Of a stretch of DNA of 64,000 bases, positions 1-64,000 are shown piece after piece. Numbering within the stretch: the first letter of the stretch is position 1; each line of letters opens with the position of its first letter. The notes beneath the pieces are model-generated. The model worked only from the letters and a program-made list of their open reading frames with translations. It was not told where the DNA came from and did no database searches. The stretch comes from an uncultured Gemmataceae bacterium. GTDB lineage: Bacteria; Planctomycetota; Planctomycetia; Gemmatales; Gemmataceae. The stretch spans positions 62,001 through 126,000 of the forward strand of contig CALDUY010000033.1 of the NCBI GenBank assembly GCA_937923405.1, read 5' to 3'. Made by a program: the position numbers and the translations under genes.

Positions 1-705
1 CTGTTCGGCGCGCGCCTGTTGATTCTCAACACTCCCAACAATCCAACCGGTGGTCTGTTTCACGCTGAAGAGCTAGAACAGATCGTCTGGTGGGCAAAAC
101 GGCACGACGTGCTGCTAGTTTCCGATGAAGTGTTCGAGCGATTCACTTTTGAGGGAGAGTTCACCTCGCTGGCTTCGCTTCCGATGGCACGCGAACGCAG
201 CTTAATTGTGAACAGTGTCAGCAAGAGTTGCGGCTTAACGTCGGCACGGGTAGGCTGGATTGCCGCCAATCGCCATCTCTTACGTCCTTGTAAACTCACC
301 GCTGGACTGCGCATGCCGTTCGTGCCCACCTGGACGCAACTGCAAGCCCTCGCTGCCTTGAATGCCGACGAAGAGAACTTCCAGGGAATCCACGATCAGT
401 TTGATTCGCACCGACGCTATACGCTCGATCGGTTACACAGCGGCGGATTCGATGTTCAACTACCCGCTTCGGGAATGTATTTCTGGCTCGACAGTCCAGA
501 AGGATACGCCAGCGGAGAGGTCTACGCCAACACTTTGTACACGCAACATCGTGTGCGAGTCACACCAGGGAACCTGTTCGGACCTTCGGGTAAGCGAAAA
601 GTGCGGCTCTGCTTCTGTGCCGACGAAGGCAGGCTTGAGGAAGGATTAAACCGCATCACTGCCACAATGAGTAAGCCACGGCTGACATTCGCGACAGCAG
701 CTTAA
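1..705 (+). CDS. Aminotransferase class I/II, C-terminal part (5' end outside window)
   Basis: The frame is open from base 1, so the start lies upstream of the window; 234 residues are visible. This is the second half of a fold-type I PLP aminotransferase. It shows the NNPTG substrate-loop motif near residue 12, the PLP-ring aspartate in SDEVFERF near residue 41, and the Schiff-base lysine in VSKSCGLT (Lys75 of the visible part), followed by ARVGW. The C-terminal part carries the conserved Arg of KVRLCF that normally binds the substrate carboxylate. The amino donor and acceptor cannot be told from this fragment. It runs convergently into truD with only four bases between the stops, so no separate terminator fits between them. 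A second, complete aminotransferase of the same superfamily lies at 30501-31667. Confidence 0.9.
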   Translation: MFGARLLILNTPNNPTGGLFHAEELEQIVWWAKRHDVLLVSDEVFERFTFEGEFTSLASLPMARERSLIVNSVSKSCGLTSARVGWIAANRHLLRPCKLTAGLRMPFVPTWTQLQALAALNADEENFQGIHDQFDSHRRYTLDRLHSGGFDVQLPASGMYFWLDSPEGYASGEVYANTLYTQHRVRVTPGNLFGPSGKRKVRLCFCADEGRLEEGLNRITATMSKPRLTFATAA

Positions 706-709
706 GATC

Positions 710-1873
710 TCAGCAAATCGCTTTGACCACGATCGTCGCGTAGCTTCCTCGGGGTAACTCGAAGCTGAGTTCGAGCTTGGCCTGTCCCGGATGTCGTTCG
801 TCCTCGGACCAGGAGGAATGCATCGCCGTAGGCACCGCCAATGCTGCGCGTTCCCCTTTGGAAAAAAACAGCTCGCGCAAGCCGCGAATCTGTAGTTCGC
901 GCAGGGTGACTCCTTGCTCGGCCAACACCTCTTCGACGACGGGCAACCGTGGATCGTGAGTTTCAGGCCGCCAACGTGACGAAGGTAGAGGAAGCATCAA
1001 CGACCAAGCTTGAGAATAGATCGCTTCCGGCCAGAGAGTCGGAACCGGAACCGGGCCGGTGCGCAATTCGACCCAGCGCAACCGTTCGGTGGTCAGCTGC
1101 CGAGTCAGCCAGCGGGACAGACACTGGTTCCAAAGATGGCTCTGATAAGCGGACAGGTACAGGCTCCGCAAATCCGGCCGCAAGCGAGCCACGGCTCCTT
1201 TGAAATCCGTGGGATGGACTCGAAGATAGTCGATCAAACTTCGGGCATGACCACGAGGTAACTCGGCTTTGAGCCGCGCCCAGTCGCCCCAGTGTTCGCG
1301 CAGCAACTCCTTTTCTCGCTTCTCCTCGGCGCGGTCAAACTCATACGGTTGAGCCAGCGCCAGCAGGAGTGCTTGCTCAAATTGCCCACGAATCAGTAGT
1401 CGTGCGATCCATTCCCCTTGTGGTCCCTGAACCGAGCCAAAGCGTTGATCGTCGAAATAGTTCGGGACGCCGTAGTTCGATACTATCTTGAGACGTTGAC
1501 TTGTCTCGTCTATGGCAGTTCGTGCCAGATCCCGCACTGTCACCCGAAAGCGATTGGCGGTGATCGCTTTTGAAGAGTAAGAAGAGCGAAGTTGTCCGAG
1601 ATAGGTGACGCGAATCTGATGATGCTCCAGGTTCCGTCGCGGACCGTGGAAGATGGTCAGATACTGAATCGTGCGGGCATGACGATCTTTCAGGCCGCCG
1701 TAGCCGAGTCGGTGATGCTCGATTTTCCAGCGCCGACGAATCGCCGCTAGAGCGTCCGGTGTCGACCACCCGATCTTCTCCATGCGATAGAACGCGAACG
1801 CTCCTTCGGAACTGGGTGTCACGTCGGTCAGTTCCTCGACCTGAAAATCATCTGGGTGCTGCTTGAGTTTCAT
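710..1873 (-). CDS. truD: tRNA pseudouridine synthase D
   Basis: TruD converts U13 of tRNAs to pseudouridine. The catalytic motif GGLKDRHA is present, with the nucleophilic aspartate at about residue 63, followed by the long insert domain usual for TruD. Length (387 aa) is slightly above the E. coli enzyme. An in-frame start ten codons upstream (1903) exists, but the ATG at 1873 begins MKLKQHPDDFQVEE, which is where TruD proteins normally begin, and has GGAG upstream. It is the second gene of a minus-strand pair after the isomerase-like gene, 89 bases downstream of it. The stop sits four bases from the stop of the convergent aminotransferase. Confidence 0.9.
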   Translation of the reverse strand: MKLKQHPDDFQVEELTDVTPSSEGAFAFYRMEKIGWSTPDALAAIRRRWKIEHHRLGYGGLKDRHARTIQYLTIFHGPRRNLEHHQIRVTYLGQLRSSYSSKAITANRFRVTVRDLARTAIDETSQRLKIVSNYGVPNYFDDQRFGSVQGPQGEWIARLLIRGQFEQALLLALAQPYEFDRAEEKREKELLREHWGDWARLKAELPRGHARSLIDYLRVHPTDFKGAVARLRPDLRSLYLSAYQSHLWNQCLSRWLTRQLTTERLRWVELRTGPVPVPTLWPEAIYSQAWSLMLPLPSSRWRPETHDPRLPVVEEVLAEQGVTLRELQIRGLRELFFSKGERAALAVPTAMHSSWSEDERHPGQAKLELSFELPRGSYATIVVKAIC

Positions 1874-1962
1874 GTTGCCATCCACTCCAGAACCAAGCAA
1901 CACTCTTCACAAGAAGACCTCGATCATGGTCGAGAAGCTCGGCGGAGGTTTCCCAGTCCGGT

Positions 1963-2799
1963 TCAGGACTTCTCGGCCTTACGGAACACCTCGATACAAG
2001 CCTCCACCTCTCGTGTCGGTTCGTCGGCGTTATGCTCATACTCGATGGAGATCATGCCCTCGAACTTGACCTTTCGTAAGGCCGCGATCAACGCGGGCAC
2101 GTCGAGTTCTCCTTTGCCGAGGATCACGTCGTGCTTGTTGACATTGTCGTGATCCTTCAGATGCATGCCGAAGTTTCGCTTACCCATCTTCAACACCTGC
2201 TCAGCGGGATCGAGCTTCTTACCGAGCTGAGCTGCTCGCACAAGGTGGCCAGTGTCGAGACAAGCTCCGATCAGTTCGTGATGATCCTTGACCGCAGCGA
2301 GGATGACATCTGCGGAATACCAACGATGCATCCTTTTGCCAACTGGTCCATGGGGATGAATGCCAATGGCTATCTTGTACTCGTCGCAGAGCTTGTCGAG
2401 ACTGTCGAACGCATCCGGAGTTGGATTAGCACTGAACATCTTCAGCCCCAACGCTTTGCCAAACTCGAAAGCCCGTTTGTTGGCGTCGTGGTCTTTGCTG
2501 AAACCGTGAACTCCCCAGGCCCAGGGAGTCACGTCGTACTCTTTGCACAGGGAGAGAAACGCCTGAATCGCCGCGGGTTTGTCCGTCATCGGACAGTGGG
2601 CACTGAAAAACTCGCCGTACTTCAAGCCGAGCTTCTTCATGCGCGCCAGCGCTTGTTCGACCTTGAATTTACGAAAGGTATAACTCTGCGCGCCGAGGCG
2701 AAATTCACTGGCTGGTTTGTCGTTCGCTAGACTGCTCCACGGAGTGAGTATGCCAATCGCGCCAGCTTGGAGGAAAGAACGACGGGAGAGACAGTGCAT
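1963..2799 (-). CDS. Tat-exported sugar phosphate isomerase/epimerase-like TIM barrel protein
   Basis: 278 aa with an N-terminal twin-arginine leader (RRSFLQAG followed by a hydrophobic stretch and a small-residue cleavage region), so it is probably exported folded to the periplasm. The rest matches the xylose-isomerase-like TIM barrel family (AP endonuclease family 2 fold): acidic and histidine metal ligands appear in IGIHPHG, CLDTGHLVRA, HLKDHD and the C-terminal SIEYEHN. Planctomycetes carry many paralogues of this family, often linked to uptake or breakdown of unusual sugars; the substrate here cannot be predicted. It precedes truD on the same strand but is functionally unrelated. No RBS decides the start better than the Tat leader does. 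Confidence 0.8.
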   Translation of the reverse strand: MHCLSRRSFLQAGAIGILTPWSSLANDKPASEFRLGAQSYTFRKFKVEQALARMKKLGLKYGEFFSAHCPMTDKPAAIQAFLSLCKEYDVTPWAWGVHGFSKDHDANKRAFEFGKALGLKMFSANPTPDAFDSLDKLCDEYKIAIGIHPHGPVGKRMHRWYSADVILAAVKDHHELIGACLDTGHLVRAAQLGKKLDPAEQVLKMGKRNFGMHLKDHDNVNKHDVILGKGELDVPALIAALRKVKFEGMISIEYEHNADEPTREVEACIEVFRKAEKS

Positions 2800-2827
2800 C
2801 TTAGGCCCTCCAACGGTGAGAAGAGAG

Positions 2828-2988
2828 TTAGGAGTTACGCAGTTGAGAGCTTGTGAGTGTTTGAGAACCCCTCTCCCCGTTGGAGAAAGGGGTTAGTGGT
2901 GAGGGGAACCCCCTCATCCCCACCCCTCCTCCCAACGGGGGAGAAGGGAGAAAACCACGATCCAACGCCCCAACTGCGTAACTCCTAA
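2828..2988. repeat. 161-bp element with perfect 18-bp terminal inverted repeats (MITE-like)
   Basis: The left end at 2828-2845 is TTAGGAGTTACGCAGTTG and 2971-2988 is its exact reverse complement. Between them lie C/G-rich blocks of the type CCCCTCTCCCC and CCCAACGGGGGAG that can also fold on themselves. GAG flanks the element on both sides (2825-2827 and 2989-2991), which may be a 3-bp target duplication or chance. There is no ORF inside. It occupies the gap between the isomerase gene and the DUF1552 gene; the remaining sequence at 2989-3110 shows no further feature. A diverged, shortened relative lies at 8873-8925. Confidence 0.75.
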
Positions 2989-3110
2989 GAGTTTCAATTA
3001 ACCTACAGAGTGCGCAGGTGAACGCCGAGTGACTTATCCAACGAACGCGGAGTTCGTGGCACGCAGACTGGCCAGGAACTCCGCTCGACTGCTAAGCGAG
3101 TGAAAGACGG

Positions 3111-4445
3111 CTAACCTTCCAGGCCTTTGAGCCGACCGGTACTGTCGCCGAGTTTTGGCATGGTGATACTCATGCGGTCGAGCATTGACAGCCAGAGATT
3201 GTTCAACGGCGTCTCGCGCGGATACTTGATGTGACGCCCCGTCTTGATCGTGCCACAACCGGCCCCGGCCAACAGAATCGGCAAATCATCGTGGTTATGA
3301 GCGTTGCCATCGCTGTTGCCTGAACCATAGGCAATCATGCAGTGATCCAGTAGCGTGCCGTCGCCTTCCTTGATGCTCTGCAAACGGCTGAGCAAGTAAG
3401 CGAGCTGGCTGACGTGGAACTTGTTGATTTCGCGAATCTTCGCTTTCTTTTTCTCGTCGTTGCCGTGGTGCGACAAATCATGATGTCCCTCGGGCACGCC
3501 GATCTCACGGTAGGGACGATTGCTGCCCTCATTGGCCAACACGAAAGTAATGACCCGCGTGATGTCGGCCTGGAATGCCAGCACGATCAGATCGCACATC
3601 AGCCGCAGATGTTCCTGATAGCTCGCGGGAATCCCCGTCGGCTTCACTCCTTCCGGAGCGGGGAGCGGCGGAAGTTTCTCCGCGCGTTCGATGCGTAACT
3701 CGATGTCGCGGATCGAGGAAAAATACTCGTCGAGTTTGCGTCGATCCGAAGGCCCGAGTTTCAGGGTGAGATCTTGAGTGTCTTCCTTAACGAAATCGAG
3801 AATGCTCTTGCGCGTGGCATTACGTTTGGCCTGACTCGCAGACGTGCCGCCGAAGAGACGCTCGAAGACCAGTTTAGGATTGACTTCCTTAGGGAGCGGC
3901 TGAGTGGCACTGCGCCAGGACATGGTCGAACTGTAGACACAGCTATAGCCGGAGTCGCAATTGCCAGCCATCGCACCGGCTTCGCCGCCAATCTCCAGCG
4001 ATGCTAGTCGGGTCTGATCGGCCAGACGAGCTGCCGCGACCTGATCGACGGAAATGCCCGCACGAATGTCCGTGCCATCTGTCTTTCTCGGCTGACAACC
4101 AGTCAAGAAAGCTGCTAACGCTCGGGCATGATCGCCCGCGCCGTCGCCATTGGGTCTGGCTTTATCCGCAGTCAGGTTAGAAAGAATCAACAGCTGATCC
4201 TTGAGCGGCTTTAGCGGCTCCAGAATCGCGGGTAGCTCGAAGTCGGTTCCCTCTTTCTTCGGCGTCCAGTCCGCCATGTTCTTGCCGTTGGGGACGTATA
4301 AAAACGCCATCCGATTCGGCGCGGGCTTGGATCCCTTCTCGCCGGGAGCCGCCCATGTATGCAGACGGCCCATCGCTTCTAGCCAGGGAAGGGCGATCAT
4401 TGCTCCGACTCCTCGGAGCAACGTTCGTCGGGAAATCTGGTTCAT
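3111..4445 (-). CDS. DUF1552 family exported protein
   Basis: 444 aa with a Tat-like start (SRRTLLRGVGAMIALPWLE), so it is probably periplasmic. The body matches the planctomycete DUF1552 family: a GxAGDHARALAAFLTG-type segment, ISVDQVAA, the LGPSDRRKLDEYFSSIRDIE helix, and a C-terminal LLDHCMIAYGSGNSDGNAHNHDDLP block that resembles alkaline-phosphatase-fold DUF1501 proteins. No reaction has been firmly assigned to the family. The start codon overlaps the stop of the DUF1592 cytochrome gene (ATGA), so the two are translationally coupled and probably act together at the cell envelope. This pairing is very common in planctomycetes. Confidence 0.85.
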   Translation of the reverse strand: MNQISRRTLLRGVGAMIALPWLEAMGRLHTWAAPGEKGSKPAPNRMAFLYVPNGKNMADWTPKKEGTDFELPAILEPLKPLKDQLLILSNLTADKARPNGDGAGDHARALAAFLTGCQPRKTDGTDIRAGISVDQVAAARLADQTRLASLEIGGEAGAMAGNCDSGYSCVYSSTMSWRSATQPLPKEVNPKLVFERLFGGTSASQAKRNATRKSILDFVKEDTQDLTLKLGPSDRRKLDEYFSSIRDIELRIERAEKLPPLPAPEGVKPTGIPASYQEHLRLMCDLIVLAFQADITRVITFVLANEGSNRPYREIGVPEGHHDLSHHGNDEKKKAKIREINKFHVSQLAYLLSRLQSIKEGDGTLLDHCMIAYGSGNSDGNAHNHDDLPILLAGAGCGTIKTGRHIKYPRETPLNNLWLSMLDRMSITMPKLGDSTGRLKGLEG

Positions 4446-6778
4446 GGCGTCTCCTGTCCTCGTCGCATGCGGAAGGGTAAACTTTTGCTAATTTCGACGA
4501 CTAAGGTCGAAAACCGATAATCATTCTTCTCCAGAGCAGCAACAATACTCTCCACTGTTGGAGTGTCATAATGTTCTAACCCGCGTCCCAACGCGTAGGT
4601 CAGCAATTTTTCGCTTAAACAGCGTGCTACCAGTTCCTTCTTCTCGCGAAGAATCGTTCGCAGTTCTCCTGGGCCGTTGAATTTTCTTCCATCGGGCAGC
4701 TCTCCCGAGGCATCGATGGGGAATTTACCATCCGTTTTGCGAAAGCGTCCCACGGCATCGAAATTCTCAAAGGCGAAGCCGAGCGGGTCCATTTTAGCGT
4801 GACAATTCGCACAGGCCGGATTCTTTCGATGCTGCTCCATTTGCTGACGCAGCGTACCGGTTAGCTCGGCCTTCTCCTCCAGCTCGGGCACGTCCGGCGG
4901 TGGAGGCGGAGGCGGTGTACCGAGCAACTGTTCCAACACCCAACGACCGCGTTTGACTGGAGAAGTTCGTGTTGGATTGGAGGTCACGGTCAAAACGCTA
5001 GCATGGGTCAGAATGCCCGCCCGGTCGGTATCGGACAAATCGACGCGAACGAACTCGCCGCCGCGCGGACCGCGACCACCGCCCCGACGTCCGAAGCCAC
5101 GCCCCTGCATCAGTTCACGAGGTAACTTGCTCTCCAGTCCGTAGTGCCGAGCCAACAGACTATTCAGATAGGTGTACTTCCCGTCGATCAAATCGAGGAT
5201 ACTCCGATCCTCTCGAACGATTTCCCAGAAGAACAATTCGGTCTCTTTCAGCATGGCCGACCGCAGGGCGTCATTGTAGCTGGGGAACAACTTCGGATCG
5301 GCCGAGTGATCGTTCAGTCGCCGCAATTGCAGCCATTGCAGAGCGAAATTTTCCACTAAGGCATATGCCTTGGGATCCTTCAGCATCCGCCGAACCTGAG
5401 CTTCGAGCTGTTGCGTCAACTGCTGCTTACGAGCCAGTTCAAACAGTTCTTCATCGGGCATGCTCGACCAGAGAAAATACGACAGTCGCGAGGCGAGTTG
5501 GAACTCATTTAGGGGAACGGGTTGGTCCGATTTCGGACGGTCGTCGAGTTCGACACGGAAAAGAAACTTAGGCGAGACCAACACGGCCTGCATGGCCAAT
5601 TGCATCCCCGCTTCCCAGGTTCCTCCTTGCTTTTCGACCGACTTGGCCAATTGCAGTAACCGTTCCACCTCCTCCTCTGTCGCGGGCCGACGGTATGCTC
5701 GGCTAGCGAAGCGACTCAGCACTTCGCGCGATTGCTCGTCACGAGTTTTGCCTGGTGTTACTGCTAACAGTCGTCGATGAATCTCGGGGCGTGTGTCTGC
5801 CGGGCCAATCAAGGCCATCCACTCGACATGTACGGTTCGCTCCTTGCCGTCGGCAGTCGTGGGGTTGAGCAACACCACCTGACCGCGTCGGCCACCGCGC
5901 TTCAGCTCTGTCTTGGTCTCGTACACGGTAGCTCGCGATTTGGATTTCTCGCGCACTTCAAATGTCTTGAGTTCCTTGCCATCAATCCGCAGAGCAATCT
6001 TGGGCAACTCATTGTCTGGCGATTCTCCATAAGCACGCACTCGTAGCGTGTATTCGCCGTCCATTGTCAACGAATACAGAGAGTGCAACATTGCACCGCG
6101 ATTCTTCGGGATTGGTCGCCAGCGGATGTCTTCGTTTTGCGCCGGCTCCAGATAGCGAGCGCCGACATACCGTTCCGGTGGCTTGGGTGGGATCGGCACG
6201 ATCGCTTGCTGCATGATGTTTTCTGCAGCTGTCAGATAGCGTTCCAGCAAGACCGGCGGCAACGTCAGCACATCGCCGATATTGTCGAAGCCATGGCCGA
6301 CGTCGTCGGAGGGAAAATCTTCTGCTGGGTTGAAATCGACCCCAACTAGATCGCGAATGGTGTTGTTGTACTCAACTCGATTCAGTCGACGAATGGTCAC
6401 TCGCCCAGGGTCGGGCTTGGCGTTACGATCGGCTCGCTCAAATGTCCCACGCACACTAGCTAGAAATTGTTCGACTTCCTCGGTGGCTGGTCGAGGACGC
6501 GTGTTGGGCGGCATCTCTCCCGATTTCACGACGTTCATGACATTCTGCCAAAGCTTGCGATGTTTCAGGATGGAGTCCTCATCCTTAAACTGATGCAACG
6601 ATAACTCGGCTCGTTTGACCTTCTCGCCGTGACAGCGAAGGCAATGCTTTTCGAGGAAAGCGACCCCTTCTTTCTCAAACGAGACGGCAGCGGGTTTCTC
6701 GGAAGCCTGCGTCGACACCCAGGCCCAGATACCCAGCGCAAGCGTACCAGCGATGGGGAGATAAATTCGTCGGTTCAT
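4442..6778 (-). CDS. Planctomycete cytochrome c-type protein, DUF1592 family
   Basis: 778 aa. An N-terminal membrane anchor or signal sequence is followed by a haem-binding CLRCH motif (residues 46-50) in the PSCyt1-like region. Then come the DUF1587 block (RRLNRVEYNNTIRDL), a beta-rich region (about 200-330) like a carbohydrate-binding module, DUF1595/DUF1592/DUF1588 segments (SRFASRAYRRPATEEEV, FQLASRLSYFLWSS, RAGILTHASVL), a proline run, a second CANCH haem motif near residue 657, and a C-terminal DUF1585 region. The protein is probably exported and may take part in electron transfer or oxidative breakdown of polymers with its DUF1552 partner; no substrate is established. A 107-bp repeat begins 26 bases upstream of the ATG, and no clear Shine-Dalgarno sequence is visible. 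Confidence 0.88.
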   Translation of the reverse strand: MNRRIYLPIAGTLALGIWAWVSTQASEKPAAVSFEKEGVAFLEKHCLRCHGEKVKRAELSLHQFKDEDSILKHRKLWQNVMNVVKSGEMPPNTRPRPATEEVEQFLASVRGTFERADRNAKPDPGRVTIRRLNRVEYNNTIRDLVGVDFNPAEDFPSDDVGHGFDNIGDVLTLPPVLLERYLTAAENIMQQAIVPIPPKPPERYVGARYLEPAQNEDIRWRPIPKNRGAMLHSLYSLTMDGEYTLRVRAYGESPDNELPKIALRIDGKELKTFEVREKSKSRATVYETKTELKRGGRRGQVVLLNPTTADGKERTVHVEWMALIGPADTRPEIHRRLLAVTPGKTRDEQSREVLSRFASRAYRRPATEEEVERLLQLAKSVEKQGGTWEAGMQLAMQAVLVSPKFLFRVELDDRPKSDQPVPLNEFQLASRLSYFLWSSMPDEELFELARKQQLTQQLEAQVRRMLKDPKAYALVENFALQWLQLRRLNDHSADPKLFPSYNDALRSAMLKETELFFWEIVREDRSILDLIDGKYTYLNSLLARHYGLESKLPRELMQGRGFGRRGGGRGPRGGEFVRVDLSDTDRAGILTHASVLTVTSNPTRTSPVKRGRWVLEQLLGTPPPPPPPDVPELEEKAELTGTLRQQMEQHRKNPACANCHAKMDPLGFAFENFDAVGRFRKTDGKFPIDASGELPDGRKFNGPGELRTILREKKELVARCLSEKLLTYALGRGLEHYDTPTVESIVAALEKNDYRFSTLVVEISKSLPFRMRRGQETP

Positions 6779-6804
6779 GGCGAGAGTATCTCGTAAAAGG
6801 CGAC

Positions 6805-6911
6805 ACCGGCGGGTAGGCGAAACGATCAGGCAGGAAATCTACTCACTTATCATCATACTAGAGAATTCTCACTTCAGAAAGCGAAATCGGCGGCGGATTT
6901 CGCGCCGATTC
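6805..6911. repeat. 107-bp perfect direct repeat, copy 1
   Basis: Identical base for base to 8995-9101 and in the same orientation. It contains a 10-bp palindrome GAGAATTCTC (6861-6870) and a hairpin with stem AATCGGCG/CGCCGATT (6885-6892 and 6903-6910). It lies just upstream of the DUF1592 gene start, so it could carry that gene's leftward promoter or an upstream RNA leader; no convincing -35/-10 pair was picked by eye. The two copies bracket the lower-GC lipoprotein/DUF1559 cassette. The remaining gap sequence at 6912-7040 shows no feature. Confidence 0.95.
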
Positions 6912-7040
6912 AAAAAGGATTAACTGGATAGCCGTCAGATCCTATTTGTGGCCCTGAGATGAGGAAGCTACCTATACAAAAATTCAACTCTTGTTCTGTC
7001 GGAACAATCCTCGAACGTAGGCACGACAATACAATACTAC

Positions 7041-7061
7041 GAGCCGGGAAAATCCCGGCTC
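7041..7061 (-). terminator. Probable rho-independent terminator of the DUF1559 gene
   Basis: GAGCCGGGA/TCCCGGCTC forms a 9-bp GC-rich stem with a 3-base loop, about 30 bases past the stop of the minus-strand DUF1559 gene. On that strand it is followed by a moderately T-rich stretch (GTAGTATTGTATTGTC) rather than a pure T run. Confidence 0.65.
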
Positions 7062-7090
7062 GTTTGCGAAAATTAAGATGTTTTAAGGAC

Positions 7091-8170
7091 CTAGAAATCG
7101 TTTCCGAGTACTTCGCCTCCATTGCGAGTTCCGAGGGCTGAATAGGTCGCCGGATTAATTGAATCGCGGATGAAGCGGACGCTTCCGTCTGCCATCATGA
7201 AGTTAGCGCCTCCGGAATGATTACTCCCCGCGCTGAGTTCGTATTGGGCAAAACCAGGGCTGCCACTGGGAACTCGAGGATGATTGATTCTAACCGCAGT
7301 GCTGAAAAGGAACTCGGACATGTCTCCTTGATTGGTGGTGTCCACATCGTCTGAACCGATGGCCCAGTGGTCTTTGCGACCAAAACCGCTGCGGTTGTCC
7401 TCGCGAATTAAACCCATCTCTGCAATAACAAACCGGTCAGTTAGAGCTTCACCGATAGCAATGGTGTTCGAAGTTCCATCGGTGATACCGACCATAGTTA
7501 CGCCATTTGACATGCCTCCATACGATTGGCCGTTAAAGGTTATTCGCTGATGGGGATACCTCGCGATAAAGATCCCATCCAAAGAAGCGATGTCTTCAAT
7601 CGTTCCCGTGCCACCCCAAGGACGAGAAGCGACAATGGGACGACGATCGTCAGTAATCCGGCCAGAAACGCAGCCAAGATAGTTAGCAAAAGCTCGTCGT
7701 TGCACAATCCAGTTGTCGCCAGAAATATCTGGAACGTTGTCGGGTAAACCACTCGACGGACAAGTAAATATTTTGAATTTTGTTTCGCATGCCGCGATGT
7801 TTCGAGCATGTGGGCTAATGCTAGTGAAATCACCAGGGATACCGGGTAAGGGCTGTGCCCATTGGGCGTTCAGCAGGCTGTCCTCTTGGAACGTGAGTCG
7901 TTGAAATGCTTGATCCTGTTCCATGAAAGGTAGAATGAAGGCAGTCCATCCACTGCCTACCGAGAACTCTGCACCAAGAGGCCACCCGTTGTTTACATCA
8001 TGGAACGAATGGCAAGCCAAGCCTAATTGCTTTAAGTTATTTTGACATTGAAGACGAGCAGCCGCTTCGCGCACTTTTTGAACAGCTGGCAAGAGCAGTC
8101 CAATAAGAACTGCAATAATCGCAATAACAACCAGCAACTCAATCAAAGTAAATCCTCGACGTCTCAGCAT
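7091..8170 (-). CDS. DUF1559 prepilin-like surface protein
   Basis: 359 aa. The N terminus is a type IV prepilin/pseudopilin signal: basic MLRRR, then GFTLIELLVVIAIIAVLIG, with cleavage expected after the G and Phe1 methylated, followed by the AVQKVREAAARLQCQNNLKQL helix. The C-terminal half has the DUF1559 hallmarks GTSNTIAIGE and NHSGGANFMMADGSVRF. Planctomycetes have dozens of such proteins; assembly into pili has not been shown for most. The gene follows the lipoprotein gene at 8221 on the same strand after 50 bases, and has the same partner type as the pair at 31828-33345 but in the opposite order. It lies inside the segment bounded by the 107-bp repeats. Confidence 0.92.
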   Translation of the reverse strand: MLRRRGFTLIELLVVIAIIAVLIGLLLPAVQKVREAAARLQCQNNLKQLGLACHSFHDVNNGWPLGAEFSVGSGWTAFILPFMEQDQAFQRLTFQEDSLLNAQWAQPLPGIPGDFTSISPHARNIAACETKFKIFTCPSSGLPDNVPDISGDNWIVQRRAFANYLGCVSGRITDDRRPIVASRPWGGTGTIEDIASLDGIFIARYPHQRITFNGQSYGGMSNGVTMVGITDGTSNTIAIGEALTDRFVIAEMGLIREDNRSGFGRKDHWAIGSDDVDTTNQGDMSEFLFSTAVRINHPRVPSGSPGFAQYELSAGSNHSGGANFMMADGSVRFIRDSINPATYSALGTRNGGEVLGNDF

Positions 8171-8220
8171 GTTAGTCCCACCTTATTCATGAAAATCAGG
8201 GGATTGCAAATATTTGGAAA

Positions 8221-8676
8221 TTAATTGGAAGTTAAGTCGAAGGTCTTCATTAGACCATCTCGACCAACCTCGACTATTTCAGGAGTGTCAGCTAAGGACT
8301 CATATTTGGGGGGAAGAAGGTTTTTTACACCCCCAGGAACTTCGCTCGGCTTAGCGTCTGGCGGGATAGGTTGCCCTTTGGAATTCACCCATGCCACAAA
8401 GGTAACACGGTAGCGACCAGGAAAAATCCCTTGCTCTCCATTAGGATGTTGGATCTCGAAATTACCATTCTCATCCGTGATTCCAAAGCCGTAGCCATGT
8501 TTCTTAGGATCGAAATTATCCACAGCGGGGAAGAAGGCGACCTTGCAACCCTTCAAAGGCTTTCTGTCTAAATTGACCGTTCCTTTCACGGTGACCATAG
8601 GTGGCTTACCACAGCCAGCTATTAGAACCGTAACAATAGCCACTGTTGTCAATAGCCTACTCGGAGTTTTGAACAT
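8221..8676 (-). CDS. Small lipoprotein with carboxypeptidase-regulatory-like domain
   Basis: 151 aa. A hydrophobic N terminus ends in the lipobox LIAGC (Cys22), so this is a predicted lipoprotein. The mature part VTVKGTVNLDRKPLKGCKVAFFP with FGITDENGNFEI and PGRYRVTFVAW is the beta-sandwich seen in planctomycete carboxypeptidase-regulatory-like lipoproteins that sit next to DUF1559 genes. No catalytic residues are expected. Base composition is distinctly lower than in neighbouring genes (24 of 60 G+C in 8461-8520, 29 of 60 in 8281-8340, against 38 of 60 in 9841-9900 of the kinase gene), which suggests recent acquisition. No clear ribosome binding site precedes the ATG. It is transcribed ahead of the DUF1559 gene. 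Confidence 0.8.
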   Translation of the reverse strand: MFKTPSRLLTTVAIVTVLIAGCGKPPMVTVKGTVNLDRKPLKGCKVAFFPAVDNFDPKKHGYGFGITDENGNFEIQHPNGEQGIFPGRYRVTFVAWVNSKGQPIPPDAKPSEVPGGVKNLLPPKYESLADTPEIVEVGRDGLMKTFDLTSN

Positions 8677-8994
8677 AGTTGTTTAACCGTTGTTTGATCA
8701 ATGGCTTGAAAGAAGCGACTCAAGCCCAGATAGAGAACCTTAATAAGTGATCGTTGAGTTACTACGAGAATTCCGTGAAGAGTCTTAGAAAATGAGAATC
8801 GCCGGCAAGTGCATTAATGAATGTGTAGATTTAATCTGAAATGATTTTTAAGACCGTTTTTATCTTATTTAAGAGCTGCGCAGTTGGTCCCCCTCACCCC
8901 TTTCCCCAACGGGGAGGGGAACCCCTATCAATTCGTGCAATCTGATAAATCATGCCCGATCGAGACGGGATGCGACCAGTGTAGACGGAGCGTA
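8677..8994. other. AT-rich intergenic region upstream of the cassette lipoprotein
   Basis: About 320 bases without a gene. The part at 8700-8875 is strikingly AT-rich for this genome (8821-8880 is mostly A/T) and is the likely promoter region of the leftward lipoprotein/DUF1559 pair, although no promoter motif was resolved. It ends with a remnant of the MITE-like element (8873-8925) and a short unremarkable stretch before repeat copy 2. Confidence 0.6.
8873..8925. repeat. Shortened relative of the 161-bp MITE-like element
   Basis: GAGCTGCGCAGTTG at 8873-8886 matches 12 of 14 bases of the inner terminal-repeat sequence GAGTTACGCAGTTG (2832-2845). The following block CCCCTCACCCC-TTTCCCCAACGGGGAGGGG matches the reverse complement of about 2873-2910 with a small gap. 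It looks like a deleted copy lacking the second end. Confidence 0.55.
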
Positions 8995-9101
8995 ACCGGC
9001 GGGTAGGCGAAACGATCAGGCAGGAAATCTACTCACTTATCATCATACTAGAGAATTCTCACTTCAGAAAGCGAAATCGGCGGCGGATTTCGCGCCGATT
9101 C
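8995..9101. repeat. 107-bp perfect direct repeat, copy 2
   Basis: Identical to 6805-6911, same orientation, including the GAGAATTCTC palindrome and the AATCGGCG hairpin. It ends 62 bases upstream of the kinase ATG. If the repeat carries the leftward promoter of the DUF1592 gene, this copy would also drive the lipoprotein/DUF1559 pair, which points the same way. Confidence 0.95.
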
Positions 9102-9163
9102 GAGGTATCCTTTGATCAGGTTGCAAATGATGTCGACGGCTATTTTTTGGGGATTCTAGTGTG

Positions 9164-12100
9164 ATGCACCTCGAAGCCAAATCGCTGGACGATTACATTG
9201 AGGTATTCGAGCGCGATCATCTATCGGGGAGTCGTCGTGACTTACGCAGTTATCTGCCCGATCGCTCTGACGATCTGTACCTACCGGTTCTCCGCGAACT
9301 GGTTCGGATCGATCTGGAACTGGGTTGGGAAGCTCGCCGACCGCGTCGCCTGCAAGAGTATCAATTTGAATTTCCCGAATTATTCGCCGATCCGCAGAGT
9401 TTGCAAGAGGTTGCGTTCGAAGAATTTCGGTTGCGGCGACAGGCGGGAGACAAGCCCACGCCGGAAGAGTATTCCCAACGCTTTGGTGTTCGCACCGACG
9501 GTTGGATCGCTCCGCAGTTCGATTCGTTTGAAGCTGAATTGGCCAGCGTCCGTCTAGAATCCGCCGCCCGATCGTTTCGCGAATTCCGCCTCGCAAGCGA
9601 CAACGAGGCATCGCTTTGCCTACAAAATTGGGATCCTCCCGCCGAGGTCGGAGCCGAAGTTGCACGCCTCTTTCGTGGTCTTCATCAAGCCGATCAACAC
9701 TTGGCCAACCGTATCGCTGACGGCCTAGCAACCATGCCACAATCGGGAGAGGAATTCGCCGGTTTTCACCTACTCACTGAACTGGGTCGTGGTGCGTTCG
9801 GTCGAGTATTTCTGGCACGGCAAGCCGCTCTTGCGGATCGTCCGGTTGCCCTGAAGATCGCTCCCGACGTGGGGGGCGAGTCGCAAATGCTGGCTCAGCT
9901 TCAACATACGCACATCGTGCCGATCTACTCGATCCATCGAGCCGGGGCATTGCAAGCAGTTTGTATGCCTTATCAAGGCTCGGTCACAGTCGCTGATCTG
10001 ACCCGCCAGTTGCGTTCGATGGAGAATTTGCCCCTTCACGGCGATGCTTTGTTTCAGATGCTGGAACAGTATCGTCGTGGGAGCAAGCCCCGCTCGCTTG
10101 GCCCGTCTCCTGTACGCGAACGGTTAGCGGAAATGGATTATTGCTCCGCTGTTCTGTGGCTGGGCGGTCGTCTGGCCGACGGATTAGCCCATGCTCACGA
10201 GCGAAGCATCTTTCATCGAGACATTAAGCCGGCCAATCTGCTGCTCTCGGACGAAGGCTTGCCGATGCTGCTGGACTTCAATGTCGCTGAAGATGTGAAG
10301 AATCAGACCGTCGCGGCAGCGATGCTCGGCGGCACTTTGCCGTACATGGCACCAGAACACCTGCGAGCGTTTCAGCAAGGGCAGGGCCAAATCGATGGCC
10401 GCGCAGACGTCTACTCCTTGGGAATTGTTCTGTTTGAACTGCTCACAGGGCGATTTCCCTTCCCAGTCCATCGACTTTCAAGCGATACTCCACAAGCGAT
10501 GGATGAACTGGTCACCGCCACGCTGCGAGACCGCAGCAGTGTGCCACCATGCCCACGTACCTTCAATCCAAGAATCAGCCCTGCCACGGCAGCGATCGTT
10601 CGGCATTGCCTGCAACCCGATCCCCAGCAGCGCTACCAGTCAGCCCGACAGCTACAAGAGGACATCGAGCGTCACCTACGCCACGAACCGCTACGTCACT
10701 TGTCCGAACCATCCCTGGTCGAACGTGGAAGAAAATGGGTGACGCGCAATCCCAAATTATTGTTGCGTCTGAGCCTGGTTGGTCTGTTGCTGTTGACTGT
10801 CGCCGTCACTTGGTTCGCCTACTACTGGTCGCATCAGTCCCTCGTTCGTCAGGCACGAGAGAACCGCGATGCGTTCACGCCCTTGTACAATCGTGCTCAA
10901 TTTCTGCTGTTGGCGAACTTCGCCAGTGAGGAAGATCGCGCTCGAGGAATCGAGGCCGCCCGCCAAGCACTGGGTTTATATCGGGTGTTGCACGATGACG
11001 ACTGGCAGCATCGTCCTGTAATGCAAGTCATGAACTCAGAGGAACGTCAACAGCTCCTAGCGGAGCAAGGCGAGCTACTGCTGCTGCTGGCCAATCGAAG
11101 TGACAACACTTCCGAAGCGCTCGCCTTGAACAGCCGAGCTGAACGCTGTTTCACTTCGGAGATTCCCTTTCTACTTTGGATCCAACGTGCCCGCTTGTTG
11201 GAGAAATCCGATCCCACCGAAGCGGAGCGATGTCGCAAACTCATCCCACAGAGCATATCCGACTCGCCGCGGGAGTTATACCTGAGGGGGCATGAACTGT
11301 TACGAGAACGAAAATATCGCGCAGTTCAGGAATTGTTGCGGCCTGTTGTCGAAGCTCGACCGGACAGTTACGCTGCTCAGTTTCTCTTGGCACTGGCGTT
11401 CGAGGGAACCGGAAACGAGGCGTCGGCTTGTCGCTGCTACACCGCATGTATTGCCCTGGAGCCGAAGTTCTTCGCTCCCTATGCTGCGCGAGGATTGAGC
11501 TACCTTCGCCAGCGGAGCCTGGCCGAAGCCTTGACGGATCTAGATCGTGCCGTGGAGTTAGAGCCGGATCGCGCAGAGACCTATTTCAGCCGGGCACAGG
11601 TTTTCCAAGCCTTGCGCGACGAAACAGGTAAGCCGCGCGCTCGCGAGGCGCTGGCGGACCTGGAAACCGCTCAAAAGAAAGGGTTTGTCGGCACACGGAT
11701 CTATTTCCAACTGGCTCGCGTCAAGCGCCTGCTGGGCGACGAAGCCGGCGCGAATGCGGAGTTTCAACGAGGATTGCAGACCACCCCAAACGACGCACGC
11801 AGCTGGGACTCGCGCGGATTTGCTCGCATGCAACGAGATCCGCAGGGAGCGTTGCGCGATTTCGACGAAGCCCTGAAACTTGACCCCACCATGCAGAATG
11901 CGTTGATGAACAAAGCGCACGTCCTCGCCGAGATTCTCCATCGTCCAAACGAGGCTCGCACAGTGCTGGAACGAGCGATTTCAGCTTATCCGGAATATGC
12001 ACCTGCTCTAGCCGGACAGGCGGTGATCCTCGGCCGGCTGAAACAGCGCGACGAGGCCCTCGATCGCATCGAACAAGCCCTGCGATACGACAAATCCGGC

Positions 12101-12343
12101 GAGACGCTCTACCAAGCGGGCTGTGTCTACGCCCTGACCAGTCAAGTCGAACCGGACGATGCCAACGCTGCGATTTTTTATCTGCGAACAGCCCTTGAGA
12201 CTCGCTTTGGTCTGGAGTATCTCGACGACGATCCCGATCTAAATCCGATCCGCACTCGGGCAGAATTCGCTCGGCTGAAACGGCTCGCGGAGGAACTGCG
12301 ACATCAGGTGCCTCCACCTCGACCAAGAGATCGAATGCGTTGA
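9164..12343 (+). CDS. Membrane Ser/Thr protein kinase with TPR sensor region
   Basis: 1059 aa. The start is taken as the ATG at 9164; a GTG lies one codon earlier. An N-terminal region (1-200) contains helices typical of planctomycete kinases. The kinase domain (about 200-510) has the glycine loop GRGAFGRVF, ALKI with the ATP lysine, catalytic HRDIKPANLL near residue 351, and GGTLPYMAPEHL. The metal-binding DFG is DFN here; Asp is kept. A single membrane segment (about 531-555) leads to a C-terminal region of TPR-like repeats (about 560-1000). Role: phosphorylation signalling across or at a membrane, targets unknown. The ECF sigma factor gene follows 95 bases downstream and the HD-GYP gene after that, a grouping that suggests a common signalling unit. 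Confidence 0.9.
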   Translation: MHLEAKSLDDYIEVFERDHLSGSRRDLRSYLPDRSDDLYLPVLRELVRIDLELGWEARRPRRLQEYQFEFPELFADPQSLQEVAFEEFRLRRQAGDKPTPEEYSQRFGVRTDGWIAPQFDSFEAELASVRLESAARSFREFRLASDNEASLCLQNWDPPAEVGAEVARLFRGLHQADQHLANRIADGLATMPQSGEEFAGFHLLTELGRGAFGRVFLARQAALADRPVALKIAPDVGGESQMLAQLQHTHIVPIYSIHRAGALQAVCMPYQGSVTVADLTRQLRSMENLPLHGDALFQMLEQYRRGSKPRSLGPSPVRERLAEMDYCSAVLWLGGRLADGLAHAHERSIFHRDIKPANLLLSDEGLPMLLDFNVAEDVKNQTVAAAMLGGTLPYMAPEHLRAFQQGQGQIDGRADVYSLGIVLFELLTGRFPFPVHRLSSDTPQAMDELVTATLRDRSSVPPCPRTFNPRISPATAAIVRHCLQPDPQQRYQSARQLQEDIERHLRHEPLRHLSEPSLVERGRKWVTRNPKLLLRLSLVGLLLLTVAVTWFAYYWSHQSLVRQARENRDAFTPLYNRAQFLLLANFASEEDRARGIEAARQALGLYRVLHDDDWQHRPVMQVMNSEERQQLLAEQGELLLLLANRSDNTSEALALNSRAERCFTSEIPFLLWIQRARLLEKSDPTEAERCRKLIPQSISDSPRELYLRGHELLRERKYRAVQELLRPVVEARPDSYAAQFLLALAFEGTGNEASACRCYTACIALEPKFFAPYAARGLSYLRQRSLAEALTDLDRAVELEPDRAETYFSRAQVFQALRDETGKPRAREALADLETAQKKGFVGTRIYFQLARVKRLLGDEAGANAEFQRGLQTTPNDARSWDSRGFARMQRDPQGALRDFDEALKLDPTMQNALMNKAHVLAEILHRPNEARTVLERAISAYPEYAPALAGQAVILGRLKQRDEALDRIEQALRYDKSGETLYQAGCVYALTSQVEPDDANAAIFYLRTALETRFGLEYLDDDPDLNPIRTRAEFARLKRLAEELRHQVPPPRPRDRMR

Positions 12344-12438
12344 TTTTCACTCTCCGACCGCTCTGTGACCTATGATAAAGTGAGTCTGCTTTTCTTGGCG
12401 GATGTTCAGTGCAACCTAGGTTAGTCAGAGCAACAGAG

Positions 12439-13038
12439 ATGAGTGAGCCAACGACTGATTCCGTCGCCCTGACCGAGTCGGAAAGCGTCTCGGATCGCTC
12501 TTTGATTGTGCGACTACGCGGCGGACAACAAGACGCAGCCACCAAATTGTATCTTCGCTATGCTCAGCGACTGCGGGCCCTGGTCCGTTCTCGTTGTTCC
12601 AATCAACTAGCGCGACGGCTCGAACCCGAAGATATCGTTCAGTCGGTTTTTCGTCGACTTTTTCGTCGGGTCTTACAGGGCGATTACGATGTACCTCCTG
12701 GAGAGGAACTCTGGGGGCTGCTCCTGGTCATTACCTTGAACAAGATTCGTACTGAGGAGACGTACCATCGAGCCGGCAAACGTGATGTGCGGGTCTGCAC
12801 CAATTCCGAGGATCCTTCGATCTATCCGACACGTGACGAGGACACCGCCTTACTTCAGATCTGTGTCGAAGACGTGCTGAGCCGTCTTTCACCAGCCCAA
12901 CGAGAAATGGCCGAACTTCGCATTCAAGGTCACGAGGTTGCCGACATTGCTCAGCGCTTGGGTCGCTCTAAACGCACTGTAGAGCGGATGCTTCAAGACG
13001 TGCGAACGCGACTCAAACAGTTACTCCATGTCGAGTAA
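12439..13038 (+). CDS. ECF-family RNA polymerase sigma factor
   Basis: 199 aa from the ATG at 12439; an in-frame GTG at 12409 is possible but lies outside the usual family start. Region sigma-2 is seen as QQDAATKLYLRYAQRLRALV through LEPEDIVQSVFRRLF, and region sigma-4 as LSPAQREMAELRIQGHEVADIAQRLGRS followed by RTVERMLQDVRTRLKQLL, the -35-binding helix-turn-helix. This composition fits the planctomycete ECF groups encoded next to Ser/Thr kinases, where phosphorylation is thought to replace a classical anti-sigma factor. Here the kinase gene is immediately upstream. The 3' end overlaps the start of the HD-GYP gene by 11 bases, so the two are co-translated. Confidence 0.9.
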   Translation: MSEPTTDSVALTESESVSDRSLIVRLRGGQQDAATKLYLRYAQRLRALVRSRCSNQLARRLEPEDIVQSVFRRLFRRVLQGDYDVPPGEELWGLLLVITLNKIRTEETYHRAGKRDVRVCTNSEDPSIYPTRDEDTALLQICVEDVLSRLSPAQREMAELRIQGHEVADIAQRLGRSKRTVERMLQDVRTRLKQLLHVE

Positions 13039-14260
13039 TTGCAACGTCTGTCCATCAAGAGGATCTCCCTTGAACTCTATTGTCCGACCTACTCTCGACC
13101 CACCACAGCTACGCCGAGAGATCGATATACTGGAAAATCTGGATCGCTTTCTTGTACAGCTTCAGGCTGCTCAGGACGTGCAGCGGCAACTGCGCACCAC
13201 TCTGGAAATGGTGCGCGGACTCACACAGTGTGATCTGACCGTGTTGTACTCAGCGGCGACGAGAGAGGTGCTTGACTGGGTTGCACCGAGACGACCCGAT
13301 CTCAACGCTCTCTGTTCTCTCGCGGAACAACTGCTGGAACACGCCAGCCCGAGCGAATCTACCCTTTTGAGAGCGTTCAAAGAGCCTTTCTCAGAAACGC
13401 TTTCTGTTCGAGGAGTAGCTCTGGTACGCTTGAGCCGTTCGCGTGGGGTATGGTTACTGGCGTTGCGGCAGGCCGGACCGCTTGGGCCTCGTGAATTGAA
13501 CATGATGATCCTGAGCCGGCGCTTGCTGCAACAACAGCAATCCCAGGTGCAAGCGCAGGATCGCTTGTGCGACATGATGTTTAGCCTGGTACGCTGTCTG
13601 GCGGCTGCTCTTGATGCTCGCGATCCCTATACTTGGGGCCACAGCGAACGAGTAGCCCGTATCGCAGTACGACTCGCCGAACATCTTCGGCTGCCAGCGT
13701 CGACTTCTAGTGAGCTATATTTGGGAGGTCTTTTACACGACATCGGGAAAATCGGTGTGCCAGATCAGGTTCTGCGTAAACCGGGCCGTCTGGAAGAGGC
13801 CGAGATGGCCCTGGTCCGCGAACACGTCGTCATCGGTGAGGCAATTGTCTCACACGTGCGACAAATGCCTCAACTGCGTGCTATGGTTCGCCATCATCAT
13901 GAACATTTTGATGGAACCGGATACCCCGACGGGTTGATGGGCGAGTCGATTCCACAACTGGCCCGTATTCTCGCGGTAGCCGATGCTTTCGACGCCATGA
14001 TGTCCAATCGCCCCTATCGCAAAGCGATGGATCCGGCCCGGATCGAGGCCATCTTCCAGGCTGGGTCAGCTAGCCAGTGGGATCCGGTCATCGTTGATGC
14101 CCTTTTAGAATGCAAAGCGGACATCTTTGCTATTTGTCAGCGGGGTATCGGCGATTCGGTCGTGAAAGCCGTCGAGCAAGCCTTACAGGACGACGAAGGC
14201 GTTGCCGGGGCCATGCGTTCGTTCCTTGGCACGATGACTCGGCCTGAACTACCCAAGTAG
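13028..14260 (+). CDS. HD-GYP domain phosphodiesterase with N-terminal GAF-like region
   Basis: 410 aa. The N-terminal 180 residues look like a GAF-type sensory fold (hydrophobic strands, DLTVLYSA, GVALVRLSRSRGVWLLALR). The C-terminal HD-GYP domain has GHSERVARIA, the metal-binding LLHDIGKIGVPD, VRHHHEHFDGTGYPDG and VADAFDAMMSNRPYR, all intact, so it should be an active cyclic-di-GMP phosphodiesterase or a related regulator. No receiver domain is attached. The start overlaps the end of the sigma factor gene. A weak 5-bp stem around 14266-14285 may mark the transcript end; the gap to the next gene is 143 bases. Confidence 0.92.
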   Translation: MSSNCNVCPSRGSPLNSIVRPTLDPPQLRREIDILENLDRFLVQLQAAQDVQRQLRTTLEMVRGLTQCDLTVLYSAATREVLDWVAPRRPDLNALCSLAEQLLEHASPSESTLLRAFKEPFSETLSVRGVALVRLSRSRGVWLLALRQAGPLGPRELNMMILSRRLLQQQQSQVQAQDRLCDMMFSLVRCLAAALDARDPYTWGHSERVARIAVRLAEHLRLPASTSSELYLGGLLHDIGKIGVPDQVLRKPGRLEEAEMALVREHVVIGEAIVSHVRQMPQLRAMVRHHHEHFDGTGYPDGLMGESIPQLARILAVADAFDAMMSNRPYRKAMDPARIEAIFQAGSASQWDPVIVDALLECKADIFAICQRGIGDSVVKAVEQALQDDEGVAGAMRSFLGTMTRPELPK

Positions 14261-14403
14261 GCTCCGCCAGAATTTTTTGGCGAATACCTGCAAAAACTAG
14301 GGTTCCTGCATGTGTAAACTCGGAATAGAGGATTTAGTTTAACCCGGCTCTCCCCTCTCAGCCGGCGACCTAGTCTCCCCGAAAAAGGGAAAGGTATCAC
14401 TCC

Positions 14404-16359
14404 GTGAAGCAACAGCGCCGCCTCACCGTCGAGGCACTTGAAGATCGGGTCGTTCCCGCCACTTGGAACACTCCTTGGCCAGATGCCAGCCGATTGACGC
14501 TAAGTTTCATGCCGGATGGCACGAAAATCGGCCAACAAGAGAGCAACCTATTTGCCACCTTAAACGCCCTGACGTCGACTACGCACTGGCAGCGTCAGAT
14601 TCTTCGTGCCTTCCAGAATTGGGTGATTCACGCCAACATCAACATTGGCTTGGTCGCTGATGAGGGACAGGCCTACGGAACCAATGGCAAGCCGCAATCT
14701 GACTCCCGTTTCGGCGACATTCGCCTCGGTGCCGCAACTTATGGCGACAGTGTGATTGCCTTTTCGTCGCCGTTCGACATTCTGGCATCTACTGCCGCTG
14801 GGGATGTGCGAATCAACAGCACAATGTTCCAGGATCGAACCTTCGATCTGTTCACCGCCATGCTACAGGAGGCGGGTCACACACTGGGTATCGGCAACAG
14901 TGCTGATCCTTCCTCGGCGATGTACGAGGAATACCTCGGCCCCCGTCTGGGACTTAGCAACTCCGATATCGCTGCAATTCAGGCTCTGTATGGGCCCCGT
15001 CCAGCAGATGAGTTCGAGGGGCGAACCGGCAACGAGACTCTTGCTACGGCAGCTCCTCTCAGTCTCATCAAGGATGCCGACGGAATTCTGTCCGTTTCTC
15101 TTCGTGCCGATCTGACGACACCAACCGATGGCGATGTTTATTCGTTCCGGGCACCGACGTTGACCAGCGGATTGCTCCTGCGGTTGCACCGAGCCGGGAT
15201 CAGTCTAGTCACTCCTCGAGTGACCGTCTTCGACTCAACCGGTCGAGTAATCGGTTCCACGGAGACCACCGATCCGACCTCAGGTGATTTGCTGCTGAGA
15301 CTCAGCAATATCCGCCCATTAGCTCTCTACTACGTCCGTGTCGAAGGCGTGGGCGAGGAACTCTTCCGTGTCGGCAGTTACGGCTTAACCATTCAATCGT
15401 TGACCGCGGTCAATTCCCTGCTCGGCTCGACCTTCGCCACGGTGAATGATCTTGGCTCGATCTTGACGAACGTCGATCTACACACCAACGACTCCTTCTT
15501 AACTGCGACTGGATTACTTGGTAGCCTGTTCGCTCCGGACTCGCGATTCGACGTGGCCTATCACGCCAGCATCCACAACACACAAGACGTCGACTTTTAC
15601 CGTCTGCAATCTCCGAAAGTTGCCGTCGGCGACAATGTCATGACTGTTATGGTCTGGGGAACCGGTACCAGTGAACTGTTACCGAAAGTCTCCGTGTTTG
15701 ATGCTGCTCGCAATCCGGTTGAAGCGGAAGTTCTCGTCAACGACGGCGGAATCCTCACCGTGCAAGTGATCGGAGTCAAACCAGACTCGACTTACTTCGT
15801 TAAGGTAGAAGCGGCCGTCAAAACTGGTCGCCAGGCCGTGGGCAACTACTTTCTCGGCATCGATTTCAGCGATCGAGCCATTCGCTTGAAGACATTCGCC
15901 CAGGAGCAGCTCGGCTCGTCGCGGCCAGAATCGCTCGCCCTTCTCCAAGTCCATCGCACGGCGATGTTCCACTTTGTGTTAGAGACCGATTCGTCGGCGG
16001 GAGTTGAACTGGAGATTCGCGATCTTCAAGGTGAATTGATTCGAGTGATTCGCTCGACGGCCAACGACTCACGCAGTCTGACCGTCACGCTCGATGCCGG
16101 GTTCTACACCTTCGCTTTGCGCTCCCTTGGCACCTCGCTCGCGAACTATCACCTCAAAGGAACGATCGTCACCGATCCTATTGGACCTCGACCGAAAGAT
16201 TCCAGCGGCGACTCGAACACCTCGCAGACCACGGGAGGCAGTTCCGGGGATGCTAAGCAGGATTGGTTCTACGACAGTTACTGGTACTATTGGTATCCGG
16301 AACAAGAATCTGGCAGTGGTGTAAAGTCGCAAAGTGGCGATTCTGGCTATCGTGGTTGA
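14404..16359 (+). CDS. Surface protein with matrixin-like domain lacking zinc ligands
   Basis: 651 aa, GTG start. The N terminus has LTVEALEDRVVPATW, the motif that opens many planctomycete extracellular proteins in place of an ordinary signal peptide. Residues about 20-200 follow the matrixin (peptidase M10) fold, but the zinc site that should read HExxHxxGxxH is QEAGHTLGIGN: Gln155 and Asn165 replace two histidines, while Glu156, His159 and the Met-turn SAMY are kept. It is therefore probably not a protease. The rest carries two or three pre-peptidase-C-like beta domains (DGDVYSFRAP, TQDVDFYRLQ) and a Ser/Gly/Tyr-rich tail. It may serve as a binding or structural surface protein. Confidence 0.75.
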   Translation: MKQQRRLTVEALEDRVVPATWNTPWPDASRLTLSFMPDGTKIGQQESNLFATLNALTSTTHWQRQILRAFQNWVIHANINIGLVADEGQAYGTNGKPQSDSRFGDIRLGAATYGDSVIAFSSPFDILASTAAGDVRINSTMFQDRTFDLFTAMLQEAGHTLGIGNSADPSSAMYEEYLGPRLGLSNSDIAAIQALYGPRPADEFEGRTGNETLATAAPLSLIKDADGILSVSLRADLTTPTDGDVYSFRAPTLTSGLLLRLHRAGISLVTPRVTVFDSTGRVIGSTETTDPTSGDLLLRLSNIRPLALYYVRVEGVGEELFRVGSYGLTIQSLTAVNSLLGSTFATVNDLGSILTNVDLHTNDSFLTATGLLGSLFAPDSRFDVAYHASIHNTQDVDFYRLQSPKVAVGDNVMTVMVWGTGTSELLPKVSVFDAARNPVEAEVLVNDGGILTVQVIGVKPDSTYFVKVEAAVKTGRQAVGNYFLGIDFSDRAIRLKTFAQEQLGSSRPESLALLQVHRTAMFHFVLETDSSAGVELEIRDLQGELIRVIRSTANDSRSLTVTLDAGFYTFALRSLGTSLANYHLKGTIVTDPIGPRPKDSSGDSNTSQTTGGSSGDAKQDWFYDSYWYYWYPEQESGSGVKSQSGDSGYRG

Positions 16360-16405
16360 GGCGGAATCGCCGGCTACTCGTCTTCCGTACTCTGGACCGT
16401 ACAAT

Positions 16406-16444
16406 CAACCCCTGCGAGGTGAGTGGATCACCCCGCGGGGGTTG
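16406..16444 (+). promoter_or_regulatory. Strong hairpin 49 bases upstream of lysC (attenuator or terminator candidate)
   Basis: CAACCCCTGCG (16406-16416) pairs with CGCGGGGGTTG (16434-16444) with one G-U pair. After one mismatch the stem continues as GGTGA/TCACC (16418-16422 and 16428-16432) around loop GTGGA. No T run follows, so it is not a textbook terminator. It could end transcripts of the surface-protein gene or control aspartokinase expression. Confidence 0.6.
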
Positions 16445-16492
16445 TGTCGCGCGGATTCGTGGCCACCCGGTTTCCAGAGCAGGATCAATAAA

Positions 16493-18298
16493 GTGCGATT
16501 GGTCGTTCAGAAATTCGGCGGAACTAGCGTTAGCAATGCGACTCGGATCATGGCGGCGGCTCGTCGAGCTATCCGGGCCAAACAAGAAGGACGAAAGGTT
16601 CTGGTTGTTGTCAGCGCACGGGGGGACAAAACTGATGAGCTGATCGAGCTTGCTCAGCAGATCAGTGAGCATCCTCCGGCCCGAGAGATGGACATGCTAC
16701 TGGCGACCGGCGAGCAGGAGTCGATCGCCCTACTAGCGATGGCGATCCACACTTTGGGCGAGAAAGCCATCAGCCTAACTGGTGCGCAGGTGGGCATCTT
16801 CACCGATCGAACGCATGGTAAAGCTCGGATCAAGGAAATCAGCACCGAGCGGATGCGCAAAGCGCTGGCCGAGGAGCAGATCGTCATCGTCGCTGGATTT
16901 CAGGGCATTGATGAGGACTTCAACATCACGACCCTGGGTCGAGGTGGTTCGGACACCACAGCTGTCGCTTTGGCCGCTGTCATGAAGCATGATCCGGCGG
17001 CCAACGGAAACAAACACGAGATTGCCTGCGAGATCTATACCGACGTAGACGGGGTCTACACGACCGATCCACGCATCGTTCCAGAGGCCTTGAAGCTGGA
17101 TTATATCAGTTACGAGGAGATGCTCGAATTGGCCTCGGCGGGTGCTAGTGTGATGCACTCGCGTTCCATCGAGTTCGCCATGAAGTTCGACGTGCCTGTT
17201 CAGGTACGTTCGTCGTTCAGCGACGTCGAAGGCACCTGGATTGTGCCTGAATCCCCGTGGATGACCGAGTACCCGGTGTGTGGCGTCGCTTTGGTGAAGG
17301 ATGAAGCGCGGGTTGCCATCACGGGAGTACCCGACCAACCTGGCATCAGCCATCGCATTTTTCAAGCCGTGGCGGCCAAGAACATCGTGGTAGACATGAT
17401 TGCTCAGAACGTCGGTACGGGTGGCAAAGCGTCCATCGGCTTCACCGTCCCCGCCGGAGAACTGCGAGCGACTTTGACCGCGTTGCAACCGCTGGCTCAA
17501 GAGTTACAGGCGACCATCGAACATGATGCCGAGGTGAGCAAGGTATCGATCGTTGGAGTTGGTATGCGCTCGCAATCCGGTGTCGCCGAACGCATGTTCG
17601 AGGCACTGGCCAACGAAAACATCAACCTGAAGATGATTACCACCGCCGACATCAAGATCAGCGTTCTGGTTGATCGAGCTGACGGGCTGCAAGCCTTGCG
17701 TGCGGTCCATCGCGCTTTTCAACTCCACGTCCCACGTCCAGGAGCTGGGCTGCCAGTGGCCGGACAGTCCCTCCCAGTCGGTTCCTTGCGTGACCTGACC
17801 GCACTGAAACAACGGCTTGCCGACATGGAAGGAATCCTTGTTTCCGAGATCAAACTCGACACCAGTCAGGGGCGGATCACGGTGAGCGGCATGGCCGATG
17901 AGGCCGGCAACTGTCATCGCCTGTTTCGTGCCATCGCCTCTGGGGGAATCAACGTCGACATGATCGTGCAGAACCTCACAGCTGGTGTTCCGGAGTTGTC
18001 ATTCAGTGTTCCGTTGGTGCATCTGGAGGAAGCGAAAAAACTCGCCGAGAGCGTTCTCACGGAATTGGGCCCCGAGACACGCATCACTGCGGGAGCAAAG
18101 ATTGCCACAGTGAACGTCTTGGGAGTCGGTATGCGAACGCATACGGGAGTGGCTCGACGCATGTTCGGGGCCTTGGCTGCACGCGGGATCAACATCTCGA
18201 TGATTAACACCAGCGAAGTTCGTCTTAGTGTGGTGGTGGATCGCGATCGGGGCGAAGAAGCCTGCAACTGTTTGAAAGAAGAGTTCCAACTTGCCTAA
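16493..18298 (+). CDS. lysC: Aspartate kinase with four ACT domains
   Basis: Phosphorylates L-aspartate, the first step to lysine, threonine, methionine and diaminopimelate. The open frame extends upstream to 16334, but the GTG at 16493 starts VRLVVQKFGGTSV, the standard aspartokinase start, with AGGA 8 bases upstream. This gives 601 aa. The kinase domain (1-265) shows KFGGTSV, GRGGSDTTAVALA and EIYTDVDGVYTTDPR. Two pairs of ACT domains follow (about 270-415 and 445-600), each with VGVGM..GVA and VDMI/ISMI segments. Length and four-ACT layout resemble the cyanobacterial type rather than the 400-450-aa two-ACT enzymes, and suggest feedback control by lysine and/or threonine. Confidence 0.93.
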   Translation: MRLVVQKFGGTSVSNATRIMAAARRAIRAKQEGRKVLVVVSARGDKTDELIELAQQISEHPPAREMDMLLATGEQESIALLAMAIHTLGEKAISLTGAQVGIFTDRTHGKARIKEISTERMRKALAEEQIVIVAGFQGIDEDFNITTLGRGGSDTTAVALAAVMKHDPAANGNKHEIACEIYTDVDGVYTTDPRIVPEALKLDYISYEEMLELASAGASVMHSRSIEFAMKFDVPVQVRSSFSDVEGTWIVPESPWMTEYPVCGVALVKDEARVAITGVPDQPGISHRIFQAVAAKNIVVDMIAQNVGTGGKASIGFTVPAGELRATLTALQPLAQELQATIEHDAEVSKVSIVGVGMRSQSGVAERMFEALANENINLKMITTADIKISVLVDRADGLQALRAVHRAFQLHVPRPGAGLPVAGQSLPVGSLRDLTALKQRLADMEGILVSEIKLDTSQGRITVSGMADEAGNCHRLFRAIASGGINVDMIVQNLTAGVPELSFSVPLVHLEEAKKLAESVLTELGPETRITAGAKIATVNVLGVGMRTHTGVARRMFGALAARGINISMINTSEVRLSVVVDRDRGEEACNCLKEEFQLA

Positions 18299-18314
18299 TC
18301 GAGGAGAGGTTCGG

Positions 18315-19580
18315 ATGATTCGTGGCATCTCGATCGCCGCGCTCGTCGTCGTTGGTTCGCTGATTTTGCTTGAAGAACTGCCAGCACAGCCTACGGCCAA
18401 AACCGCGGACTGGCCTTGCTTCCGCGGCCCTAATCGCGACAATCTCTCTCCCGATAAGGGGTTATTAAAGGCCTGGCCCGTGACTGGACCTCGACTGGTT
18501 TGGCGCGGCGTTGGCGTCGGAGAAGGGTTTTCTTCCGTCGCCGTGGCCAGCGATCAGGTTTACACGATGGGAGATAAAGGCCGCTACTCCTACCTTCATG
18601 CCCTGTCACGAAACACAGGCAAATTGTTGTGGTCGGCCAAAGTGGGCGAGGCAGGCGGCAATTATCGTGGGACGCGCTGCACGCCGACCGTCGATGGCGA
18701 CCGAGTCTATGGGATCGGACAGTTTGGCGATCTGGTTTGTGTCACGAGCAAAACCGGCAAGGAAGTCTGGCGAAAAAATTTTCGCCAAGACTTCAATGGC
18801 CGCTCTGGAGCGTGGAATTTCACCGAATCTCCCCTTATCGATGGGGATCGACTCATCTGCACGCCAGGTGGAGAGAACGCTACGATGGTGGCCCTGGACA
18901 AGAAATCTGGCTCGGAGATTTGGCGCTGCCCCGCGGAATTAGAAGCGGGCTACGCTTCGGTCATCGTTTCCAACGCTGCTGGCGTGAAGCAGTATGTTCA
19001 ACTGACCGCCGGTGGAACGATCGGCGTAAGAGCCTCCGATGGCAAGTTACTCTGGCGGAACGACCGGTTCGATGGCAACACGGCCAACGTGCCGACCCCT
19101 ATCGCCCTCAACGATCAAATTTTTACCTGTGCTGGCTATGGCACGGGCGGAACTCTGCTCAGTCTTTCGGCTGAGGGACCACGTATCCGCGCCCGCGAGG
19201 TCTACTTTCAACGTGGCTTGAATAACAAACATGGCGGAGTGCTTATCGTCGGCGACTATGTGTTCGGCGACAGCGACGACAGTGGCCGACCCTACTGCGC
19301 TGAATGGAAGACAGGAAAGATTCTCTGGCGAAGAGATCGTTCGGTCGGTCGTGGTGAACAGTCCGCCTCCCTGGTGTATGCCGATGGACATCTCTACATC
19401 CGATATGCAAACGGCTGGGTGTCGTTAGTCCCCGCGGTGGCGAGCGGCTACTCTGAAAAAGGCAGTTTTAAGATCCCTAATTCAGAAACCAACAGTTGGG
19501 CACATCCAGTGGTCATCGGAGGACGATTGTACCTTCGGGAAAAGGATGTTGTCTGGTGCTACGACGTTCGCGGACGGTAA
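18315..19580 (+). CDS. Exported PQQ-type beta-propeller protein
   Basis: 421 aa from the ATG at 18315, preceded by GAGGAGAGG; the open frame upstream overlaps the lysC stop but lacks a better start. A signal peptide (MIRGISIAALVVVGSLIL) leads into a propeller with the usual blade motifs: WPCFRGPNRDN, GKLLWSAKVG, CVTSKTGKEVWRKNF, VALDKKSGSEIWR, ASDGKLLWRNDRF and EWKTGKILWRRD. Planctomycetes have many such PQQ-binding-like or BamB-like repeat proteins; catalytic dehydrogenase residues cannot be recognised here, so a scaffold role is as likely as an enzyme. It starts 17 bases after lysC ends, so the two may be cotranscribed. Confidence 0.85.
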   Translation: MIRGISIAALVVVGSLILLEELPAQPTAKTADWPCFRGPNRDNLSPDKGLLKAWPVTGPRLVWRGVGVGEGFSSVAVASDQVYTMGDKGRYSYLHALSRNTGKLLWSAKVGEAGGNYRGTRCTPTVDGDRVYGIGQFGDLVCVTSKTGKEVWRKNFRQDFNGRSGAWNFTESPLIDGDRLICTPGGENATMVALDKKSGSEIWRCPAELEAGYASVIVSNAAGVKQYVQLTAGGTIGVRASDGKLLWRNDRFDGNTANVPTPIALNDQIFTCAGYGTGGTLLSLSAEGPRIRAREVYFQRGLNNKHGGVLIVGDYVFGDSDDSGRPYCAEWKTGKILWRRDRSVGRGEQSASLVYADGHLYIRYANGWVSLVPAVASGYSEKGSFKIPNSETNSWAHPVVIGGRLYLREKDVVWCYDVRGR

Positions 19581-19596
19581 CCATCGGAGAGCGATC

Positions 19597-20607
19597 ATGA
19601 AAGTCTACGAGATCCGCGATGGATTTGGCATCGAGTCCTTGGCCTTAGCGACCCGACCCGATCCCAAGCCCGGTCCTGGTCAAGTGTTGCTGCGGATCCG
19701 TGCTTGTTCTCTCAATTATCGGGATCTGTTGCTGGTCAAAGGAGTGTACAACCCCAAGATGAACCTGCCGCGAATTCCTTGTTCCGACGCGGTAGGAGAA
19801 ATCGTCGCCCTAGGAGAGGGAGCAAAGCGTTACCCGGTGGGAACTCGAGTGGCAGGCCTCTTTATGCCGGGGTGGTTGGAAGGCGATTTGAACGATGCCA
19901 AGGCAAAGACGGCTCTGGCTGGATCGGTCGACGGCCTGCTTTCCGAATACGCCGTTCTGCCAGAAGAGTCTGTAGTTGTCGTACCTGAGCATCTGACCGA
20001 CGAGGAAGCAGCAACATTGCCCTGTGCCGCGGTCACGGCCTGGAACGGCCTCGTCGAGGCCGGCCGCGTTCGACCCGGTGAAACAGTCCTGGTACAGGGC
20101 ACTGGGGGGGTATCGCTATTCGCCCTGCAATTCGCTCACTTGGCTGGTGCTAGTGTCTTGCTTACTTCATCGTCAGATGAGAAACTGACCCGAGCGCGTC
20201 AGTTAGGGGCCAAAGAGACTATCAACTACCGAACCAATCCGGAATGGGGAGAAACGGTTCGCAAAATGACTCAGGGACGTGGTGTCGATCACGTCATCGA
20301 GGTCGGCGGAGCTGGCACGCTCGCTCAGTCATTGCGAGCAGTTCGCACCGGAGGTCACATTGCCCTCATCGGCGTACTGTCCGGCTATGGACAATTCAAT
20401 CCGCTGCCGATTCTCATGAAGGGCGTCCGTGTCACGGGGATCTACGTTGGCTCGGGTACCATGTTTGAAGCGATGAATCGCGCCATTCGATTACATCAAC
20501 TGCGACCCGTGGTCGATCGCGTGTTTCCCTTTGAGCAAGCCGTTGAGGCGTTCCGCTACATGGAGTCCGCCGCTCATTTTGGAAAAATCGTGATTCGCGT
20601 GGCCTAG
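19597..20607 (+). CDS. NAD(P)-dependent alcohol dehydrogenase / quinone oxidoreductase-like enzyme
   Basis: 336 aa, medium-chain dehydrogenase/reductase superfamily. GroES-like N-terminal part (PKPGPGQVLLRIRACSLNYRDLLLVKG) without the cysteine ligands of zinc alcohol dehydrogenases. The Rossmann part has VLVQGTGGVSLFALQFAHLAGASVLLTSSSDEKL and GRGVDHVIEVGGAGTLAQSL. SSSDEK at the end of the second strand is consistent with either NADP or NAD. The start at 19597 (MKVYEIRDG) follows GGAGAG; the longer frame upstream overlaps the propeller gene. The substrate is unknown. It is convergent with the speE-like gene, whose stop lies 24 bases away. Confidence 0.88.
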   Translation: MKVYEIRDGFGIESLALATRPDPKPGPGQVLLRIRACSLNYRDLLLVKGVYNPKMNLPRIPCSDAVGEIVALGEGAKRYPVGTRVAGLFMPGWLEGDLNDAKAKTALAGSVDGLLSEYAVLPEESVVVVPEHLTDEEAATLPCAAVTAWNGLVEAGRVRPGETVLVQGTGGVSLFALQFAHLAGASVLLTSSSDEKLTRARQLGAKETINYRTNPEWGETVRKMTQGRGVDHVIEVGGAGTLAQSLRAVRTGGHIALIGVLSGYGQFNPLPILMKGVRVTGIYVGSGTMFEAMNRAIRLHQLRPVVDRVFPFEQAVEAFRYMESAAHFGKIVIRVA

Positions 20608-20631
20608 TAACATGGATTAGAAAAAAGATCG

Positions 20632-22137
20632 TTATTCTCCGCCACGACGCTCCTGTTCATAATAACGCACCAGGTGCTGATTATCCAATCGATTGATCTT
20701 CACCTCCACAGGCCCAAGATCAGGAGGCAAGATAAATAAACTCTTTAATGTTGGCAGGTCCAGAAATCTCAATCCTTTCGGTAGCGTGCCTTGAGGTAGT
20801 TCAAACTCAGACTTTTTGGCCAAGACATATCCCCAGATACCAAACGACGGCATCGCTGCATGATATGGTCGAACATGAAATCCAGAAGCCGCTAGGGTAT
20901 TTACGATACACCAGTAGGATTTTCTTGTCGACAATGGCGAAGTCGATTGAATCGCGACAGCCCCCTCTTTCGTCAATCGATCATGCAATAATCGATAGAA
21001 TCGCGTTGTGTAGAGTTTGCCTAGGGAGAAATGGTGCGGATCGGGAAAATCAATAATGACGACATCAAAACTCGTCGTTTCTCGCTCTAACCAGATTAGC
21101 GCGTCGGCATTGACGACATTGACTCGTGGATCCTCATAGGCATGGTCATTCAATCGCACAAACGGTGGCAACGTGCTGGCAATGCGAGTCATCTCTGGAT
21201 CAATGTCGACAAGCGTGACTGCCTCCACCTCCGGATAGCGTAACACTTCTCGAAGTCCCAATCCGTCGCCACCGCCGAGGATCAACACGCGATTTCGCGA
21301 ACCGCTCGCAAGCATCGCCGGATGAACCAACGCTTCGTGATAACGATACTCATCAAGAGAATGAAACTGTAGGTGCGCGTTGAGGTGGAGTTGAACCCCT
21401 TGACGGTTTTCAGTAACGACGATCCGCTGATAAGGCGTGGTGGTAGCCAGCAGTATCCGCCCGTCGAACTGTTCTTCCTCGGCCCAGCGCATCCAATTGG
21501 GAGCTTCGATCAGGCCGTAGCTTAGTCCGGCTAAGAGAAACAGTCCTCGCAAGCGGAGTCCGAAAATCGATCCTTTGAGCATCGGTCGCAACAACCAGGT
21601 TCCGACGAACCCAACCAAAGCATTGAGCATGCCGAAGAACAACGAGGTGCGCATCAACCCCAATTGAGGGACAAAGAAGAGTGGAAATAAAACCGATGCA
21701 AAAAGTGCTCCCAAGTAGTCGAAGGTGAGAACCCGAGCGACGAGTTCTTTGAACTCCAACTGCTCAGCGATGATCCGCATCAACAGCGGTAGTTCCAGTC
21801 CGACTAGCGTTCCCACAACGAAGACGATGCCATAGAGCATGGGAACGAAGAGATGGAGTCGGGTCGTGAGCAGGTATAGGATCGGCACGGAAAAACCGCC
21901 GATCAGGGCCACGGCAAGTTCGATCTCGAGAAAAGCGCGGACCAAATTGCGATCCAGAAAACGCGACAACCAGGCTCCCACTCCCATCGAAGTGAGGTAT
22001 AGCCCGATGATTAGCGAAAACTGCGTGATCGAATCGCCCATCACGAAGCTGGACAGTGTGGCCGCCTGCAACTCATAGACCAAGCCACAAGTCGCGATGA
22101 TGAGAACGTTCAGAATCAACAGCGGCGTGCGGTTCAT
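20632..22137 (-). CDS. Membrane-fused polyamine aminopropyltransferase (SpeE-like)
   Basis: 501 aa. Residues 1-220 form about seven membrane segments (for example LLILNVLIIATCGLVYELQA and GLYLTSMGVGAWLS). The C-terminal half is a spermidine-synthase fold with DEYRYHEALVHP, the nucleotide motif LILGGGDGLGLRE, acidic VDIDPEM, and IDFPDPHHFSLGKLYT, where soluble SpeE has D-S/T-x-DP. The retained aspartates support transfer of an aminopropyl group from decarboxylated AdoMet, but the acceptor need not be putrescine. It is the last gene of a tight minus-strand operon (speD, DUF4178 protein, small Gly-rich protein, DUF350), starting 4 bases after the DUF350 stop. Confidence 0.85.
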   Translation of the reverse strand: MNRTPLLILNVLIIATCGLVYELQAATLSSFVMGDSITQFSLIIGLYLTSMGVGAWLSRFLDRNLVRAFLEIELAVALIGGFSVPILYLLTTRLHLFVPMLYGIVFVVGTLVGLELPLLMRIIAEQLEFKELVARVLTFDYLGALFASVLFPLFFVPQLGLMRTSLFFGMLNALVGFVGTWLLRPMLKGSIFGLRLRGLFLLAGLSYGLIEAPNWMRWAEEEQFDGRILLATTTPYQRIVVTENRQGVQLHLNAHLQFHSLDEYRYHEALVHPAMLASGSRNRVLILGGGDGLGLREVLRYPEVEAVTLVDIDPEMTRIASTLPPFVRLNDHAYEDPRVNVVNADALIWLERETTSFDVVIIDFPDPHHFSLGKLYTTRFYRLLHDRLTKEGAVAIQSTSPLSTRKSYWCIVNTLAASGFHVRPYHAAMPSFGIWGYVLAKKSEFELPQGTLPKGLRFLDLPTLKSLFILPPDLGPVEVKINRLDNQHLVRYYEQERRGGE

Positions 22138-22141
22138 CGCC

Positions 22142-22384
22142 TCAGGCTTTAATGGCCGCGCTTAGGATCATGGCAATGCCGATGAAGATCGCACCGATGA
22201 CGATCGCGAGAGCCGTGTTCTGATCGTCCTCTAACTCTTTACGGAGAGAAAACGGAGTGATTTTATCGATAACAAGAAAGGCAGCACCGAAGAGTCCCAG
22301 TCCAACGACCACATAAATTACGACCTGGGTAATGTGCCAAAGCAACATGTCCCAGTCCCAGGGGTGAGAGCCATAGGTAATCAT
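22142..22384 (-). CDS. DUF350 family small membrane protein
   Basis: 80 aa from the second of two adjacent ATGs (22387/22384); GGAGG lies six bases from the second. Two membrane helices, VVIYVVVGLGLFGAAFLVI and ALAIVIGAIFIGIAMILSAA, flank a conserved DKITPFSLRKELEDDQNTA loop. This is the half-repeat of the DUF350 (YjfL-like) family. Its start overlaps the stop of the Gly-rich gene, and it is followed immediately by the speE-like gene. DUF350 proteins occur with AdoMet decarboxylase and aminopropyltransferase genes in several phyla (recalled from comparative genomics), suggesting a membrane step in the same process. No biochemical activity is known. Confidence 0.8.
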   Translation of the reverse strand: MITYGSHPWDWDMLLWHITQVVIYVVVGLGLFGAAFLVIDKITPFSLRKELEDDQNTALAIVIGAIFIGIAMILSAAIKA

Positions 22385-22611
22385 CATTTGCCTCCAAAGC
22401 CGCCGCCTCCCCAGCCGGACCGCGTCCCACTGGAAGAGCCATAGTAGGTGGAACTTCGACCAAAATAGCTGGTACTCGATCGGGTAATCATCGCGCCTGC
22501 TGGCGGAGGGGTCGCGACCACGATGGGGCTGGCGAACTCCCAACCCAAATACGAGGAGCAGGCATAGCCAGTCAACACCATGACGCCGAAAAACTGATAG
22601 AGTTGGCTCAT
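22384..22611 (-). CDS. Small glycine-rich membrane-anchored protein of the speD/speE cluster
   Basis: 75 aa. One hydrophobic segment (about residues 4-27, LYQFFGVMVLTGYACSSYLGW) is followed by a Ser/Thr/Tyr/Gly-rich tail ending SGWGGGGFGGK. I do not recognise a named family. It overlaps both neighbours by a few bases (ATGA with the DUF4178 gene, stop within the DUF350 start), so expression is coupled and it is very unlikely to be a spurious frame. The tail is the kind of low-complexity, lysine-ended sequence that could be a substrate for modification, which is inference only. Confidence 0.7.
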   Translation of the reverse strand: MSQLYQFFGVMVLTGYACSSYLGWEFASPIVVATPPPAGAMITRSSTSYFGRSSTYYGSSSGTRSGWGGGGFGGK

Positions 22612-24491
22612 TCGTCGTCCTCGCTATCCGCAGAGGTATTGCTTTCTTGCCAGCGCCGAGCCTCGAACCACAACTGATACAAGGCCGTCAATATCGGAAC
22701 ACCTCCAAGCAAGCCCAGTGTGACCAGAAACGGAAACGGATGAGCAACGCCCTGTTCGATCCGCACTTCGGCAGAGGTTTTTACAGCCGAGTTACCTGGT
22801 GTCAACTCGAGGCCAAGAGAATACTCGCCAGCAGGAACCGCACTCAAGTAGACAAACGATCGCTCGCCGCCCATCGCAAGGAAAGCGAAGTTTCGCTGTG
22901 CCCCATACAATTCACGTGGAGAGAGAGAGCCAGATACATGCATCCAGCTAGCTTCAGTTCCCGGCGTCAGACTGACACGAATGTTTTCTCGCGCGCGAAG
23001 CCGGAGCGGTTCATCGACGGTAATGCGTTGAGCGCGTCGCCCCTCGGTAACTGGCTCCACCGGCAGGGTTTGATGGTATACCGTGCGTTTGGGGCTGATG
23101 AGCCAGAAGCCAAACCCCAGCAAGAAAGCGACGGCAATAAGTAGAAAAGCACTCTGGTAAATATGGGTATAGGGAAATGGCTGGTTGGGGCCGATGTTCG
23201 AGGGCCGTGGCAGCGGAGTTGGAAGGCCGAACATCGACTCGACTTCGGCGGCTTCCAAGTATGTCGCGTGACTCCAATTCACCTCCCCGCTTTTGTCCGA
23301 CCCAGTTATTTCAAGCGATAACATGTATGGTGCATGCACGAAATCCTTACTCTGCACAGTCTCGCCAGATTCCACTTTCCAGTAAAACTCGCCGACGACA
23401 AAATCGCCATAGGCAGTCGCGACTTGAAACAGACGATAATTGCGATCCGCATAAGAGCATGAATCACTATGCATCACCACCGAAGCGCCGGGGATCGACT
23501 CGACCCAGTTCCAATGGTCGTCGGAACGAGTGAGCCAGCGAAAGCCCTGACGAGGATGATAAAGTAGATACTCTTCCCAGTAATAATTCGTCCCTTCAAA
23601 GATCACGAATCGTCGCATGAAGCCCAGACACGTCCAGCTGAGGCCATCTCGCTTTCCCACTGAGCCTAGGGGGATAACTAGTTGAACAGGAGGCGGCTTC
23701 AACGACTGCAATAACTTCAAACTCCCTTGCTTCACATCCGATAAGGAACCACAACTAGGACAGGCGACTCGTTCGCTCTGGTCGGGTGCCCGGAGTTCCA
23801 GGGCCGCACCACATTTCGGACAATTCAGATGCAATGCTTCGATAATAGGCTCTTGTCCAGGATAACGTCGTCGTGCCTGGTTGGGGATGTGCAATTCATC
23901 GAGAGTAACTTGACGACCTACGTACACCGACGGTTTGTCGTCCGAGTAATCGATGGTCGCGAACTCTCCTTGAGGGCCAGATAGATCGACGAACGGATGC
24001 GGCTCATTGGGAAGGATGCGATAGGGTATCTCGCCTCGGGCACTGGCAATGGTAGCGACGTTTTTTTCGTCTACCCGAAACTGAATTTCGTTCAGTTGAA
24101 TGGTCTGTCCGAGACGGAACTGCTCGAAACGAGGCAGGTCGCTAGGCGGAGTGCTGGCGAACGTGAGATAGAACCGTCCTTGTGCCTCGGCGAGCCAACC
24201 CCAGCGGCCATCCGTAAAGGCGGCGTACCATTCGTCCCAGACACCGCCGGCGGGATGACGGTACTGAGTTCGCCCGGTGAGCGAAAAGGGAACCCGATCG
24301 AAACGTCCCTGAATGCCAATGTCCAAGGGCGATTCCGTCTCGACGAGATCGGCGACTTTGCCAAGCGTTTCCAAACCACGATCCGAGCGACCGACCACAG
24401 ATTGACAGTAGGGGCAGACGCACACCAAAGAGGTGCCCACAGCGAACGTGACCGGACCGCCACAAGCGGGACAACGTGCTTGAACACTCAC
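22608..24491 (-). CDS. Tandem DUF4178 protein with zinc ribbons and membrane anchors
   Basis: 627 aa. Order: zinc ribbon 1 (CPACGG...CPYC, residues 8-29), first DUF4178 unit (WDEWYAAFTDGRWGWLAEAQGRFYLT), zinc ribbon 2 (CPKCGAAL...CPSCGSL, near 224-248), second DUF4178 unit (YYWEEYLLYHPRQGFRWL), one membrane helix (about 445-465), a beta-rich extracytoplasmic domain, a second membrane helix (about 585-610) and an acidic tail. DUF4178 has no known activity but is repeatedly found beside speD/speE-like and DUF350 genes. Both ends overlap neighbours by ATGA (with speD upstream and the Gly-rich gene downstream), indicating one translationally coupled operon. Confidence 0.85.
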   Translation of the reverse strand: MSVQARCPACGGPVTFAVGTSLVCVCPYCQSVVGRSDRGLETLGKVADLVETESPLDIGIQGRFDRVPFSLTGRTQYRHPAGGVWDEWYAAFTDGRWGWLAEAQGRFYLTFASTPPSDLPRFEQFRLGQTIQLNEIQFRVDEKNVATIASARGEIPYRILPNEPHPFVDLSGPQGEFATIDYSDDKPSVYVGRQVTLDELHIPNQARRRYPGQEPIIEALHLNCPKCGAALELRAPDQSERVACPSCGSLSDVKQGSLKLLQSLKPPPVQLVIPLGSVGKRDGLSWTCLGFMRRFVIFEGTNYYWEEYLLYHPRQGFRWLTRSDDHWNWVESIPGASVVMHSDSCSYADRNYRLFQVATAYGDFVVGEFYWKVESGETVQSKDFVHAPYMLSLEITGSDKSGEVNWSHATYLEAAEVESMFGLPTPLPRPSNIGPNQPFPYTHIYQSAFLLIAVAFLLGFGFWLISPKRTVYHQTLPVEPVTEGRRAQRITVDEPLRLRARENIRVSLTPGTEASWMHVSGSLSPRELYGAQRNFAFLAMGGERSFVYLSAVPAGEYSLGLELTPGNSAVKTSAEVRIEQGVAHPFPFLVTLGLLGGVPILTALYQLWFEARRWQESNTSADSEDDE

Positions 24492-24838
24492 GGGACGACT
24501 CCACGCGAGAACTCACGAACATGGACTTGAGTTGCGCCTAACTCGTGAGCCAACACCGACTCCCAGGGCCAGCGCGGGCGAGGTCGGCAACAGTGTAGAT
24601 TGACGGTGAGTATGCCATGTTCGGGGTAAGTGTGGCAGGCCAGATGAGACTCGGTGAGCAGGTACAACCCAGTAAGCCCGCCTGGATCAGGAAACTGATG
24701 CCAAAGCCCCTCACCGAGTACCTGCAGCTCCAGTTCGCGAAGCACCCGAGAGCAGAGCGATCGAATACGTCTCAGATCGCGCAGTGTCTCCGCGTCACAG
24801 CCGGATGCGTCGATCAACCATTCGGTCCCGACTTGCAT
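24488..24838 (-). CDS. speD: S-adenosylmethionine decarboxylase proenzyme
   Basis: 116 aa from the ATG at 24838, six bases after GGAGG; a TTG two codons upstream is the other option. AdoMetDC makes decarboxylated AdoMet, the aminopropyl donor. The self-cleavage motif LTESHLACHTYPE is intact: chain cleavage between Glu63 and Ser64 would yield the pyruvoyl group. Cys83/Cys84 in VNLHCC matches the catalytic cysteine region. Length fits the short bacterial class 1B enzymes. It is the first gene of the DUF4178/DUF350/speE cluster, 90 bases downstream of ybeY. No arginine or ornithine decarboxylase or other putrescine-forming gene is in the window. Confidence 0.9.
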   Translation of the reverse strand: MQVGTEWLIDASGCDAETLRDLRRIRSLCSRVLRELELQVLGEGLWHQFPDPGGLTGLYLLTESHLACHTYPEHGILTVNLHCCRPRPRWPWESVLAHELGATQVHVREFSRGVVP

Positions 24839-24928
24839 GGGCAACCTCCGCCCACCGAGTTAATCACCTGGATGAGATTGAAGATATGCCCAAACCATCT
24901 CCGAGAACAGTCAAGAAACTAGCATCGC

Positions 24929-25378
24929 TCAAAGTTCGTCGACAGGGGCGATGTTCGGCAGACCGAGTTTTTCGAGATAATATCGCTCGCGTTCGCGCAT
25001 TTTCCTGGCTTGACTGGCGTCATGATCGTCGTGTCCACAAAGATGCAACAGACCATGAATGACGTAGAGGGTCAATTCAGTCTGCACCTCGTGGCCTAAC
25101 TCGTCGGCGCGTTGGCGGGCTACCTCCGCGCCGAGAACCAGTTCGCCGACCAGCTTCTTGGGCGAGTCGCTCAGGGGAAAACTCAGCACATCGGTCGGTT
25201 CATCGTGATCGAGAAATTGCTTGTTCAGACGATGGATCGTGGGATTATCGACGAACGCCAGGCTGATCTCGGCATCAGCAATTCCTTCCCCTTCGAGTAC
25301 GACACGAACCACCTCACGGAAGTGTTTGCGATCAATCGCCACCGATTCCTGCGGAGAGGCAATCGCTATTTTCCCCAT
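24929..25378 (-). CDS. ybeY: Endoribonuclease YbeY, rRNA maturation factor
   Basis: 149 aa. The metal-binding motif HGLLHLCGHDDHD is complete (three histidines), preceded by TDVLSFPLS and GELVLGAEVARQRA, both standard for YbeY, a single-strand endoribonuclease needed for 16S rRNA 3'-end processing and ribosome quality control. The ATG at 25378 directly follows an in-frame GTG. It lies between parA (63 bases upstream) and speD (90 bases downstream) on the same strand. It may share a transcript with either; function does not link it to them. Confidence 0.93.
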   Translation of the reverse strand: MGKIAIASPQESVAIDRKHFREVVRVVLEGEGIADAEISLAFVDNPTIHRLNKQFLDHDEPTDVLSFPLSDSPKKLVGELVLGAEVARQRADELGHEVQTELTLYVIHGLLHLCGHDDHDASQARKMRERERYYLEKLGLPNIAPVDEL

Positions 25379-25441
25379 CACCCCACCTCGAAGCAGAAGG
25401 AATTGCCTTCTCTGCCATGCTGCGTATTCGCCAAGGGATCG

Positions 25442-26341
25442 TCAACTAGGGACGCTGGTAGGTTCGGGTTCGGGCAGGGAATTACTCTCGACACTGAGTA
25501 CCGCCATCTGGCCGCGTTCATCGAGTTCGACACGAGTCGCTAGCACTTGAGGAGCTGGCTCACCCAGCACCTCACGAGCCAGAGCAGCGTAGTCCTCGGC
25601 TCCGTTACAGTGTGGAGCGTATTCAAAAATCGATTTGCCGAAACTGGGGCACTCCGCCAGCTTGATATTGCGACGGATGCGTGTCTCGAAGATTCGGGCT
25701 TTCGACCACGGGGAATTGGCAGCACGCGACCGTTCCAGATAATCCTGCAAATCAGCGACGACTTCACGCGCAAGTCGAGCGCTCGACTCAAACAGAGAAA
25801 GCACAATACCGGTCACTTTCAAGGATGGGTTGAGACGCCGAGCAACCAACGCCGTGGTCTCAAACAGTTTGCCCATACCATGCAGAGCTAGAAAGTGCGG
25901 TTGCAGAGGGATGAACACTTCATTGGCGGCGGCCAAGGCATTGAGCGTCAACACCCCTAGAGAAGGAGCACAGTCCATGAAGACAAAATCAAACGCTCCT
26001 TCCTCGTGAAGCATCACATCGCGAAGAATCACTTCACGACCGACGACGCCGGCCAGTTCCACCTCAGCCGCGGCGAGGTTGATGTCACTACCGGCGATCC
26101 ACAGATTGTCGGCAACGCGCCGTCTCACTTCGGCCAGTGGCCGTGAGTTGACGAGAACATCGTACATGGACGGTGACTTGCCATCGGGTTCAATTCCGAG
26201 ATGGGTCGTAGCATGAGCTTGTGGGTCCAGATCGAGTACGCAGACACGCTGTCCCGCCTTGGCCAAAGCCGCTGCCAGGTTCACGGTCGTGGTGGTCTTG
26301 CCAACTCCGCCTTTTTGATTCAGGATTGCGATCCGTCGCAT
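25442..26341 (-). CDS. ParA-family partition ATPase
   Basis: 299 aa. Deviant Walker A motif KGGVGKTTT with the signature lysine (residues 10-17), [10 protein letters not shown], the switch motif [17 protein letters not shown] and [15 protein letters not shown] define the ParA/Soj group that moves chromosomes, plasmids or protein cargoes on DNA. No N-terminal DNA-binding extension is present, so it resembles chromosomal ParA/Soj or orphan positioning ATPases. No parB gene or parS-like palindrome was noticed nearby. The C-terminal 25 residues form a Pro/Glu/Ser-rich tail. AAGGAG precedes the ATG with ideal spacing. It is divergent from psuG. Confidence 0.88.
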
Positions 26342-26498
26342 GTGCGCTCCTTCGCGGTTAACTGGGAATTCTGGGCCAAGATTTTAAGCCAGAAGCATTT
26401 CCCAAGAAAACCCCAACCCGTGCCTACACACGACCGCCGACGGCATCTCGCACCTGGAGATCTGGCGAGAAGACAGAGCGGCACATAGGATCACGTAG

Positions 26499-27410
26499 AT
26501 GAACACCGAGCAACTTTCCTTCCGTCCTGACGTTGTCGAGGCCTTGCAACAAGGTCGTGCCGTGGTCGCTTTGGAATCGACGTTGATCGCACATGGCTTG
26601 CCTTGGCCGATCAACCTCGAAACCGCGCTTGCCGCCGAACAAGCCGTCAGCGAGGCAGGAGCAGTCCCCGCGACCATCGCCATCCTTGCTGGACGTGTTC
26701 ACGTTGGACTGAGCGAAGACGAACTGCGTCTGCTAGCTCGTGCCAAAGATATTCGCAAGGCAAGCAGCCGAGATCTCGGCATTGCCTTAGCATTGAAGCA
26801 GAATGCGGCGACGACGGTGGCGGCAACGATGCGACTGGCTCACCAAGTGGGCATTCGAGTCTTTGCAACCGGGGGAATTGGTGGAGTGCATCCGGGAAGC
26901 CATTTCGACATTTCTGCCGACTTGATGGAATTGGGTCGCACGCCTGTTGCGGTAGTTTGCGCCGGAGCCAAAAGCATCCTTGATCTTCCTGCGACGATGG
27001 AAGTGTTGGAAACCCTGGCGGTGCCCGTACTAGGCTATCAATCCGATCGCTTCGCTGCTTTTTATCTCCGTCAGAGTGAATGCCTACTCAACACACGAGT
27101 AGAATCGGCTCAGGAAGTGGCTCGCTGCTTGCAGGCCCATTGGTCGCTCGGCGGAGCCGGAGTTGTCATCTCCTTGCCACTGTCGCAGGACAAGGCGATT
27201 GCTCCCGAGGCCTTAACCCGCTGGCTCCACCAAGCCGAGCAAGAAGCTCACGGTCAAGGCATCGCTGGCCCGGCCTTGACGCCGTTTTTGCTCGCTAGAC
27301 TGGCCGAACTCTCAGGAGGGCAAACCCTAAAAGCCAATCAAGAATTGATCGTCGCTAATGCCCGACTTGCTGGAGCCATCGCCATGGCCTGGAACATGAG
27401 GCAACTATGA
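26499..27410 (+). CDS. psuG: Pseudouridine-5'-phosphate glycosidase
   Basis: 303 aa. Reversibly cleaves the C-glycosidic bond of pseudouridine 5'-phosphate to uracil and ribose 5-phosphate. Family motifs are continuous: ALESTLIAHGLPWP, GAVPATIAILAGRVHVGL, KASSRDLG, TTVAATMRLAHQVGIRVFATGGIGGVH, VVCAGAKSILDLPATMEVLET, and the C-terminal GPALTPFLLARLAELSGG. Length is normal. No psuK kinase lies next to it; the following gene is a phosphatase with a 4-base ATGA overlap, so it may act on a related phosphorylated intermediate, which is inference. Confidence 0.93.
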   Translation: MNTEQLSFRPDVVEALQQGRAVVALESTLIAHGLPWPINLETALAAEQAVSEAGAVPATIAILAGRVHVGLSEDELRLLARAKDIRKASSRDLGIALALKQNAATTVAATMRLAHQVGIRVFATGGIGGVHPGSHFDISADLMELGRTPVAVVCAGAKSILDLPATMEVLETLAVPVLGYQSDRFAAFYLRQSECLLNTRVESAQEVARCLQAHWSLGGAGVVISLPLSQDKAIAPEALTRWLHQAEQEAHGQGIAGPALTPFLLARLAELSGGQTLKANQELIVANARLAGAIAMAWNMRQL

Positions 27411-28105
27411 AACGCACTTTGGCGATCGGAGATATCCACGGTTGCCTGACCGCCCTGCAAACCCTGCTCGACCTCGTTCAGCCCGAAGCGAACGACCAGC
27501 TCATCACTTTGGGCGACTACGTCGATCGCGGTCCAGATTCGCGCGAAACGCTCGAACTGTTGATCGCACTTTACGACCAAGGTCGGCTGATCCCGCTACG
27601 CGGCAATCACGATGAAATGATGCTGTACTCTCGTCATGATTGGCACGAACGCTCGATGTGGCTGCGTTTTGGTGGAGTTGAAACGCTGGCTTCTTATGGG
27701 CATCGGGCCACAGATGAACACTACGATCACGTGCCTGAACGACACTGGAAGTTTCTCGCGGAAGACCTTCGTAACCATTACGAAACTGAGACCCATCTGT
27801 TCGTGCATGCCGTGGCTGATCCTGATCAACCCCTCTCGGAACAGGATACAGCTACGTTGTTGTGGAACCGGCTGACTAAACCGATTCGACATTATTCCGG
27901 CAAACGGTTGATCTGCGGTCACACGCGGCAAGATTCTGGGCTGCCGCTTGATCTCGGACCGACCGTGTGCATCGACACTGCGATCTACGAGCCGTATGGT
28001 TGGTTGACCTGTCTAGACGTAAACTCGGGCCACTTTTGGCAGGCCAATCAACGCGGAGAGACGCGAATCGGCTCGTTGGAACACCTCGACTGGCAAACCG
28101 AGTGA
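27407..28105 (+). CDS. Metallophosphoesterase, Ser/Thr phosphatase or ApaH-like
   Basis: 232 aa calcineurin-like phosphoesterase. The motifs GDIHGC, GDYVDRGPDS, LRGNHDEMML and the late histidines in LFVHAV and ICGHTRQDSG supply the dinuclear metal site. Size and motif wording fit the PrpA/PrpB or symmetric Ap4A hydrolase groups; the two cannot be separated by eye. Coupled to psuG by an ATGA overlap. Possible roles are reversal of the many Ser/Thr kinases typical of this phylum or nucleotide hydrolysis. Confidence 0.85.
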   Translation: MKRTLAIGDIHGCLTALQTLLDLVQPEANDQLITLGDYVDRGPDSRETLELLIALYDQGRLIPLRGNHDEMMLYSRHDWHERSMWLRFGGVETLASYGHRATDEHYDHVPERHWKFLAEDLRNHYETETHLFVHAVADPDQPLSEQDTATLLWNRLTKPIRHYSGKRLICGHTRQDSGLPLDLGPTVCIDTAIYEPYGWLTCLDVNSGHFWQANQRGETRIGSLEHLDWQTE

Positions 28106-28111
28106 CATGAA

Positions 28112-29002
28112 TCACTCCAGTATCAAAGGCCGCGTCGCGCTTTTGTAGGAGGAGCTGTCGTAGAGCGGCTTGGCCTCTTCCATCCAACGGACCAGATCGC
28201 GAATGCGGGTTTCATGGCTAGGATGGGTCGAAAGAAACTCCGGCTTTTTGCCTCCTCCCGCTGCCTGCTTCATCCGCTCCCAGAACTTAACCGACTCGCC
28301 AGGATTGTATCCTGCCGCAGCCATTAGCAATAGTCCGATGTGATCCGCTTCCGACTCATGCTTCCGACTGTAACTGAGGATCCCGTACTGAGCCCCCGCA
28401 TTGAGAATCTGCATCATGGTGTTGCGATCGCGTGGATCCATTCCGCCCATCGCTCCACCTGCAGTGGTGATGCCGATCTGGGCCATACGCGATTGAGCCA
28501 GTCGCTCCGCACCGTGCTGAGCCAGCGCGTGGGCAATTTCGTGGCCCATGACTGTGGCCAATCCTGCATCAGTTTTCGCGACGGGAAGAATTCCGGTGTA
28601 TACGACCATTTTTCCACCAGGCAGACAAAAAGCGTTCACTTCTCGGGAGCGAACCACACGCACTTCCCACTGATAATCTCGGAGTGGTATGCGTGTGATG
28701 CTCTGAAATCGTGTATCGCGGGTGGCACGAATCAGCCGGCGAGTGATCTCCTGCACCTCATCGACAACTGGACCAGCTGGGACGACGTTCGACTTGGTCA
28801 ACACTTCGCGAAAGGCCTGAGCACCAAGAGCCTTTTCTTGTTCCGGCGACAGGGCCACGATCTGTCGTCGTCCGAACGGTCCGCGTTGACATCCTCGAAT
28901 GCCAAACGCAGCCATCGCGACCACGCCAATGAGCAGAGCAATCAGCACCTGCATCAACCGCTGACCAGCTTCCTGTCGTTGGTAACCGTAATATCCGTTC
29001 AT
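28112..29002 (-). CDS. M48 family zinc metalloprotease
   Basis: 296 aa. An N-terminal membrane helix (about 17-35) is followed by a short linker and the M48 catalytic domain with HEIAHALAQHG near residue 152 and the third ligand Glu in SRKHESEADHIG near 214. NAFCLPGGKMVVYTGIL upstream of the motif is typical of HtpX/BepA/YcaL-like peptidases. It is therefore a membrane-anchored protease of the periplasmic side, possibly for envelope protein quality control. It is convergent with the phosphatase gene (6 bases between stops) and divergent from the M24 peptidase gene. Confidence 0.9.
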   Translation of the reverse strand: MNGYYGYQRQEAGQRLMQVLIALLIGVVAMAAFGIRGCQRGPFGRRQIVALSPEQEKALGAQAFREVLTKSNVVPAGPVVDEVQEITRRLIRATRDTRFQSITRIPLRDYQWEVRVVRSREVNAFCLPGGKMVVYTGILPVAKTDAGLATVMGHEIAHALAQHGAERLAQSRMAQIGITTAGGAMGGMDPRDRNTMMQILNAGAQYGILSYSRKHESEADHIGLLLMAAAGYNPGESVKFWERMKQAAGGGKKPEFLSTHPSHETRIRDLVRWMEEAKPLYDSSSYKSATRPLILE

Positions 29003-29221
29003 TCAAGCAGCCTCTCCGCGATTAGTTCAGTCGCTCTTCTCGAAGTAGCGTTCCAGAGCGGGTTGACAACTCGTGAACTTCGTTGGGATTCATGAGAATC
29101 ACTCTGCAACGCAGCAGCAGGTTGCTACTCAATGTATCACTCCAATCACTCGCCAGACAATTAGTCCATTGCCAGTCTCTGCTCAAACAGCTAGGCTGAG
29201 AAAAATTACGAGGGCACAATC

Positions 29222-30322
29222 ATGTTGACTGCGGAAGGGTGCGCCCAAAGACGCCGACGCTTGCTGGAACAGTACGGCACCGACTGGGAGAGCGATCATC
29301 TCCGCTTCACGGATCCATTACATCTAAATTATCTGGCTAACTTTGTGGTCGATCCGATCAGCCTCAACGCTGGCTTCGGAGCAGCCCTGATCCTGCGCAA
29401 GGATGGAGCGACCCGACTGTTGCATGATAATCGCTTACAGGCCTACGCTTCTCAGGCACATGTCGATGAGCGCGTTTCGGTGCCCTGGTATGACGGCCAG
29501 TCGTCCGGCAAAGGACCGCGCCAATTGGCGTTGGTCTCCGGTGTCAATCCGACGGGAAGCGGTTTGCACTTCCATGATCGACCTGGCGATCCCGCGGCAC
29601 TGGGCTTGGTGTCCACTTTAGCGAACATGCGGCGAGTAAAAGACCCAGATGAGATCGCGATTCTCCGTCAATGCATGCGCATCACTGAGGCAGGACATGC
29701 CTGGGCCTTGGCCTCCGTGCGACCTGGCATGAGTGAAATTGACGTCTACAACGGAATGGTCGCTGCTTGCAACAAAGCTGCTGGTCGAGCGGTAATCGTC
29801 TACGGCGACTTTGCGGTTTGTCCCGGACCGGAGCGGCGCGGCGGAGCTGCTACCGAGCGAGTGATCCAACCCGGCGATATGCTGATCCTCGATTTCTCGG
29901 TGGTACTGCGTGGTTATCGCAGCGACTTCACCAACACACTAGTTGTTGGCAAGGCCCCCACCAGCGATCAGCGACACTTGTACGAACTCTGCACTCAAGC
30001 TATGTCTGCGGGGGAACGTGAACTCCGTGCAGGTGCCTTGTGTCTGAACGTGTATGATGCAGTCCGTGCCGTGTTCGACAAGGCTGGTGTTGCTGAGTCG
30101 TTTCCCCATCACGCGGGCCATGGACTTGGTCTGACGCATCCAGAAGCTCCGTTCTTTGTCCGGCAGGCTAATGAGACTTTGGTCGAAGGAGATGTAGTCA
30201 CGTTGGAACCGGGTTTATACGTCCACGGAGTAGGCGGGATTCGGATCGAACACAACTATCTGATCACCGCAGCTGGGTTTGAACGGCTCAGCAATCATCA
30301 GATTGTCTTGCAGAGTGGTTGA
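29222..30322 (+). CDS. M24 family Xaa-Pro peptidase
   Basis: 366 aa. An N-terminal creatinase-like domain precedes the pita-bread catalytic domain. All five metal ligands of the family are visible: the two aspartates in LILDFSVVLRGYRSDFT, His in HHAGHGLGLTHPEAP, Glu in VTLEPGLYV and Glu in GIRIEHNYL. It should remove N-terminal residues preceding proline or cleave X-Pro dipeptides. The GFGAALILRKDGATRLLHDNR segment is usual for the N domain. The tRNA-Ser gene follows on the same strand 57 bases later. Confidence 0.88.
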   Translation: MLTAEGCAQRRRRLLEQYGTDWESDHLRFTDPLHLNYLANFVVDPISLNAGFGAALILRKDGATRLLHDNRLQAYASQAHVDERVSVPWYDGQSSGKGPRQLALVSGVNPTGSGLHFHDRPGDPAALGLVSTLANMRRVKDPDEIAILRQCMRITEAGHAWALASVRPGMSEIDVYNGMVAACNKAAGRAVIVYGDFAVCPGPERRGGAATERVIQPGDMLILDFSVVLRGYRSDFTNTLVVGKAPTSDQRHLYELCTQAMSAGERELRAGALCLNVYDAVRAVFDKAGVAESFPHHAGHGLGLTHPEAPFFVRQANETLVEGDVVTLEPGLYVHGVGGIRIEHNYLITAAGFERLSNHQIVLQSG

Positions 30323-30379
30323 TCCCTGATGGACGCTGACGGGGTGAGTAGGTAAGATACATCCATTCTGCTGCCATTT

Positions 30380-30466
30380 GGAGAGGTGACCGAGCGGCCG
30401 AAGGTGCAGCACTGGAAATGCTGTGTGGGGGAAACCTCACCGCGGGTTCGAATCCCGCCCTCTCCG
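30380..30466 (+). tRNA. tRNA-Ser (anticodon GGA)
   Basis: Acceptor stem GGAGAGG/CCTCTCC, D arm with GACCGAGCGGCCGAAGGTG, anticodon stem CAGCA/TGCTG around loop CTGGAAA (anticodon GGA, reading UCC and UCU), a long variable arm TGTGGGGGAAACCTCACC as in class II tRNAs, T arm CGGGTTCGAATCCCG, and discriminator G. CCA is not encoded (CTG follows). All arms fold without mismatch. Confidence 0.97.
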
Positions 30467-30500
30467 CTGAACAGATCGTGCCGCCCAATGAGGACGATCC

Positions 30501-31667
30501 ATGCTAGCCAAGCGTGTGCAGTTCTTTACTGAATCCGTCATCCGTGAGATGACTCGGCTAGCGGATCAATATGGAGCGATCAATCTCGGCCAAGGCATGC
30601 CGGACTTCGAGGCTCCCCACGCAATCAAAGAGGCGGCCTGCCGGGCGATTCAGGATGGATTCAATCAGTATGCCATCACCTGGGGAGCACCGTCCCTGCG
30701 TCAGGCCATTGCTCGCAAAGCACGAGCGTTCAATGGTATCGAGTGTGATCCAGATGAACATGTCACCGTCTGTTGTGGCGCGACGGAGTGCATGATGGCC
30801 ACCATGCTGGCCCTGGTGGATGCCGGCGACGAAGTCATCATCTTCCAGCCTTATTACGAAAACTACGCCCCAGACGCTCTGCTGTCGGGAGCAACGCCGG
30901 TATGGGTGCAACTCCATCCGCCCAACTGGACGTTCGATCCCGACGAGTTACGATGCGCCTTCACGCCACGAACTCGAGCGTTAATTCTCAACACGCCGAA
31001 CAATCCCACCGGACATGTCTTCACTCGTTCCGAACTGGAACTGATCGCCGAGTTGTGCCAAGAACATGACGTACTCGTGTTCAGCGACGAAATCTACGAG
31101 TACCTGATCTACACCAACCAACCGCATATCAGTATCGCTACCTTGCCCGGCATGGGACAGCGTACCGTGACGATCAGTGGTCTCTCGAAAACGTTCAGCA
31201 TCACCGGCTGGCGGCTAGGCTACTGTATCGCACCAGCCGCGATCACCGCAGGGATTCGCAAAGCGCACGATTTTTTGACCGTTGGCGCTCCACATCCGCT
31301 TCAGGTAGCCGGTGCCGCTGCACTGGCGTTGCCAGACTCTTACTATCACGACTTTCGAGAGGGATATCGTCGCCGAAAGAACTTGCTCCTACCGTTCCTT
31401 CGTGAAGCGGGCTTCGAAGTGTACGAACCCGAAGGTGCCTACTATGTCATGACCGACATTGAACCGCTTGGATTCACAGACGACACGGAGTTCGTGAAGC
31501 GGATGATTCGCGACGTGGGCGTTGCTGCCGTTCCAGGTAGTAGCTTTTATCAACCTCGCGAACTAGGTCGAACTAAGGTCCGCTTTATGTTCGCTAAGCG
31601 AGACGAGACGCTTCATCAAGCAGGACAGCGGCTTATGGCTTGTTTTGGAAAAACAACCAGAAATTGA
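30501..31667 (+). CDS. PLP-dependent aminotransferase class I/II
   Basis: 388 aa, complete fold-type I aminotransferase. INLGQGMPDFEAP and GFNQYAITWGAPSLRQAIA at the N terminus, CCGATECMMATMLAL, NTPNNPTGHVF, SDEIYEYLIY, the PLP lysine in SGLSKTFSITGWRLGY, and a C-terminal GAYYVMTDI with the carboxylate-binding Arg of KVRFMFAKRDE. This pattern is closest to the aspartate/methionine aminotransferase or kynurenine aminotransferase-like branch (YbdL/MtnE-like). The substrate is not certain. GAGGA precedes the ATG. Small A/T-rich stems after the stop (31673-31689) may act as a weak terminator. Confidence 0.9.
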   Translation: MLAKRVQFFTESVIREMTRLADQYGAINLGQGMPDFEAPHAIKEAACRAIQDGFNQYAITWGAPSLRQAIARKARAFNGIECDPDEHVTVCCGATECMMATMLALVDAGDEVIIFQPYYENYAPDALLSGATPVWVQLHPPNWTFDPDELRCAFTPRTRALILNTPNNPTGHVFTRSELELIAELCQEHDVLVFSDEIYEYLIYTNQPHISIATLPGMGQRTVTISGLSKTFSITGWRLGYCIAPAAITAGIRKAHDFLTVGAPHPLQVAGAAALALPDSYYHDFREGYRRRKNLLLPFLREAGFEVYEPEGAYYVMTDIEPLGFTDDTEFVKRMIRDVGVAAVPGSSFYQPRELGRTKVRFMFAKRDETLHQAGQRLMACFGKTTRN

Positions 31668-31827
31668 AGCGATTTCACTTGATGTGAAAATAAACTCCTC
31701 TAAAATCAGCATTCATCACTTTCTAATCTCCGGTTAATGTTGAGCATTTAGTGCTTAATTTGGGAGAGATACTCTCTCAATTAATTTGATTGAGTGGTTT
31801 TGTTCGCGTTGTCTTTGAGGAGTTACC

Positions 31828-32853
31828 ATGTCTGCTACCTCTCTCTCCAGTCAGCAGAAACGGTCGGGATTCACTCTCATCGAATTGCTGGTGGTCATTG
31901 CGATTATTGCGATCTTGATTGGGCTATTGCTGCCAGCTGTTCAGAAAGTGCGTGATGCGGCTGCCCGCATGCAGTGCAGCAACAATCTCAAACAGATGGC
32001 TCTGGCCTTGCACAACCATCACGATGCTCTGGGCACTTTTCCGCCTGGTGGGATGAATGGTGGACCTTGTTGTAGTCAACCGACTTGGACCAACTGGGCC
32101 ATCGAAATTCTTCCTTACATTGAACAGGACAATCTCTACAAACAGTATCGCCAAAATGAACAAAACATCTCCGCGAACAACGTACTTGTTGGGCAACAAC
32201 GAGTAAAAACCTACGAGTGCCCTTCAGATCCGCTCATTGGCATTTTGGAACGTCCCGCTTCAGGTCCAGGGAGCGGTCTTAACTTCATGCACGGCAGCTA
32301 CCGTGCGGTCAGTGGTCGCGCCAATATGGCCGTAGGACATGGTGCGTGGGACACGTTTGAACCGCATCTCTGGCCAGGCGGACGCATGGATCCCACCTTC
32401 CGCGGCGTCTTACATGCCACTGCATCTGCCTACAACGGTATTCCTGCACAGACTGCCACTCATAGCAACGGCCAGAGTGTTTCCACGTTGGGCGGCCCAG
32501 AACGCATGAGCAACATCATTGATGGGACTTCCAACACCTTAATGCTTGGGGAATACACTACTCACACTGTAACTCGTCGCGGCAGCTTCTGGGCTTACAC
32601 CTACACCTCGTATAATCAGTCGTCGATCGGAGCCGAAAGCCGGTTCTTCGGCATGGATTATCAACGGTGTGCAACCACTCCGGGATTGTACGGCGATCAA
32701 TTGTGTAAGCGCGCCTTTAACTCCTACCACACGGGAGGAGCTAACTTTGCCTTGGCGGATGGCTCTGTTCGGTTCATCAGCTTTAATGCGTCGATGATTC
32801 TGCTTCAGAACATGGCGACGATTGCTGCTGGCGAAGTTGGTTCCATCAACTAA
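31828..32853 (+). CDS. DUF1559 prepilin-like surface protein
   Basis: 341 aa. Prepilin signal KRSGFTLIELLVVIAIIAILIGLL, then AVQKVRDAAARMQCSNNLKQMALALHNHHDA, and the DUF1559 C-terminal signature YHTGGANFALADGSVRFIS. Four cysteine-containing segments (GGPCCSQP, YECPSDP) are typical. GAGGAG lies five bases before the ATG. The upstream region has small palindromes (GAGAGA/TCTCTC near 31767) but no promoter I can define. The lipoprotein gene follows after 21 bases, so the pair is an operon with the order reverse to that at 7091-8676. Confidence 0.92.
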   Translation: MSATSLSSQQKRSGFTLIELLVVIAIIAILIGLLLPAVQKVRDAAARMQCSNNLKQMALALHNHHDALGTFPPGGMNGGPCCSQPTWTNWAIEILPYIEQDNLYKQYRQNEQNISANNVLVGQQRVKTYECPSDPLIGILERPASGPGSGLNFMHGSYRAVSGRANMAVGHGAWDTFEPHLWPGGRMDPTFRGVLHATASAYNGIPAQTATHSNGQSVSTLGGPERMSNIIDGTSNTLMLGEYTTHTVTRRGSFWAYTYTSYNQSSIGAESRFFGMDYQRCATTPGLYGDQLCKRAFNSYHTGGANFALADGSVRFISFNASMILLQNMATIAAGEVGSIN

Positions 32854-32874
32854 CCCTACCCGGAGCAATCAGTC

Positions 32875-33345
32875 GTGTTTAAAAGATGTTTTTGTCTGTT
32901 TGGCTTGGTTTTGTTGACCACACTAGGATGCTCCTCCAAAGGGCCAAAATTTGCTCCTGTGTCGGGAGTGGTGACCTTAGATGGTGTTCCTTACACCAAA
33001 GCGGTCGTGAGTTTTCAGCCAATTGGCGACAAAGGCAACCCCAATCCTGGGCGGGGTTCGAGTGGCTACACGGATGACCAAGGCCGCTTTGTTCTTAAGT
33101 GTGACAATAAAATCAACGGTGCGGTCGTAGGCAAACACCTCGTCCGTATCATGACTCGTGGTAATGATGTCGTGGGTCAGGAACCGAACCTGGAAACAGG
33201 TTCCGAGGACGAAACGTCGACCAAGCGGGAAGTGGATCCCATTCCGCCGGAATGGAATGCCCTGAGCAAAGTGGAGTTTGAAGTTCCGCCCGGTGGAACC
33301 GACAAAGCGAACTTCGACATTCAGACTCGCCGCAAGAAACGGTAA
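32875..33345 (+). CDS. Small lipoprotein with carboxypeptidase-regulatory-like domain
   Basis: 156 aa, GTG start with GGAG upstream. The signal peptide ends in the lipobox TTLGC, predicting lipid anchoring at about Cys19. The mature part VSGVVTLDGVPYTKAVVSFQP with SSGYTDDQGRFVLKCD and HLVRIMTRG is the same beta-sandwich type as the lipoprotein at 8221-8676, and the context (next to a DUF1559 gene) is the same. A strong terminator follows. It is likely part of the envelope structure; the molecular role is unknown. Confidence 0.82.
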   Translation: MFKRCFCLFGLVLLTTLGCSSKGPKFAPVSGVVTLDGVPYTKAVVSFQPIGDKGNPNPGRGSSGYTDDQGRFVLKCDNKINGAVVGKHLVRIMTRGNDVVGQEPNLETGSEDETSTKREVDPIPPEWNALSKVEFEVPPGGTDKANFDIQTRRKKR

Positions 33346-33372
33346 TCGTCCGTCTCTCTAGACTCGCCAATC

Positions 33373-33414
33373 GCCATCTCTTCAAACTACACTATTTGAA
33401 GAGATGGCATTTTT
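33373..33414 (+). terminator. Rho-independent terminator after the DUF1559/lipoprotein operon
   Basis: A perfect 14-bp stem GCCATCTCTTCAAA (33373-33386) with TTTGAAGAGATGGC (33395-33408), 8-base loop, followed by A and five T (33410-33414). It ends the plus-strand operon 28 bases after its stop. The ATG inside the stem at 33404 is thus unlikely to be the start of the next gene. Confidence 0.88.
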
Positions 33415-33436
33415 GTTGATTCACGAGAGCTGTTCC

Positions 33437-33982
33437 ATGCTGACTCTGTTGTCTGGAACCAATCGGCCTGGCAATACAACACGAAAAGTCGTCGCTCATG
33501 TCGAAGCGATTTATCGCTCTCTAGGAGTGACGCCCGTGATTGTCGATCTCCTGGAACTGCCTTTGGAAGCATTCACCCCAGGATCGTATGCCAACAAACC
33601 AGCTAGCCTACAACCGTTCCTCGATCGGATTCTCGCGGCGACGGGCTTGGTGGTGGTCACACCAGAATACAATGGCGGATTTCCCGGAGCCTTAAAGTAT
33701 TTTATTGATCTCTTGCCCTTTCCTCAAAGTTTGCAGGCTCGACCAGTTTGCTTCATCGGGGTGGCTGCTGGGGAGTGGGGAGCCATACGCCCGATCGAAC
33801 AACTCCAGGGATTGTTTCTCTATCGCAACGCCTGGCTGTATCCTGAGAAAGTTTACATCCGGCAGTGCATGAAGGTGATCGACTCAGACGGGAATTTGCT
33901 TGATGAGGAAATTAGCAAACGCCTTCGCAGCCAAGCTGAGGGATTCCTTCGCTTTCTGGCACAGCACGGCTGCAAAGCATGA
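33437..33982 (+). CDS. NADPH-dependent FMN reductase family protein
   Basis: 181 aa. Flavodoxin-like fold: SGTNRPGNTTRKV (FMN phosphate loop), VVDLLELPLEAF, and TPEYNGGFPGALKYFIDLLP, the conserved YNGG isoalloxazine loop of NADPH-dependent FMN reductases/azoreductases. An upstream in-frame ATG (33404) lies within the preceding terminator stem, so the ATG at 33437 is chosen. The enzyme probably reduces FMN or quinone-like compounds. It is convergent with the PagL-like gene (59 bases between stops). Confidence 0.82.
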   Translation: MLTLLSGTNRPGNTTRKVVAHVEAIYRSLGVTPVIVDLLELPLEAFTPGSYANKPASLQPFLDRILAATGLVVVTPEYNGGFPGALKYFIDLLPFPQSLQARPVCFIGVAAGEWGAIRPIEQLQGLFLYRNAWLYPEKVYIRQCMKVIDSDGNLLDEEISKRLRSQAEGFLRFLAQHGCKA

Positions 33983-34041
33983 CTGAGGTCCAACAGTTGG
34001 TTGATTCACAAGCATGGGGATCAGCCAGAAGAAACCATTCT

Positions 34042-34758
34042 TCAGTCGAGTTTGCCAAAGAAATAGGAGAATCCCAGACTGAAACCGATGTTGTTGATTC
34101 CTCCGTTGCGCTGATAGATGGTGGCATTGGAAATGTGCTGATAGCCCACCTCTGCATCGAGCGAGCATTTCTCCGTGAGCATATATCGAGCACCGATCTC
34201 ACCGCGTAGGAGAAACTCGAATTCGCCTCCGATCAAATCCTGAGCGCGATTCTTCCAGGCGTCTGTGAAGACAAAGCCCGCTCCTGCCTGAATGTAGGGA
34301 ACGATCGCACACTCTTGCTGAACCAGATTATAGCGCAACAAAAGATTTGATCCGGTTAAATACGATCCAAAATCTCCGTAGACTGTGGAGTAGTTGATCT
34401 CTAACAGCGTCTCGAGGTTGCCGCGCCAACACCCGTGTTGATCACAAGGGGTCGTCAACATGAGTCCATAACGAAAGGCAAACGGTGAATAGTCAAATGG
34501 AGGTCCCCCAGGCCCCCAATCGGTTTTCTTGTAATAGCCGAATAGAAACTGAAAGTTACACTGTCCTGCCTGAAAAGGATCGCGTGCTTCTAGATTGGCA
34601 TGCAGCAAATCGGCAACCGGGGCTTCGATCTGAGGTTGCCACTCCACAGATGGAACGGATTGTATCTGAGTGGGGGTAGGGTCCGACCGTGGAAACTCTG
34701 CCCACCCAACGCCGCTCATCAACAACAGAAACAGTAGAACACTCAAGAATCGGTTCAT
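34042..34758 (-). CDS. PagL-like outer-membrane lipid A deacylase / acyloxyacyl hydrolase family
   Basis: 238 aa from the ATG at 34758, where a good signal peptide begins (MNRFLSVLLFLLLMSGVGWA); the longer frame adds 20 non-conserved residues. The C-terminal half alternates in short beta strands as in an eight-stranded barrel and ends with an aromatic pair (YFFGKLD). The catalytic motif is present as YQHISNATIYQRNGGINNIGF, matching HxSNA of PagL (His and Ser of the triad), with an acidic residue plausible nearby. PagL removes the 3-O acyl chain of lipid A. This suggests remodelling of an LPS-like outer membrane. Remote similarity only; activity is not proven. Confidence 0.72.
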   Translation of the reverse strand: MNRFLSVLLFLLLMSGVGWAEFPRSDPTPTQIQSVPSVEWQPQIEAPVADLLHANLEARDPFQAGQCNFQFLFGYYKKTDWGPGGPPFDYSPFAFRYGLMLTTPCDQHGCWRGNLETLLEINYSTVYGDFGSYLTGSNLLLRYNLVQQECAIVPYIQAGAGFVFTDAWKNRAQDLIGGEFEFLLRGEIGARYMLTEKCSLDAEVGYQHISNATIYQRNGGINNIGFSLGFSYFFGKLD

Positions 34759-34996
34759 TAGGCCTACCAGATGGACAAGTTCAGGCAATATTGTGTCAAT
34801 TCCTGTGAGTCGGCACATACGTTAATCCGAATCATAGAGCAACCCCGAATTACACATTGTCTCGTTCCGCCCTCTTCAGACCGAAACAGACTGATCTAGG
34901 AACACTGAGGCCAGGCGTGTATAGCGACGATGTCGGTGTCGAGGAAGTTGCCTCGGCCCACGATGAGGCGTTAGCCTCGCTGATGGAGATCTGGCG

Positions 34997-35674
34997 ATGA
35001 GGGTTGGCGCTCGATACAGCACTCGCCCCCTAATGGTTCTCGCGATCGGGATGCTATTGTTGGCCGATAAGCAACTCCGAGCTGCCGACATTGAAACCCG
35101 CGATTTTGTGGTTTTTGTCTCGTCCAAAGCGGCGGGAGAAGTCCACATGACCATTCATCGTCGCGACGACGGAACGATCTCCATGCGCTGCGACACCGAC
35201 ATTGTCGTCCCCAAGTTCATCGGCAAGTATCGATTCATCTATCGCGGCTTAGAAATCTGGAAGGATCATCGACTGATCCAGTTTAACAGTAGCACAGATG
35301 ACAACGGCTCTCGCTACTTGGTCACTGCCGTCGCTGAGACCGACGGGCTGCGAGTGAAAGTGAATAACAGCGAGCGAAAAATAGGTTCCGAGGTTTGGTT
35401 AACCAGTTATTGGTCTTTGCCGGACCCCAAGCTGCGAAACGGATCGTTGCATATGCTCGACGCGGATAACGGCAGCGACTTTGAGGCCAAACTCACCTAC
35501 ATCGCGACCGAAAAACGTGTGGTTGCAGGACAAGAAGTGGCCCTGAATCATTACCGCATCAGCGGAAAAATGACGGTCGATCTCTGGTATGACGGCAGTG
35601 ATCGACTGATCCGCCAGGAGTGGACAGAACAGGGCCATAAAGCAGTCATGGAATTAGTGCGAATTCGCCGTTAA
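34997..35674 (+). CDS. Exported DUF6134-type beta-rich protein
   Basis: 225 aa. A signal peptide (PLMVLAIGMLLLADKQLRA) is followed by a beta-sheet protein with the pattern GEVHMTIHRRDDGTISMRCDTD, FIYRGLEIWKDHRL, ALNHYRISGKMTVDLWYDGSDRLIRQEW. This resembles DUF6134/DUF3108-like periplasmic proteins of unknown role. The domain name is from memory of sequence style and is not certain. The upstream region contains two small hairpins (GAGG/CCTC near 34941, and GAGGC/GCCTC near 34965-34978) but no clear promoter. GGAG lies nine bases before the ATG. Confidence 0.65.
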   Translation: MRVGARYSTRPLMVLAIGMLLLADKQLRAADIETRDFVVFVSSKAAGEVHMTIHRRDDGTISMRCDTDIVVPKFIGKYRFIYRGLEIWKDHRLIQFNSSTDDNGSRYLVTAVAETDGLRVKVNNSERKIGSEVWLTSYWSLPDPKLRNGSLHMLDADNGSDFEAKLTYIATEKRVVAGQEVALNHYRISGKMTVDLWYDGSDRLIRQEWTEQGHKAVMELVRIRR

Positions 35675-35835
35675 ACACCGACAGATCAGGCTCACAATAG
35701 CGCTCATTTCAGATCTCCTATTTTCACCCACTTCAGCATGAATCGGTCTTGCCTCGACGAGCAAGACACTGGTATTCTATTGCACCAAGAATGCATTGGA
35801 GCAGGAGATCCAAATCACCAAGGAAGGTATGCTTC

Positions 35836-36105
35836 ATGAAAGACCGAGCCTTCATCCGCGCTACGCTGATCGCCATTCTCGAAGCCGACACGGGGAACAA
35901 CTACGCCGACCTCAAAGACGAGGAAGATCTGCGCGCCGGGCTTGGGCTTGATTCAGTCGATGTCGTCAGCGTGATTTCACAAGTCGAACGGAAATTCCAC
36001 ATTCGGCTTTCCCATGAAGAGCTGGAGAAGCTGGTCACCGTCGCAGATGTGTTGAATCTTTTGGAGTTGAAGTTGAACCAGGCTCCGGAAAGCTCTGCTG
36101 CCTGA
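35836..36105 (+). CDS. Acyl carrier protein
   Basis: 89 aa from the ATG at 35836 with AGGAAGG upstream; the longer frame upstream (from 35749) adds an unlikely basic segment. The phosphopantetheine site is intact in LGLDSVDVVSVISQVERKF (Ser of DSVD), with the usual four-helix length. It lies apart from fatty acid synthesis genes, between two exported proteins, so it may serve a special pathway such as lipid modification or a secondary metabolite, rather than being the housekeeping AcpP. No synthase is adjacent. Confidence 0.88.
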   Translation: MKDRAFIRATLIAILEADTGNNYADLKDEEDLRAGLGLDSVDVVSVISQVERKFHIRLSHEELEKLVTVADVLNLLELKLNQAPESSAA

Positions 36106-36161
36106 CCCGGCTTGAACCAATCCAAGCGGATCGTTATCAGCACTCCCTCGGGAGGTGCGAA

Positions 36162-36896
36162 ATGCGAACCCTTGGTTTAGTCGTATGCTTGCTTAGTCCG
36201 CTGGCGGCTTCAGCACAGGAGTCGCCACGCGCGATCATTGACCGCGGCATCGCTGCTCATGGCGGGCAGGAAAACCTGACCGCCGCTCGCTCCGAACGCC
36301 TCAAGTTCAAAGGCGTACTACAAGTCGGCACTCGCTCGTTACCGTTTACCAGTGAGATGGTACTGCAATTGCCAGGGCAGTACCGCAGTTCCATCACCAT
36401 TACCGACATTGCCAAAACGCACCAACTGATTCACTTACTTGATGGTGAACGGGGAGCGATGCTTGTAGATGGGCAACCCCAGACGGTTAGCCCGGCACAT
36501 CTTTCCCAGCTCAAGCAGACCATGCAGTTGGAGCGAGCGTTGCGTTTGGTTCCCCTCGTGAATGATCCCGCCTTCACGTTGAGCAGCCTACCGGAAATTC
36601 GCTACAATGGACATGTCTACCAGGGAGTTCGAGTTCAAGCTGCCAACCAACGCGAGTTAAAACTCTACTTCGATCGCTCGTCCGGATTACTCGTCAAGAC
36701 CGAGTATCTCCTCGATGGGCCAGATGGAAAAGAGATTCTTCAAGAAGCGTTTTATGGCGACTACCGAGACGTGGCAGGCTGTCTTCGCGCGGGCAAGATC
36801 TTGATCTACCGTGATGGTAAGAAAGTCATGGAAACCGAACTGCTGGAGGCACGGCGCGTCGACCGAATCGACCCCAACGAATTTCGTCTACCTTGA
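36162..36896 (+). CDS. Exported protein of unknown function (outer-membrane lipoprotein-sorting-like)
   Basis: 244 aa. A clear signal peptide (MRTLGLVVCLLSPLAASA) is followed by a repeated beta-strand pattern (RLKFKGVLQVGTRSLPFTSEMVLQLPGQYRSS, LKLYFDRSSGLLVKTEYL, FYGDYRDVAGCLRAGKILIYRDGKKVMETEL). This is the style of LolA/LolB-like or DUF4292-like proteins that bind lipids, and is common in planctomycetes. No specific assignment is made. GGAGG precedes the ATG with good spacing. It starts 56 bases after the ACP gene and ends 7 bases before the RluA-like gene, so the three may be cotranscribed. Confidence 0.65.
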   Translation: MRTLGLVVCLLSPLAASAQESPRAIIDRGIAAHGGQENLTAARSERLKFKGVLQVGTRSLPFTSEMVLQLPGQYRSSITITDIAKTHQLIHLLDGERGAMLVDGQPQTVSPAHLSQLKQTMQLERALRLVPLVNDPAFTLSSLPEIRYNGHVYQGVRVQAANQRELKLYFDRSSGLLVKTEYLLDGPDGKEILQEAFYGDYRDVAGCLRAGKILIYRDGKKVMETELLEARRVDRIDPNEFRLP

Positions 36897-36903
36897 AGCA
36901 CCG

Positions 36904-37860
36904 ATGGGCACCCGGTTTCACGTCATCGAAGCGCGAGAGGCTGGTCTGACACTCCTGGAATGGTTGCAGAGCCAACTACGACTGCCTCGTCAGCTGGCGA
37001 TGAAGCAGTTAAACCGCCGTTTCGTTCGTGTCAACGGAACCCCTTGCTCGAACCCAGCTTGGCGATTACGAGCGGGCCAACGCATCGAGGTTGGCCCTAC
37101 TTCACCAAACAGAGATATTCCCTCTATTGTTATCCGCTATATTGACGAAGCAGTGGTAATCGTTGAGAAGCCAGCGGGTTTGACCACGATGCGGCACGCC
37201 GAGGAAGCTGCAGAGTTCGGAGCGCGAGCCAAGAAATACTTGCCGCTCACTCTGGCCGAAGTACTTCCGCAGCAACTGGCCGCTCAGAATCGAGGTAAAC
37301 CTGTTCCCGTTCGCGCGGTGCATCGCCTAGATCGCGACACAACTGGGCTGCTCGTTTTCGCACGTAATCCAGAGGCCGAACGCCACTTGGGAAGACAGTT
37401 CCGCGAGCATTCAATTGAACGCAGCTACCTGGCAATTGTGCGCGGACAGGCCCAATCGGCACGCCTCGAATCGTGGTTGGTGCGCGATCGAGGAGACGGT
37501 CGGCGCGGCAGCAGTAAACACCCCGGCGAAGGGCAGCGTGCCGTCACTGAAGTTGAAGTCATCGAACCGCTCGGCAGTTTTACGTTGGTGCGCTGTCGGC
37601 TGCAAACCGGTCGCACTCATCAGGTCCGCATTCATCTGGGCGAAGCCGGAACCCCGTTGTGCGGGGAAAAGGTCTACGATCGTCCCTTGCATGGACGCCC
37701 CCTGCCGGATACTAGCCGTTTCTCTCGCCCCGCACTACATGCCGCTTCGCTGGGGTTTACGCATCCGTTCACAGGGGAATGGCGGCGCTGGACTTCGGAG
37801 TTACCTGCGGACATGGCCAAGTTGCTGGAGACTCTTCGGAAGAATAAGAGATCTATTTAG
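36904..37860 (+). CDS. RluA-family pseudouridine synthase
   Basis: 318 aa from the ATG at 36904 (MGTRFHVIEAREAG); the frame opens further upstream inside the preceding gene. An S4 RNA-binding domain (about 20-75: LRLPRQLAMKQLNRRFVRVNG) precedes the catalytic domain, which has the HRLDRDTTGLLVFA motif with the nucleophilic aspartate and RLQTGRTHQVRIHL. It modifies rRNA or tRNA uridines; the RluA, RluC or RluD site cannot be separated by eye. The stop overlaps by 3 bases the stop of the convergent ferredoxin gene. Confidence 0.9.
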   Translation: MGTRFHVIEAREAGLTLLEWLQSQLRLPRQLAMKQLNRRFVRVNGTPCSNPAWRLRAGQRIEVGPTSPNRDIPSIVIRYIDEAVVIVEKPAGLTTMRHAEEAAEFGARAKKYLPLTLAEVLPQQLAAQNRGKPVPVRAVHRLDRDTTGLLVFARNPEAERHLGRQFREHSIERSYLAIVRGQAQSARLESWLVRDRGDGRRGSSKHPGEGQRAVTEVEVIEPLGSFTLVRCRLQTGRTHQVRIHLGEAGTPLCGEKVYDRPLHGRPLPDTSRFSRPALHAASLGFTHPFTGEWRRWTSELPADMAKLLETLRKNKRSI

Positions 37861-38057
37861 TCCTCAAACAGAGTCAAAGCCTGTTCAGGGCAGATCCAGA
37901 CACACAGCGAGCAGGAAACACAGCGGGCAGGGCGGGGCAACCAGGGTAGCCCCTCGGCCATCTCCAGACAATCGGTCGGACAAATGACCACACACTCCGA
38001 ACAGCCGGTGCAGAGTCGTTCGTCGAGATTAGGTAGCGCGTGCATATCGAGCTTCAC
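37857..38057 (-). CDS. Small 2[4Fe-4S] ferredoxin
   Basis: 66 aa (GTG start at 38057, overlapping the previous stop as GTGA; an ATG at 38045 is the alternative). Two 4Fe-4S motifs: CTGCSECVVICPTDC and CVSCSLCVWICPEQA, each CxxCxxCxxxCP. The short hydrophobic spacing suggests a bacterial dicluster electron carrier. It is the last gene in a minus-strand run after a receiver-like gene and a sigma-54-activator-like gene. It could deliver electrons to an unknown partner or act as a redox sensor for the regulators, which is inference. Its stop overlaps that of the convergent RluA-family gene. Confidence 0.88.
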   Translation of the reverse strand: MKLDMHALPNLDERLCTGCSECVVICPTDCLEMAEGLPWLPRPARCVSCSLCVWICPEQALTLFED

Positions 38058-38416
38058 TGGATCAAGGAAACGACAAGTTCAACAAACCGCTCCCGAGATT
38101 GCCCAAGCGTAATCACCGCCGTAGCTCCCAACGTCCAAGCCAGCAAGCGAAGCTGCGGCACATCCTGATCAAGAACGGTCAAAATAGACACTTGCGGAGC
38201 ATGTTCCCTGGCCTGAGCTACCACCAAAAACTCGCGCTCCAGATCGCTGCCGACGCGAACAATCAACAAATTTGGGCCTCCTCGATCGAGAAAGCGAAGC
38301 ACGGACTCCAACTGTTGAGGCTGGCGAAGCAGCCAGTGCTGCTGCTCCGCGAGCGGAAGCAGTAACTTGGCGAGCCGATTCTCAGTCTCCCAAAGAACGA
38401 TTTGAGGAAACCGCAT
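38054..38416 (-). CDS. Receiver-like protein lacking the acceptor aspartate
   Basis: 120 aa. The alternating alpha/beta pattern (IVLWETENRLAKLLLPLAEQ, NLLIVRVGSDLEREFLVV, VSILTVLDQDVPQLRLLAWTLGATAVITL) and length match a CheY-like receiver. The strand-3 position that should hold the phospho-accepting Asp (LLIVRVG) has none, and the acidic pair at the N terminus is reduced. It is therefore probably a pseudo-receiver that binds a partner without phosphorylation. Its start codon comes one base after the stop of the sigma-54-activator-like gene; its stop overlaps the ferredoxin start. Confidence 0.65.
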   Translation of the reverse strand: MRFPQIVLWETENRLAKLLLPLAEQQHWLLRQPQQLESVLRFLDRGGPNLLIVRVGSDLEREFLVVAQAREHAPQVSILTVLDQDVPQLRLLAWTLGATAVITLGQSRERFVELVVSLIQ

Positions 38417-38417
38417 G

Positions 38418-39743
38418 TTATGCTTCCTCTTCGCTGTGGGTGATGCCCAAAGCTTCTAGACGACGTAACAATCGGGGGCGATGGATGCCGAGTAACTCTG
38501 CCGCACGAGTGCGATTACCTCGGGTACGTTTCAGAGCTAGTCGAATCAGCCGTTCCTCGACGCGATTGAGTAACTGTTCCAGTGAAAGCGACTCGGCCTG
38601 ATACACTGGTTCCAGTTCGAGAAGACGGGCCTCACGAAAGGGCATGGGCAAGTCGGCCAACTCAATCTGCTCCGACGTGGACGCCCCAGCAGCTTCTCGC
38701 AGCACCCGCCAAAGCTCCGTTAAATTGCCCGGCCAAGCGTAGGCGCGAAACGCTTCTAGAGCGGATGCAGTTAATGGTTTGCTCAGCTGAGCGTGTTCCA
38801 ACAAGAGGGGTAAATCCTCTATTCGCTGACGCAGTGGGGGTAAATCGATGGAGATCGTAGCGATGCGCCACTGCAACTCGTCCAGTAAGCGGTCGATCGG
38901 CTCGCTTGTTCCAACGATGAGACGCGGTCCGTTGCCAGTTGCCAACCAGGTACAGAGGTGTTGTTGCAACTCGCGGGGCAGGGCAGCAGGTTCAGCGAGG
39001 TACAACGTCCCGATCGATTGCCAGAATGTACTTCCCCGATCCGTGAGGAAGAACTCCGTGAGGTAGCGAGAAGGAAGTTTACGACAATTAAGACCGACAA
39101 AATACTTTTCTTGCTGACAGCCTTGAGCGTGAATGATTCGGGCTAACGTGTGCTTTCCTGTGCCACGTTCGCCGCGTAGCAACACTGGTTCGACAACCTG
39201 GCTGGCCAGGCGAGCCTGAGCCTGCAGTCGTCGCATCGCCAGCGTATTGCTGCGGAGCCACTCGAACGTATAGCGTTTTTGTTGTCGTATCCGAAGATTT
39301 TCCAGTTTTTCGGGTAAGATCAACTGGCCTGGTGGTAGGTCGATCGGCAAAGGCAGGATGCGTCCCAGAATGAGGTAGCCATCTTGGGGGCCAGACTGAC
39401 GCAGAGGAAAAAACTCGATGTCCCACCACTGTCTTACAGCGGGCGAGGTCCGATGTCGAGATAAGAACAAGCGACGCACCTGGCAGATGCGGCCCTGGTT
39501 GGCCTCCGGCGGCGGGGTTAGCAGATGTGCTAACACCTCTTCCGCACTGTCATCAGGCTTGACCGACTGTGGACGACGACACACCAAGCCACGAACCCGA
39601 TCTGCCGTTAGATCGGCAAGTTGTTCAAACGAACGATTGACAAACAGCAGACGGCGTCGGCGATCGAGAACGAACACCGCTTCCTCAACCCGTTGCAACA
39701 GGCTTTGCCAGCGAACCCCTCGCCCAAAGGAGTTAGCGCCCAT
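38418..39743 (-). CDS. Degenerate sigma-54-activator-like protein (PAS, AAA, Fis HTH)
   Basis: 441 aa. An N-terminal PAS-like domain (EEAVFVLDRRRRLLFVNRSFEQL) is followed by a linker and an AAA domain (about 160-375) built like NtrC but altered: Walker A is GERGTGKH near 188, the GAFTGA sigma-54-contact loop is absent (that segment is shortened), and Walker B reads TLYLAEP near 244 where TLFLDE is expected. PPLRQRIEDLPLLLEH and WPGNLTELWRVL are retained. The C-terminal Fis-type helix-turn-helix (RTRGNRTRAAELLGIHRPRLLRRLEALG) is intact. It probably binds DNA but cannot activate sigma-54 in the usual way. It is cotranscribed with the receiver-like and ferredoxin genes. Confidence 0.8.
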   Translation of the reverse strand: MGANSFGRGVRWQSLLQRVEEAVFVLDRRRRLLFVNRSFEQLADLTADRVRGLVCRRPQSVKPDDSAEEVLAHLLTPPPEANQGRICQVRRLFLSRHRTSPAVRQWWDIEFFPLRQSGPQDGYLILGRILPLPIDLPPGQLILPEKLENLRIRQQKRYTFEWLRSNTLAMRRLQAQARLASQVVEPVLLRGERGTGKHTLARIIHAQGCQQEKYFVGLNCRKLPSRYLTEFFLTDRGSTFWQSIGTLYLAEPAALPRELQQHLCTWLATGNGPRLIVGTSEPIDRLLDELQWRIATISIDLPPLRQRIEDLPLLLEHAQLSKPLTASALEAFRAYAWPGNLTELWRVLREAAGASTSEQIELADLPMPFREARLLELEPVYQAESLSLEQLLNRVEERLIRLALKRTRGNRTRAAELLGIHRPRLLRRLEALGITHSEEEA

Positions 39744-39764
39744 GCTTCGCTCGATGGCCGTGAC

Positions 39765-39962
39765 TCAATACTGATTGACCAGGAACAACACAACGCCAAT
39801 CCCTACCAGGAAAAGCACTAAGCGAACCCCCCAACGTACTGCTTCCCAGAGGATAGAAGACCACTGCTCGTAACGAGTCGCGCTGTACACCAGACTAATC
39901 AGCAGCACCATGAACGGTAGATCAAAGAAGTAGATCGCCCGCGCCGAACTGGGATCGATCAT
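39765..39962 (-). CDS. Small membrane protein of unknown function
   Basis: 65 aa from the ATG at 39962 (MIDPSSARAIYFFDL). Two hydrophobic segments (FFDLPFMVLLISLVYSA and VRLVLFLVGIGVVLFLV) surround a short RYEQWSSILWEAV loop. I do not recognise a named family. The start is one base from the stop of the upstream membrane protein gene, so the two are coupled and likely interact. It is followed after 21 bases by the sigma-54-activator-like gene. Confidence 0.65.
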   Translation of the reverse strand: MIDPSSARAIYFFDLPFMVLLISLVYSATRYEQWSSILWEAVRWGVRLVLFLVGIGVVLFLVNQY

Positions 39963-39963
39963 G

Positions 39964-40584
39964 TTATCCCTTCCCTTCGCTGTGGAACATCGCGCGACCA
40001 AAAGCAGGCCCAGCGACGGCATCATAGATGACAAGTATGTTGAGAACCCCAGCGATTACGGTGTAGACCCAGGCCAACTCCAGGCGTTTATCTCCTGCGT
40101 TGTGTACGGCATTGACTGCTTCCGCATTCGGTTCCCGCATGAAATTCTTCAGAATTGGATGGCCGGCTTGGAGAGCCTCGCCGAATTCATCCCGTTGAGT
40201 TGTGGTCGATTTGTTCAGATATTGCACGATAGCCGGCCACGCCGCTATGCCGACCCAGAACTGACCAGCAAACTGTGGGCGAATGTAGAGATTCTGTAAC
40301 AACGTCGGCAACTGGCGGTTCTGATCCTGAGGATCGACGGCGTCCGGAAGGTAGACATTACTCGTGACTTCATAGGTCGTTCCGTTGAGCGTCACCGAAC
40401 CCGTTCCGAGATAGACGCCGTAAAAAAACAGCGAATAGATACAGATGAAAAACAGTAGTCCTTTTCCAACTCGTCCCTGAGCGATCTGGCCAAGACCGGG
40501 GACGAGATAACTGAGAATCCCCGCACCAATGGCGAGCGAGGAATGTGGAACAAATGAAGAATCAGGTAGTGAGGCTGTTGCCAT
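39964..40584 (-). CDS. Multi-pass membrane protein, DUF6677/TM2-like
   Basis: 206 aa from the ATG at 40584 (GAGG six bases upstream); two earlier in-frame starts exist. Motif SYLVPGLGQIAQGRVGKGLLFFICIYSLFFYG resembles the TM2-like/DUF6677 segment (PGLGQ..xGxxxKG), and a second hydrophobic region WVYTVIAGVLNILVIYDA is near the C terminus. Between them is a hydrophilic region, probably on one side of the membrane. The family is common in planctomycetes but without a known role. Its stop directly precedes the start of the small membrane protein gene. Confidence 0.65.
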   Translation of the reverse strand: MATASLPDSSFVPHSSLAIGAGILSYLVPGLGQIAQGRVGKGLLFFICIYSLFFYGVYLGTGSVTLNGTTYEVTSNVYLPDAVDPQDQNRQLPTLLQNLYIRPQFAGQFWVGIAAWPAIVQYLNKSTTTQRDEFGEALQAGHPILKNFMREPNAEAVNAVHNAGDKRLELAWVYTVIAGVLNILVIYDAVAGPAFGRAMFHSEGKG

Positions 40585-40655
40585 AAGCATCCTCAGTGCC
40601 AGAAGAATCGGTCCCACGACGACGACGACAATTCCGGCATTCTACCAGAATCGGC

Positions 40656-41693
40656 CTAACGGGTCCAACCGAACCCGTCTACCACTGCCAGCACAGCTGC
40701 CGCAATTAAGGCCAGTATACCCAGATTACCCAGGACGGCTCGCCCGGAAGGCCCACGAAACCACCGACCAATCGGGCCAAGTGGATACAGGCAAAGATCG
40801 AAGGCTTGGTTAAACCAGACCGCTGGTCGAAGGATCCACGGCATATGATTTTGAGAAGAGTCATCAGGCATTGCAGCAGAGGGCGGGGGAATCACCGGCT
40901 GGCCCATCGAGTGCGGTGGGGGCGGAAAATACACTGGCTGAGCAACCGGCGGTCGAGCCAATGGAGGGATCACTGGTTGTGCCATCGGTGGTATTGAGGG
41001 CGGATCAGACGGCGGAACGTAGGCTCGCGGGGGTTCCGGGATCGGCGTCGGTGTGGGCGACGAGGGTGGTGTGTACACTCGTGGAGCGGGAGAGATGACC
41101 GGCTCGGGTTCTGGGTTAGAGATCGCACCGCGCGATTGCTCCCAGGTTTTGGCAAGTGGCTTCCAAGTCTGTGCGGAAGGTTGCCAAGTGGAGCGTAAGG
41201 GAATCCAGTCATCGGTCGCGCGAGCCAGTGTCTCGGGGTCGACCGACTCATACCCCCGAGGAGCCGATGTTCGCACAGCCTCACCAGGAGATTCGCTGGA
41301 ACGCGGGTGCAACTCGGTGGTCTCTGGAGAAGCGTGGGTAGAAGAAAGTTCCTGCAACTCCGGTGGCGTCGAAGTCTCCACAACCATGTACGATGCAGGA
41401 TAGGTTCGGCGTGGGGAGTTCGGGGTTCGAGCCGGCGATTCCGGCCGCCGGGACGGTTCCGCAGGCACGGGATCAGGTCTCGACGAAGGCCCTAATGGCT
41501 CTGTGTAGGCAGTCTCGGGGGGGACCGAGCGCGTAGAAGCTGGGTAATCTGGTTCTTCCTCATGCGATTCCGGCTCAGCCGACGACACGGGAAGATCGAG
41601 CATACGCTGCAAGAGCGCATCGAGTTCATCGAGTTGTTGTCGTGTGGCCTGCGCCGTGCCGCTGGGCCGGTTGGTTCTCGGAACAGCAGACAT
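40656..41693 (-). CDS. Proline-rich protein with C-terminal membrane anchor
   Basis: 345 aa from the ATG at 41693 with AAGGGA upstream; the open frame continues 44 codons further but overlaps the divergent rsmE start. A short N-terminal helix (ATRQQLDELDALLQRMLDL) precedes a long low-complexity region rich in Pro, Ser, Thr and Glu, with repeated PPxxP tracts (PVIPPLARPPVAQPV), and one C-terminal membrane helix (LGILALIAAAVLAVV). It is probably tail-anchored with a large cytoplasmic disordered part. No family is assigned. It is the first gene of the run leading to the pseudo-regulators. Confidence 0.6.
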   Translation of the reverse strand: MSAVPRTNRPSGTAQATRQQLDELDALLQRMLDLPVSSAEPESHEEEPDYPASTRSVPPETAYTEPLGPSSRPDPVPAEPSRRPESPARTPNSPRRTYPASYMVVETSTPPELQELSSTHASPETTELHPRSSESPGEAVRTSAPRGYESVDPETLARATDDWIPLRSTWQPSAQTWKPLAKTWEQSRGAISNPEPEPVISPAPRVYTPPSSPTPTPIPEPPRAYVPPSDPPSIPPMAQPVIPPLARPPVAQPVYFPPPPHSMGQPVIPPPSAAMPDDSSQNHMPWILRPAVWFNQAFDLCLYPLGPIGRWFRGPSGRAVLGNLGILALIAAAVLAVVDGFGWTR

Positions 41694-41750
41694 GATCGAT
41701 TCCCTTCGTGAACAAAACGACTTCCCTGTCGAGGAGGAGACATAACAACG

Positions 41751-42440
41751 ATGGCCGACCGTTTCCACGTCAACCAACCACTCGAACCAGGTCTCGTGGT
41801 TCTCCAAGGACCGGAGGCACATCATCTCGTCACCGTCTGCCGAATTCGCCCTGGCGATACAGTTTGCCTATTTAATGGAGATGGCTACGAATACGCTAGC
41901 AGAGTGGTTGAAGTTACTCGTCGAGCGGTCACGATCGAGGTGAGATCCTGTGAGTTGCGCGATCGAGAACGACCAGGTAGATTGCACTTAGCTGTAGCTC
42001 TGCCCAAAGGAGATCGCGCCCAAGTGATGGTCGAGAAACTGACCGAACTAGGAGTTCATCAGTTAACTGTAGTAGCGACGGAACGCAGTGTGGTTCATCC
42101 CCGTGAGGCGAAGGTAGAAAAATTACATCGCTATGTGATCGAGGCTAGCAAGCAGTGTGGGCGCAATCGCTTGATGGAAATTGCTGGCCCCATGAAATTG
42201 AGCGAATTCGTGCAACAACAGGGACTGCCAAAACTACGCTTGATTGCCCATCCCAACGGTCCATCCACCTGGCCAGCGAATCTGGAAACCGTTGCGGTAT
42301 TGATCGGCCCAGAAGGAGGTTTTACCGAGAATGAAGTTCGACAGGCCGAGTCGGCAGGCTGGTCGCTACTCGGCTTAGGGCCGAGGATTTTACGCATCGA
42401 GACAGCTGCAATCGCGGTGGCAGCACGAGCTACACTTTAA
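41751..42440 (+). CDS. rsmE: 16S rRNA (uracil1498-N3)-methyltransferase
   Basis: 229 aa. SPOUT-class knotted methyltransferase: N-terminal PUA-like part (GPEAHHLVTVCRIRPGDTVCLFNGDG), ALPKGDRAQVMVEKLTELGV, ATERSVVHP, ASKQCGRNRL, and the AdoMet knot VLIGPEGGFTENEV with LGPRILRIETAAIAV at the end. Methylates N3 of U1498 in 16S rRNA. Length is normal. Divergent from the proline-rich gene, 57 bases between the starts. Confidence 0.94.
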   Translation: MADRFHVNQPLEPGLVVLQGPEAHHLVTVCRIRPGDTVCLFNGDGYEYASRVVEVTRRAVTIEVRSCELRDRERPGRLHLAVALPKGDRAQVMVEKLTELGVHQLTVVATERSVVHPREAKVEKLHRYVIEASKQCGRNRLMEIAGPMKLSEFVQQQGLPKLRLIAHPNGPSTWPANLETVAVLIGPEGGFTENEVRQAESAGWSLLGLGPRILRIETAAIAVAARATL

Positions 42441-42648
42441 CGAATCCAGAAAAGATTCTTTACTGGCCAAGTGAGTTCCGCTTCACCGAATACTCCCTGT
42501 AGGCGTAGAATAAGGATAGCCCCTCCCCGGCACGGACGGCCCCAACTAGGATACTCCCTTCGCCCAGCTCCCCACGGGGGAACAGAGCCATGATGGCAGC
42601 GCAAGAGGCCAAGTACAATAAACCCCGGCTCTCCGAGGAGGAGATGGC

Positions 42649-43701
42649 ATGCCCACCGAACTGCTGGCCGCTGAACTGATCAGCGGCCGAGAAGCGCTTT
42701 CCGTGGATCGTTGCCTGGAATTGCTCCGTATCATGATCCGCGCTCGGGTCATGGAAGAGCGGCTCATCAAGATGTCCAAATCCGGTCAGGGACATTTCTG
42801 GATCGGCGGCCCCGGCGAGGAGGCGTTCAATGCCGCACTCGGTTTGCAGGTTCGTAAAGGTCAGGGGCCTCTTTACGACTATCTTCATCTGCATTATCGC
42901 AATAGTGCTACGCTGATCGCCATGGGAATGCCTCTCATTGAGGGAGTCCGACAAATGGCGATGACCGCGACGGACACGCACTCGTTGGGACGAAACTTCA
43001 TCAGTCATTGGGCCAAGGCGGAATGGAACGTCATTCCCGTGACCTCGGTCATTGAAGTGCAGTATGTGATGGCTCCCGGCACCGCCTTGGTTCAGAAACG
43101 AGCAGGAGGTGAAGGAGTCTCGATCGTGGTAGGCGGCGATGCCGGCACCGCAGAAGGCGACTTCGCCTCCTGCATGATCTGGAGTACGCGGCCCGGCAAC
43201 GAACTGCCCGTCTTGATGGTCGTGACCAACAATAGCTACGGCATCTCTACGCCAGCCTGTAGTCAGCATGCCGAGAAGCACATCATCGACCGAGGCAAGG
43301 CGTTTGGGATTCGCGGCGAAGTGGTCGACGGCAATGATCCGATAGCCAGCTGGCACGCCATCTCCCGCGCGCTACAGTATTGTCGGAACACCCGGCGTCC
43401 GTTCATGCTCGAAGCTCATGTGTCTCGACTCTACGGCCATTCGTCTTCCTCTGGCGCGTTACGAGTTAAAAATGAAGTCTGTTGCATCGAGCAGTTTGAG
43501 AAAAAACTGCTTGATTCTGGCTTAGTCGAGACAGCCGTGATCGAACAACTGCACGACGACGCCCTCGCGGAAATCGAGCAAGCGGTCGAGCAAGTGATGA
43601 AAGAACCGATGCCGCGACCCGAAGACGTTGAGAAGTACACCTATGCGCCGAGTGAAGTCGATGCGGTTTATCCGCACGACTACACAGGCTTGCCCCGTTG
43701 A
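42649..43701 (+). CDS. 2-oxoacid dehydrogenase E1 component, alpha subunit
   Basis: 350 aa. Thiamine-diphosphate-dependent decarboxylating subunit. RARVMEERLIKMSKSGQGHFWIGGPGEEA at the N terminus, YRNSATLIAMGMPL and SLGRNFISHWAKAEWN, and the TPP motif GGDAGTAEGDF...NNSYGIST (GDA in place of GDG). The pattern is closer to the branched-chain 2-oxoisovalerate type than to pyruvate dehydrogenase. GGAGGAG precedes the ATG. It is the first gene of an E1alpha-E1beta-E2 operon; no E3 (dihydrolipoyl dehydrogenase) gene is nearby, so E3 must be supplied from elsewhere. Confidence 0.88.
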   Translation: MPTELLAAELISGREALSVDRCLELLRIMIRARVMEERLIKMSKSGQGHFWIGGPGEEAFNAALGLQVRKGQGPLYDYLHLHYRNSATLIAMGMPLIEGVRQMAMTATDTHSLGRNFISHWAKAEWNVIPVTSVIEVQYVMAPGTALVQKRAGGEGVSIVVGGDAGTAEGDFASCMIWSTRPGNELPVLMVVTNNSYGISTPACSQHAEKHIIDRGKAFGIRGEVVDGNDPIASWHAISRALQYCRNTRRPFMLEAHVSRLYGHSSSSGALRVKNEVCCIEQFEKKLLDSGLVETAVIEQLHDDALAEIEQAVEQVMKEPMPRPEDVEKYTYAPSEVDAVYPHDYTGLPR

Positions 43702-43713
43702 GCGAGTCGCACC

Positions 43714-44772
43714 ATGGCCACACTGGTACAAGCAGTTCGTCTGGCCCTGCACTATGGGGAAGAACATCTCGGAGTGACCGATATCTTCGGCGAGGATGTC
43801 GGCCCACCTCTAGGCGGCGTCTTTACCGCAACTCAGGGATTACGCACCGCCTGGAATAGTCCCCTCGATGAGCGCGGCATTATCGGCATGGCAATGGGAA
43901 TCGCCTACGCTGGTGGTCGGCCCGTGGCGGAGATTCAGTTTTGTGATTATGGATTTAACACAATCGATCTCCTTAAAGTCGCTGGAAACCAGCGCTGGGC
44001 CGGTGCTGGCAACTACTCGTTACCGATGGTGGTCATGACTCCGTCTGGATCGGGGATTCGCGGCAGCCTGTACCACTCACACAGTTTCGAGAGTTGGGCC
44101 AGTCGGCTGGCGGGTTGGAAAATCGTGATGCCGTCCAACGCTCTGGATGCTTACGGACTAATGCTCTCGGCCATCAAGGATCCCAATCCAGTGATGGTGC
44201 TGCTTCCTAAGGCGCTGCTGCGAGTTCGTGGCGAACAGCGAATTCCTGGCGAGCCGGAGGATGACGCAGAGCTGAAAGACCGTATCGATGCTCCCGTAGG
44301 CGATCGGTCTCAGTGGAAGCCGCGCTGGCCCGACGTGCAACCCTATTTTGTCCCGCTGGGCGTTGGTAGTTTGGTCCGTGAAGGCGACGACGTTACCGTG
44401 ATCAGTTATGGTCGAACACTACCACTCTGCGTGCAAGCCGCTGACGAAGTGCAACGCGAGACGGGCAAATCTATCGACGTAATCGATCTCCGAAGTATCT
44501 TTCCCTATGACTGGAAGATGATCTCGCAAAGCGTCGAGAAGACTGGCCGCGTGTTGCTCGTCAACGAGGACACCGAAGTCACGAATTTTGGGGAGCATCT
44601 ACTGCGACGGATCATCGACGAGCAGTTTTACGATCTCCTTGTTCGTCCACGACTGCTAGCGGGTAAACACGTTCCGGGAATCGGACTGAATCAAATTTAC
44701 GAGCAGAACACGGTGCCGCAACTGCGCGAGATCAAGCGCGAACTGCTGGCCGTGGCCACCGAGGCCGCTTAG
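43714..44772 (+). CDS. 2-oxoacid dehydrogenase E1 component, beta subunit
   Basis: 352 aa. Transketolase-like beta chain: FGEDVGPPLGGVFTATQGL, DERGIIGMAMGIAYAGGRPVAEIQFCDYGF, MTPSGSGIRGSLYHSHSFESW, VLLPKALLR, and the C-terminal DVIDLRSIFPYDWKMI with VLLVNEDTEVTNFGEHL. Completes the TPP site with the alpha subunit, 12 bases upstream. The longer insert near residues 165-195 is seen in several E1-beta proteins of this group. Substrate: probably branched-chain 2-oxoacids or pyruvate. Confidence 0.9.
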   Translation: MATLVQAVRLALHYGEEHLGVTDIFGEDVGPPLGGVFTATQGLRTAWNSPLDERGIIGMAMGIAYAGGRPVAEIQFCDYGFNTIDLLKVAGNQRWAGAGNYSLPMVVMTPSGSGIRGSLYHSHSFESWASRLAGWKIVMPSNALDAYGLMLSAIKDPNPVMVLLPKALLRVRGEQRIPGEPEDDAELKDRIDAPVGDRSQWKPRWPDVQPYFVPLGVGSLVREGDDVTVISYGRTLPLCVQAADEVQRETGKSIDVIDLRSIFPYDWKMISQSVEKTGRVLLVNEDTEVTNFGEHLLRRIIDEQFYDLLVRPRLLAGKHVPGIGLNQIYEQNTVPQLREIKRELLAVATEAA

Positions 44773-44789
44773 GTCAAGGAGCCTCTCCG

Positions 44790-46013
44790 ATGGATTTCCA
44801 GCTCCCCGCGATCGGTGAAGGAGTGTACGAAGCTGAGTTGGTTCGCTGGCTAATCCAGCCTGGCGACACGGTCAAGCCTGGACAGACTCTCGCCGAAGTG
44901 CTTACCGACAAAGCAACGATGGAGCTACCTTCCCCTTTTTCGGGCAAGATTGTTGCTCTGAAAGTCGAGCCTGGTGAGATCATCAAGCTCGGACAGTCGC
45001 TTCTGGAATACAGCGGCAATGGCGCGGTTGAGGCCACTGCCACAGCCACGGTCACGGAGAAACCCACCATCGCGGCTGGCACTCCCAGTCGTGCCAATGG
45101 CTCAGGAGTGAGCACCACCCCGCTCTCGGTCAAAGCTTCCCCTTCCGTTCGACAGTTGGCGCGAAAGCTCGGGGTTGATCTGTCTGTAATCCCCGGCAGT
45201 GGACCGGATGGCCGTATTCTGGTGGAGGATCTCTCGCGACGCATTGCTATGCCGGGCCGCCAAGCCCCGTTGCAAAAAGCCGAGCTGCGACAGGATTTTG
45301 GCCGACCTGGAACTCGCGTGAAGCTGGCAGGCCTACGCCGCCGCATCGCCGATCATATGGTGCATGCCAAGCGAACGATCCCGCATTACAGCTACGTCGA
45401 TGAAGCCGATGTGACCGAGTTAGTGAAACTTCGCTTGTCGTTGAAAGATGTCTATGCACGCGCCGGGATCAAGTTAACTTACCTAGCTTTCTTCGTTAAG
45501 GCAATCGTGACCGCGTTGAAAGAGGTGCCCATCGTCAACGCGAGTTTGGACGAAGAGAAAGGCGAAATCGTTCTCCACGACCATTACCACATCGGCATCG
45601 CCGCAGCCACTCCCGCGGGACTGGTCGTGCCGGTCATCAAAGACGCGGACAAAAAGGATCTAGGAACAATCGCTCGCGAGATCGACCGCCTGTCTACCGA
45701 TGCGCGAGCCGGCAAGTCACTCTTGGAAGATCTACGCGGCGGGACGTTTACCTTAACCTCTGTAGGAAACATTGGCGGATTGATCTCCACTCCCGTCATC
45801 AACCATCCTGAGGTGGGCATTCTCGGCATCGGACGTGTAGTGCGCCGCCCTGTCTACGATGATGCTGGACAAATCCGACCCGCTGAGTTGATCTATTTGT
45901 CGTTCTCGTTCGATCATCGCGTGGTCGATGGAGCCGTGGGCGCGGCCTTTGGCAACATCGTGCTGCGCGAATTACAGCACCCCGCGCGATTACTGCTTCC
46001 CGCCAATCTTTAG
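44790..46013 (+). CDS. 2-oxoacid dehydrogenase E2 acyltransferase
   Basis: 407 aa. One lipoyl domain with lipoyl Lys41 in VLTDKATMELP, a Ala/Thr-rich linker, a peripheral-subunit-binding domain (PSVRQLARKLGVDLSVIPGSGPDGRI, about 118-150), and the CoA-dependent acyltransferase domain ending in SFSFDHRVVDG with catalytic His376 and Asp380. A typical E2 core of the 2-oxoacid dehydrogenase complex, transferring the acyl group to CoA. AGGAG precedes the ATG. It is the last gene of the operon; an inverted repeat at 46023-46065 follows. Confidence 0.92.
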   Translation: MDFQLPAIGEGVYEAELVRWLIQPGDTVKPGQTLAEVLTDKATMELPSPFSGKIVALKVEPGEIIKLGQSLLEYSGNGAVEATATATVTEKPTIAAGTPSRANGSGVSTTPLSVKASPSVRQLARKLGVDLSVIPGSGPDGRILVEDLSRRIAMPGRQAPLQKAELRQDFGRPGTRVKLAGLRRRIADHMVHAKRTIPHYSYVDEADVTELVKLRLSLKDVYARAGIKLTYLAFFVKAIVTALKEVPIVNASLDEEKGEIVLHDHYHIGIAAATPAGLVVPVIKDADKKDLGTIAREIDRLSTDARAGKSLLEDLRGGTFTLTSVGNIGGLISTPVINHPEVGILGIGRVVRRPVYDDAGQIRPAELIYLSFSFDHRVVDGAVGAAFGNIVLRELQHPARLLLPANL

Positions 46014-46022
46014 AAAAGCAAC

Positions 46023-46065
46023 CACGCCGTGAGGATTGCTCCTTCGATCAACCACACACGGCGTG
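46023..46065. terminator. Inverted repeat between convergent genes (possible bidirectional terminator)
   Basis: CACGCCGTG (46023-46031) and CACGGCGTG (46057-46065) are perfect complements, with a 25-base loop, between the E2 stop and the stop of the convergent TIGR03000 gene. No T run follows, so termination is a guess. Confidence 0.4.
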
Positions 46066-46089
46066 TGTTCCAGTCACTGATGAATAGTT

Positions 46090-46764
46090 TCAGTTAGCAG
46101 GATTGACAACAGCTATTCCAGTCGTTTTGCCGACCGTCGTGAAGTCAGTCTTGATGACATCACCGGCACTCAGAGTGATACGTTTGTTCTCGACAAACTT
46201 CGTGCCATCTCGTGACACTTCCACACGCAACTCGTAAAAGTACTGTTCGCCTGGCTTCAACTCTGGCGTGCGGAACGACTTCTTGGACTGGGCCTGTTCG
46301 ATGAGCTTTCCATCGACGTAAAGCTCTGCTCCCTGCGGCAGTTCAAAGATCAGACGGGCACGAGTCTGCAAATTGCTTTCCTTGTTTTCTGGATCTTTTC
46401 TCATCTCGTTTCCAGAGTCATTCTTTTTGTTCTTGTCCAGGTCATCCTTGCTATCTGCCTTGTCGCGTTTCCGATTGTCTGACTTGGACTCGACGGGGGC
46501 AAACGTAGTAGGAGCCTGCGTCAGTGTGGGAACAGGATGGCCAAAGGCCGGGCTGTGGTAGCCACCACAGGCCCCGCCACAAGCGTACCCCGCCCAGTAG
46601 CCTCCGTAGGGCAATCCCCATCCGCCATAAGTATACGGCCAACCAGTGTATCCGACCCCGTAACACGCACCATATCCGACTCCATACCCGTAGTGTTTGG
46701 TCCACCCGTGGGCAGAAGCCTCCTCCGTCACGGACATCGCCGCGAGCAACACGATACTATACAT
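46090..46764 (-). CDS. TIGR03000-domain exported protein
   Basis: 224 aa. A short signal peptide (MYSIVLLAAMSVTEEASA) leads into a Gly/Tyr/Trp-rich region (YGVGYGACYGVGYTGWPY), a charged Lys/Asp/Asn linker (about 90-125), and a C-terminal beta domain RLIFELPQGAELYVDGKLIEQ with FELRV/DGTKFVENKRITLSAGD, the planctomycete-specific TIGR03000 pattern. The function of the domain is unknown; location and repetitive N part suggest the envelope. GGGAGG lies nine bases from the ATG. Confidence 0.82.
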   Translation of the reverse strand: MYSIVLLAAMSVTEEASAHGWTKHYGYGVGYGACYGVGYTGWPYTYGGWGLPYGGYWAGYACGGACGGYHSPAFGHPVPTLTQAPTTFAPVESKSDNRKRDKADSKDDLDKNKKNDSGNEMRKDPENKESNLQTRARLIFELPQGAELYVDGKLIEQAQSKKSFRTPELKPGEQYFYELRVEVSRDGTKFVENKRITLSAGDVIKTDFTTVGKTTGIAVVNPAN

Positions 46765-46898
46765 AAGCCGATGCCTCCCAGGTTCACCGATCGAGGTGTC
46801 TCAAAGGATAGTAAACCTGGAGAAAATACGAAGCAAATGAACCGATCCGGTTACACACAAAATTCCGCAATCGCGCGCCTGAACAATTGCTGCTGACG

Positions 46899-48005
46899 TT
46901 ATTGCCATCCTCGTCGGCGAAACAACTGGCCGGCCGTTACGACCCAAGCTAAAGCCAAGCATCCGGCCACGAGTAGATGAAACCAGTGCGACCACAGAAC
47001 CGTGCGTTGCAGAGCAGCATGAATCATACGCGGACCATGAAATTCCAGTGCCAGCCAGGGAAGTCCGAGAATCTGATTCTGTTGACAGATGTATAAAAGC
47101 AACGACACCGCCATCAGGTAACACATTGCTCCCATACTGGCGGTGCGTTGCGTTCGCGCGAGAGTGGCGATGGTCAGGCCAATTCCCATCGACCCCATGA
47201 CACAGACAATCACGGCCAACCAGAAAAACGGTTGCAGCAGGGCTCTTGGCGAGTAAGTCCCCGCCAGCAGCGCGGCCAGCATGATTCCCAACGCCGGATA
47301 AAAAAGGAATCGAGCGCCAAGCAGTTCCCAGGTCGTCGCCGGCGAGAGCGCCTGAGCGAGCAGGACACCTTTCTCGCGCTCCTCACAAGTCATCGAGGGC
47401 AGCAGATAAACGCATAGAAAAAAGATCCCAAATAGCACCAGAGCAGTAGCGATTCCACTTCGAGAGTCCATTCCGCCTCGTAACGAAAAGGCGGCGGTTT
47501 CCAGCGGTCTGTGAATGATCGGCAGAGGAGCTGCTTCGCCTCCCTCGATTCGCTGAGACTGAACAAAAGCCAGCGTCTCTTTCCAAAACCAGATCTCAAA
47601 AGGCGCAATAATGCTCCGCTCCCCGGAATACCAAAACCAGACAATGCCGCTAGTACCGTCCTGGATTGCTTTTCGTAGCTGGATCGCCGCCGTGTTCGTG
47701 GGATAGACAAGCGTGCCTTTTTCATCGGTCGGTACGCGATGCATCGGGCGAAAGCGAACTACAGCTTGCAGTTCCTCTGGTACGGATCGACTCAAATGGC
47801 GGACCAAGGGCGTTTCTTCCTCGTAGTCCACATAGCAACGTTGGACTTGAGGCATCAGAGCCACGGAACCATCGCTGCGGATCCCGAAAAATGAGAGGAG
47901 CAACGACGCCAGAATCAACAAGAGAATGAGCATCAAACCACCTCGATTAGCGAGGTGTCGTTGATACTCTTTCCGAATCAAGGTTCGCAGAATGCGCCAA
48001 CGCAT
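46899..48005 (-). CDS. ABC-2 type transporter permease
   Basis: 368 aa. One N-terminal membrane helix, a soluble loop of about 170 residues, then five or six helices (SGIATALVLFGIFFLCVYLLP, LIVALLAGT-like segments, VMGSMGIGLTIATLA, LLVAGCLALAWVV). CEEREKGVLLAQALSPATTWELLGARFL is the typical cytoplasmic motif of ABC-2 export permeases (NatB/GldF-like). It follows its ATPase by 30 bases on the same strand, so the pair forms an exporter of unknown cargo. Confidence 0.82.
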   Translation of the reverse strand: MRWRILRTLIRKEYQRHLANRGGLMLILLLILASLLLSFFGIRSDGSVALMPQVQRCYVDYEEETPLVRHLSRSVPEELQAVVRFRPMHRVPTDEKGTLVYPTNTAAIQLRKAIQDGTSGIVWFWYSGERSIIAPFEIWFWKETLAFVQSQRIEGGEAAPLPIIHRPLETAAFSLRGGMDSRSGIATALVLFGIFFLCVYLLPSMTCEEREKGVLLAQALSPATTWELLGARFLFYPALGIMLAALLAGTYSPRALLQPFFWLAVIVCVMGSMGIGLTIATLARTQRTASMGAMCYLMAVSLLLYICQQNQILGLPWLALEFHGPRMIHAALQRTVLWSHWFHLLVAGCLALAWVVTAGQLFRRRGWQ

Positions 48006-48035
48006 GGGGAAGGCTCCAAAGCATTTTCGAGTCGA

Positions 48036-48884
48036 TCACTCGAAGACCGTGCCGGTCAGCTTGAGAAACGTTTCGTGAAAATCGAACTCGCGAGTTTGAA
48101 GACTGACCACCCCTCCAGCAGTAATCAACTGACTCAGTTCTTCTCGTTGAGCAGGTTGATCGAGTGGAAAAACCAGGCGTTGGCCATTGCTAAGAACGAC
48201 ATCCACTTTGTGTTCGGTGTGCTGCGAGCGAAGGGCCATTGGCGAATCCAAAGCGATGAGCCGCCCTTTGCAGAGAATCGCCACTCGATCACAGATTTTT
48301 TCGACCTCTTTCATATTGTGAGTGGTCATCAGTACCGTGGTCCCCTCGGCCACTAACGCACGCAAGATTCGATGGACGACCTCGCAGGAATGAATGTCGA
48401 GATTGGCGGTTGGCTCATCGAGATAGAGCAGGCGAGGGCGGTGCAGAATGGCACGCGCCAGTAAAAGCTTTCGCCGCATGCCCAAGGAGAACGCTCGAAC
48501 GGGGAGATGAGCGGACTCGCTCAGTTCGACCTGGGCTAGACATTCGCCAATCCGTGAGTGAGGCACGTCATAAAGATCGGCGAAAAATCGCAAGTTTTCC
48601 CACCCCGAGAATTCCTCGAAATGATTTTCCCGATCGGGAACGTAGCCGAAGAGCGGCTTGATCGTTTGCCAGTCACGGATCACATCATAGCCAGCAACCA
48701 GAACACGCCCCTCTGAAGGAGGATTCTGACCAATGAGCACGCGAATGGTACTGCTCTTGCCCGCACCGTTAGGGCCAAGTAGGCCGAACAGTTCGCCCGG
48801 AGCCAGCGTCAGATCCAGGTGATCGACCGCGACAAACTCACCGTAGCGAACCACGAGTTTGTCAATTTGCAAGAGAGCATCCAT
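48036..48884 (-). CDS. ABC transporter ATP-binding protein
   Basis: 282 aa. Walker A GPNGAGKSST, Q-loop in GYVPDRENHFEEFSGWENL, ABC signature degenerated to FSLGMRRKLLLARA, Walker B LLYLDEPTANLD, and switch His in LMTTHNMKEVEK, with a C-terminal extension of 60 residues. The LSLGM-type signature is common in drug/Nat-type exporters (NatA, GldA). First gene of the pair with the permease at 46899. Confidence 0.9.
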   Translation of the reverse strand: MDALLQIDKLVVRYGEFVAVDHLDLTLAPGELFGLLGPNGAGKSSTIRVLIGQNPPSEGRVLVAGYDVIRDWQTIKPLFGYVPDRENHFEEFSGWENLRFFADLYDVPHSRIGECLAQVELSESAHLPVRAFSLGMRRKLLLARAILHRPRLLYLDEPTANLDIHSCEVVHRILRALVAEGTTVLMTTHNMKEVEKICDRVAILCKGRLIALDSPMALRSQHTEHKVDVVLSNGQRLVFPLDQPAQREELSQLITAGGVVSLQTREFDFHETFLKLTGTVFE

Positions 48885-49092
48885 GAGGGCTTTCCCCGAA
48901 CGAGACGATGCGTGCCCGTGCTACAAGTTTAGATCACGCCATGTTGAAATTAACGGTTAAAGTACAGGCAAAGCGCGGAAAAATCGCTTGATTGGGATTC
49001 TCAAGCGAAAGCTAAGATGCGTAAAATGCGAGTAGGAGAGAGGGAATCTCGTCGATTTTTCATCTCCTTGCTTTCGTGTATCGCCTTTTGGA
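48885..49092. other. Intergenic region between ABC ATPase gene and RRM leader
   Basis: About 200 bases without an ORF or strong repeat. It must hold the divergent promoters of the ABC operon and the RRM gene; none could be resolved by eye. The leader hairpins of the RRM gene start at 49093. Confidence 0.5.
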
Positions 49093-49153
49093 CTCCTCTG
49101 GCGAGAGGAGCCTCTCCTTGTGAGGTAGGGGGTGGTCTCGGCTACCCCCTATC
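49093..49153 (+). promoter_or_regulatory. Paired hairpins in the 5' leader of the RRM gene
   Basis: Hairpin 1: CTCCTCT (49093-49099), loop GGCG, AGAGGAG (49104-49110), perfect. Hairpin 2: GGTAGGGGGT (49124-49133) with ACCCCCTATC (49144-49153), 10 pairs including one G-U. A segment between them (GAGAG...CTCTC) can pair in an alternative way that disrupts hairpin 1. They lie about 200 bases upstream of the GTG. Such layouts occur in thermo- or cold-responsive leaders; this is inference. Confidence 0.5.
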
Positions 49154-49350
49154 TTTAATCGGGGAATAACTTTTTCCCTTCCTTGCTCAGAGTCCTCTTT
49201 TCGGCTTTAAGTAGACCCGCTACAGTAACGAGTGATTTGGGCCAAACGAACGCTCCACTTCGTAGCTTCCACTGTCCCACGTCGTGTTGCTGCCCCCGTT
49301 ATCGTGTGGGAGTGGCCAGAATCTCGTTCCTGTTTCTCTCGGAGGCCCCA

Positions 49351-49683
49351 GTGGGCAAGAAGATCTACGTAGGGAATCTTCCCTACTCCGTCACGGACGG
49401 AACCCTGGAGCAAATGTTCGCTCCCTATGGTAGTGTGCAGTCGGCGCAAGTCATCATGGATCGTGACACCGGTCGTTCCAAAGGTTTTGGCTTCGTCGAA
49501 ATGGCCAGCGATGCCGAGGCACAAGCTGCCATTGAGGCAATGCACCAAAAGGATTACGACGGTCGTTCCTTGACTGTCAATGAGGCTCGTCCCAAGACCG
49601 AAGGTGGTAGCGGGGGCGGGGGCCGCGGCGGCCCACGAGGCGGTGGAGGGGGGTACGGGGGTGGTCGGGGTAAACGCTGGTAA
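49351..49683 (+). CDS. RNA-binding protein with one RRM and Gly-rich tail
   Basis: 110 aa, GTG start with GGAGG five bases upstream. The open frame reaches back to 49183 but that part lacks an RBS and conserved sequence. RNP-2 is KIYVGNLPYS and RNP-1 is SKGFGFVEM, followed by AIEAMHQKDYDGRSLTVNEA, and a tail of GGG/RGG repeats ending GRGKRW. This is the bacterial RRM family (Rbp of cyanobacteria, planctomycetes and others), often cold-induced and thought to chaperone RNA. A terminator lies at 49718-49748. Confidence 0.93.
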   Translation: MGKKIYVGNLPYSVTDGTLEQMFAPYGSVQSAQVIMDRDTGRSKGFGFVEMASDAEAQAAIEAMHQKDYDGRSLTVNEARPKTEGGSGGGGRGGPRGGGGGYGGGRGKRW

Positions 49684-49717
49684 ACCCCATCTGCCTGAAT
49701 CACAACCGAACTTAAGA

Positions 49718-49748
49718 AAACAGGGGTAGCGTTCCGCTATCCCTGTTT
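49718..49748 (+). terminator. Terminator after the RRM gene
   Basis: AAACAGGGGTAGCG (49718-49731) pairs with CGCTATCCCTGTTT (49735-49748), 14 pairs with one G-U, loop TTC. The T run is short (TTT then CGCGTTCTCC), but the stem is very stable and placed 35 bases after the stop. Confidence 0.7.
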
Positions 49749-49786
49749 CGCGTTCTCCTTGACCTGACTTGCTCGAAATGCTTCGG

Positions 49787-50965
49787 ATGAAACCGATCTA
49801 CCTTGATTACAACGCCACGACTCCGCTCGATCCTGCGGTTGTCGAGGCCATGCTTCCCTTTCTGCAAAAGCAGTTTGGCAACCCGTCAAGTACCCATGAG
49901 TTTGGGCTTCGAGCAGCTGAAGCTGTCCAACTAGCGCGCGTTCAAGTGGCCCGGTTGATTGGTGCCTCGCCGGAAGAAGTAATCTTCACCTCGGGAGGAA
50001 CTGAAGCTTCCAATCATGCTATCAAAGGGGTGGTATTCGCCCGCCTCACTCGCGGCCTTTCCGGACTGCTGAGCCGCCTCTTCGGGCAGCGAGACACTCA
50101 CGTCATTATCAGCGCCATCGAGCATCCCGCAACGGCTCAACCCGTCGAGTATCTGCGACGCTTCGGTTGTCGTGTTAGCATAGTCCCGGTCGATCGCACG
50201 GGGTTAGTTGATCCAGAGGACGTGAAACGCGCCATCACCCGCGATACGGTGTTGGTCAGCATCATGCACTCAAATAATGAAATCGGGACTCTGCAACCGA
50301 TTGGCGAGATCAGTGCCATCACGCGTTCGCGCGGCGTGTTGTTGCACACGGATGTCGCTCAATCACTCGGCAAGGTGCCCGTTGACGTGGACGAACTAAG
50401 TGTCGATCTACTCACCCTAGCTGGACACAAGCTATACGCTCCCAAGGGAGTCGGTGCCTTATATGTCCGCAAGGGAGTGACGCTGGACAATCTCATGCAC
50501 GGGGCGGGGCACGAACAAGGTCGAAGAGCAGGTACGGAAAACGTGCCTTATTTGATTGGTCTGGGCACGGCCTGCGACATCGCTCGCGACTCCCTCCCTG
50601 AAGCGATGTTTCGCTTGCGTACTCTTCGCGACCGTCTGCATCAGCGACTGCGCGAAGTTCTCGGTGAGCGACTAGTATTGAATGGACATCCGGAAAAGCG
50701 CTTGCCCAACACCCTGAATGTGTCGTTCTTAGGACACGTCGGCGGTGAGCTGTTGCAACGCACCCCGGGGATCGCCGCCTCGACGGGATCGGCTTGTCAC
50801 GAGGGAAAAGTCTCGCGATCACCGGTTTTATGCGCGATGGGAGTACCACTAGAAGTCAACGCCGGCGCAGTGCGGTTATCGGTAGGTCGCTTCACCACCG
50901 AGGAGGAGATTGAGCGCGCCGCCGAGTTACTCCTAACCGCGGTTCGTTCTCCCGCGCGAGCTTAA
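49787..50965 (+). CDS. Cysteine desulfurase, NifS/IscS family
   Basis: 392 aa from the ATG at 49787 (MKPIYLDYNATTPLDP); two in-frame starts lie within 18 bases upstream. Removes sulfur from cysteine for Fe-S and tRNA thiolation. PLP fold: FTSGGTEASNHAIKG, AIEHPAT, MHSNNEIGTLQPI, HTDVAQSLGKV, PLP Lys in LAGHKLYAPKGVGALY, and the persulfide-forming Cys in STGSACHEGKVSRSPVL. The long SACHxGK loop resembles the group-II-like NifS/IscS branch with active loop. No IscU, SufE or rpoE partner is adjacent. Confidence 0.9.
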   Translation: MKPIYLDYNATTPLDPAVVEAMLPFLQKQFGNPSSTHEFGLRAAEAVQLARVQVARLIGASPEEVIFTSGGTEASNHAIKGVVFARLTRGLSGLLSRLFGQRDTHVIISAIEHPATAQPVEYLRRFGCRVSIVPVDRTGLVDPEDVKRAITRDTVLVSIMHSNNEIGTLQPIGEISAITRSRGVLLHTDVAQSLGKVPVDVDELSVDLLTLAGHKLYAPKGVGALYVRKGVTLDNLMHGAGHEQGRRAGTENVPYLIGLGTACDIARDSLPEAMFRLRTLRDRLHQRLREVLGERLVLNGHPEKRLPNTLNVSFLGHVGGELLQRTPGIAASTGSACHEGKVSRSPVLCAMGVPLEVNAGAVRLSVGRFTTEEEIERAAELLLTAVRSPARA

Positions 50966-51010
50966 AGCGCTTCTCAAGATGCTGTAGCACCGGGAGAATG
51001 AAAAGCTCTT

Positions 51011-51065
51011 TCGCAGGCTAAAGCCTGCGATCTCTACTCTGGTAGTCGCAGGCTTTAGCCTGCGA
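51011..51065. repeat. Inverted pair of 20-bp self-complementary repeats (REP/terminator-like)
   Basis: TCGCAGGCTAAAGCCTGCGA (51011-51030) and TCGCAGGCTTTAGCCTGCGA (51046-51065) are exact reverse complements of each other, 15 bases apart, and each is a 9-bp hairpin by itself. A third partial CAGCCTGC follows at 51075. They lie between the convergent cysteine desulfurase and ABC permease genes and may act as a bidirectional terminator or a dispersed REP-type repeat. Confidence 0.75.
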
Positions 51066-51110
51066 CCGGTTCTTCAGCCTGCAATCCGCAATCCCCTTTC
51101 GCAGAGCGCT

Positions 51111-52868
51111 CTAAAACTCCATCCGATTCAACGCGCGAATGCCAAGATTGATGGAGAGCAGAACCGTGATCACCCCTAAACAAGATCCGCAAAATAGTCC
51201 AAAAGCCACCACAGGATAGAAAAAGATCGAGGTCATCTCTTCAGGATTGGGAACGGTAGCCAAAAACAGATGCCAGGGACCGGCCATCAGTCCAATCGTC
51301 ACGACGAGATAGCCTAGGCTGATAATCAGGTTGAGCGTTCCCCCAAAGCCCACGGCGATTTTACTGGGATCGCTCTCGCGGAAATTCGGCAGTAGCGCTC
51401 CGACTCCGACGGCTAAGGCACTCAGTCCGGCGGCAAGAACCAGGATGGTCACCAGATGAACGATCATGGCCTCAAAGGGCATTTCCAGCATCACATCACT
51501 GACCACCATCAGCAGCGAGGCCAGCAGCGTCGTTCCCATCATGGAAAAAGTGAACTTGCCCCACATCAATTGATCGCGACTTAATGGTAGTAATCCCAAC
51601 AACCAGAACTTGCGTCCTTCGAGACTCAGAAGCGGGTAAATAAATCGCCCTGTGTAAGCACTCATCAACAAGCCTACGGCGATCAAGTTCAACAGGCTGA
51701 TGCCATTCTGGAATGGCCATTCGATATCGCGAACAAACATCCGTTTGATGTTCGAGAAGTAGAGAATCAACATTCCCGAGAGTAACAGCACCTGACCGAA
51801 CTGCTGCGGATCTCGACGAAAAGTTCGGAAGTCTTTGATGATGAGAAGCCGAGTCCCGGGGTCAACGAAGGGCAATAGCAAGGACAGCCCACGGTCCAGC
51901 CAAGCTCCGCCATGCTTGCGACGGATGTCTCCGCCGGTGGAGACGCGATTGAACCCACGACGATACAAGTGAGTCGATGTCCAGGCGGCTACAAGGTAGA
52001 GCATCAGGCCATTCGACCAAACCAAGGCTAGATAGTACAGCGAAGAGAGCAAATCTCCACGTGCGGCGGCGAGCAAACCACGAGCCACCCACCCCGAGGG
52101 CAGCCAGACACTGCGTGCAAAAGAGATGCGGTTGATAAGCTGTGTGGCCGCCTCCGATAATGGCTCGATCGAGCGAGTCAAGGCACGGTTCTCCCTGACC
52201 ACATAGTAAATCCACGCGGCCACGGCGACGAGCAAGACCACGATCGCCAAGATCAGCAGCTGCTTACGTTGTTTGGGAAGATAGTTCACCAACAGAAAGC
52301 AGAGGATCGCGCCGAGTGAGCCAGGCAACAGTACAAAACCGAGAAAGAAGAGCGGTAATGCCAGGTAAAAATACCAAGGTACTCCAGCCATCAGAGCGTA
52401 AGCAATCAGGATTGGCCCACCGACCAGAAGAAACGCCCAGGAACTGAAGGCAATCGCTCCTTGAAATTTGTAGGCGAACACTTGATCGGCATCGACCGGC
52501 TTGGAGAGTAAAAAAGCTGTCTCCGCAGCGGAGAAAAGACTGCCATGCAGAATCAATCCGCCTGAGAAAACCAGTAAGACTCCCAACGAGAAGAATAATA
52601 ACCCGACGAGCATTTCGATGATGAAGCCATGCGGCGGCATCTTCATCTCGAAGATAAAAAAGTAGAATCCGCCCAGACTTAGTCCGAAAACAAAGGTAAT
52701 AACAATGATGCTGGAAATCAGGATAGTGATGGGTCGCACTACCGAACTGCCGCGAAATTCCGACCAGGCGTTTTTGAAAAGGTTCTGGCGAAGACGATTG
52801 AATAGCGCGAATTGATTCACCGGTTGACGAGGTGAAGCTGTCAAGACAGTGTCCAAAGGGATATTCAT
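51111..52868 (-). CDS. Large multi-pass ABC exporter permease
   Basis: 585 aa with about 12 hydrophobic segments, for example PITILISSIIVITFVFGLSLGG, IEMLVGLLFFSLGVLLVFSG, LLILAIVVLLVAVAAWIYYVV, and VVAFGLFCGSCLGVITVLLSI. ETAFLLSKPVDADQVFAYKF in the first third and PLLSLEGRKFWLLGLLPLSR later are characteristic of large bacterial ABC-2-like permeases. Its start overlaps the stop of the ATPase gene by 4 bases. The cargo is unknown. Confidence 0.78.
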   Translation of the reverse strand: MNIPLDTVLTASPRQPVNQFALFNRLRQNLFKNAWSEFRGSSVVRPITILISSIIVITFVFGLSLGGFYFFIFEMKMPPHGFIIEMLVGLLFFSLGVLLVFSGGLILHGSLFSAAETAFLLSKPVDADQVFAYKFQGAIAFSSWAFLLVGGPILIAYALMAGVPWYFYLALPLFFLGFVLLPGSLGAILCFLLVNYLPKQRKQLLILAIVVLLVAVAAWIYYVVRENRALTRSIEPLSEAATQLINRISFARSVWLPSGWVARGLLAAARGDLLSSLYYLALVWSNGLMLYLVAAWTSTHLYRRGFNRVSTGGDIRRKHGGAWLDRGLSLLLPFVDPGTRLLIIKDFRTFRRDPQQFGQVLLLSGMLILYFSNIKRMFVRDIEWPFQNGISLLNLIAVGLLMSAYTGRFIYPLLSLEGRKFWLLGLLPLSRDQLMWGKFTFSMMGTTLLASLLMVVSDVMLEMPFEAMIVHLVTILVLAAGLSALAVGVGALLPNFRESDPSKIAVGFGGTLNLIISLGYLVVTIGLMAGPWHLFLATVPNPEEMTSIFFYPVVAFGLFCGSCLGVITVLLSINLGIRALNRMEF

Positions 52869-53608
52869 ACGACTTCGCTCCTCAGATCATCCGGCAGCGT
52901 CAGCGTCAGAAAAATCTTTTCGAGCGATCCGTCTACGGCAGCTTGGTTCCGCAACGATTCCAGGGTGCCACATCCCACGAGTTTGCCATAGTTGATGATC
53001 GCCATTCGGTCGGCCAGTTCCTCGACCACATCCAACGAGTGCGAGGAGAGAAACACCGTCGTCCCTTGTTGTGCTTGTTGCCGCATCAGATCCTTAAATT
53101 GTCGCACGCTGTAGGGATCGAGACCGACTGTTGGTTCGTCGACAATCAAGACTTTTGGCTCATGTACCAACGCCGAGGCGAACACCGTCCGTTGCCGCAT
53201 CCCATGCGAGTAGCGTTCGGTGAGATCATCGACAAACGCTTCCAGATTGAACTGACGAATGACAGTAGCGATCCGCTCCTGGCCGTACTCGGGCGGCAAA
53301 CCGTACATATCCGAGATGAATTGTAGGAATTCTCGTCCAGTCAGTTTTTCATAGAGAAATGGCTGATCGGGAACATAGCTCAACAGGGGCCGAGCTTTTT
53401 CCCCTTCGCGGACCATGTCGAACCCACCAATTCGCACGGTGCCACTGGTTGGGAACAGTAGTCCGCACATCATTTTGATGGTTGTGGTTTTGCCTGCACC
53501 GTTGGGACCAAGAAACGCAAACAACTCACCTGGCCCGATGTCTAGACAGAGATCGCTGACCGCGGTCTTGGTGCCATACGACTTGGTAACGTGATCGAGT
53601 TGGATCAT
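52865..53608 (-). CDS. ABC transporter ATP-binding protein
   Basis: 247 aa from the ATG at 53608 (MIQLDHVTKSYG); a 14-codon longer frame overlaps the preceding gene. Walker A GPNGAGKTTT, Q-loop SYVPDQPFLYEKLTGREFL, signature YSHGMRQRT (degenerate LSGGQ), Walker B VLIVDEPTVGLDP, switch His SSHSLDVVEEL. The HGM signature and short size match the ABC-2 export group. It lies 7 bases after the stop of the 285-aa gene, and overlaps the permease start; the three genes form one operon. Confidence 0.9.
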   Translation of the reverse strand: MIQLDHVTKSYGTKTAVSDLCLDIGPGELFAFLGPNGAGKTTTIKMMCGLLFPTSGTVRIGGFDMVREGEKARPLLSYVPDQPFLYEKLTGREFLQFISDMYGLPPEYGQERIATVIRQFNLEAFVDDLTERYSHGMRQRTVFASALVHEPKVLIVDEPTVGLDPYSVRQFKDLMRQQAQQGTTVFLSSHSLDVVEELADRMAIINYGKLVGCGTLESLRNQAAVDGSLEKIFLTLTLPDDLRSEVV

Positions 53609-53615
53609 GGCTGAG

Positions 53616-54473
53616 TTAATCGCGGTACATGGCCCAGCGTTGGTTGTCAATAATCGCTTCCTGGCACAGCACCAGGCCGCGTTCCTTCGCTACCCAAGTC
53701 GAGGCTTGCAAATTCTCGCCTTCATAATCGATGACTAGACAATCGACCTTCTGTCGCCGACCATAAGAAAACGATTCAAATTCCGGTCGAACACGAGCGC
53801 GTAGCAACTGTAGTTCGCCAGCGTCTCCGCCGAAGACGCTCAACGATCCCGCGATTGGATCGAAGACACGCATGGTCCAGCTATCTCCCAAGCGAATCCC
53901 CTGCATGCGATTCACGGGATGCAACGGTAGAAGTACGGATCCGCCAGCGGGTACTTTGACTGTGGGCAACTTTCGCTCAAATTTCCGCCCGGGCATTTCC
54001 AGGGTCAGTTGAGGTGTGATCTCTCGATTGTTTACTTGGCCTCGAATGGCCACTGAAAACTCCTGTTTTACTAAGCGCAGAGCCGCGGCTAGTTGAGGAA
54101 TCCCATCAATTTCGACATCGAGGCCCAATAAATCGCCAACACTATTGACGGTGTAGGAACTCTTCATCCGTTTGACGCGAATGCCATGCATGGGGGCCGG
54201 CTCGCCAAAAGGAGTGCTGAACTCGGCAGTCAATTCAAACACGTCATGTTCTGGATGCGTGACGTAGGTTTTGGCGCGAAACGCTCGTTTGCCCTCATGT
54301 TCGACCACCCATTCGATGTGTGGTCGCCGAGTTTGCGTCTCTTCGACGAGATCGATGGTGAACGGTGGCACCTGACCGGGCATGAGTCGGGGCAACAGCT
54401 CCTGATAGAATAGCCACCCGTTTAACCCCAGCCAGATTGTGAGTATGGCCAGGCAAACCATGCGCGGAGGCAT
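53616..54473 (-). CDS. Membrane-anchored protein of unknown function in ABC operon
   Basis: 285 aa. One N-terminal membrane helix (MVCLAILTIWLGLNGWLFYQE) followed by a beta-rich extracytoplasmic domain: TYVTHPEHDVFELTAEF, MHGIRVKRMKSSYTVNSVGDLLGLDVEI, DSWTMRVFDPIAG, VDCLVIDYEGENLQASTWVAKERGLVL. The last motif resembles DUF3108-like domains that occur with envelope proteins. No family is certain. Being first in the operon with an ABC ATPase and permease, it may be a substrate-binding or coupling partner. Confidence 0.6.
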   Translation of the reverse strand: MPPRMVCLAILTIWLGLNGWLFYQELLPRLMPGQVPPFTIDLVEETQTRRPHIEWVVEHEGKRAFRAKTYVTHPEHDVFELTAEFSTPFGEPAPMHGIRVKRMKSSYTVNSVGDLLGLDVEIDGIPQLAAALRLVKQEFSVAIRGQVNNREITPQLTLEMPGRKFERKLPTVKVPAGGSVLLPLHPVNRMQGIRLGDSWTMRVFDPIAGSLSVFGGDAGELQLLRARVRPEFESFSYGRRQKVDCLVIDYEGENLQASTWVAKERGLVLCQEAIIDNQRWAMYRD

Positions 54474-54563
54474 GTCTAGTTCCGTGGATCCCAGGGCGGA
54501 TTTCTTATGCTCTCGATCAATATATTAGCAGGTAAATCTTAAACATCGCTGGAGCAATCCATC

Positions 54564-55694
54564 ATGGTTTTTCCCGTTTCCGGATCGACAAAGTGCGTCG
54601 TCGGGGTTCCCAATGAGATCAAAATTCACGAATCCCGAGTGGCCCTAACACCCGTCGGGGTCGAGGAATTGACCCGCTCGGGACACAAAGTGCTGATTCA
54701 GTCGGGAGCCGGCAACGGCTCCGGGATCAGCGACGAATTATATCGCGAACACGGAGCCGAGATCGTGACCCACGCCGAGGAGGTCTGGCGTGGCGCAGAT
54801 CTCATCGTCAAAGTCAAAGAACCGCTCGAAGTCGAATGGCCGCACATGCGACCTGGACAGCTGGTCTTCACCTACTTCCACTTTGCCGCCGATGAACGAC
54901 TCACTCAAGCGGTGATGAAGTCCGGCATCACGGCCATTGCCTACGAAACGATCAAGGACGCCAAAGGACAACTACCGCTGTTAACGCCGATGTCGGAAGT
55001 GGCGGGACGAATGAGCATCCAAGAGGGAGCGAAATACCTCGAACGCCCGTTCGAGGGTCGCGGCATTCTCTTGGGCGGCGTGCCTGGAGTACCTCCAGCG
55101 AACGTGGTCATCTTGGGTGGTGGAATTGTTGGAGCTAATGCCGCCAAGGTAGCTGCCGGTCTCGGAGCCAACGTCACCATTCTCGACATCAACCTAGATC
55201 GACTGCGCTACCTTGATGACGTGATGCCCAAAAACGTCACGACCTTGTACAGCGATCGTCACAACATCCTAGATAGCATTCGTCGAGCAGATCTGTTGAT
55301 TGGTGCTATCCTCATCCCAGGAGCAAAGGCTCCACATCTAGTTCGTCGAGAGGATCTTCGCAAGATGCCCACTCGCGCGGTCATTATCGATGTTGCTATT
55401 GATCAGGGCGGATGCATCGAAACTTCTCGTCCCACGACGCACAGCGACCCCGTCTATCTGGTCGATGACGTAGTGCATTACTGTGTGACCAACATGCCCG
55501 GTGCGGTGGGCCGAACCAGTACCTATGCTCTGACGAACGTCACGCTGCCCTATGTTTTGCAACTAGCTCGCAAGGGATATGCACAAGCGATCGCGGACAG
55601 TCCCGCACTACGTCAGGGGGTGAATGTTCATGCAGGCAAGGTAACAAACCCAGCCGTGGCCGAGACGTTCGGTCTGGAGTGCGTGCCCCTATGA
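54564..55694 (+). CDS. ald: Alanine dehydrogenase
   Basis: 376 aa. Catalyses reversible oxidative deamination of L-alanine to pyruvate with NAD. VGVPNEIKIHESRVALTPVGVEEL with catalytic residues, SGAGNGSGISDELYREHGAEI, VKVKEPLEVEW, FTYFHFAADE, TPMSEVAGRMSIQEGAKYLE, LLGGVPGVPPANVVILGGGIVGANAAKVA (Rossmann), DVAIDQGGCIETSRPTTHSDP and NMPGAVGRTSTYALTNVTLPYV are all standard. The 12-residue N-terminal extension is a little unusual; an internal start is not suggested. Its stop overlaps the start of xseA (ATGA). Confidence 0.95.
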   Translation: MVFPVSGSTKCVVGVPNEIKIHESRVALTPVGVEELTRSGHKVLIQSGAGNGSGISDELYREHGAEIVTHAEEVWRGADLIVKVKEPLEVEWPHMRPGQLVFTYFHFAADERLTQAVMKSGITAIAYETIKDAKGQLPLLTPMSEVAGRMSIQEGAKYLERPFEGRGILLGGVPGVPPANVVILGGGIVGANAAKVAAGLGANVTILDINLDRLRYLDDVMPKNVTTLYSDRHNILDSIRRADLLIGAILIPGAKAPHLVRREDLRKMPTRAVIIDVAIDQGGCIETSRPTTHSDPVYLVDDVVHYCVTNMPGAVGRTSTYALTNVTLPYVLQLARKGYAQAIADSPALRQGVNVHAGKVTNPAVAETFGLECVPL

Positions 55695-56959
55695 GCCAGT
55701 TACTTCCCCCTCCCGGTGAGCGAGTCCTACAAATCAGCGAACTGACGGCCTGCATTCGCGAGCTTCTGGAGGAAGTGTTTCCTGACACCTGGGTTGAAGG
55801 AGAGATTTCGAATCTGTCACGTCCAAATTCTGGACATGTCTATCTCACGCTCAAGGATGCGACGGCAACCTTACGCTCGGTTCTGTATCGAGGAGTAGCT
55901 CTGCGGGTCAAATTCGACTTGCGCGATGGCATGCGTGTCCTGGCCCGAGGTCGGCTCTCTGTTTATGAGCCACGCGGAGAGTATCAGCTGAGAATTGAAC
56001 AACTTGAACCGAAGGGGATCGGGGCGCTGGAATTGGCAATGCGGCAACGGCGAGAACGACTCTTCGCGCTGGGATACTTCGACAAGCACCGTAAGCGACC
56101 GCTGCCGCGTTTTCCTTGTCGCGTAGCCTTGGTGTGTAGTGCAACAGGATCGGCGGTGCGAGACCTGCTGGAGATTCTGGGGCGGCGCTGGCCACTGGTC
56201 GAGGTGTGGATTCATCCTTCGCGTGTGCAGGGAGACGAAGCAGCAGAGGAAATTGCCGCCGCCATCGGTTCGCTTAATCTGGTGGGGAAAGCCAACGGTC
56301 CCACTCCCATCGATGTGATTGTCCTCGCCCGAGGTGGAGGAAGCCTGGAGGATCTCTGGCCGTTCAACGAGGAAATCGTAGCACATGCCATCTTTCGTTC
56401 GCGCATTCCCGTGGTGACGGGAATCGGTCATGAGGATGATCTGACCATCGCCGACCTGGTCGCCGATCAACGCGCCTTGACCCCCAGCGAGGCTGGCGAA
56501 CGGATTGTTCCAGATCAAGTCGCTGTCAGTAACCAACTGGAGGCCCATCAAAGTCGGCTACGCACCTTGCTGGGTCGCATGTTGGTCTATGCTCGCTCTC
56601 GATTGGAACAGCTGGAGTCGCGTCCGTGTCTGACACGACCCGAATCGATGCTAGAGTTTCCCCGCGTTCGGGTAGAAGAACTCCGCCAACGGTTGCAACG
56701 CTCGATGGAACAGCTCCAAGAGCGAGCTAGGAATCGTTTCCAGACCGCGACGGCACTGCTCGACGGGTTGAGTCCCTTGAAGGTTCTGACGCGCGGCTAT
56801 AGCGTGACTCGTAAGTTTGAAGATCTCTCGCTGATTCGAATGCCCCAACAAGTTTCGCCAGGCGAGGTGATTTTGACTCAACTGGCCAACGGCTTCCTCA
56901 AGAGCCGGGTTGAAGAAGTGATACATCAAGACTCCCGGCAAGGCATAGCAACGCCATGA
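55691..56959 (+). CDS. xseA: Exodeoxyribonuclease VII large subunit
   Basis: 422 aa from the ATG at 55691, overlapping the ald stop. N-terminal OB domain (EVFPDTWVEGEISNLSRPNSGHVYLTLKDATATL), catalytic region with KRPLPRFPCRVALVCSATGSAVRDL, YLARGGGSLEDLWPFNEE-type segment (IVLARGGGSLEDLWPFN), GIGHEDDLTIADLVADQRALTPSEA, then a coiled coil and a C-terminal LKVLTRGYSVTR. Degrades single-stranded DNA with XseB. The ATGA overlap with xseB downstream shows translational coupling. Confidence 0.94.
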   Translation: MSQLLPPPGERVLQISELTACIRELLEEVFPDTWVEGEISNLSRPNSGHVYLTLKDATATLRSVLYRGVALRVKFDLRDGMRVLARGRLSVYEPRGEYQLRIEQLEPKGIGALELAMRQRRERLFALGYFDKHRKRPLPRFPCRVALVCSATGSAVRDLLEILGRRWPLVEVWIHPSRVQGDEAAEEIAAAIGSLNLVGKANGPTPIDVIVLARGGGSLEDLWPFNEEIVAHAIFRSRIPVVTGIGHEDDLTIADLVADQRALTPSEAGERIVPDQVAVSNQLEAHQSRLRTLLGRMLVYARSRLEQLESRPCLTRPESMLEFPRVRVEELRQRLQRSMEQLQERARNRFQTATALLDGLSPLKVLTRGYSVTRKFEDLSLIRMPQQVSPGEVILTQLANGFLKSRVEEVIHQDSRQGIATP

Positions 56960-57228
56960 CACAACCAAACGAACTTCGCTTCGAGGCCGCTCTCAACGAA
57001 TTAGAGCGTCTCGTCGTGGAAATGGAAACCGGACAGCTGGATCTGGACGAAGCACTCAAACGGTACGAGCGTGGTATCGCGCTAGTGCAATTTTGTCGCG
57101 AGCGACTCGCGCAGACTGAACAACGTATCTTGGAATTAACCAGTGTCGATGCGGATGGAGTACCGACGCTGCGACCGTTCAAGCATGAGGCGACGACGTC
57201 GCGATCGCAACGGACAAACGATTCTTGA
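56956..57228 (+). CDS. xseB: Exodeoxyribonuclease VII small subunit
   Basis: 90 aa. Matches the XseB helical family: RFEAALNELERLVVEMETGQLDLDEALKRYERGIALVQFCRERLAQTEQRI (in parts), then a variable tail. Subunit of ExoVII. The start overlaps the xseA stop by four bases. The standard synteny xseA-xseB-ispA-dxs continues downstream. Confidence 0.93.
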   Translation: MTQPNELRFEAALNELERLVVEMETGQLDLDEALKRYERGIALVQFCRERLAQTEQRILELTSVDADGVPTLRPFKHEATTSRSQRTNDS

Positions 57229-57329
57229 CAAGAACGCACCCTGCCATTGTCAGGAAAATCATGTTAATGCTATTATCCGAGATCGGTTTCACACTATAGC
57301 TAAGGACAGCGAGACACGCACAGGCAGCG

Positions 57330-58244
57330 ATGAGTTTGAGTTTCGATGAATTGTTGCACCAGCGCCGAAAACAGATCGAGAACGAACTCGACGCGCTCCT
57401 GATTCGTCGTCCGGGACTTCCTGAGGAATTGCTTGCCGCGATGCGTTATAGTCTGCTTGCTCCAGGCAAGCGGCTACGCCCCTTGTTGGTTTTGCTCGCC
57501 CATGAAGCCTGTGGAAGCAGCGGAGCCCCCCCCTGGCCGGCCGCGTGTGCCGTGGAAATGGTCCACGTCTACTCGCTGATTCATGACGATTTGCCCGCGA
57601 TGGACGACGATGATCTACGTCGGGGTCAGCCGACGTGTCACAAAAAGTTCAGCGAGGCAACCGCGATACTCGCCGGAGATGCTCTACTGACGATGGCCTT
57701 TGAAGTGCTAGCCGATGCCTATCCTGGTGCAACAGCGGCGGCCTGCTGCGGTGATTTAGCCCGCGCCGCGGGAGCTGCCGGTATGGTCGGTGGGCAAGCC
57801 GATGATCTGGCTTGGGAACGCAGTACGGAATCGACTCACCGCTCTTTGGCTGATCTGGAATTCTTGCATCAGCGAAAAACCGGGGCCCTCATTCGCTCCT
57901 GTCTCCGTTTGGGCGCACATGTGGCCTATGCGAATCAACCGACGGGTAGGGCACCCCAGGACTTACTCGACTGCTTCGATCAGTATGGGCGTTGTTTGGG
58001 GTTGGCGTTTCAGATCACCGACGACCTGCTGGATGCCGTAGGTACCGTACAATCGACGGGCAAGGCCGTGGGCAAGGATGCAGCCCGTGGCAAGCTCACT
58101 TACCCTGGACTTCTAGGCGTGGAGGAAAGTCGCAGACGAGCAGAACTGTTGGGGGAGGAAGCGCGAGCAGCTCTGAAGCCTTTTGGGCAACAGGCCGCTT
58201 CTCTGGAGCGTTTGATCGATTTTGTGTTGACGAGAGATCACTGA
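57330..58244 (+). CDS. ispA: Polyprenyl (farnesyl/geranylgeranyl) diphosphate synthase
   Basis: 304 aa. First Asp-rich motif DDLPAMDDDDLRRG, second motif in QITDDLLDAVG, plus LLAPGKRLRPLLVL and HQRKTGALIRSCLRLGA. Condenses IPP with DMAPP and longer prenyl diphosphates; FPP or GGPP product length cannot be judged firmly (aromatic or small residues before the FARM are VYSLI). Start ATG at 57330 has GGCAGCG upstream. It is between xseB and dxs as in many bacteria. Confidence 0.92.
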   Translation: MSLSFDELLHQRRKQIENELDALLIRRPGLPEELLAAMRYSLLAPGKRLRPLLVLLAHEACGSSGAPPWPAACAVEMVHVYSLIHDDLPAMDDDDLRRGQPTCHKKFSEATAILAGDALLTMAFEVLADAYPGATAAACCGDLARAAGAAGMVGGQADDLAWERSTESTHRSLADLEFLHQRKTGALIRSCLRLGAHVAYANQPTGRAPQDLLDCFDQYGRCLGLAFQITDDLLDAVGTVQSTGKAVGKDAARGKLTYPGLLGVEESRRRAELLGEEARAALKPFGQQAASLERLIDFVLTRDH

Positions 58245-58295
58245 GTTGCCTGGGAGGGAGCTACCTAGGCTTAACACCATGAGGGCTGGTTGACC

Positions 58296-60215
58296 ATGAC
58301 TGTACTGTTGTCGCGAATCGCGTCGCCGAGGGATCTGCACGCGTTGAATGATGCCGAGCTGTCCCAACTCGCTCAGGAGATGCGCGACGAACTCATTCGG
58401 GTCTGCAGTATCCGTCCGGCGCACTTCGCGAGTAACCTCGGCGTTGTCGAATTGTGTCTGGCCTTACACTTGACCTTCGACTTTTCTCGCGATCGACTCA
58501 TTTGGGATACTGGCCATCAAATTTATCCGCATAAATTGATCACCGGACGCTATCGGCAATTCGACTCGATCCGAACACGTGGCGGCCTGATGGGTTATCC
58601 CAACCCAGCTGAGAGCGAATATGATCTCTTCGTCACGGGACATGCCGGCTGCAGTGTCTCCTGTGCCTTGGGGCTGAAAGTGGGAGATGACCTGGCCGGT
58701 GAGACCGATCGCCACAGCGTCGCGGTGATCGGCGATGGAGCCTTGCCCTCCGGTATCGTCTTCGAGGCACTGAATAATGCTGGAGGTCTGAAGAAAAACC
58801 TGCTCGTCATCCTGAATGACAACGAGATGTCCATCTGCCCGCGTGTGGGAGGACTAGCTACTTATCTTGATCGTGCTCGCCTGTCGAATTTCTATCAGGA
58901 TTCCAAACAGGGCATCCGCGACATCCTCGAAGCCATTCCTCTAGTCGGGGACATGGCCAAGCACGCGATCGGCCATCTCAAAGACGGTCTGAAAGCCTGG
59001 TTAACGGGAGGGATGTTATTTGAAGAACTCGGCTTCCGTTACATCGGACCAATCGATGGACACGACTTGCCGACACTCCGCCGCTGGCTTCGAGATGTGA
59101 AAGATCAAAAAGGTCCGGTTTTATTGCACGTCTTGACTCGCAAGGGGGAAGGGGTGCCGGACGCCTGCGCCGATCCAGTCACGTTCCATACCCCGCCGGT
59201 GATCGAAAAGGTCGGTCCGGATCGCAAAATTCTCTCGCTGCGTCGAGGTGGAGCGAAAGCCTATACCGATGCCGTTTCTGGCACGATCTATCAATTGATG
59301 AGCGAAAATCCCCGCGTCACAGTCATCACAGCAGCGATGTGTCAGGGCAACAAATTGGAAAAAATTCGGGAGCAGTTCCCGGACCGATTCTTCGACGTGG
59401 GCATTTGTGAGTCACATGCAGTAGCTTTCGCGGCCGGCCTGGCCAAAGCAGGTCATCGGCCCATAGTCGACATTTACTCGACTTTCCTACAGCGATCCTT
59501 CGACCAACTATTTCAGGAAGTGTCGCTGCAGAACCTACCAGTTTTGTTCACGATGGATCGCGCTGGTCTGACAGGTCCAGATGGCCCCACGCATCACGGA
59601 ACTTATGACATCTCCTATATCCGAATGTTCCCGAATTTCGTAGTGATGGCTCCAGGCGACGAACTGGACGTCGCTCCCATGCTTCGCTTTGCCCTTCAGC
59701 ACGAAGGGCCGACTGCCATACGCTATCCCAAAGCGAACCTGGAAAAGACTGATCGAGCCGTCACTCCAGTCGAGCTAGGCTGCGCCGAGGTATTGGACTG
59801 GGGCGACGACGTGATGTTGGTGGCTTACGGCACCTTGCTAACGACCTGTGTGAAGGCGGCAGAACGGCTCCGCGAAGAAGGTCTATCTGTAGGTGTCATC
59901 AACGCGCGATTTGTTAAGCCAATCGATCAAGAGACTCTCTCCAAAGCTATTAACGAGGCCGCCTTAGTGGTTACGGTCGAGGAGGGCACCCTGGAAGGCG
60001 GCTTCGGTAGTGCTGTGCTGGAAATGGCTAACCAGCTTCGACTCGACACACGAAAAATTGTCCGGTTGGGCCTTCCTGACCGCTTCGTGGCGCATGGTGA
60101 ACGTGGGGAGTTACTCGCCGAACTTGGCCTCGATGTGACTGGCATCTGTGCCAGAGTTCGCAGTGAGCTGACCCGTAACCAGAAAGCTCGCCGATGGATA
60201 CGCACGGAACGTTAA
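58296..60215 (+). CDS. dxs: 1-deoxy-D-xylulose-5-phosphate synthase
   Basis: 639 aa from the ATG at 58296 (a TTG lies two codons upstream). First step of the MEP isoprenoid pathway, TPP-dependent. ASNLGVVELCLALHLTFDF, DTGHQIYPHKLITGRY, GDGALPSGIVFEALNNAG (TPP motif, usual form GDGAMTAG), LNDNEMSICPRVGG, YIGPIDGHDLPTLRRWL, CESHAVAFAAGLAKAGHRPIV, DRAGLTGPDGPTHHGTYDISY and VVTVEEGTLEGGFGSAV. All family blocks are present and length is normal. It probably shares a transcript with ispA (51 bases upstream). Confidence 0.95.
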   Translation: MTVLLSRIASPRDLHALNDAELSQLAQEMRDELIRVCSIRPAHFASNLGVVELCLALHLTFDFSRDRLIWDTGHQIYPHKLITGRYRQFDSIRTRGGLMGYPNPAESEYDLFVTGHAGCSVSCALGLKVGDDLAGETDRHSVAVIGDGALPSGIVFEALNNAGGLKKNLLVILNDNEMSICPRVGGLATYLDRARLSNFYQDSKQGIRDILEAIPLVGDMAKHAIGHLKDGLKAWLTGGMLFEELGFRYIGPIDGHDLPTLRRWLRDVKDQKGPVLLHVLTRKGEGVPDACADPVTFHTPPVIEKVGPDRKILSLRRGGAKAYTDAVSGTIYQLMSENPRVTVITAAMCQGNKLEKIREQFPDRFFDVGICESHAVAFAAGLAKAGHRPIVDIYSTFLQRSFDQLFQEVSLQNLPVLFTMDRAGLTGPDGPTHHGTYDISYIRMFPNFVVMAPGDELDVAPMLRFALQHEGPTAIRYPKANLEKTDRAVTPVELGCAEVLDWGDDVMLVAYGTLLTTCVKAAERLREEGLSVGVINARFVKPIDQETLSKAINEAALVVTVEEGTLEGGFGSAVLEMANQLRLDTRKIVRLGLPDRFVAHGERGELLAELGLDVTGICARVRSELTRNQKARRWIRTER

Positions 60216-60327
60216 TTGCCTCAGCCACAACTACACCGGCCTGGCATCTCACGATTGGAGGCCGGTGTTACTTTAATACTGTTCGATCGTCGCAGCGCGG
60301 CTTATCCTTCACTGCAAGGAGGTGCCG

Positions 60328-61206
60328 ATGCTCCGACTGCTCGTGTTGGGAAATGCGTACCGCGAGGGGGTGCAGCAGGAAGCAGACATCCTACTTCCGT
60401 TTTTGCAAGAACGAACTCAAGTCGTTCATGTAGATCTCAAACAAGAGTCCGATCTGACCAACCTGGAAGCTGATCTGACCCTAGTATTGGGGGGAGACGG
60501 CGCGATCCTCCGAGCTGCTCGCCAGATGGCTTACCAGCAGCGTCCGGTACTGGGGATTAATCTCGGACGATTGGGGTTCCTGGCCGATCTAACCCTTGAT
60601 GAGTTCCGCGATCGGTTTGATCGCGTCTTGGCCGGGGATTATCGAGTCACCAAACATCTGATGTTTGAAGCGACTTATCGCCATCCCGGTGAGGACAGTC
60701 CTAGCCGGGATCCCATCCTAGGGCTAAACGAAGTTTCCGTTCAGGTCGGACCACCGTTTCACATGCTTGAACTCGACCTGCTGATCGGTGGACAGCAAGC
60801 AGCCAGCTACTCAGTGAGTGGGTTGATCGTTAGTACCCCCGTGGGTTCGACAGCCTTTTCACTTTCCGCTGGAGGACCGATTCTCGGACAGGAAATTCAG
60901 GCGTTTGTCATCACCCCCATCTGTGCCCATGGATTGACGAATCGCTCTCTGGTCGACTCCGCGGAGCAAGAGTACACCATCAGCATTCGCAAAGCCTCTA
61001 ATGCGTCGCTGGTCATCGACGGTCAAGAAATCGCGACGTTGCCACAAGGTTCGACGGTCTGCATTCGTCGCGCTCCGGTGTCGTTTATGCTGGTCCGTGT
61101 GGCCGATCGTAGCTATTACCACACCCTGCACGACAAGCTTTACTGGGGTCGACAACCTAGTTATCGCCCCGAACCATCGCGACCGGTGAACCGTACTAAA
61201 GGGTGA
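60328..61206 (+). CDS. nadK: NAD kinase
   Basis: 292 aa from the ATG at 60328 with AAGGAGG five bases upstream; a GTG two codons earlier lies within the RBS. Phosphorylates NAD to NADP. GGDGAILRAAR, GINLGRLGFLADL, LNEVSVQ, YSVSGLIVSTPVGSTAFSLSAGGPIL and VIDGQEIATLPQG are all typical. It closes the xseA-xseB-ispA-dxs group. The gap to dxs is 112 bases. Confidence 0.95.
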   Translation: MLRLLVLGNAYREGVQQEADILLPFLQERTQVVHVDLKQESDLTNLEADLTLVLGGDGAILRAARQMAYQQRPVLGINLGRLGFLADLTLDEFRDRFDRVLAGDYRVTKHLMFEATYRHPGEDSPSRDPILGLNEVSVQVGPPFHMLELDLLIGGQQAASYSVSGLIVSTPVGSTAFSLSAGGPILGQEIQAFVITPICAHGLTNRSLVDSAEQEYTISIRKASNASLVIDGQEIATLPQGSTVCIRRAPVSFMLVRVADRSYYHTLHDKLYWGRQPSYRPEPSRPVNRTKG

Positions 61207-61242
61207 TACTCTGGACTCATTCACACTACCAGACAAGACACG

Positions 61243-62517
61243 ATGAATTTCACGATTCCTACCCTGCTGATCGGCACCGGGCTGATTCTCCTGCAGTTTG
61301 TGCTGGCGATCCCTTGGATCTGGCTGCTCCTACCACGAGAAGATCAGGAGAGCATTCGGCGTAATCCTTTCGCACCGTGGATGTTGCAGCGAATTGCTGC
61401 TGCCATCGGCGTAAGTGTGGCTCTTCCCATTCTGCTGCTGACCTTCGTGCAGGATCGTGCCTCCCTAGAAATCGCAGGGCGGCTCTATGCGGCAATCCTG
61501 CAACTGCAACTGACGATTCTGCTCTTTGTGATTCTCTTCGGCTTACTGATGTTGCTCTGGCCGAAGGGCGGAGCAGTGGCCTTGGCCGCTTTTCGAGAAG
61601 GGGTTCGGCAGCCGATGCTGTGGCTGTTGACTGGGCTTGCTGCTGGTGCGATGGCGATTTCGATTATTATTCCTTACTTCACCTTCGGGGAAGACTACCT
61701 GATGGTGAAGCAGCTGGGTTACGACGTCATTATGCTGGCAGCGGTTCTGTTCGGTAGCTTGACCGCGAGTTTGTCGATCAGCGATGAAATTGAGGGACGA
61801 ACAGCGATTACAGTGATGTCGAAGCCGGTTTCCCGACGACAGTTTATGCTCGGGAAGTTTGCCGGCATTATTCTCGCTGCTCTATTCATGTTCGGACTGC
61901 TCGGTGTTTATTTCGAGGGAGTGCTTATCGTCAAGCACTGGTGGGACAAACTCGAACCCATCACGACCGTGATCGAGAGTGAGACCAGTCAGGCACGAAT
62001 CGGAGTTGTCTCTACTCCTCTTTGGGTGGCAAGTACTCTGGAACGCTGGGACCTGCAAAGTTCGATCACCGACTTCCTTCGAGGCATCGGTCAGTGGACC
62101 GCGCATGCCCTAGACACGCTTCCTGGACTGATACTCTGTTACTCTCAGGTAATGGTGTTAGTCGGGCTTGCCGTCGCCCTGGCTACGCGCGTTCCGATGG
62201 TGGTAAACCTTTCCAGTGTGCTGGTGGTGTTTTTCCTGTCGCATTTAACCCCGGTTCTGGTGACGATCGCGCGGAAAGCCGACGTTGAGAATCCTGGCCC
62301 AGTAGCTCAACTTTTGGGCTTCGTTTCCGGTGTATTTGACACCGTGCTTCCCGATCTTGGTGCGTTCAGCATGGACCCCGCCCTATTGACTGATGCTCCG
62401 CCTCCCGCGGCGCAGTTTGCTCAGTACGTCGGTAGCGTGACTCTGTATGGCCTACTGTATACAGCCATCGTGCTGATTCTCGGCCTGATTTTGTTCGAGG
62501 ATCGCGATCTAGCTTAA
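61243..62517 (+). CDS. ABC-2 type permease
   Basis: 424 aa with about seven membrane segments. The cytoplasmic motif SISDEIEGRTAITVMSKPVSRRQFMLGKFAGI is the characteristic ABC-2 permease coupling segment (DEIE-GR followed by SKPVSR). A loop of about 70 residues follows the fourth helix (HWWDKLEPITTVIES). No ATPase gene is next to it in the window; the partner is elsewhere. Transcribed after nadK with 36 bases between. Confidence 0.8.
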   Translation: MNFTIPTLLIGTGLILLQFVLAIPWIWLLLPREDQESIRRNPFAPWMLQRIAAAIGVSVALPILLLTFVQDRASLEIAGRLYAAILQLQLTILLFVILFGLLMLLWPKGGAVALAAFREGVRQPMLWLLTGLAAGAMAISIIIPYFTFGEDYLMVKQLGYDVIMLAAVLFGSLTASLSISDEIEGRTAITVMSKPVSRRQFMLGKFAGIILAALFMFGLLGVYFEGVLIVKHWWDKLEPITTVIESETSQARIGVVSTPLWVASTLERWDLQSSITDFLRGIGQWTAHALDTLPGLILCYSQVMVLVGLAVALATRVPMVVNLSSVLVVFFLSHLTPVLVTIARKADVENPGPVAQLLGFVSGVFDTVLPDLGAFSMDPALLTDAPPPAAQFAQYVGSVTLYGLLYTAIVLILGLILFEDRDLA

Positions 62518-62532
62518 AAGCGGTGTTTTTTC

Positions 62533-63297
62533 TCACCGCGCCAGATACCCGCCATCAACGACCAAGGCTTGACCCGTGATGTAGCTTCCTGCCTCGCTGG
62601 CCAAGAGCAGCGCCGGTCCCACCAATTCTTTGGGATCGCCCCAACGACCTAATGCGGTGCGATCGGCAAAGGCCTGTTGCTCGGCGGCGGAAAGCACCGA
62701 GGCGGGCAGCTCTGTCAAAAACGGTCCAGGCGCGATGCAGTTGACCGTGATACCAAATTCTCCCAGATCCAGGGCGCTGGCCCGAGCAAGTCCTAATAGC
62801 GCGGCCTTCGTCGCCGAGTAAATGTTGCGTTTCTCTTTCGAGACGAAGCCCATGATGGACGAAATGTGGATGATGCGTCCCCAGCGGCGCGACTTCATTT
62901 GCGGGACTAACGCCCGAGTCAAGGCCATGACCGATGAAAGATTCAATTCCAGCACCCGATCCCAGGTGGCATCGGTAATCGCATCAATCGCCTCAGGTTT
63001 GTTCGTCCCAGCGTTGTTGACGAGAATATCAACTCGATCCATCGCCTGAAGAGCGGCTTGAGCCAACCGGTTTGCCTCCTCCCGTTGACTGAGATCAGCG
63101 ACAAAATAGCGGCCCACTCGCCCTGTGCCGTGCAAGATTTCTTCCAACGCCGACTTAAGCTCGGTCTCATTCCGACTGGCGATCACGATGTCCGCTCCGG
63201 CCTCGGCAAATCCGCGAGCCATCGCCTTGCCCAATCCTTTGCTCCCACCAGTGACTAGAGCGACTTTTCCACTGAGATTGAACACCCCGGGAATCAT
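62533..63297 (-). CDS. Short-chain dehydrogenase/reductase
   Basis: 254 aa. Classical SDR: cofactor loop TGGSKGLGKAMARG, NNAGTNKPEAI, catalytic Ser in IHISSIMGFVSKEKRNIYSATKAAL with Tyr and Lys (YxxxK), and TVNCIAPGPFLTEL, with C-terminal SYITGQALVVDGGYLAR. Specificity is probably for NADP given the R after SRN..., as in gluconate 5-dehydrogenase or 3-oxoacyl-ACP reductase-like enzymes. The substrate is unknown. It is convergent with the permease gene (15 bases between stops) and divergent from the lipoprotein gene. Confidence 0.88.
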   Translation of the reverse strand: MIPGVFNLSGKVALVTGGSKGLGKAMARGFAEAGADIVIASRNETELKSALEEILHGTGRVGRYFVADLSQREEANRLAQAALQAMDRVDILVNNAGTNKPEAIDAITDATWDRVLELNLSSVMALTRALVPQMKSRRWGRIIHISSIMGFVSKEKRNIYSATKAALLGLARASALDLGEFGITVNCIAPGPFLTELPASVLSAAEQQAFADRTALGRWGDPKELVGPALLLASEAGSYITGQALVVDGGYLAR

Positions 63298-63463
63298 AAC
63301 AACGTCTCCTGAAGTTCGGTAGGATGTTTGGCTCAGTATAGCGAAAGAAGGTGTGGCGTTGCGTACTCGTCAAAATTGAGGTTGACCGCAGTCACCGAGG
63401 ACGCTATCAGACCGCATTCTAATTCAATTGATCTATTCCGCTCTTCGCCGAGGAAGGGTCATC

Positions 63464-64000
63464 ATGCGTCAATCGATGGCCGTGGTACTCGCGCTGGCGT
63501 TGGGGGTCGTGGGCTGTTGTTTCCGGTGTTCCTCTCCGGAAGCGGAGCCAATGAGCCAGCCGCGAGGCACCGCGGAGATTCCACCCAAAAATTCGATTTT
63601 ACTCGACGTGGCTGTGATCGAACGGCCCGTTGGCGACTATTTTCTCAATCACGAGTTATGGAACCTCGGTCATGAGCAGTGCATCGATTTGGAGATGAAA
63701 CCACTGCTCCAGGCCAATGGGCTTCGTGTGGGGTTAATCGGAGGCTTATTGCCCCCCCGCCTGCACGCCATGCTCAAATCGCCGCGCACCTGTCCCAACC
63801 CACGACGGTTATATGTCCAACCCGACGAGCCAGCCTTAATCCGCGAGAACCTGGGGGCAGGCAAGATTGCGTTTACTCTCCACAAAAACGGTGAACCGCA
63901 AGCGATTGATCTGCACGAGGCACAGTGTCAGTTTGAAGTATGTCCATCGATTGAAGGCGAGGAAGTGCGACTCCGATTCACTCCCCGCGTCAAACATGGT
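63464..64000 (+). CDS. Lipoprotein of unknown function, N-terminal part (3' end outside window)
   Basis: The frame starts at ATG 63464 with AGGAAGGG upstream and remains open to the window end (179 codons). A hydrophobic leader ends in VVGCC (lipobox VVGC, Cys18), then FRCSSPEAEP. The mature sequence contains NSILLDVAVIERPVGDYFLNHELWN as parts, LLQANGLRVGLIGGLLPPRL and cysteine-containing segments. It resembles conserved planctomycete exported proteins of unknown function that I cannot name. The gap to the SDR gene (63298-63463) should hold divergent promoters, none resolved. Confidence 0.75.
   Translation, partial: MRQSMAVVLALALGVVGCCFRCSSPEAEPMSQPRGTAEIPPKNSILLDVAVIERPVGDYFLNHELWNLGHEQCIDLEMKPLLQANGLRVGLIGGLLPPRLHAMLKSPRTCPNPRRLYVQPDEPALIRENLGAGKIAFTLHKNGEPQAIDLHEAQCQFEVCPSIEGEEVRLRFTPRVKHG

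Follow-up and report, generated by a model that had tools for sequence, protein, structure and literature searches.

The window (the whole 64,000-nucleotide stretch of DNA analysed here) carries three contiguous minus-strand genes in tandem, encoding a regulator (reg), a stand-alone pseudo-receiver (rec) and a ferredoxin (fdx; Table 1). Conservation of this pseudo-enzyme module across its planctomycete class is well supported, and the best-supported reading of reg is that of a DNA-binding regulator predicted to work independently of sigma-54, ATP hydrolysis and phosphate. On balance, we consider it somewhat probable that this ancient planctomycete module combines a pseudo-bEBP (reg) with a pseudo-receiver/ferredoxin input and controls iron-sulfur (Fe-S) supply or a linked redox regulon. 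Families are designated below by anonymous codes (f1, f2, f3 and so on), with f1 being the family of the window, and the "f6 group" comprises the 12 loci of f6, f8, f98, f102, f103, f106, f107 and f109.

Table 1 Features of the reg-rec-fdx locus and its upstream cassette, in window coordinates.
Feature	Coordinates	Strand	Evidence
reg: PAS, pseudo-AAA+ and Fis HTH, 441 aa	38418..39743	−	Pfam/NCBIfam; AF2 pLDDT 89.1
PAS domain of reg, residues 11-130	39354..39713	−	Pfam PAS_8/PAS_4; AF2 mixed alpha/beta segment
reg Cys55 codon (PAS)	39579..39581	−	Cys in 85/98 orthologues
reg Walker A GERGTGKH, intact, Lys197	39150..39173	−	Lys in 37/39 f1 loci
reg segment with GAFTGA loop L1 deleted, ~12 residues shorter than canonical EBPs	39012..39080	−	Alignment
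reg degenerate Walker B TLYLAE, Asp250 to Ala	38991..39008	−	Alignment
reg Fis-type helix-turn-helix, residues 394-434	38442..38564	−	Pfam HTH_8 E 1e-9; near-invariant across family
rec: stand-alone pseudo-receiver without acceptor Asp, 120 aa	38054..38416	−	AF2, Foldseek, 39-orthologue alignment
rec Arg54 codon, phospho-acceptor Asp position	38255..38257	−	End of beta-3, AF2 model
fdx: 2[4Fe-4S] ferredoxin, 66 aa	37857..38057	−	Pfam Fer4; 8 Cys
sm: small membrane protein, upstream cassette member, 72 aa	39765..39983	−	19/39 f1 loci
DUF6677 membrane protein, upstream cassette member	39964..40617	−	Pfam PF20382 E 1.6e-22; 20/39 f1 loci
Pro-rich protein, C-terminal membrane segment; upstream member of many orthologous cassettes	40656..41693	−	Cluster c338

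Anatomy of the three proteins

Pfam assigned to reg a PAS_8 domain (23.6 bits, cut-off 21.8), a Sigma54_activ_2 domain (E 5e-13), AAA_lid_14 and an HTH_8/Fis domain (E 1e-9), and the PDB folds matched were those of NtrX, ZraR, FleQ and VpsR. Among the hallmarks of a sigma-54 activator, Walker A and the Fis-type HTH are retained in reg, while GAFTGA and the Walker B Asp-Glu pair are missing and the intersubunit arginines are incomplete. The stretch before the Walker B strand spans 33 residues, compared to 45 in canonical EBPs over the same alignment columns, and the GAFTGA position falls within the missing part, so that the window protein contains no GAFTGA. The first intersubunit position is not an Arg in the window reg; the second Arg is present there, and is kept in only 10/39 f1 and 2/23 f3 loci. 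This anatomy, an AAA+/Fis protein with an L1 deletion, is that of GAFTGA-less, sigma-70-type bEBPs. An earlier note on this DNA had described reg as an NtrC-like protein without GAFTGA, with a TLYLAE Walker B and with an intact PAS-like region and Fis HTH, all of which holds.

Although rec had no Pfam match above the cut-off, its AF2 model (built with 17 orthologues, pLDDT 94.7) displays the five beta-alpha units of a (beta/alpha)5 receiver fold, and the best PDB matches of this model in Foldseek are solved receivers. The acceptor position is occupied by Arg54 in the window and by Arg, Lys, Gln, Val or Ala in orthologues, with no phospho-acceptor Asp in any of the 39 orthologues aligned, in agreement with the earlier description of a receiver-like protein without this residue. 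The conserved Lys after beta-5 is likewise absent from the window rec, the f1 alignment showing mostly Leu or Pro-Pro there, so that rec combines the fold of a receiver with the loss of both residues. The third protein, read early on as a 2[4Fe-4S] ferredoxin, carries all eight Cys in two CxxCxxCxxxCP motifs and a Pfam Fer4 match, and is a predicted binder of two [4Fe-4S] clusters. Across fdx orthologues, the second Cys of the first motif is kept in 38 of 41, the other 3 having lost this cluster-I Cys.

The residues absent in both the window and its orthologues predict the loss of contact with sigma-54, of ATP hydrolysis and of phosphotransfer, as the earlier note had proposed. Its further description of the system as ATP-independent should be narrowed to hydrolysis: the Walker A Lys is maintained in nearly all f1 loci (Table 1), and nucleotide binding by reg may matter.

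Cysteine content was examined against Fe-S sensors of the IscR, SufR and OrpR type, in which three or four Cys ligands lie within the regulator. In f1 reg, Cys55 is the only widely conserved Cys of the PAS domain; over all families, it is found in 85 of the 98 members aligned. The columns of residues 39 and 76 hold Cys in 20/24 and 12/24 f4 loci, in 10/12 and 7/12 f6-group loci, and rarely in f1 and f3. Possibly, a metal or Fe-S site is housed in the PAS domain in some families, with f1 and f2 relying on the ferredoxin instead.

Gene order and co-occurrence

A single base lies between the reg stop and the rec start, and the rec stop overlaps the GTG start of fdx (GTGA), which confirms from window coordinates the earlier reading of genes one base apart or overlapping. 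In orthologues, fdx starts at an ATG four codons later (38045 in the window, by alignment), and with this start the gap after rec would be about 9 bases. Directly upstream of reg and on the same strand, sm and DUF6677 are part of the same cassette as the three genes in about half of f1. The cluster of the Pro-rich protein, c338, was found in 11 genomes, with a weak match to the window protein at 40656-41693. A search for the triad in other planctomycetes, suggested by the earlier note, recovered the same gene order in orthologues of many genera, which indicates that the reg-rec-fdx arrangement exceeds chance.

Within f1, rec directly follows reg in 28 of 40 genomes, and fdx lies within 1 kb downstream on the same strand in 23 of 40. 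Across 95 f1 genomes, 68 encode both reg and rec, 25 encode neither, and one each encodes reg only or rec only, these two exceptions being incomplete genomes (G002 and G259). The corresponding counts for reg and fdx, in which fdx is a lower bound since G030 also has fdx beside rec, are 60 with both, 9 with reg only, 3 with fdx only and 23 with neither; Fisher tests on both co-occurrences ignore phylogeny, and at genus level eight genera have neither reg nor rec. In a further pattern, rec is present but unlinked from reg in 13 genomes, and in most of these fdx adjoins rec; no recurrent Fe-S neighbour was seen at these unlinked rec-fdx loci. In f2, reg has no PAS domain and its gene overlaps that of a pseudo-receiver, with fdx next in line; in f4, no rec turned up in those genomes that were searched.

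Distribution of reg and origin of its losses

Full-length reg orthologues with 33-49% identity were recovered from a search of 59 related genomes, and profile searches at a strict threshold detected a single copy of reg in 165 of the 249 class genomes sampled and in 69 of 95 f1 genomes. Since the HTH and Walker A are conserved and one copy per genome is the rule in both sets, reg appears to be under selection rather than decaying. GAFTGA is absent from all ~98 reg orthologues examined (f1-f6, f8, f98, f102, f103, f106, f107 and f109), and present in outgroup EBPs L226-L228, from other classes of the same phylum. The Walker B Asp survives in 2/39 f1 and 3/23 f3 loci, with an LDE also found in L213 (f4). 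The Walker A Lys persists in 37/39 f1, 19/23 f3 and 15/24 f4 loci, and 9/12 f6-group loci have Arg instead. The earlier label of "disabled" regulators is therefore misleading, as the losses are common to the whole family across the class.

In a tree built without the L1 columns, all reg members fell on one side of a single branch, opposite 18 other EBPs (SH-aLRT 100, one change), with f1, f2 and f3 as well-supported clades, the outgroup sample being small and the tree method quick. This topology is consistent with one ancestral loss of L1/GAFTGA followed by vertical inheritance. Outside the class, only weaker, ordinary EBPs were matched, the nearest (G219) having GAFTDA; a scan of named genomes for the YxWPGN pattern also returned mostly ordinary EBPs, with L071, from a Planctomycetaceae MAG, the sole recognized true member. 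Across the wider phylum, the rec profile matched mainly ordinary receivers. Either orthologues with GAFTGA and the receiver Asp or a lack of conserved adjacency had been named at the outset as grounds for abandoning the idea; neither was encountered among the orthologues examined.

Iron-sulfur neighbours in other families

In f3, reg adjoins a SUF operon in 19 of the 22 loci with enough flanking sequence (Pfam-checked). The order is mostly sufC-sufB-sufD-rhodanese-sufE-Rieske ferredoxin-FeS_assembly_P-XRE/S24 and then reg, on the same strand, with a gap between the XRE gene and reg that ranges from nearly none to ~1 kb or more. In the f6 group, a Mrp/ApbC gene (NUBPL P-loop + FeS_assembly_P) was identified downstream of reg in 9 of 12 loci (f6, f98, f103, f106 and f107), usually with a divergent pseudo-receiver between the two. 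By comparison, 79 unrelated EBP loci from other genomes, with flanks of up to 6 kb, yielded 1 Mrp, 0 Suf and 0 similar ferredoxins, the category of Fe-S neighbour having been chosen after the data were seen. It is mainly because of this contrast between the neighbours of reg in other families and those of control loci (1/79) that an Fe-S link is proposed and, from genomic context, we infer that reg may be tied to iron-sulfur or redox status.

Other observations qualify this link. Counting against it, an Fe-S neighbour was found in 0 of 24 f4 loci, whose flanks share no widely conserved gene. Conserved genes near reg also include DUF6677 and RsmE in f1 and an often adjacent LpxB in f3, a family in which neighbourhood conservation may partly reflect general synteny. 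Of the 95 f1 genomes, only 22 have SufB/SUF, and its distribution does not follow that of reg; this weakens the reading of reg as a dedicated SUF regulator and suggests that it is not simply one.

Searches for regulatory sites returned no shared signal. Dyads were sought in f1 ahead of reg, DUF6677 and rec, and in f3 and f4 ahead of reg; none stood out convincingly from shuffled sequences as an operator, the rec upstream set overlapping conserved coding sequence. Likewise, the check for −24/−12 sites near promoters put forward in the earlier note found none beyond chance in the window (23 sigma-54 site matches with ≤2 mismatches, against 17 ± 4 expected).

Proposed mechanism and alternative readings

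In our proposal, reg descends from NtrC-type activators and would bind DNA as a dimer or oligomer. Because it is predicted unable either to contact sigma-54 or to hydrolyse ATP, it would most likely repress or activate sigma-70-type promoters in the ordinary way, and ATP binding would serve at most as a structural or status signal. For its part, rec would be a non-phosphorylatable protein-protein adaptor made together with the ferredoxin. Like a receiver detached from its NtrC, rec would dock on reg and relay the ferredoxin's state, meaning the presence or reduction of its clusters. The target genes would most likely serve the supply of iron-sulfur clusters or a redox function closely linked to it. 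In its most specific form, this proposal describes a class-wide Fe-S-status regulator made wholly of pseudo-enzymes, in which a non-hydrolysing, sigma-54-independent bEBP, tied elsewhere to SUF or Mrp, takes its input from a non-phosphorylatable receiver that in turn senses the cluster state of a co-produced ferredoxin, and which would amount to a two-component-like pathway without phosphate; we put this full version forward tentatively, as possible and rather doubtful.

Alternatively, and along the lines of the earlier note, the three proteins could form a redox switch, in which fdx passes electrons via rec to the PAS cysteine of reg or to a PAS-bound cofactor and so alters DNA binding. Such a switch would fit with the clustering of fdx with rec, its co-occurrence with reg and the conservation of Cys55, which sits at what we take to be the position of the reactive Cys in LOV-type PAS domains. 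However, f3, f4 and the f6 group keep reg without this ferredoxin alongside, a single Cys cannot ligate a cluster, and some of the ferredoxins have lost a cluster-I Cys. We view this switch as unlikely, and the SUF/Mrp context agrees with a role in Fe-S status no less than with redox switching.

It is also conceivable, and in our view quite unlikely, that reg and rec are a general sigma-70 regulator pair with no specificity for Fe-S functions, next to which fdx, SUF and Mrp would lie through synteny or constitutive high expression. The absence of Fe-S neighbours in f4 points this way, as does the conservation of DUF6677 and RsmE in f1 and of LpxB in f3. This reading is nevertheless at odds with three observations: the Fe-S partner is a different one in each of three separate lineages, fdx has accompanied rec to its new position in most of the genomes that carry rec away from reg, and such neighbours are rare around control EBPs.

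A role for reg as an anti-activator, joining canonical EBP hexamers or occupying their enhancers to block sigma-54 transcription, seems very improbable: reg does retain the AAA+ fold, Walker A and the Fis HTH, and several other EBPs are encoded in the same genomes, but the intersubunit arginine positions are not conserved, the window offers no excess of −24/−12 sites, and rec and fdx would be left unexplained. Finally, the missing catalytic residues of the window might first suggest an ordinary NtrC two-component operon that has recently decayed at this locus; this reading is rejected with near certainty, since orthologues across the class share the same losses with intact frames and a conserved HTH and Walker A.

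Relation to known systems

Judged from sequence, each part of the module (a GAFTGA-less bEBP, a pseudo-receiver and a ferredoxin) is of a known kind. GAFTGA-less bEBPs acting at sigma-70 promoters include NtrC of Caulobacter and of Rhodobacter capsulatus, VpsR, TyrR, DhaR and HupR (PMC10274813, PMC3162934). These share with reg an NtrC-like AAA+ domain, a Fis HTH and a deleted or defective L1/GAFTGA, with no sigma-54 use expected. Unlike them, reg has also lost Walker B class-wide, has a PAS domain in place of the receiver, and has as its partners a ferredoxin and a pseudo-receiver encoded on its own; Caulobacter NtrC reportedly requires both ATP binding and hydrolysis (PMC10274813, PMC3162934). 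Similarly, rec resembles pseudo-receivers or aspartate-less receivers in having a receiver fold without the acceptor Asp (PMC12632262, PMC4395418), and differs from those described in that it consists of this one domain and its gene accompanies that of a ferredoxin. The activation of bacterial pseudo-receivers has been called a mystery (PMC12632262), with no mention of ferredoxins or planctomycetes in the review text.

The ferredoxin itself is ordinary in its CxxCxxCxxxCP ... CxxCxxCxxxCP motifs and its length of 66 aa, whereas its LPWLPRPxxCVSC sequence is family-specific and it is mostly encoded beside rec. Links between Fe-S status and transcription are established for OrpR (a PAS-bEBP of Desulfovibrio), NreB, IscR and SufR, all of which ligate the cluster in the regulator itself. 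The planctomycete module departs from this design, with one PAS Cys conserved in f1 and the clusters predicted to reside in a separate ferredoxin. The open-access literature searched contained neither this class-wide reg-rec-fdx combination nor a dedicated study of Fe-S regulators in the class, for which reg-rec-fdx now represents a candidate for Fe-S or redox control. The three genes also constitute a small, natural set that can be taken apart genetically. Its pseudo-receiver mostly has a ferredoxin gene beside it and occurs together with a single regulator, which makes phosphate-free switching by a pseudo-receiver directly testable.

Variation of the regulator and ferredoxin across families

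In f4 and the f6 group of families, the PAS domain of orthologues of the pseudo-EBP regulator (L058, L258-L288) carries two additional cysteines (window columns 39 and 76) alongside Cys55, and the three residues together could possibly form a metal or Fe-S site. The Walker A lysine is replaced by arginine in most f6-group orthologues (9/12; L068, L278-L288), a substitution suggesting that ATP binding may have been lost there as well. The 2[4Fe-4S] ferredoxin also varies: in L002, L008 and L020 the second cysteine of the first cluster motif is replaced by His, Val or Asn, and judging from this motif their cluster I may be of the [3Fe-4S] type or missing altogether.

Genomic context and Fe-S assembly

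Upstream of the regulator lies a conserved membrane-protein cassette (table below).

Features at the regulator and related loci
Feature	Locus	Coordinates	Remarks
Pro-rich membrane protein, DUF6677 and 72-aa membrane protein cassette	window	39765-41693	upstream of regulator; conserved in f1 (the window's own family) loci
RsmE	window	41751-42440	divergent from cassette
Candidate E1-alpha, E1-beta and E2 genes, 2-oxoacid dehydrogenase complex	window	42649-46013	run of genes; based on appearance in ORF list
Ferredoxin, altered first motif	L002	921-1112	
Ferredoxin, altered first motif	L008	3288-3476	
Ferredoxin, altered first motif	L020	826-1020	
SUF operon, family f3	L251	1-9728	also L062, L064, L066, L239-L255

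In f3 the SUF operon also encodes a soluble Rieske ferredoxin; immediately ahead of the pseudo-EBP it has an XRE-HTH protein carrying an S24 peptidase-like domain, and this second regulator may itself be a regulator of SUF. Downstream of the pseudo-EBP, f3 loci (L064, L066, L240, L251 and others) often encode LpxB (lipid-A-disaccharide synthase). Across f1, SufB is patchy (22 of 95 genomes), and most members must therefore assemble Fe-S clusters by a system other than SUF.
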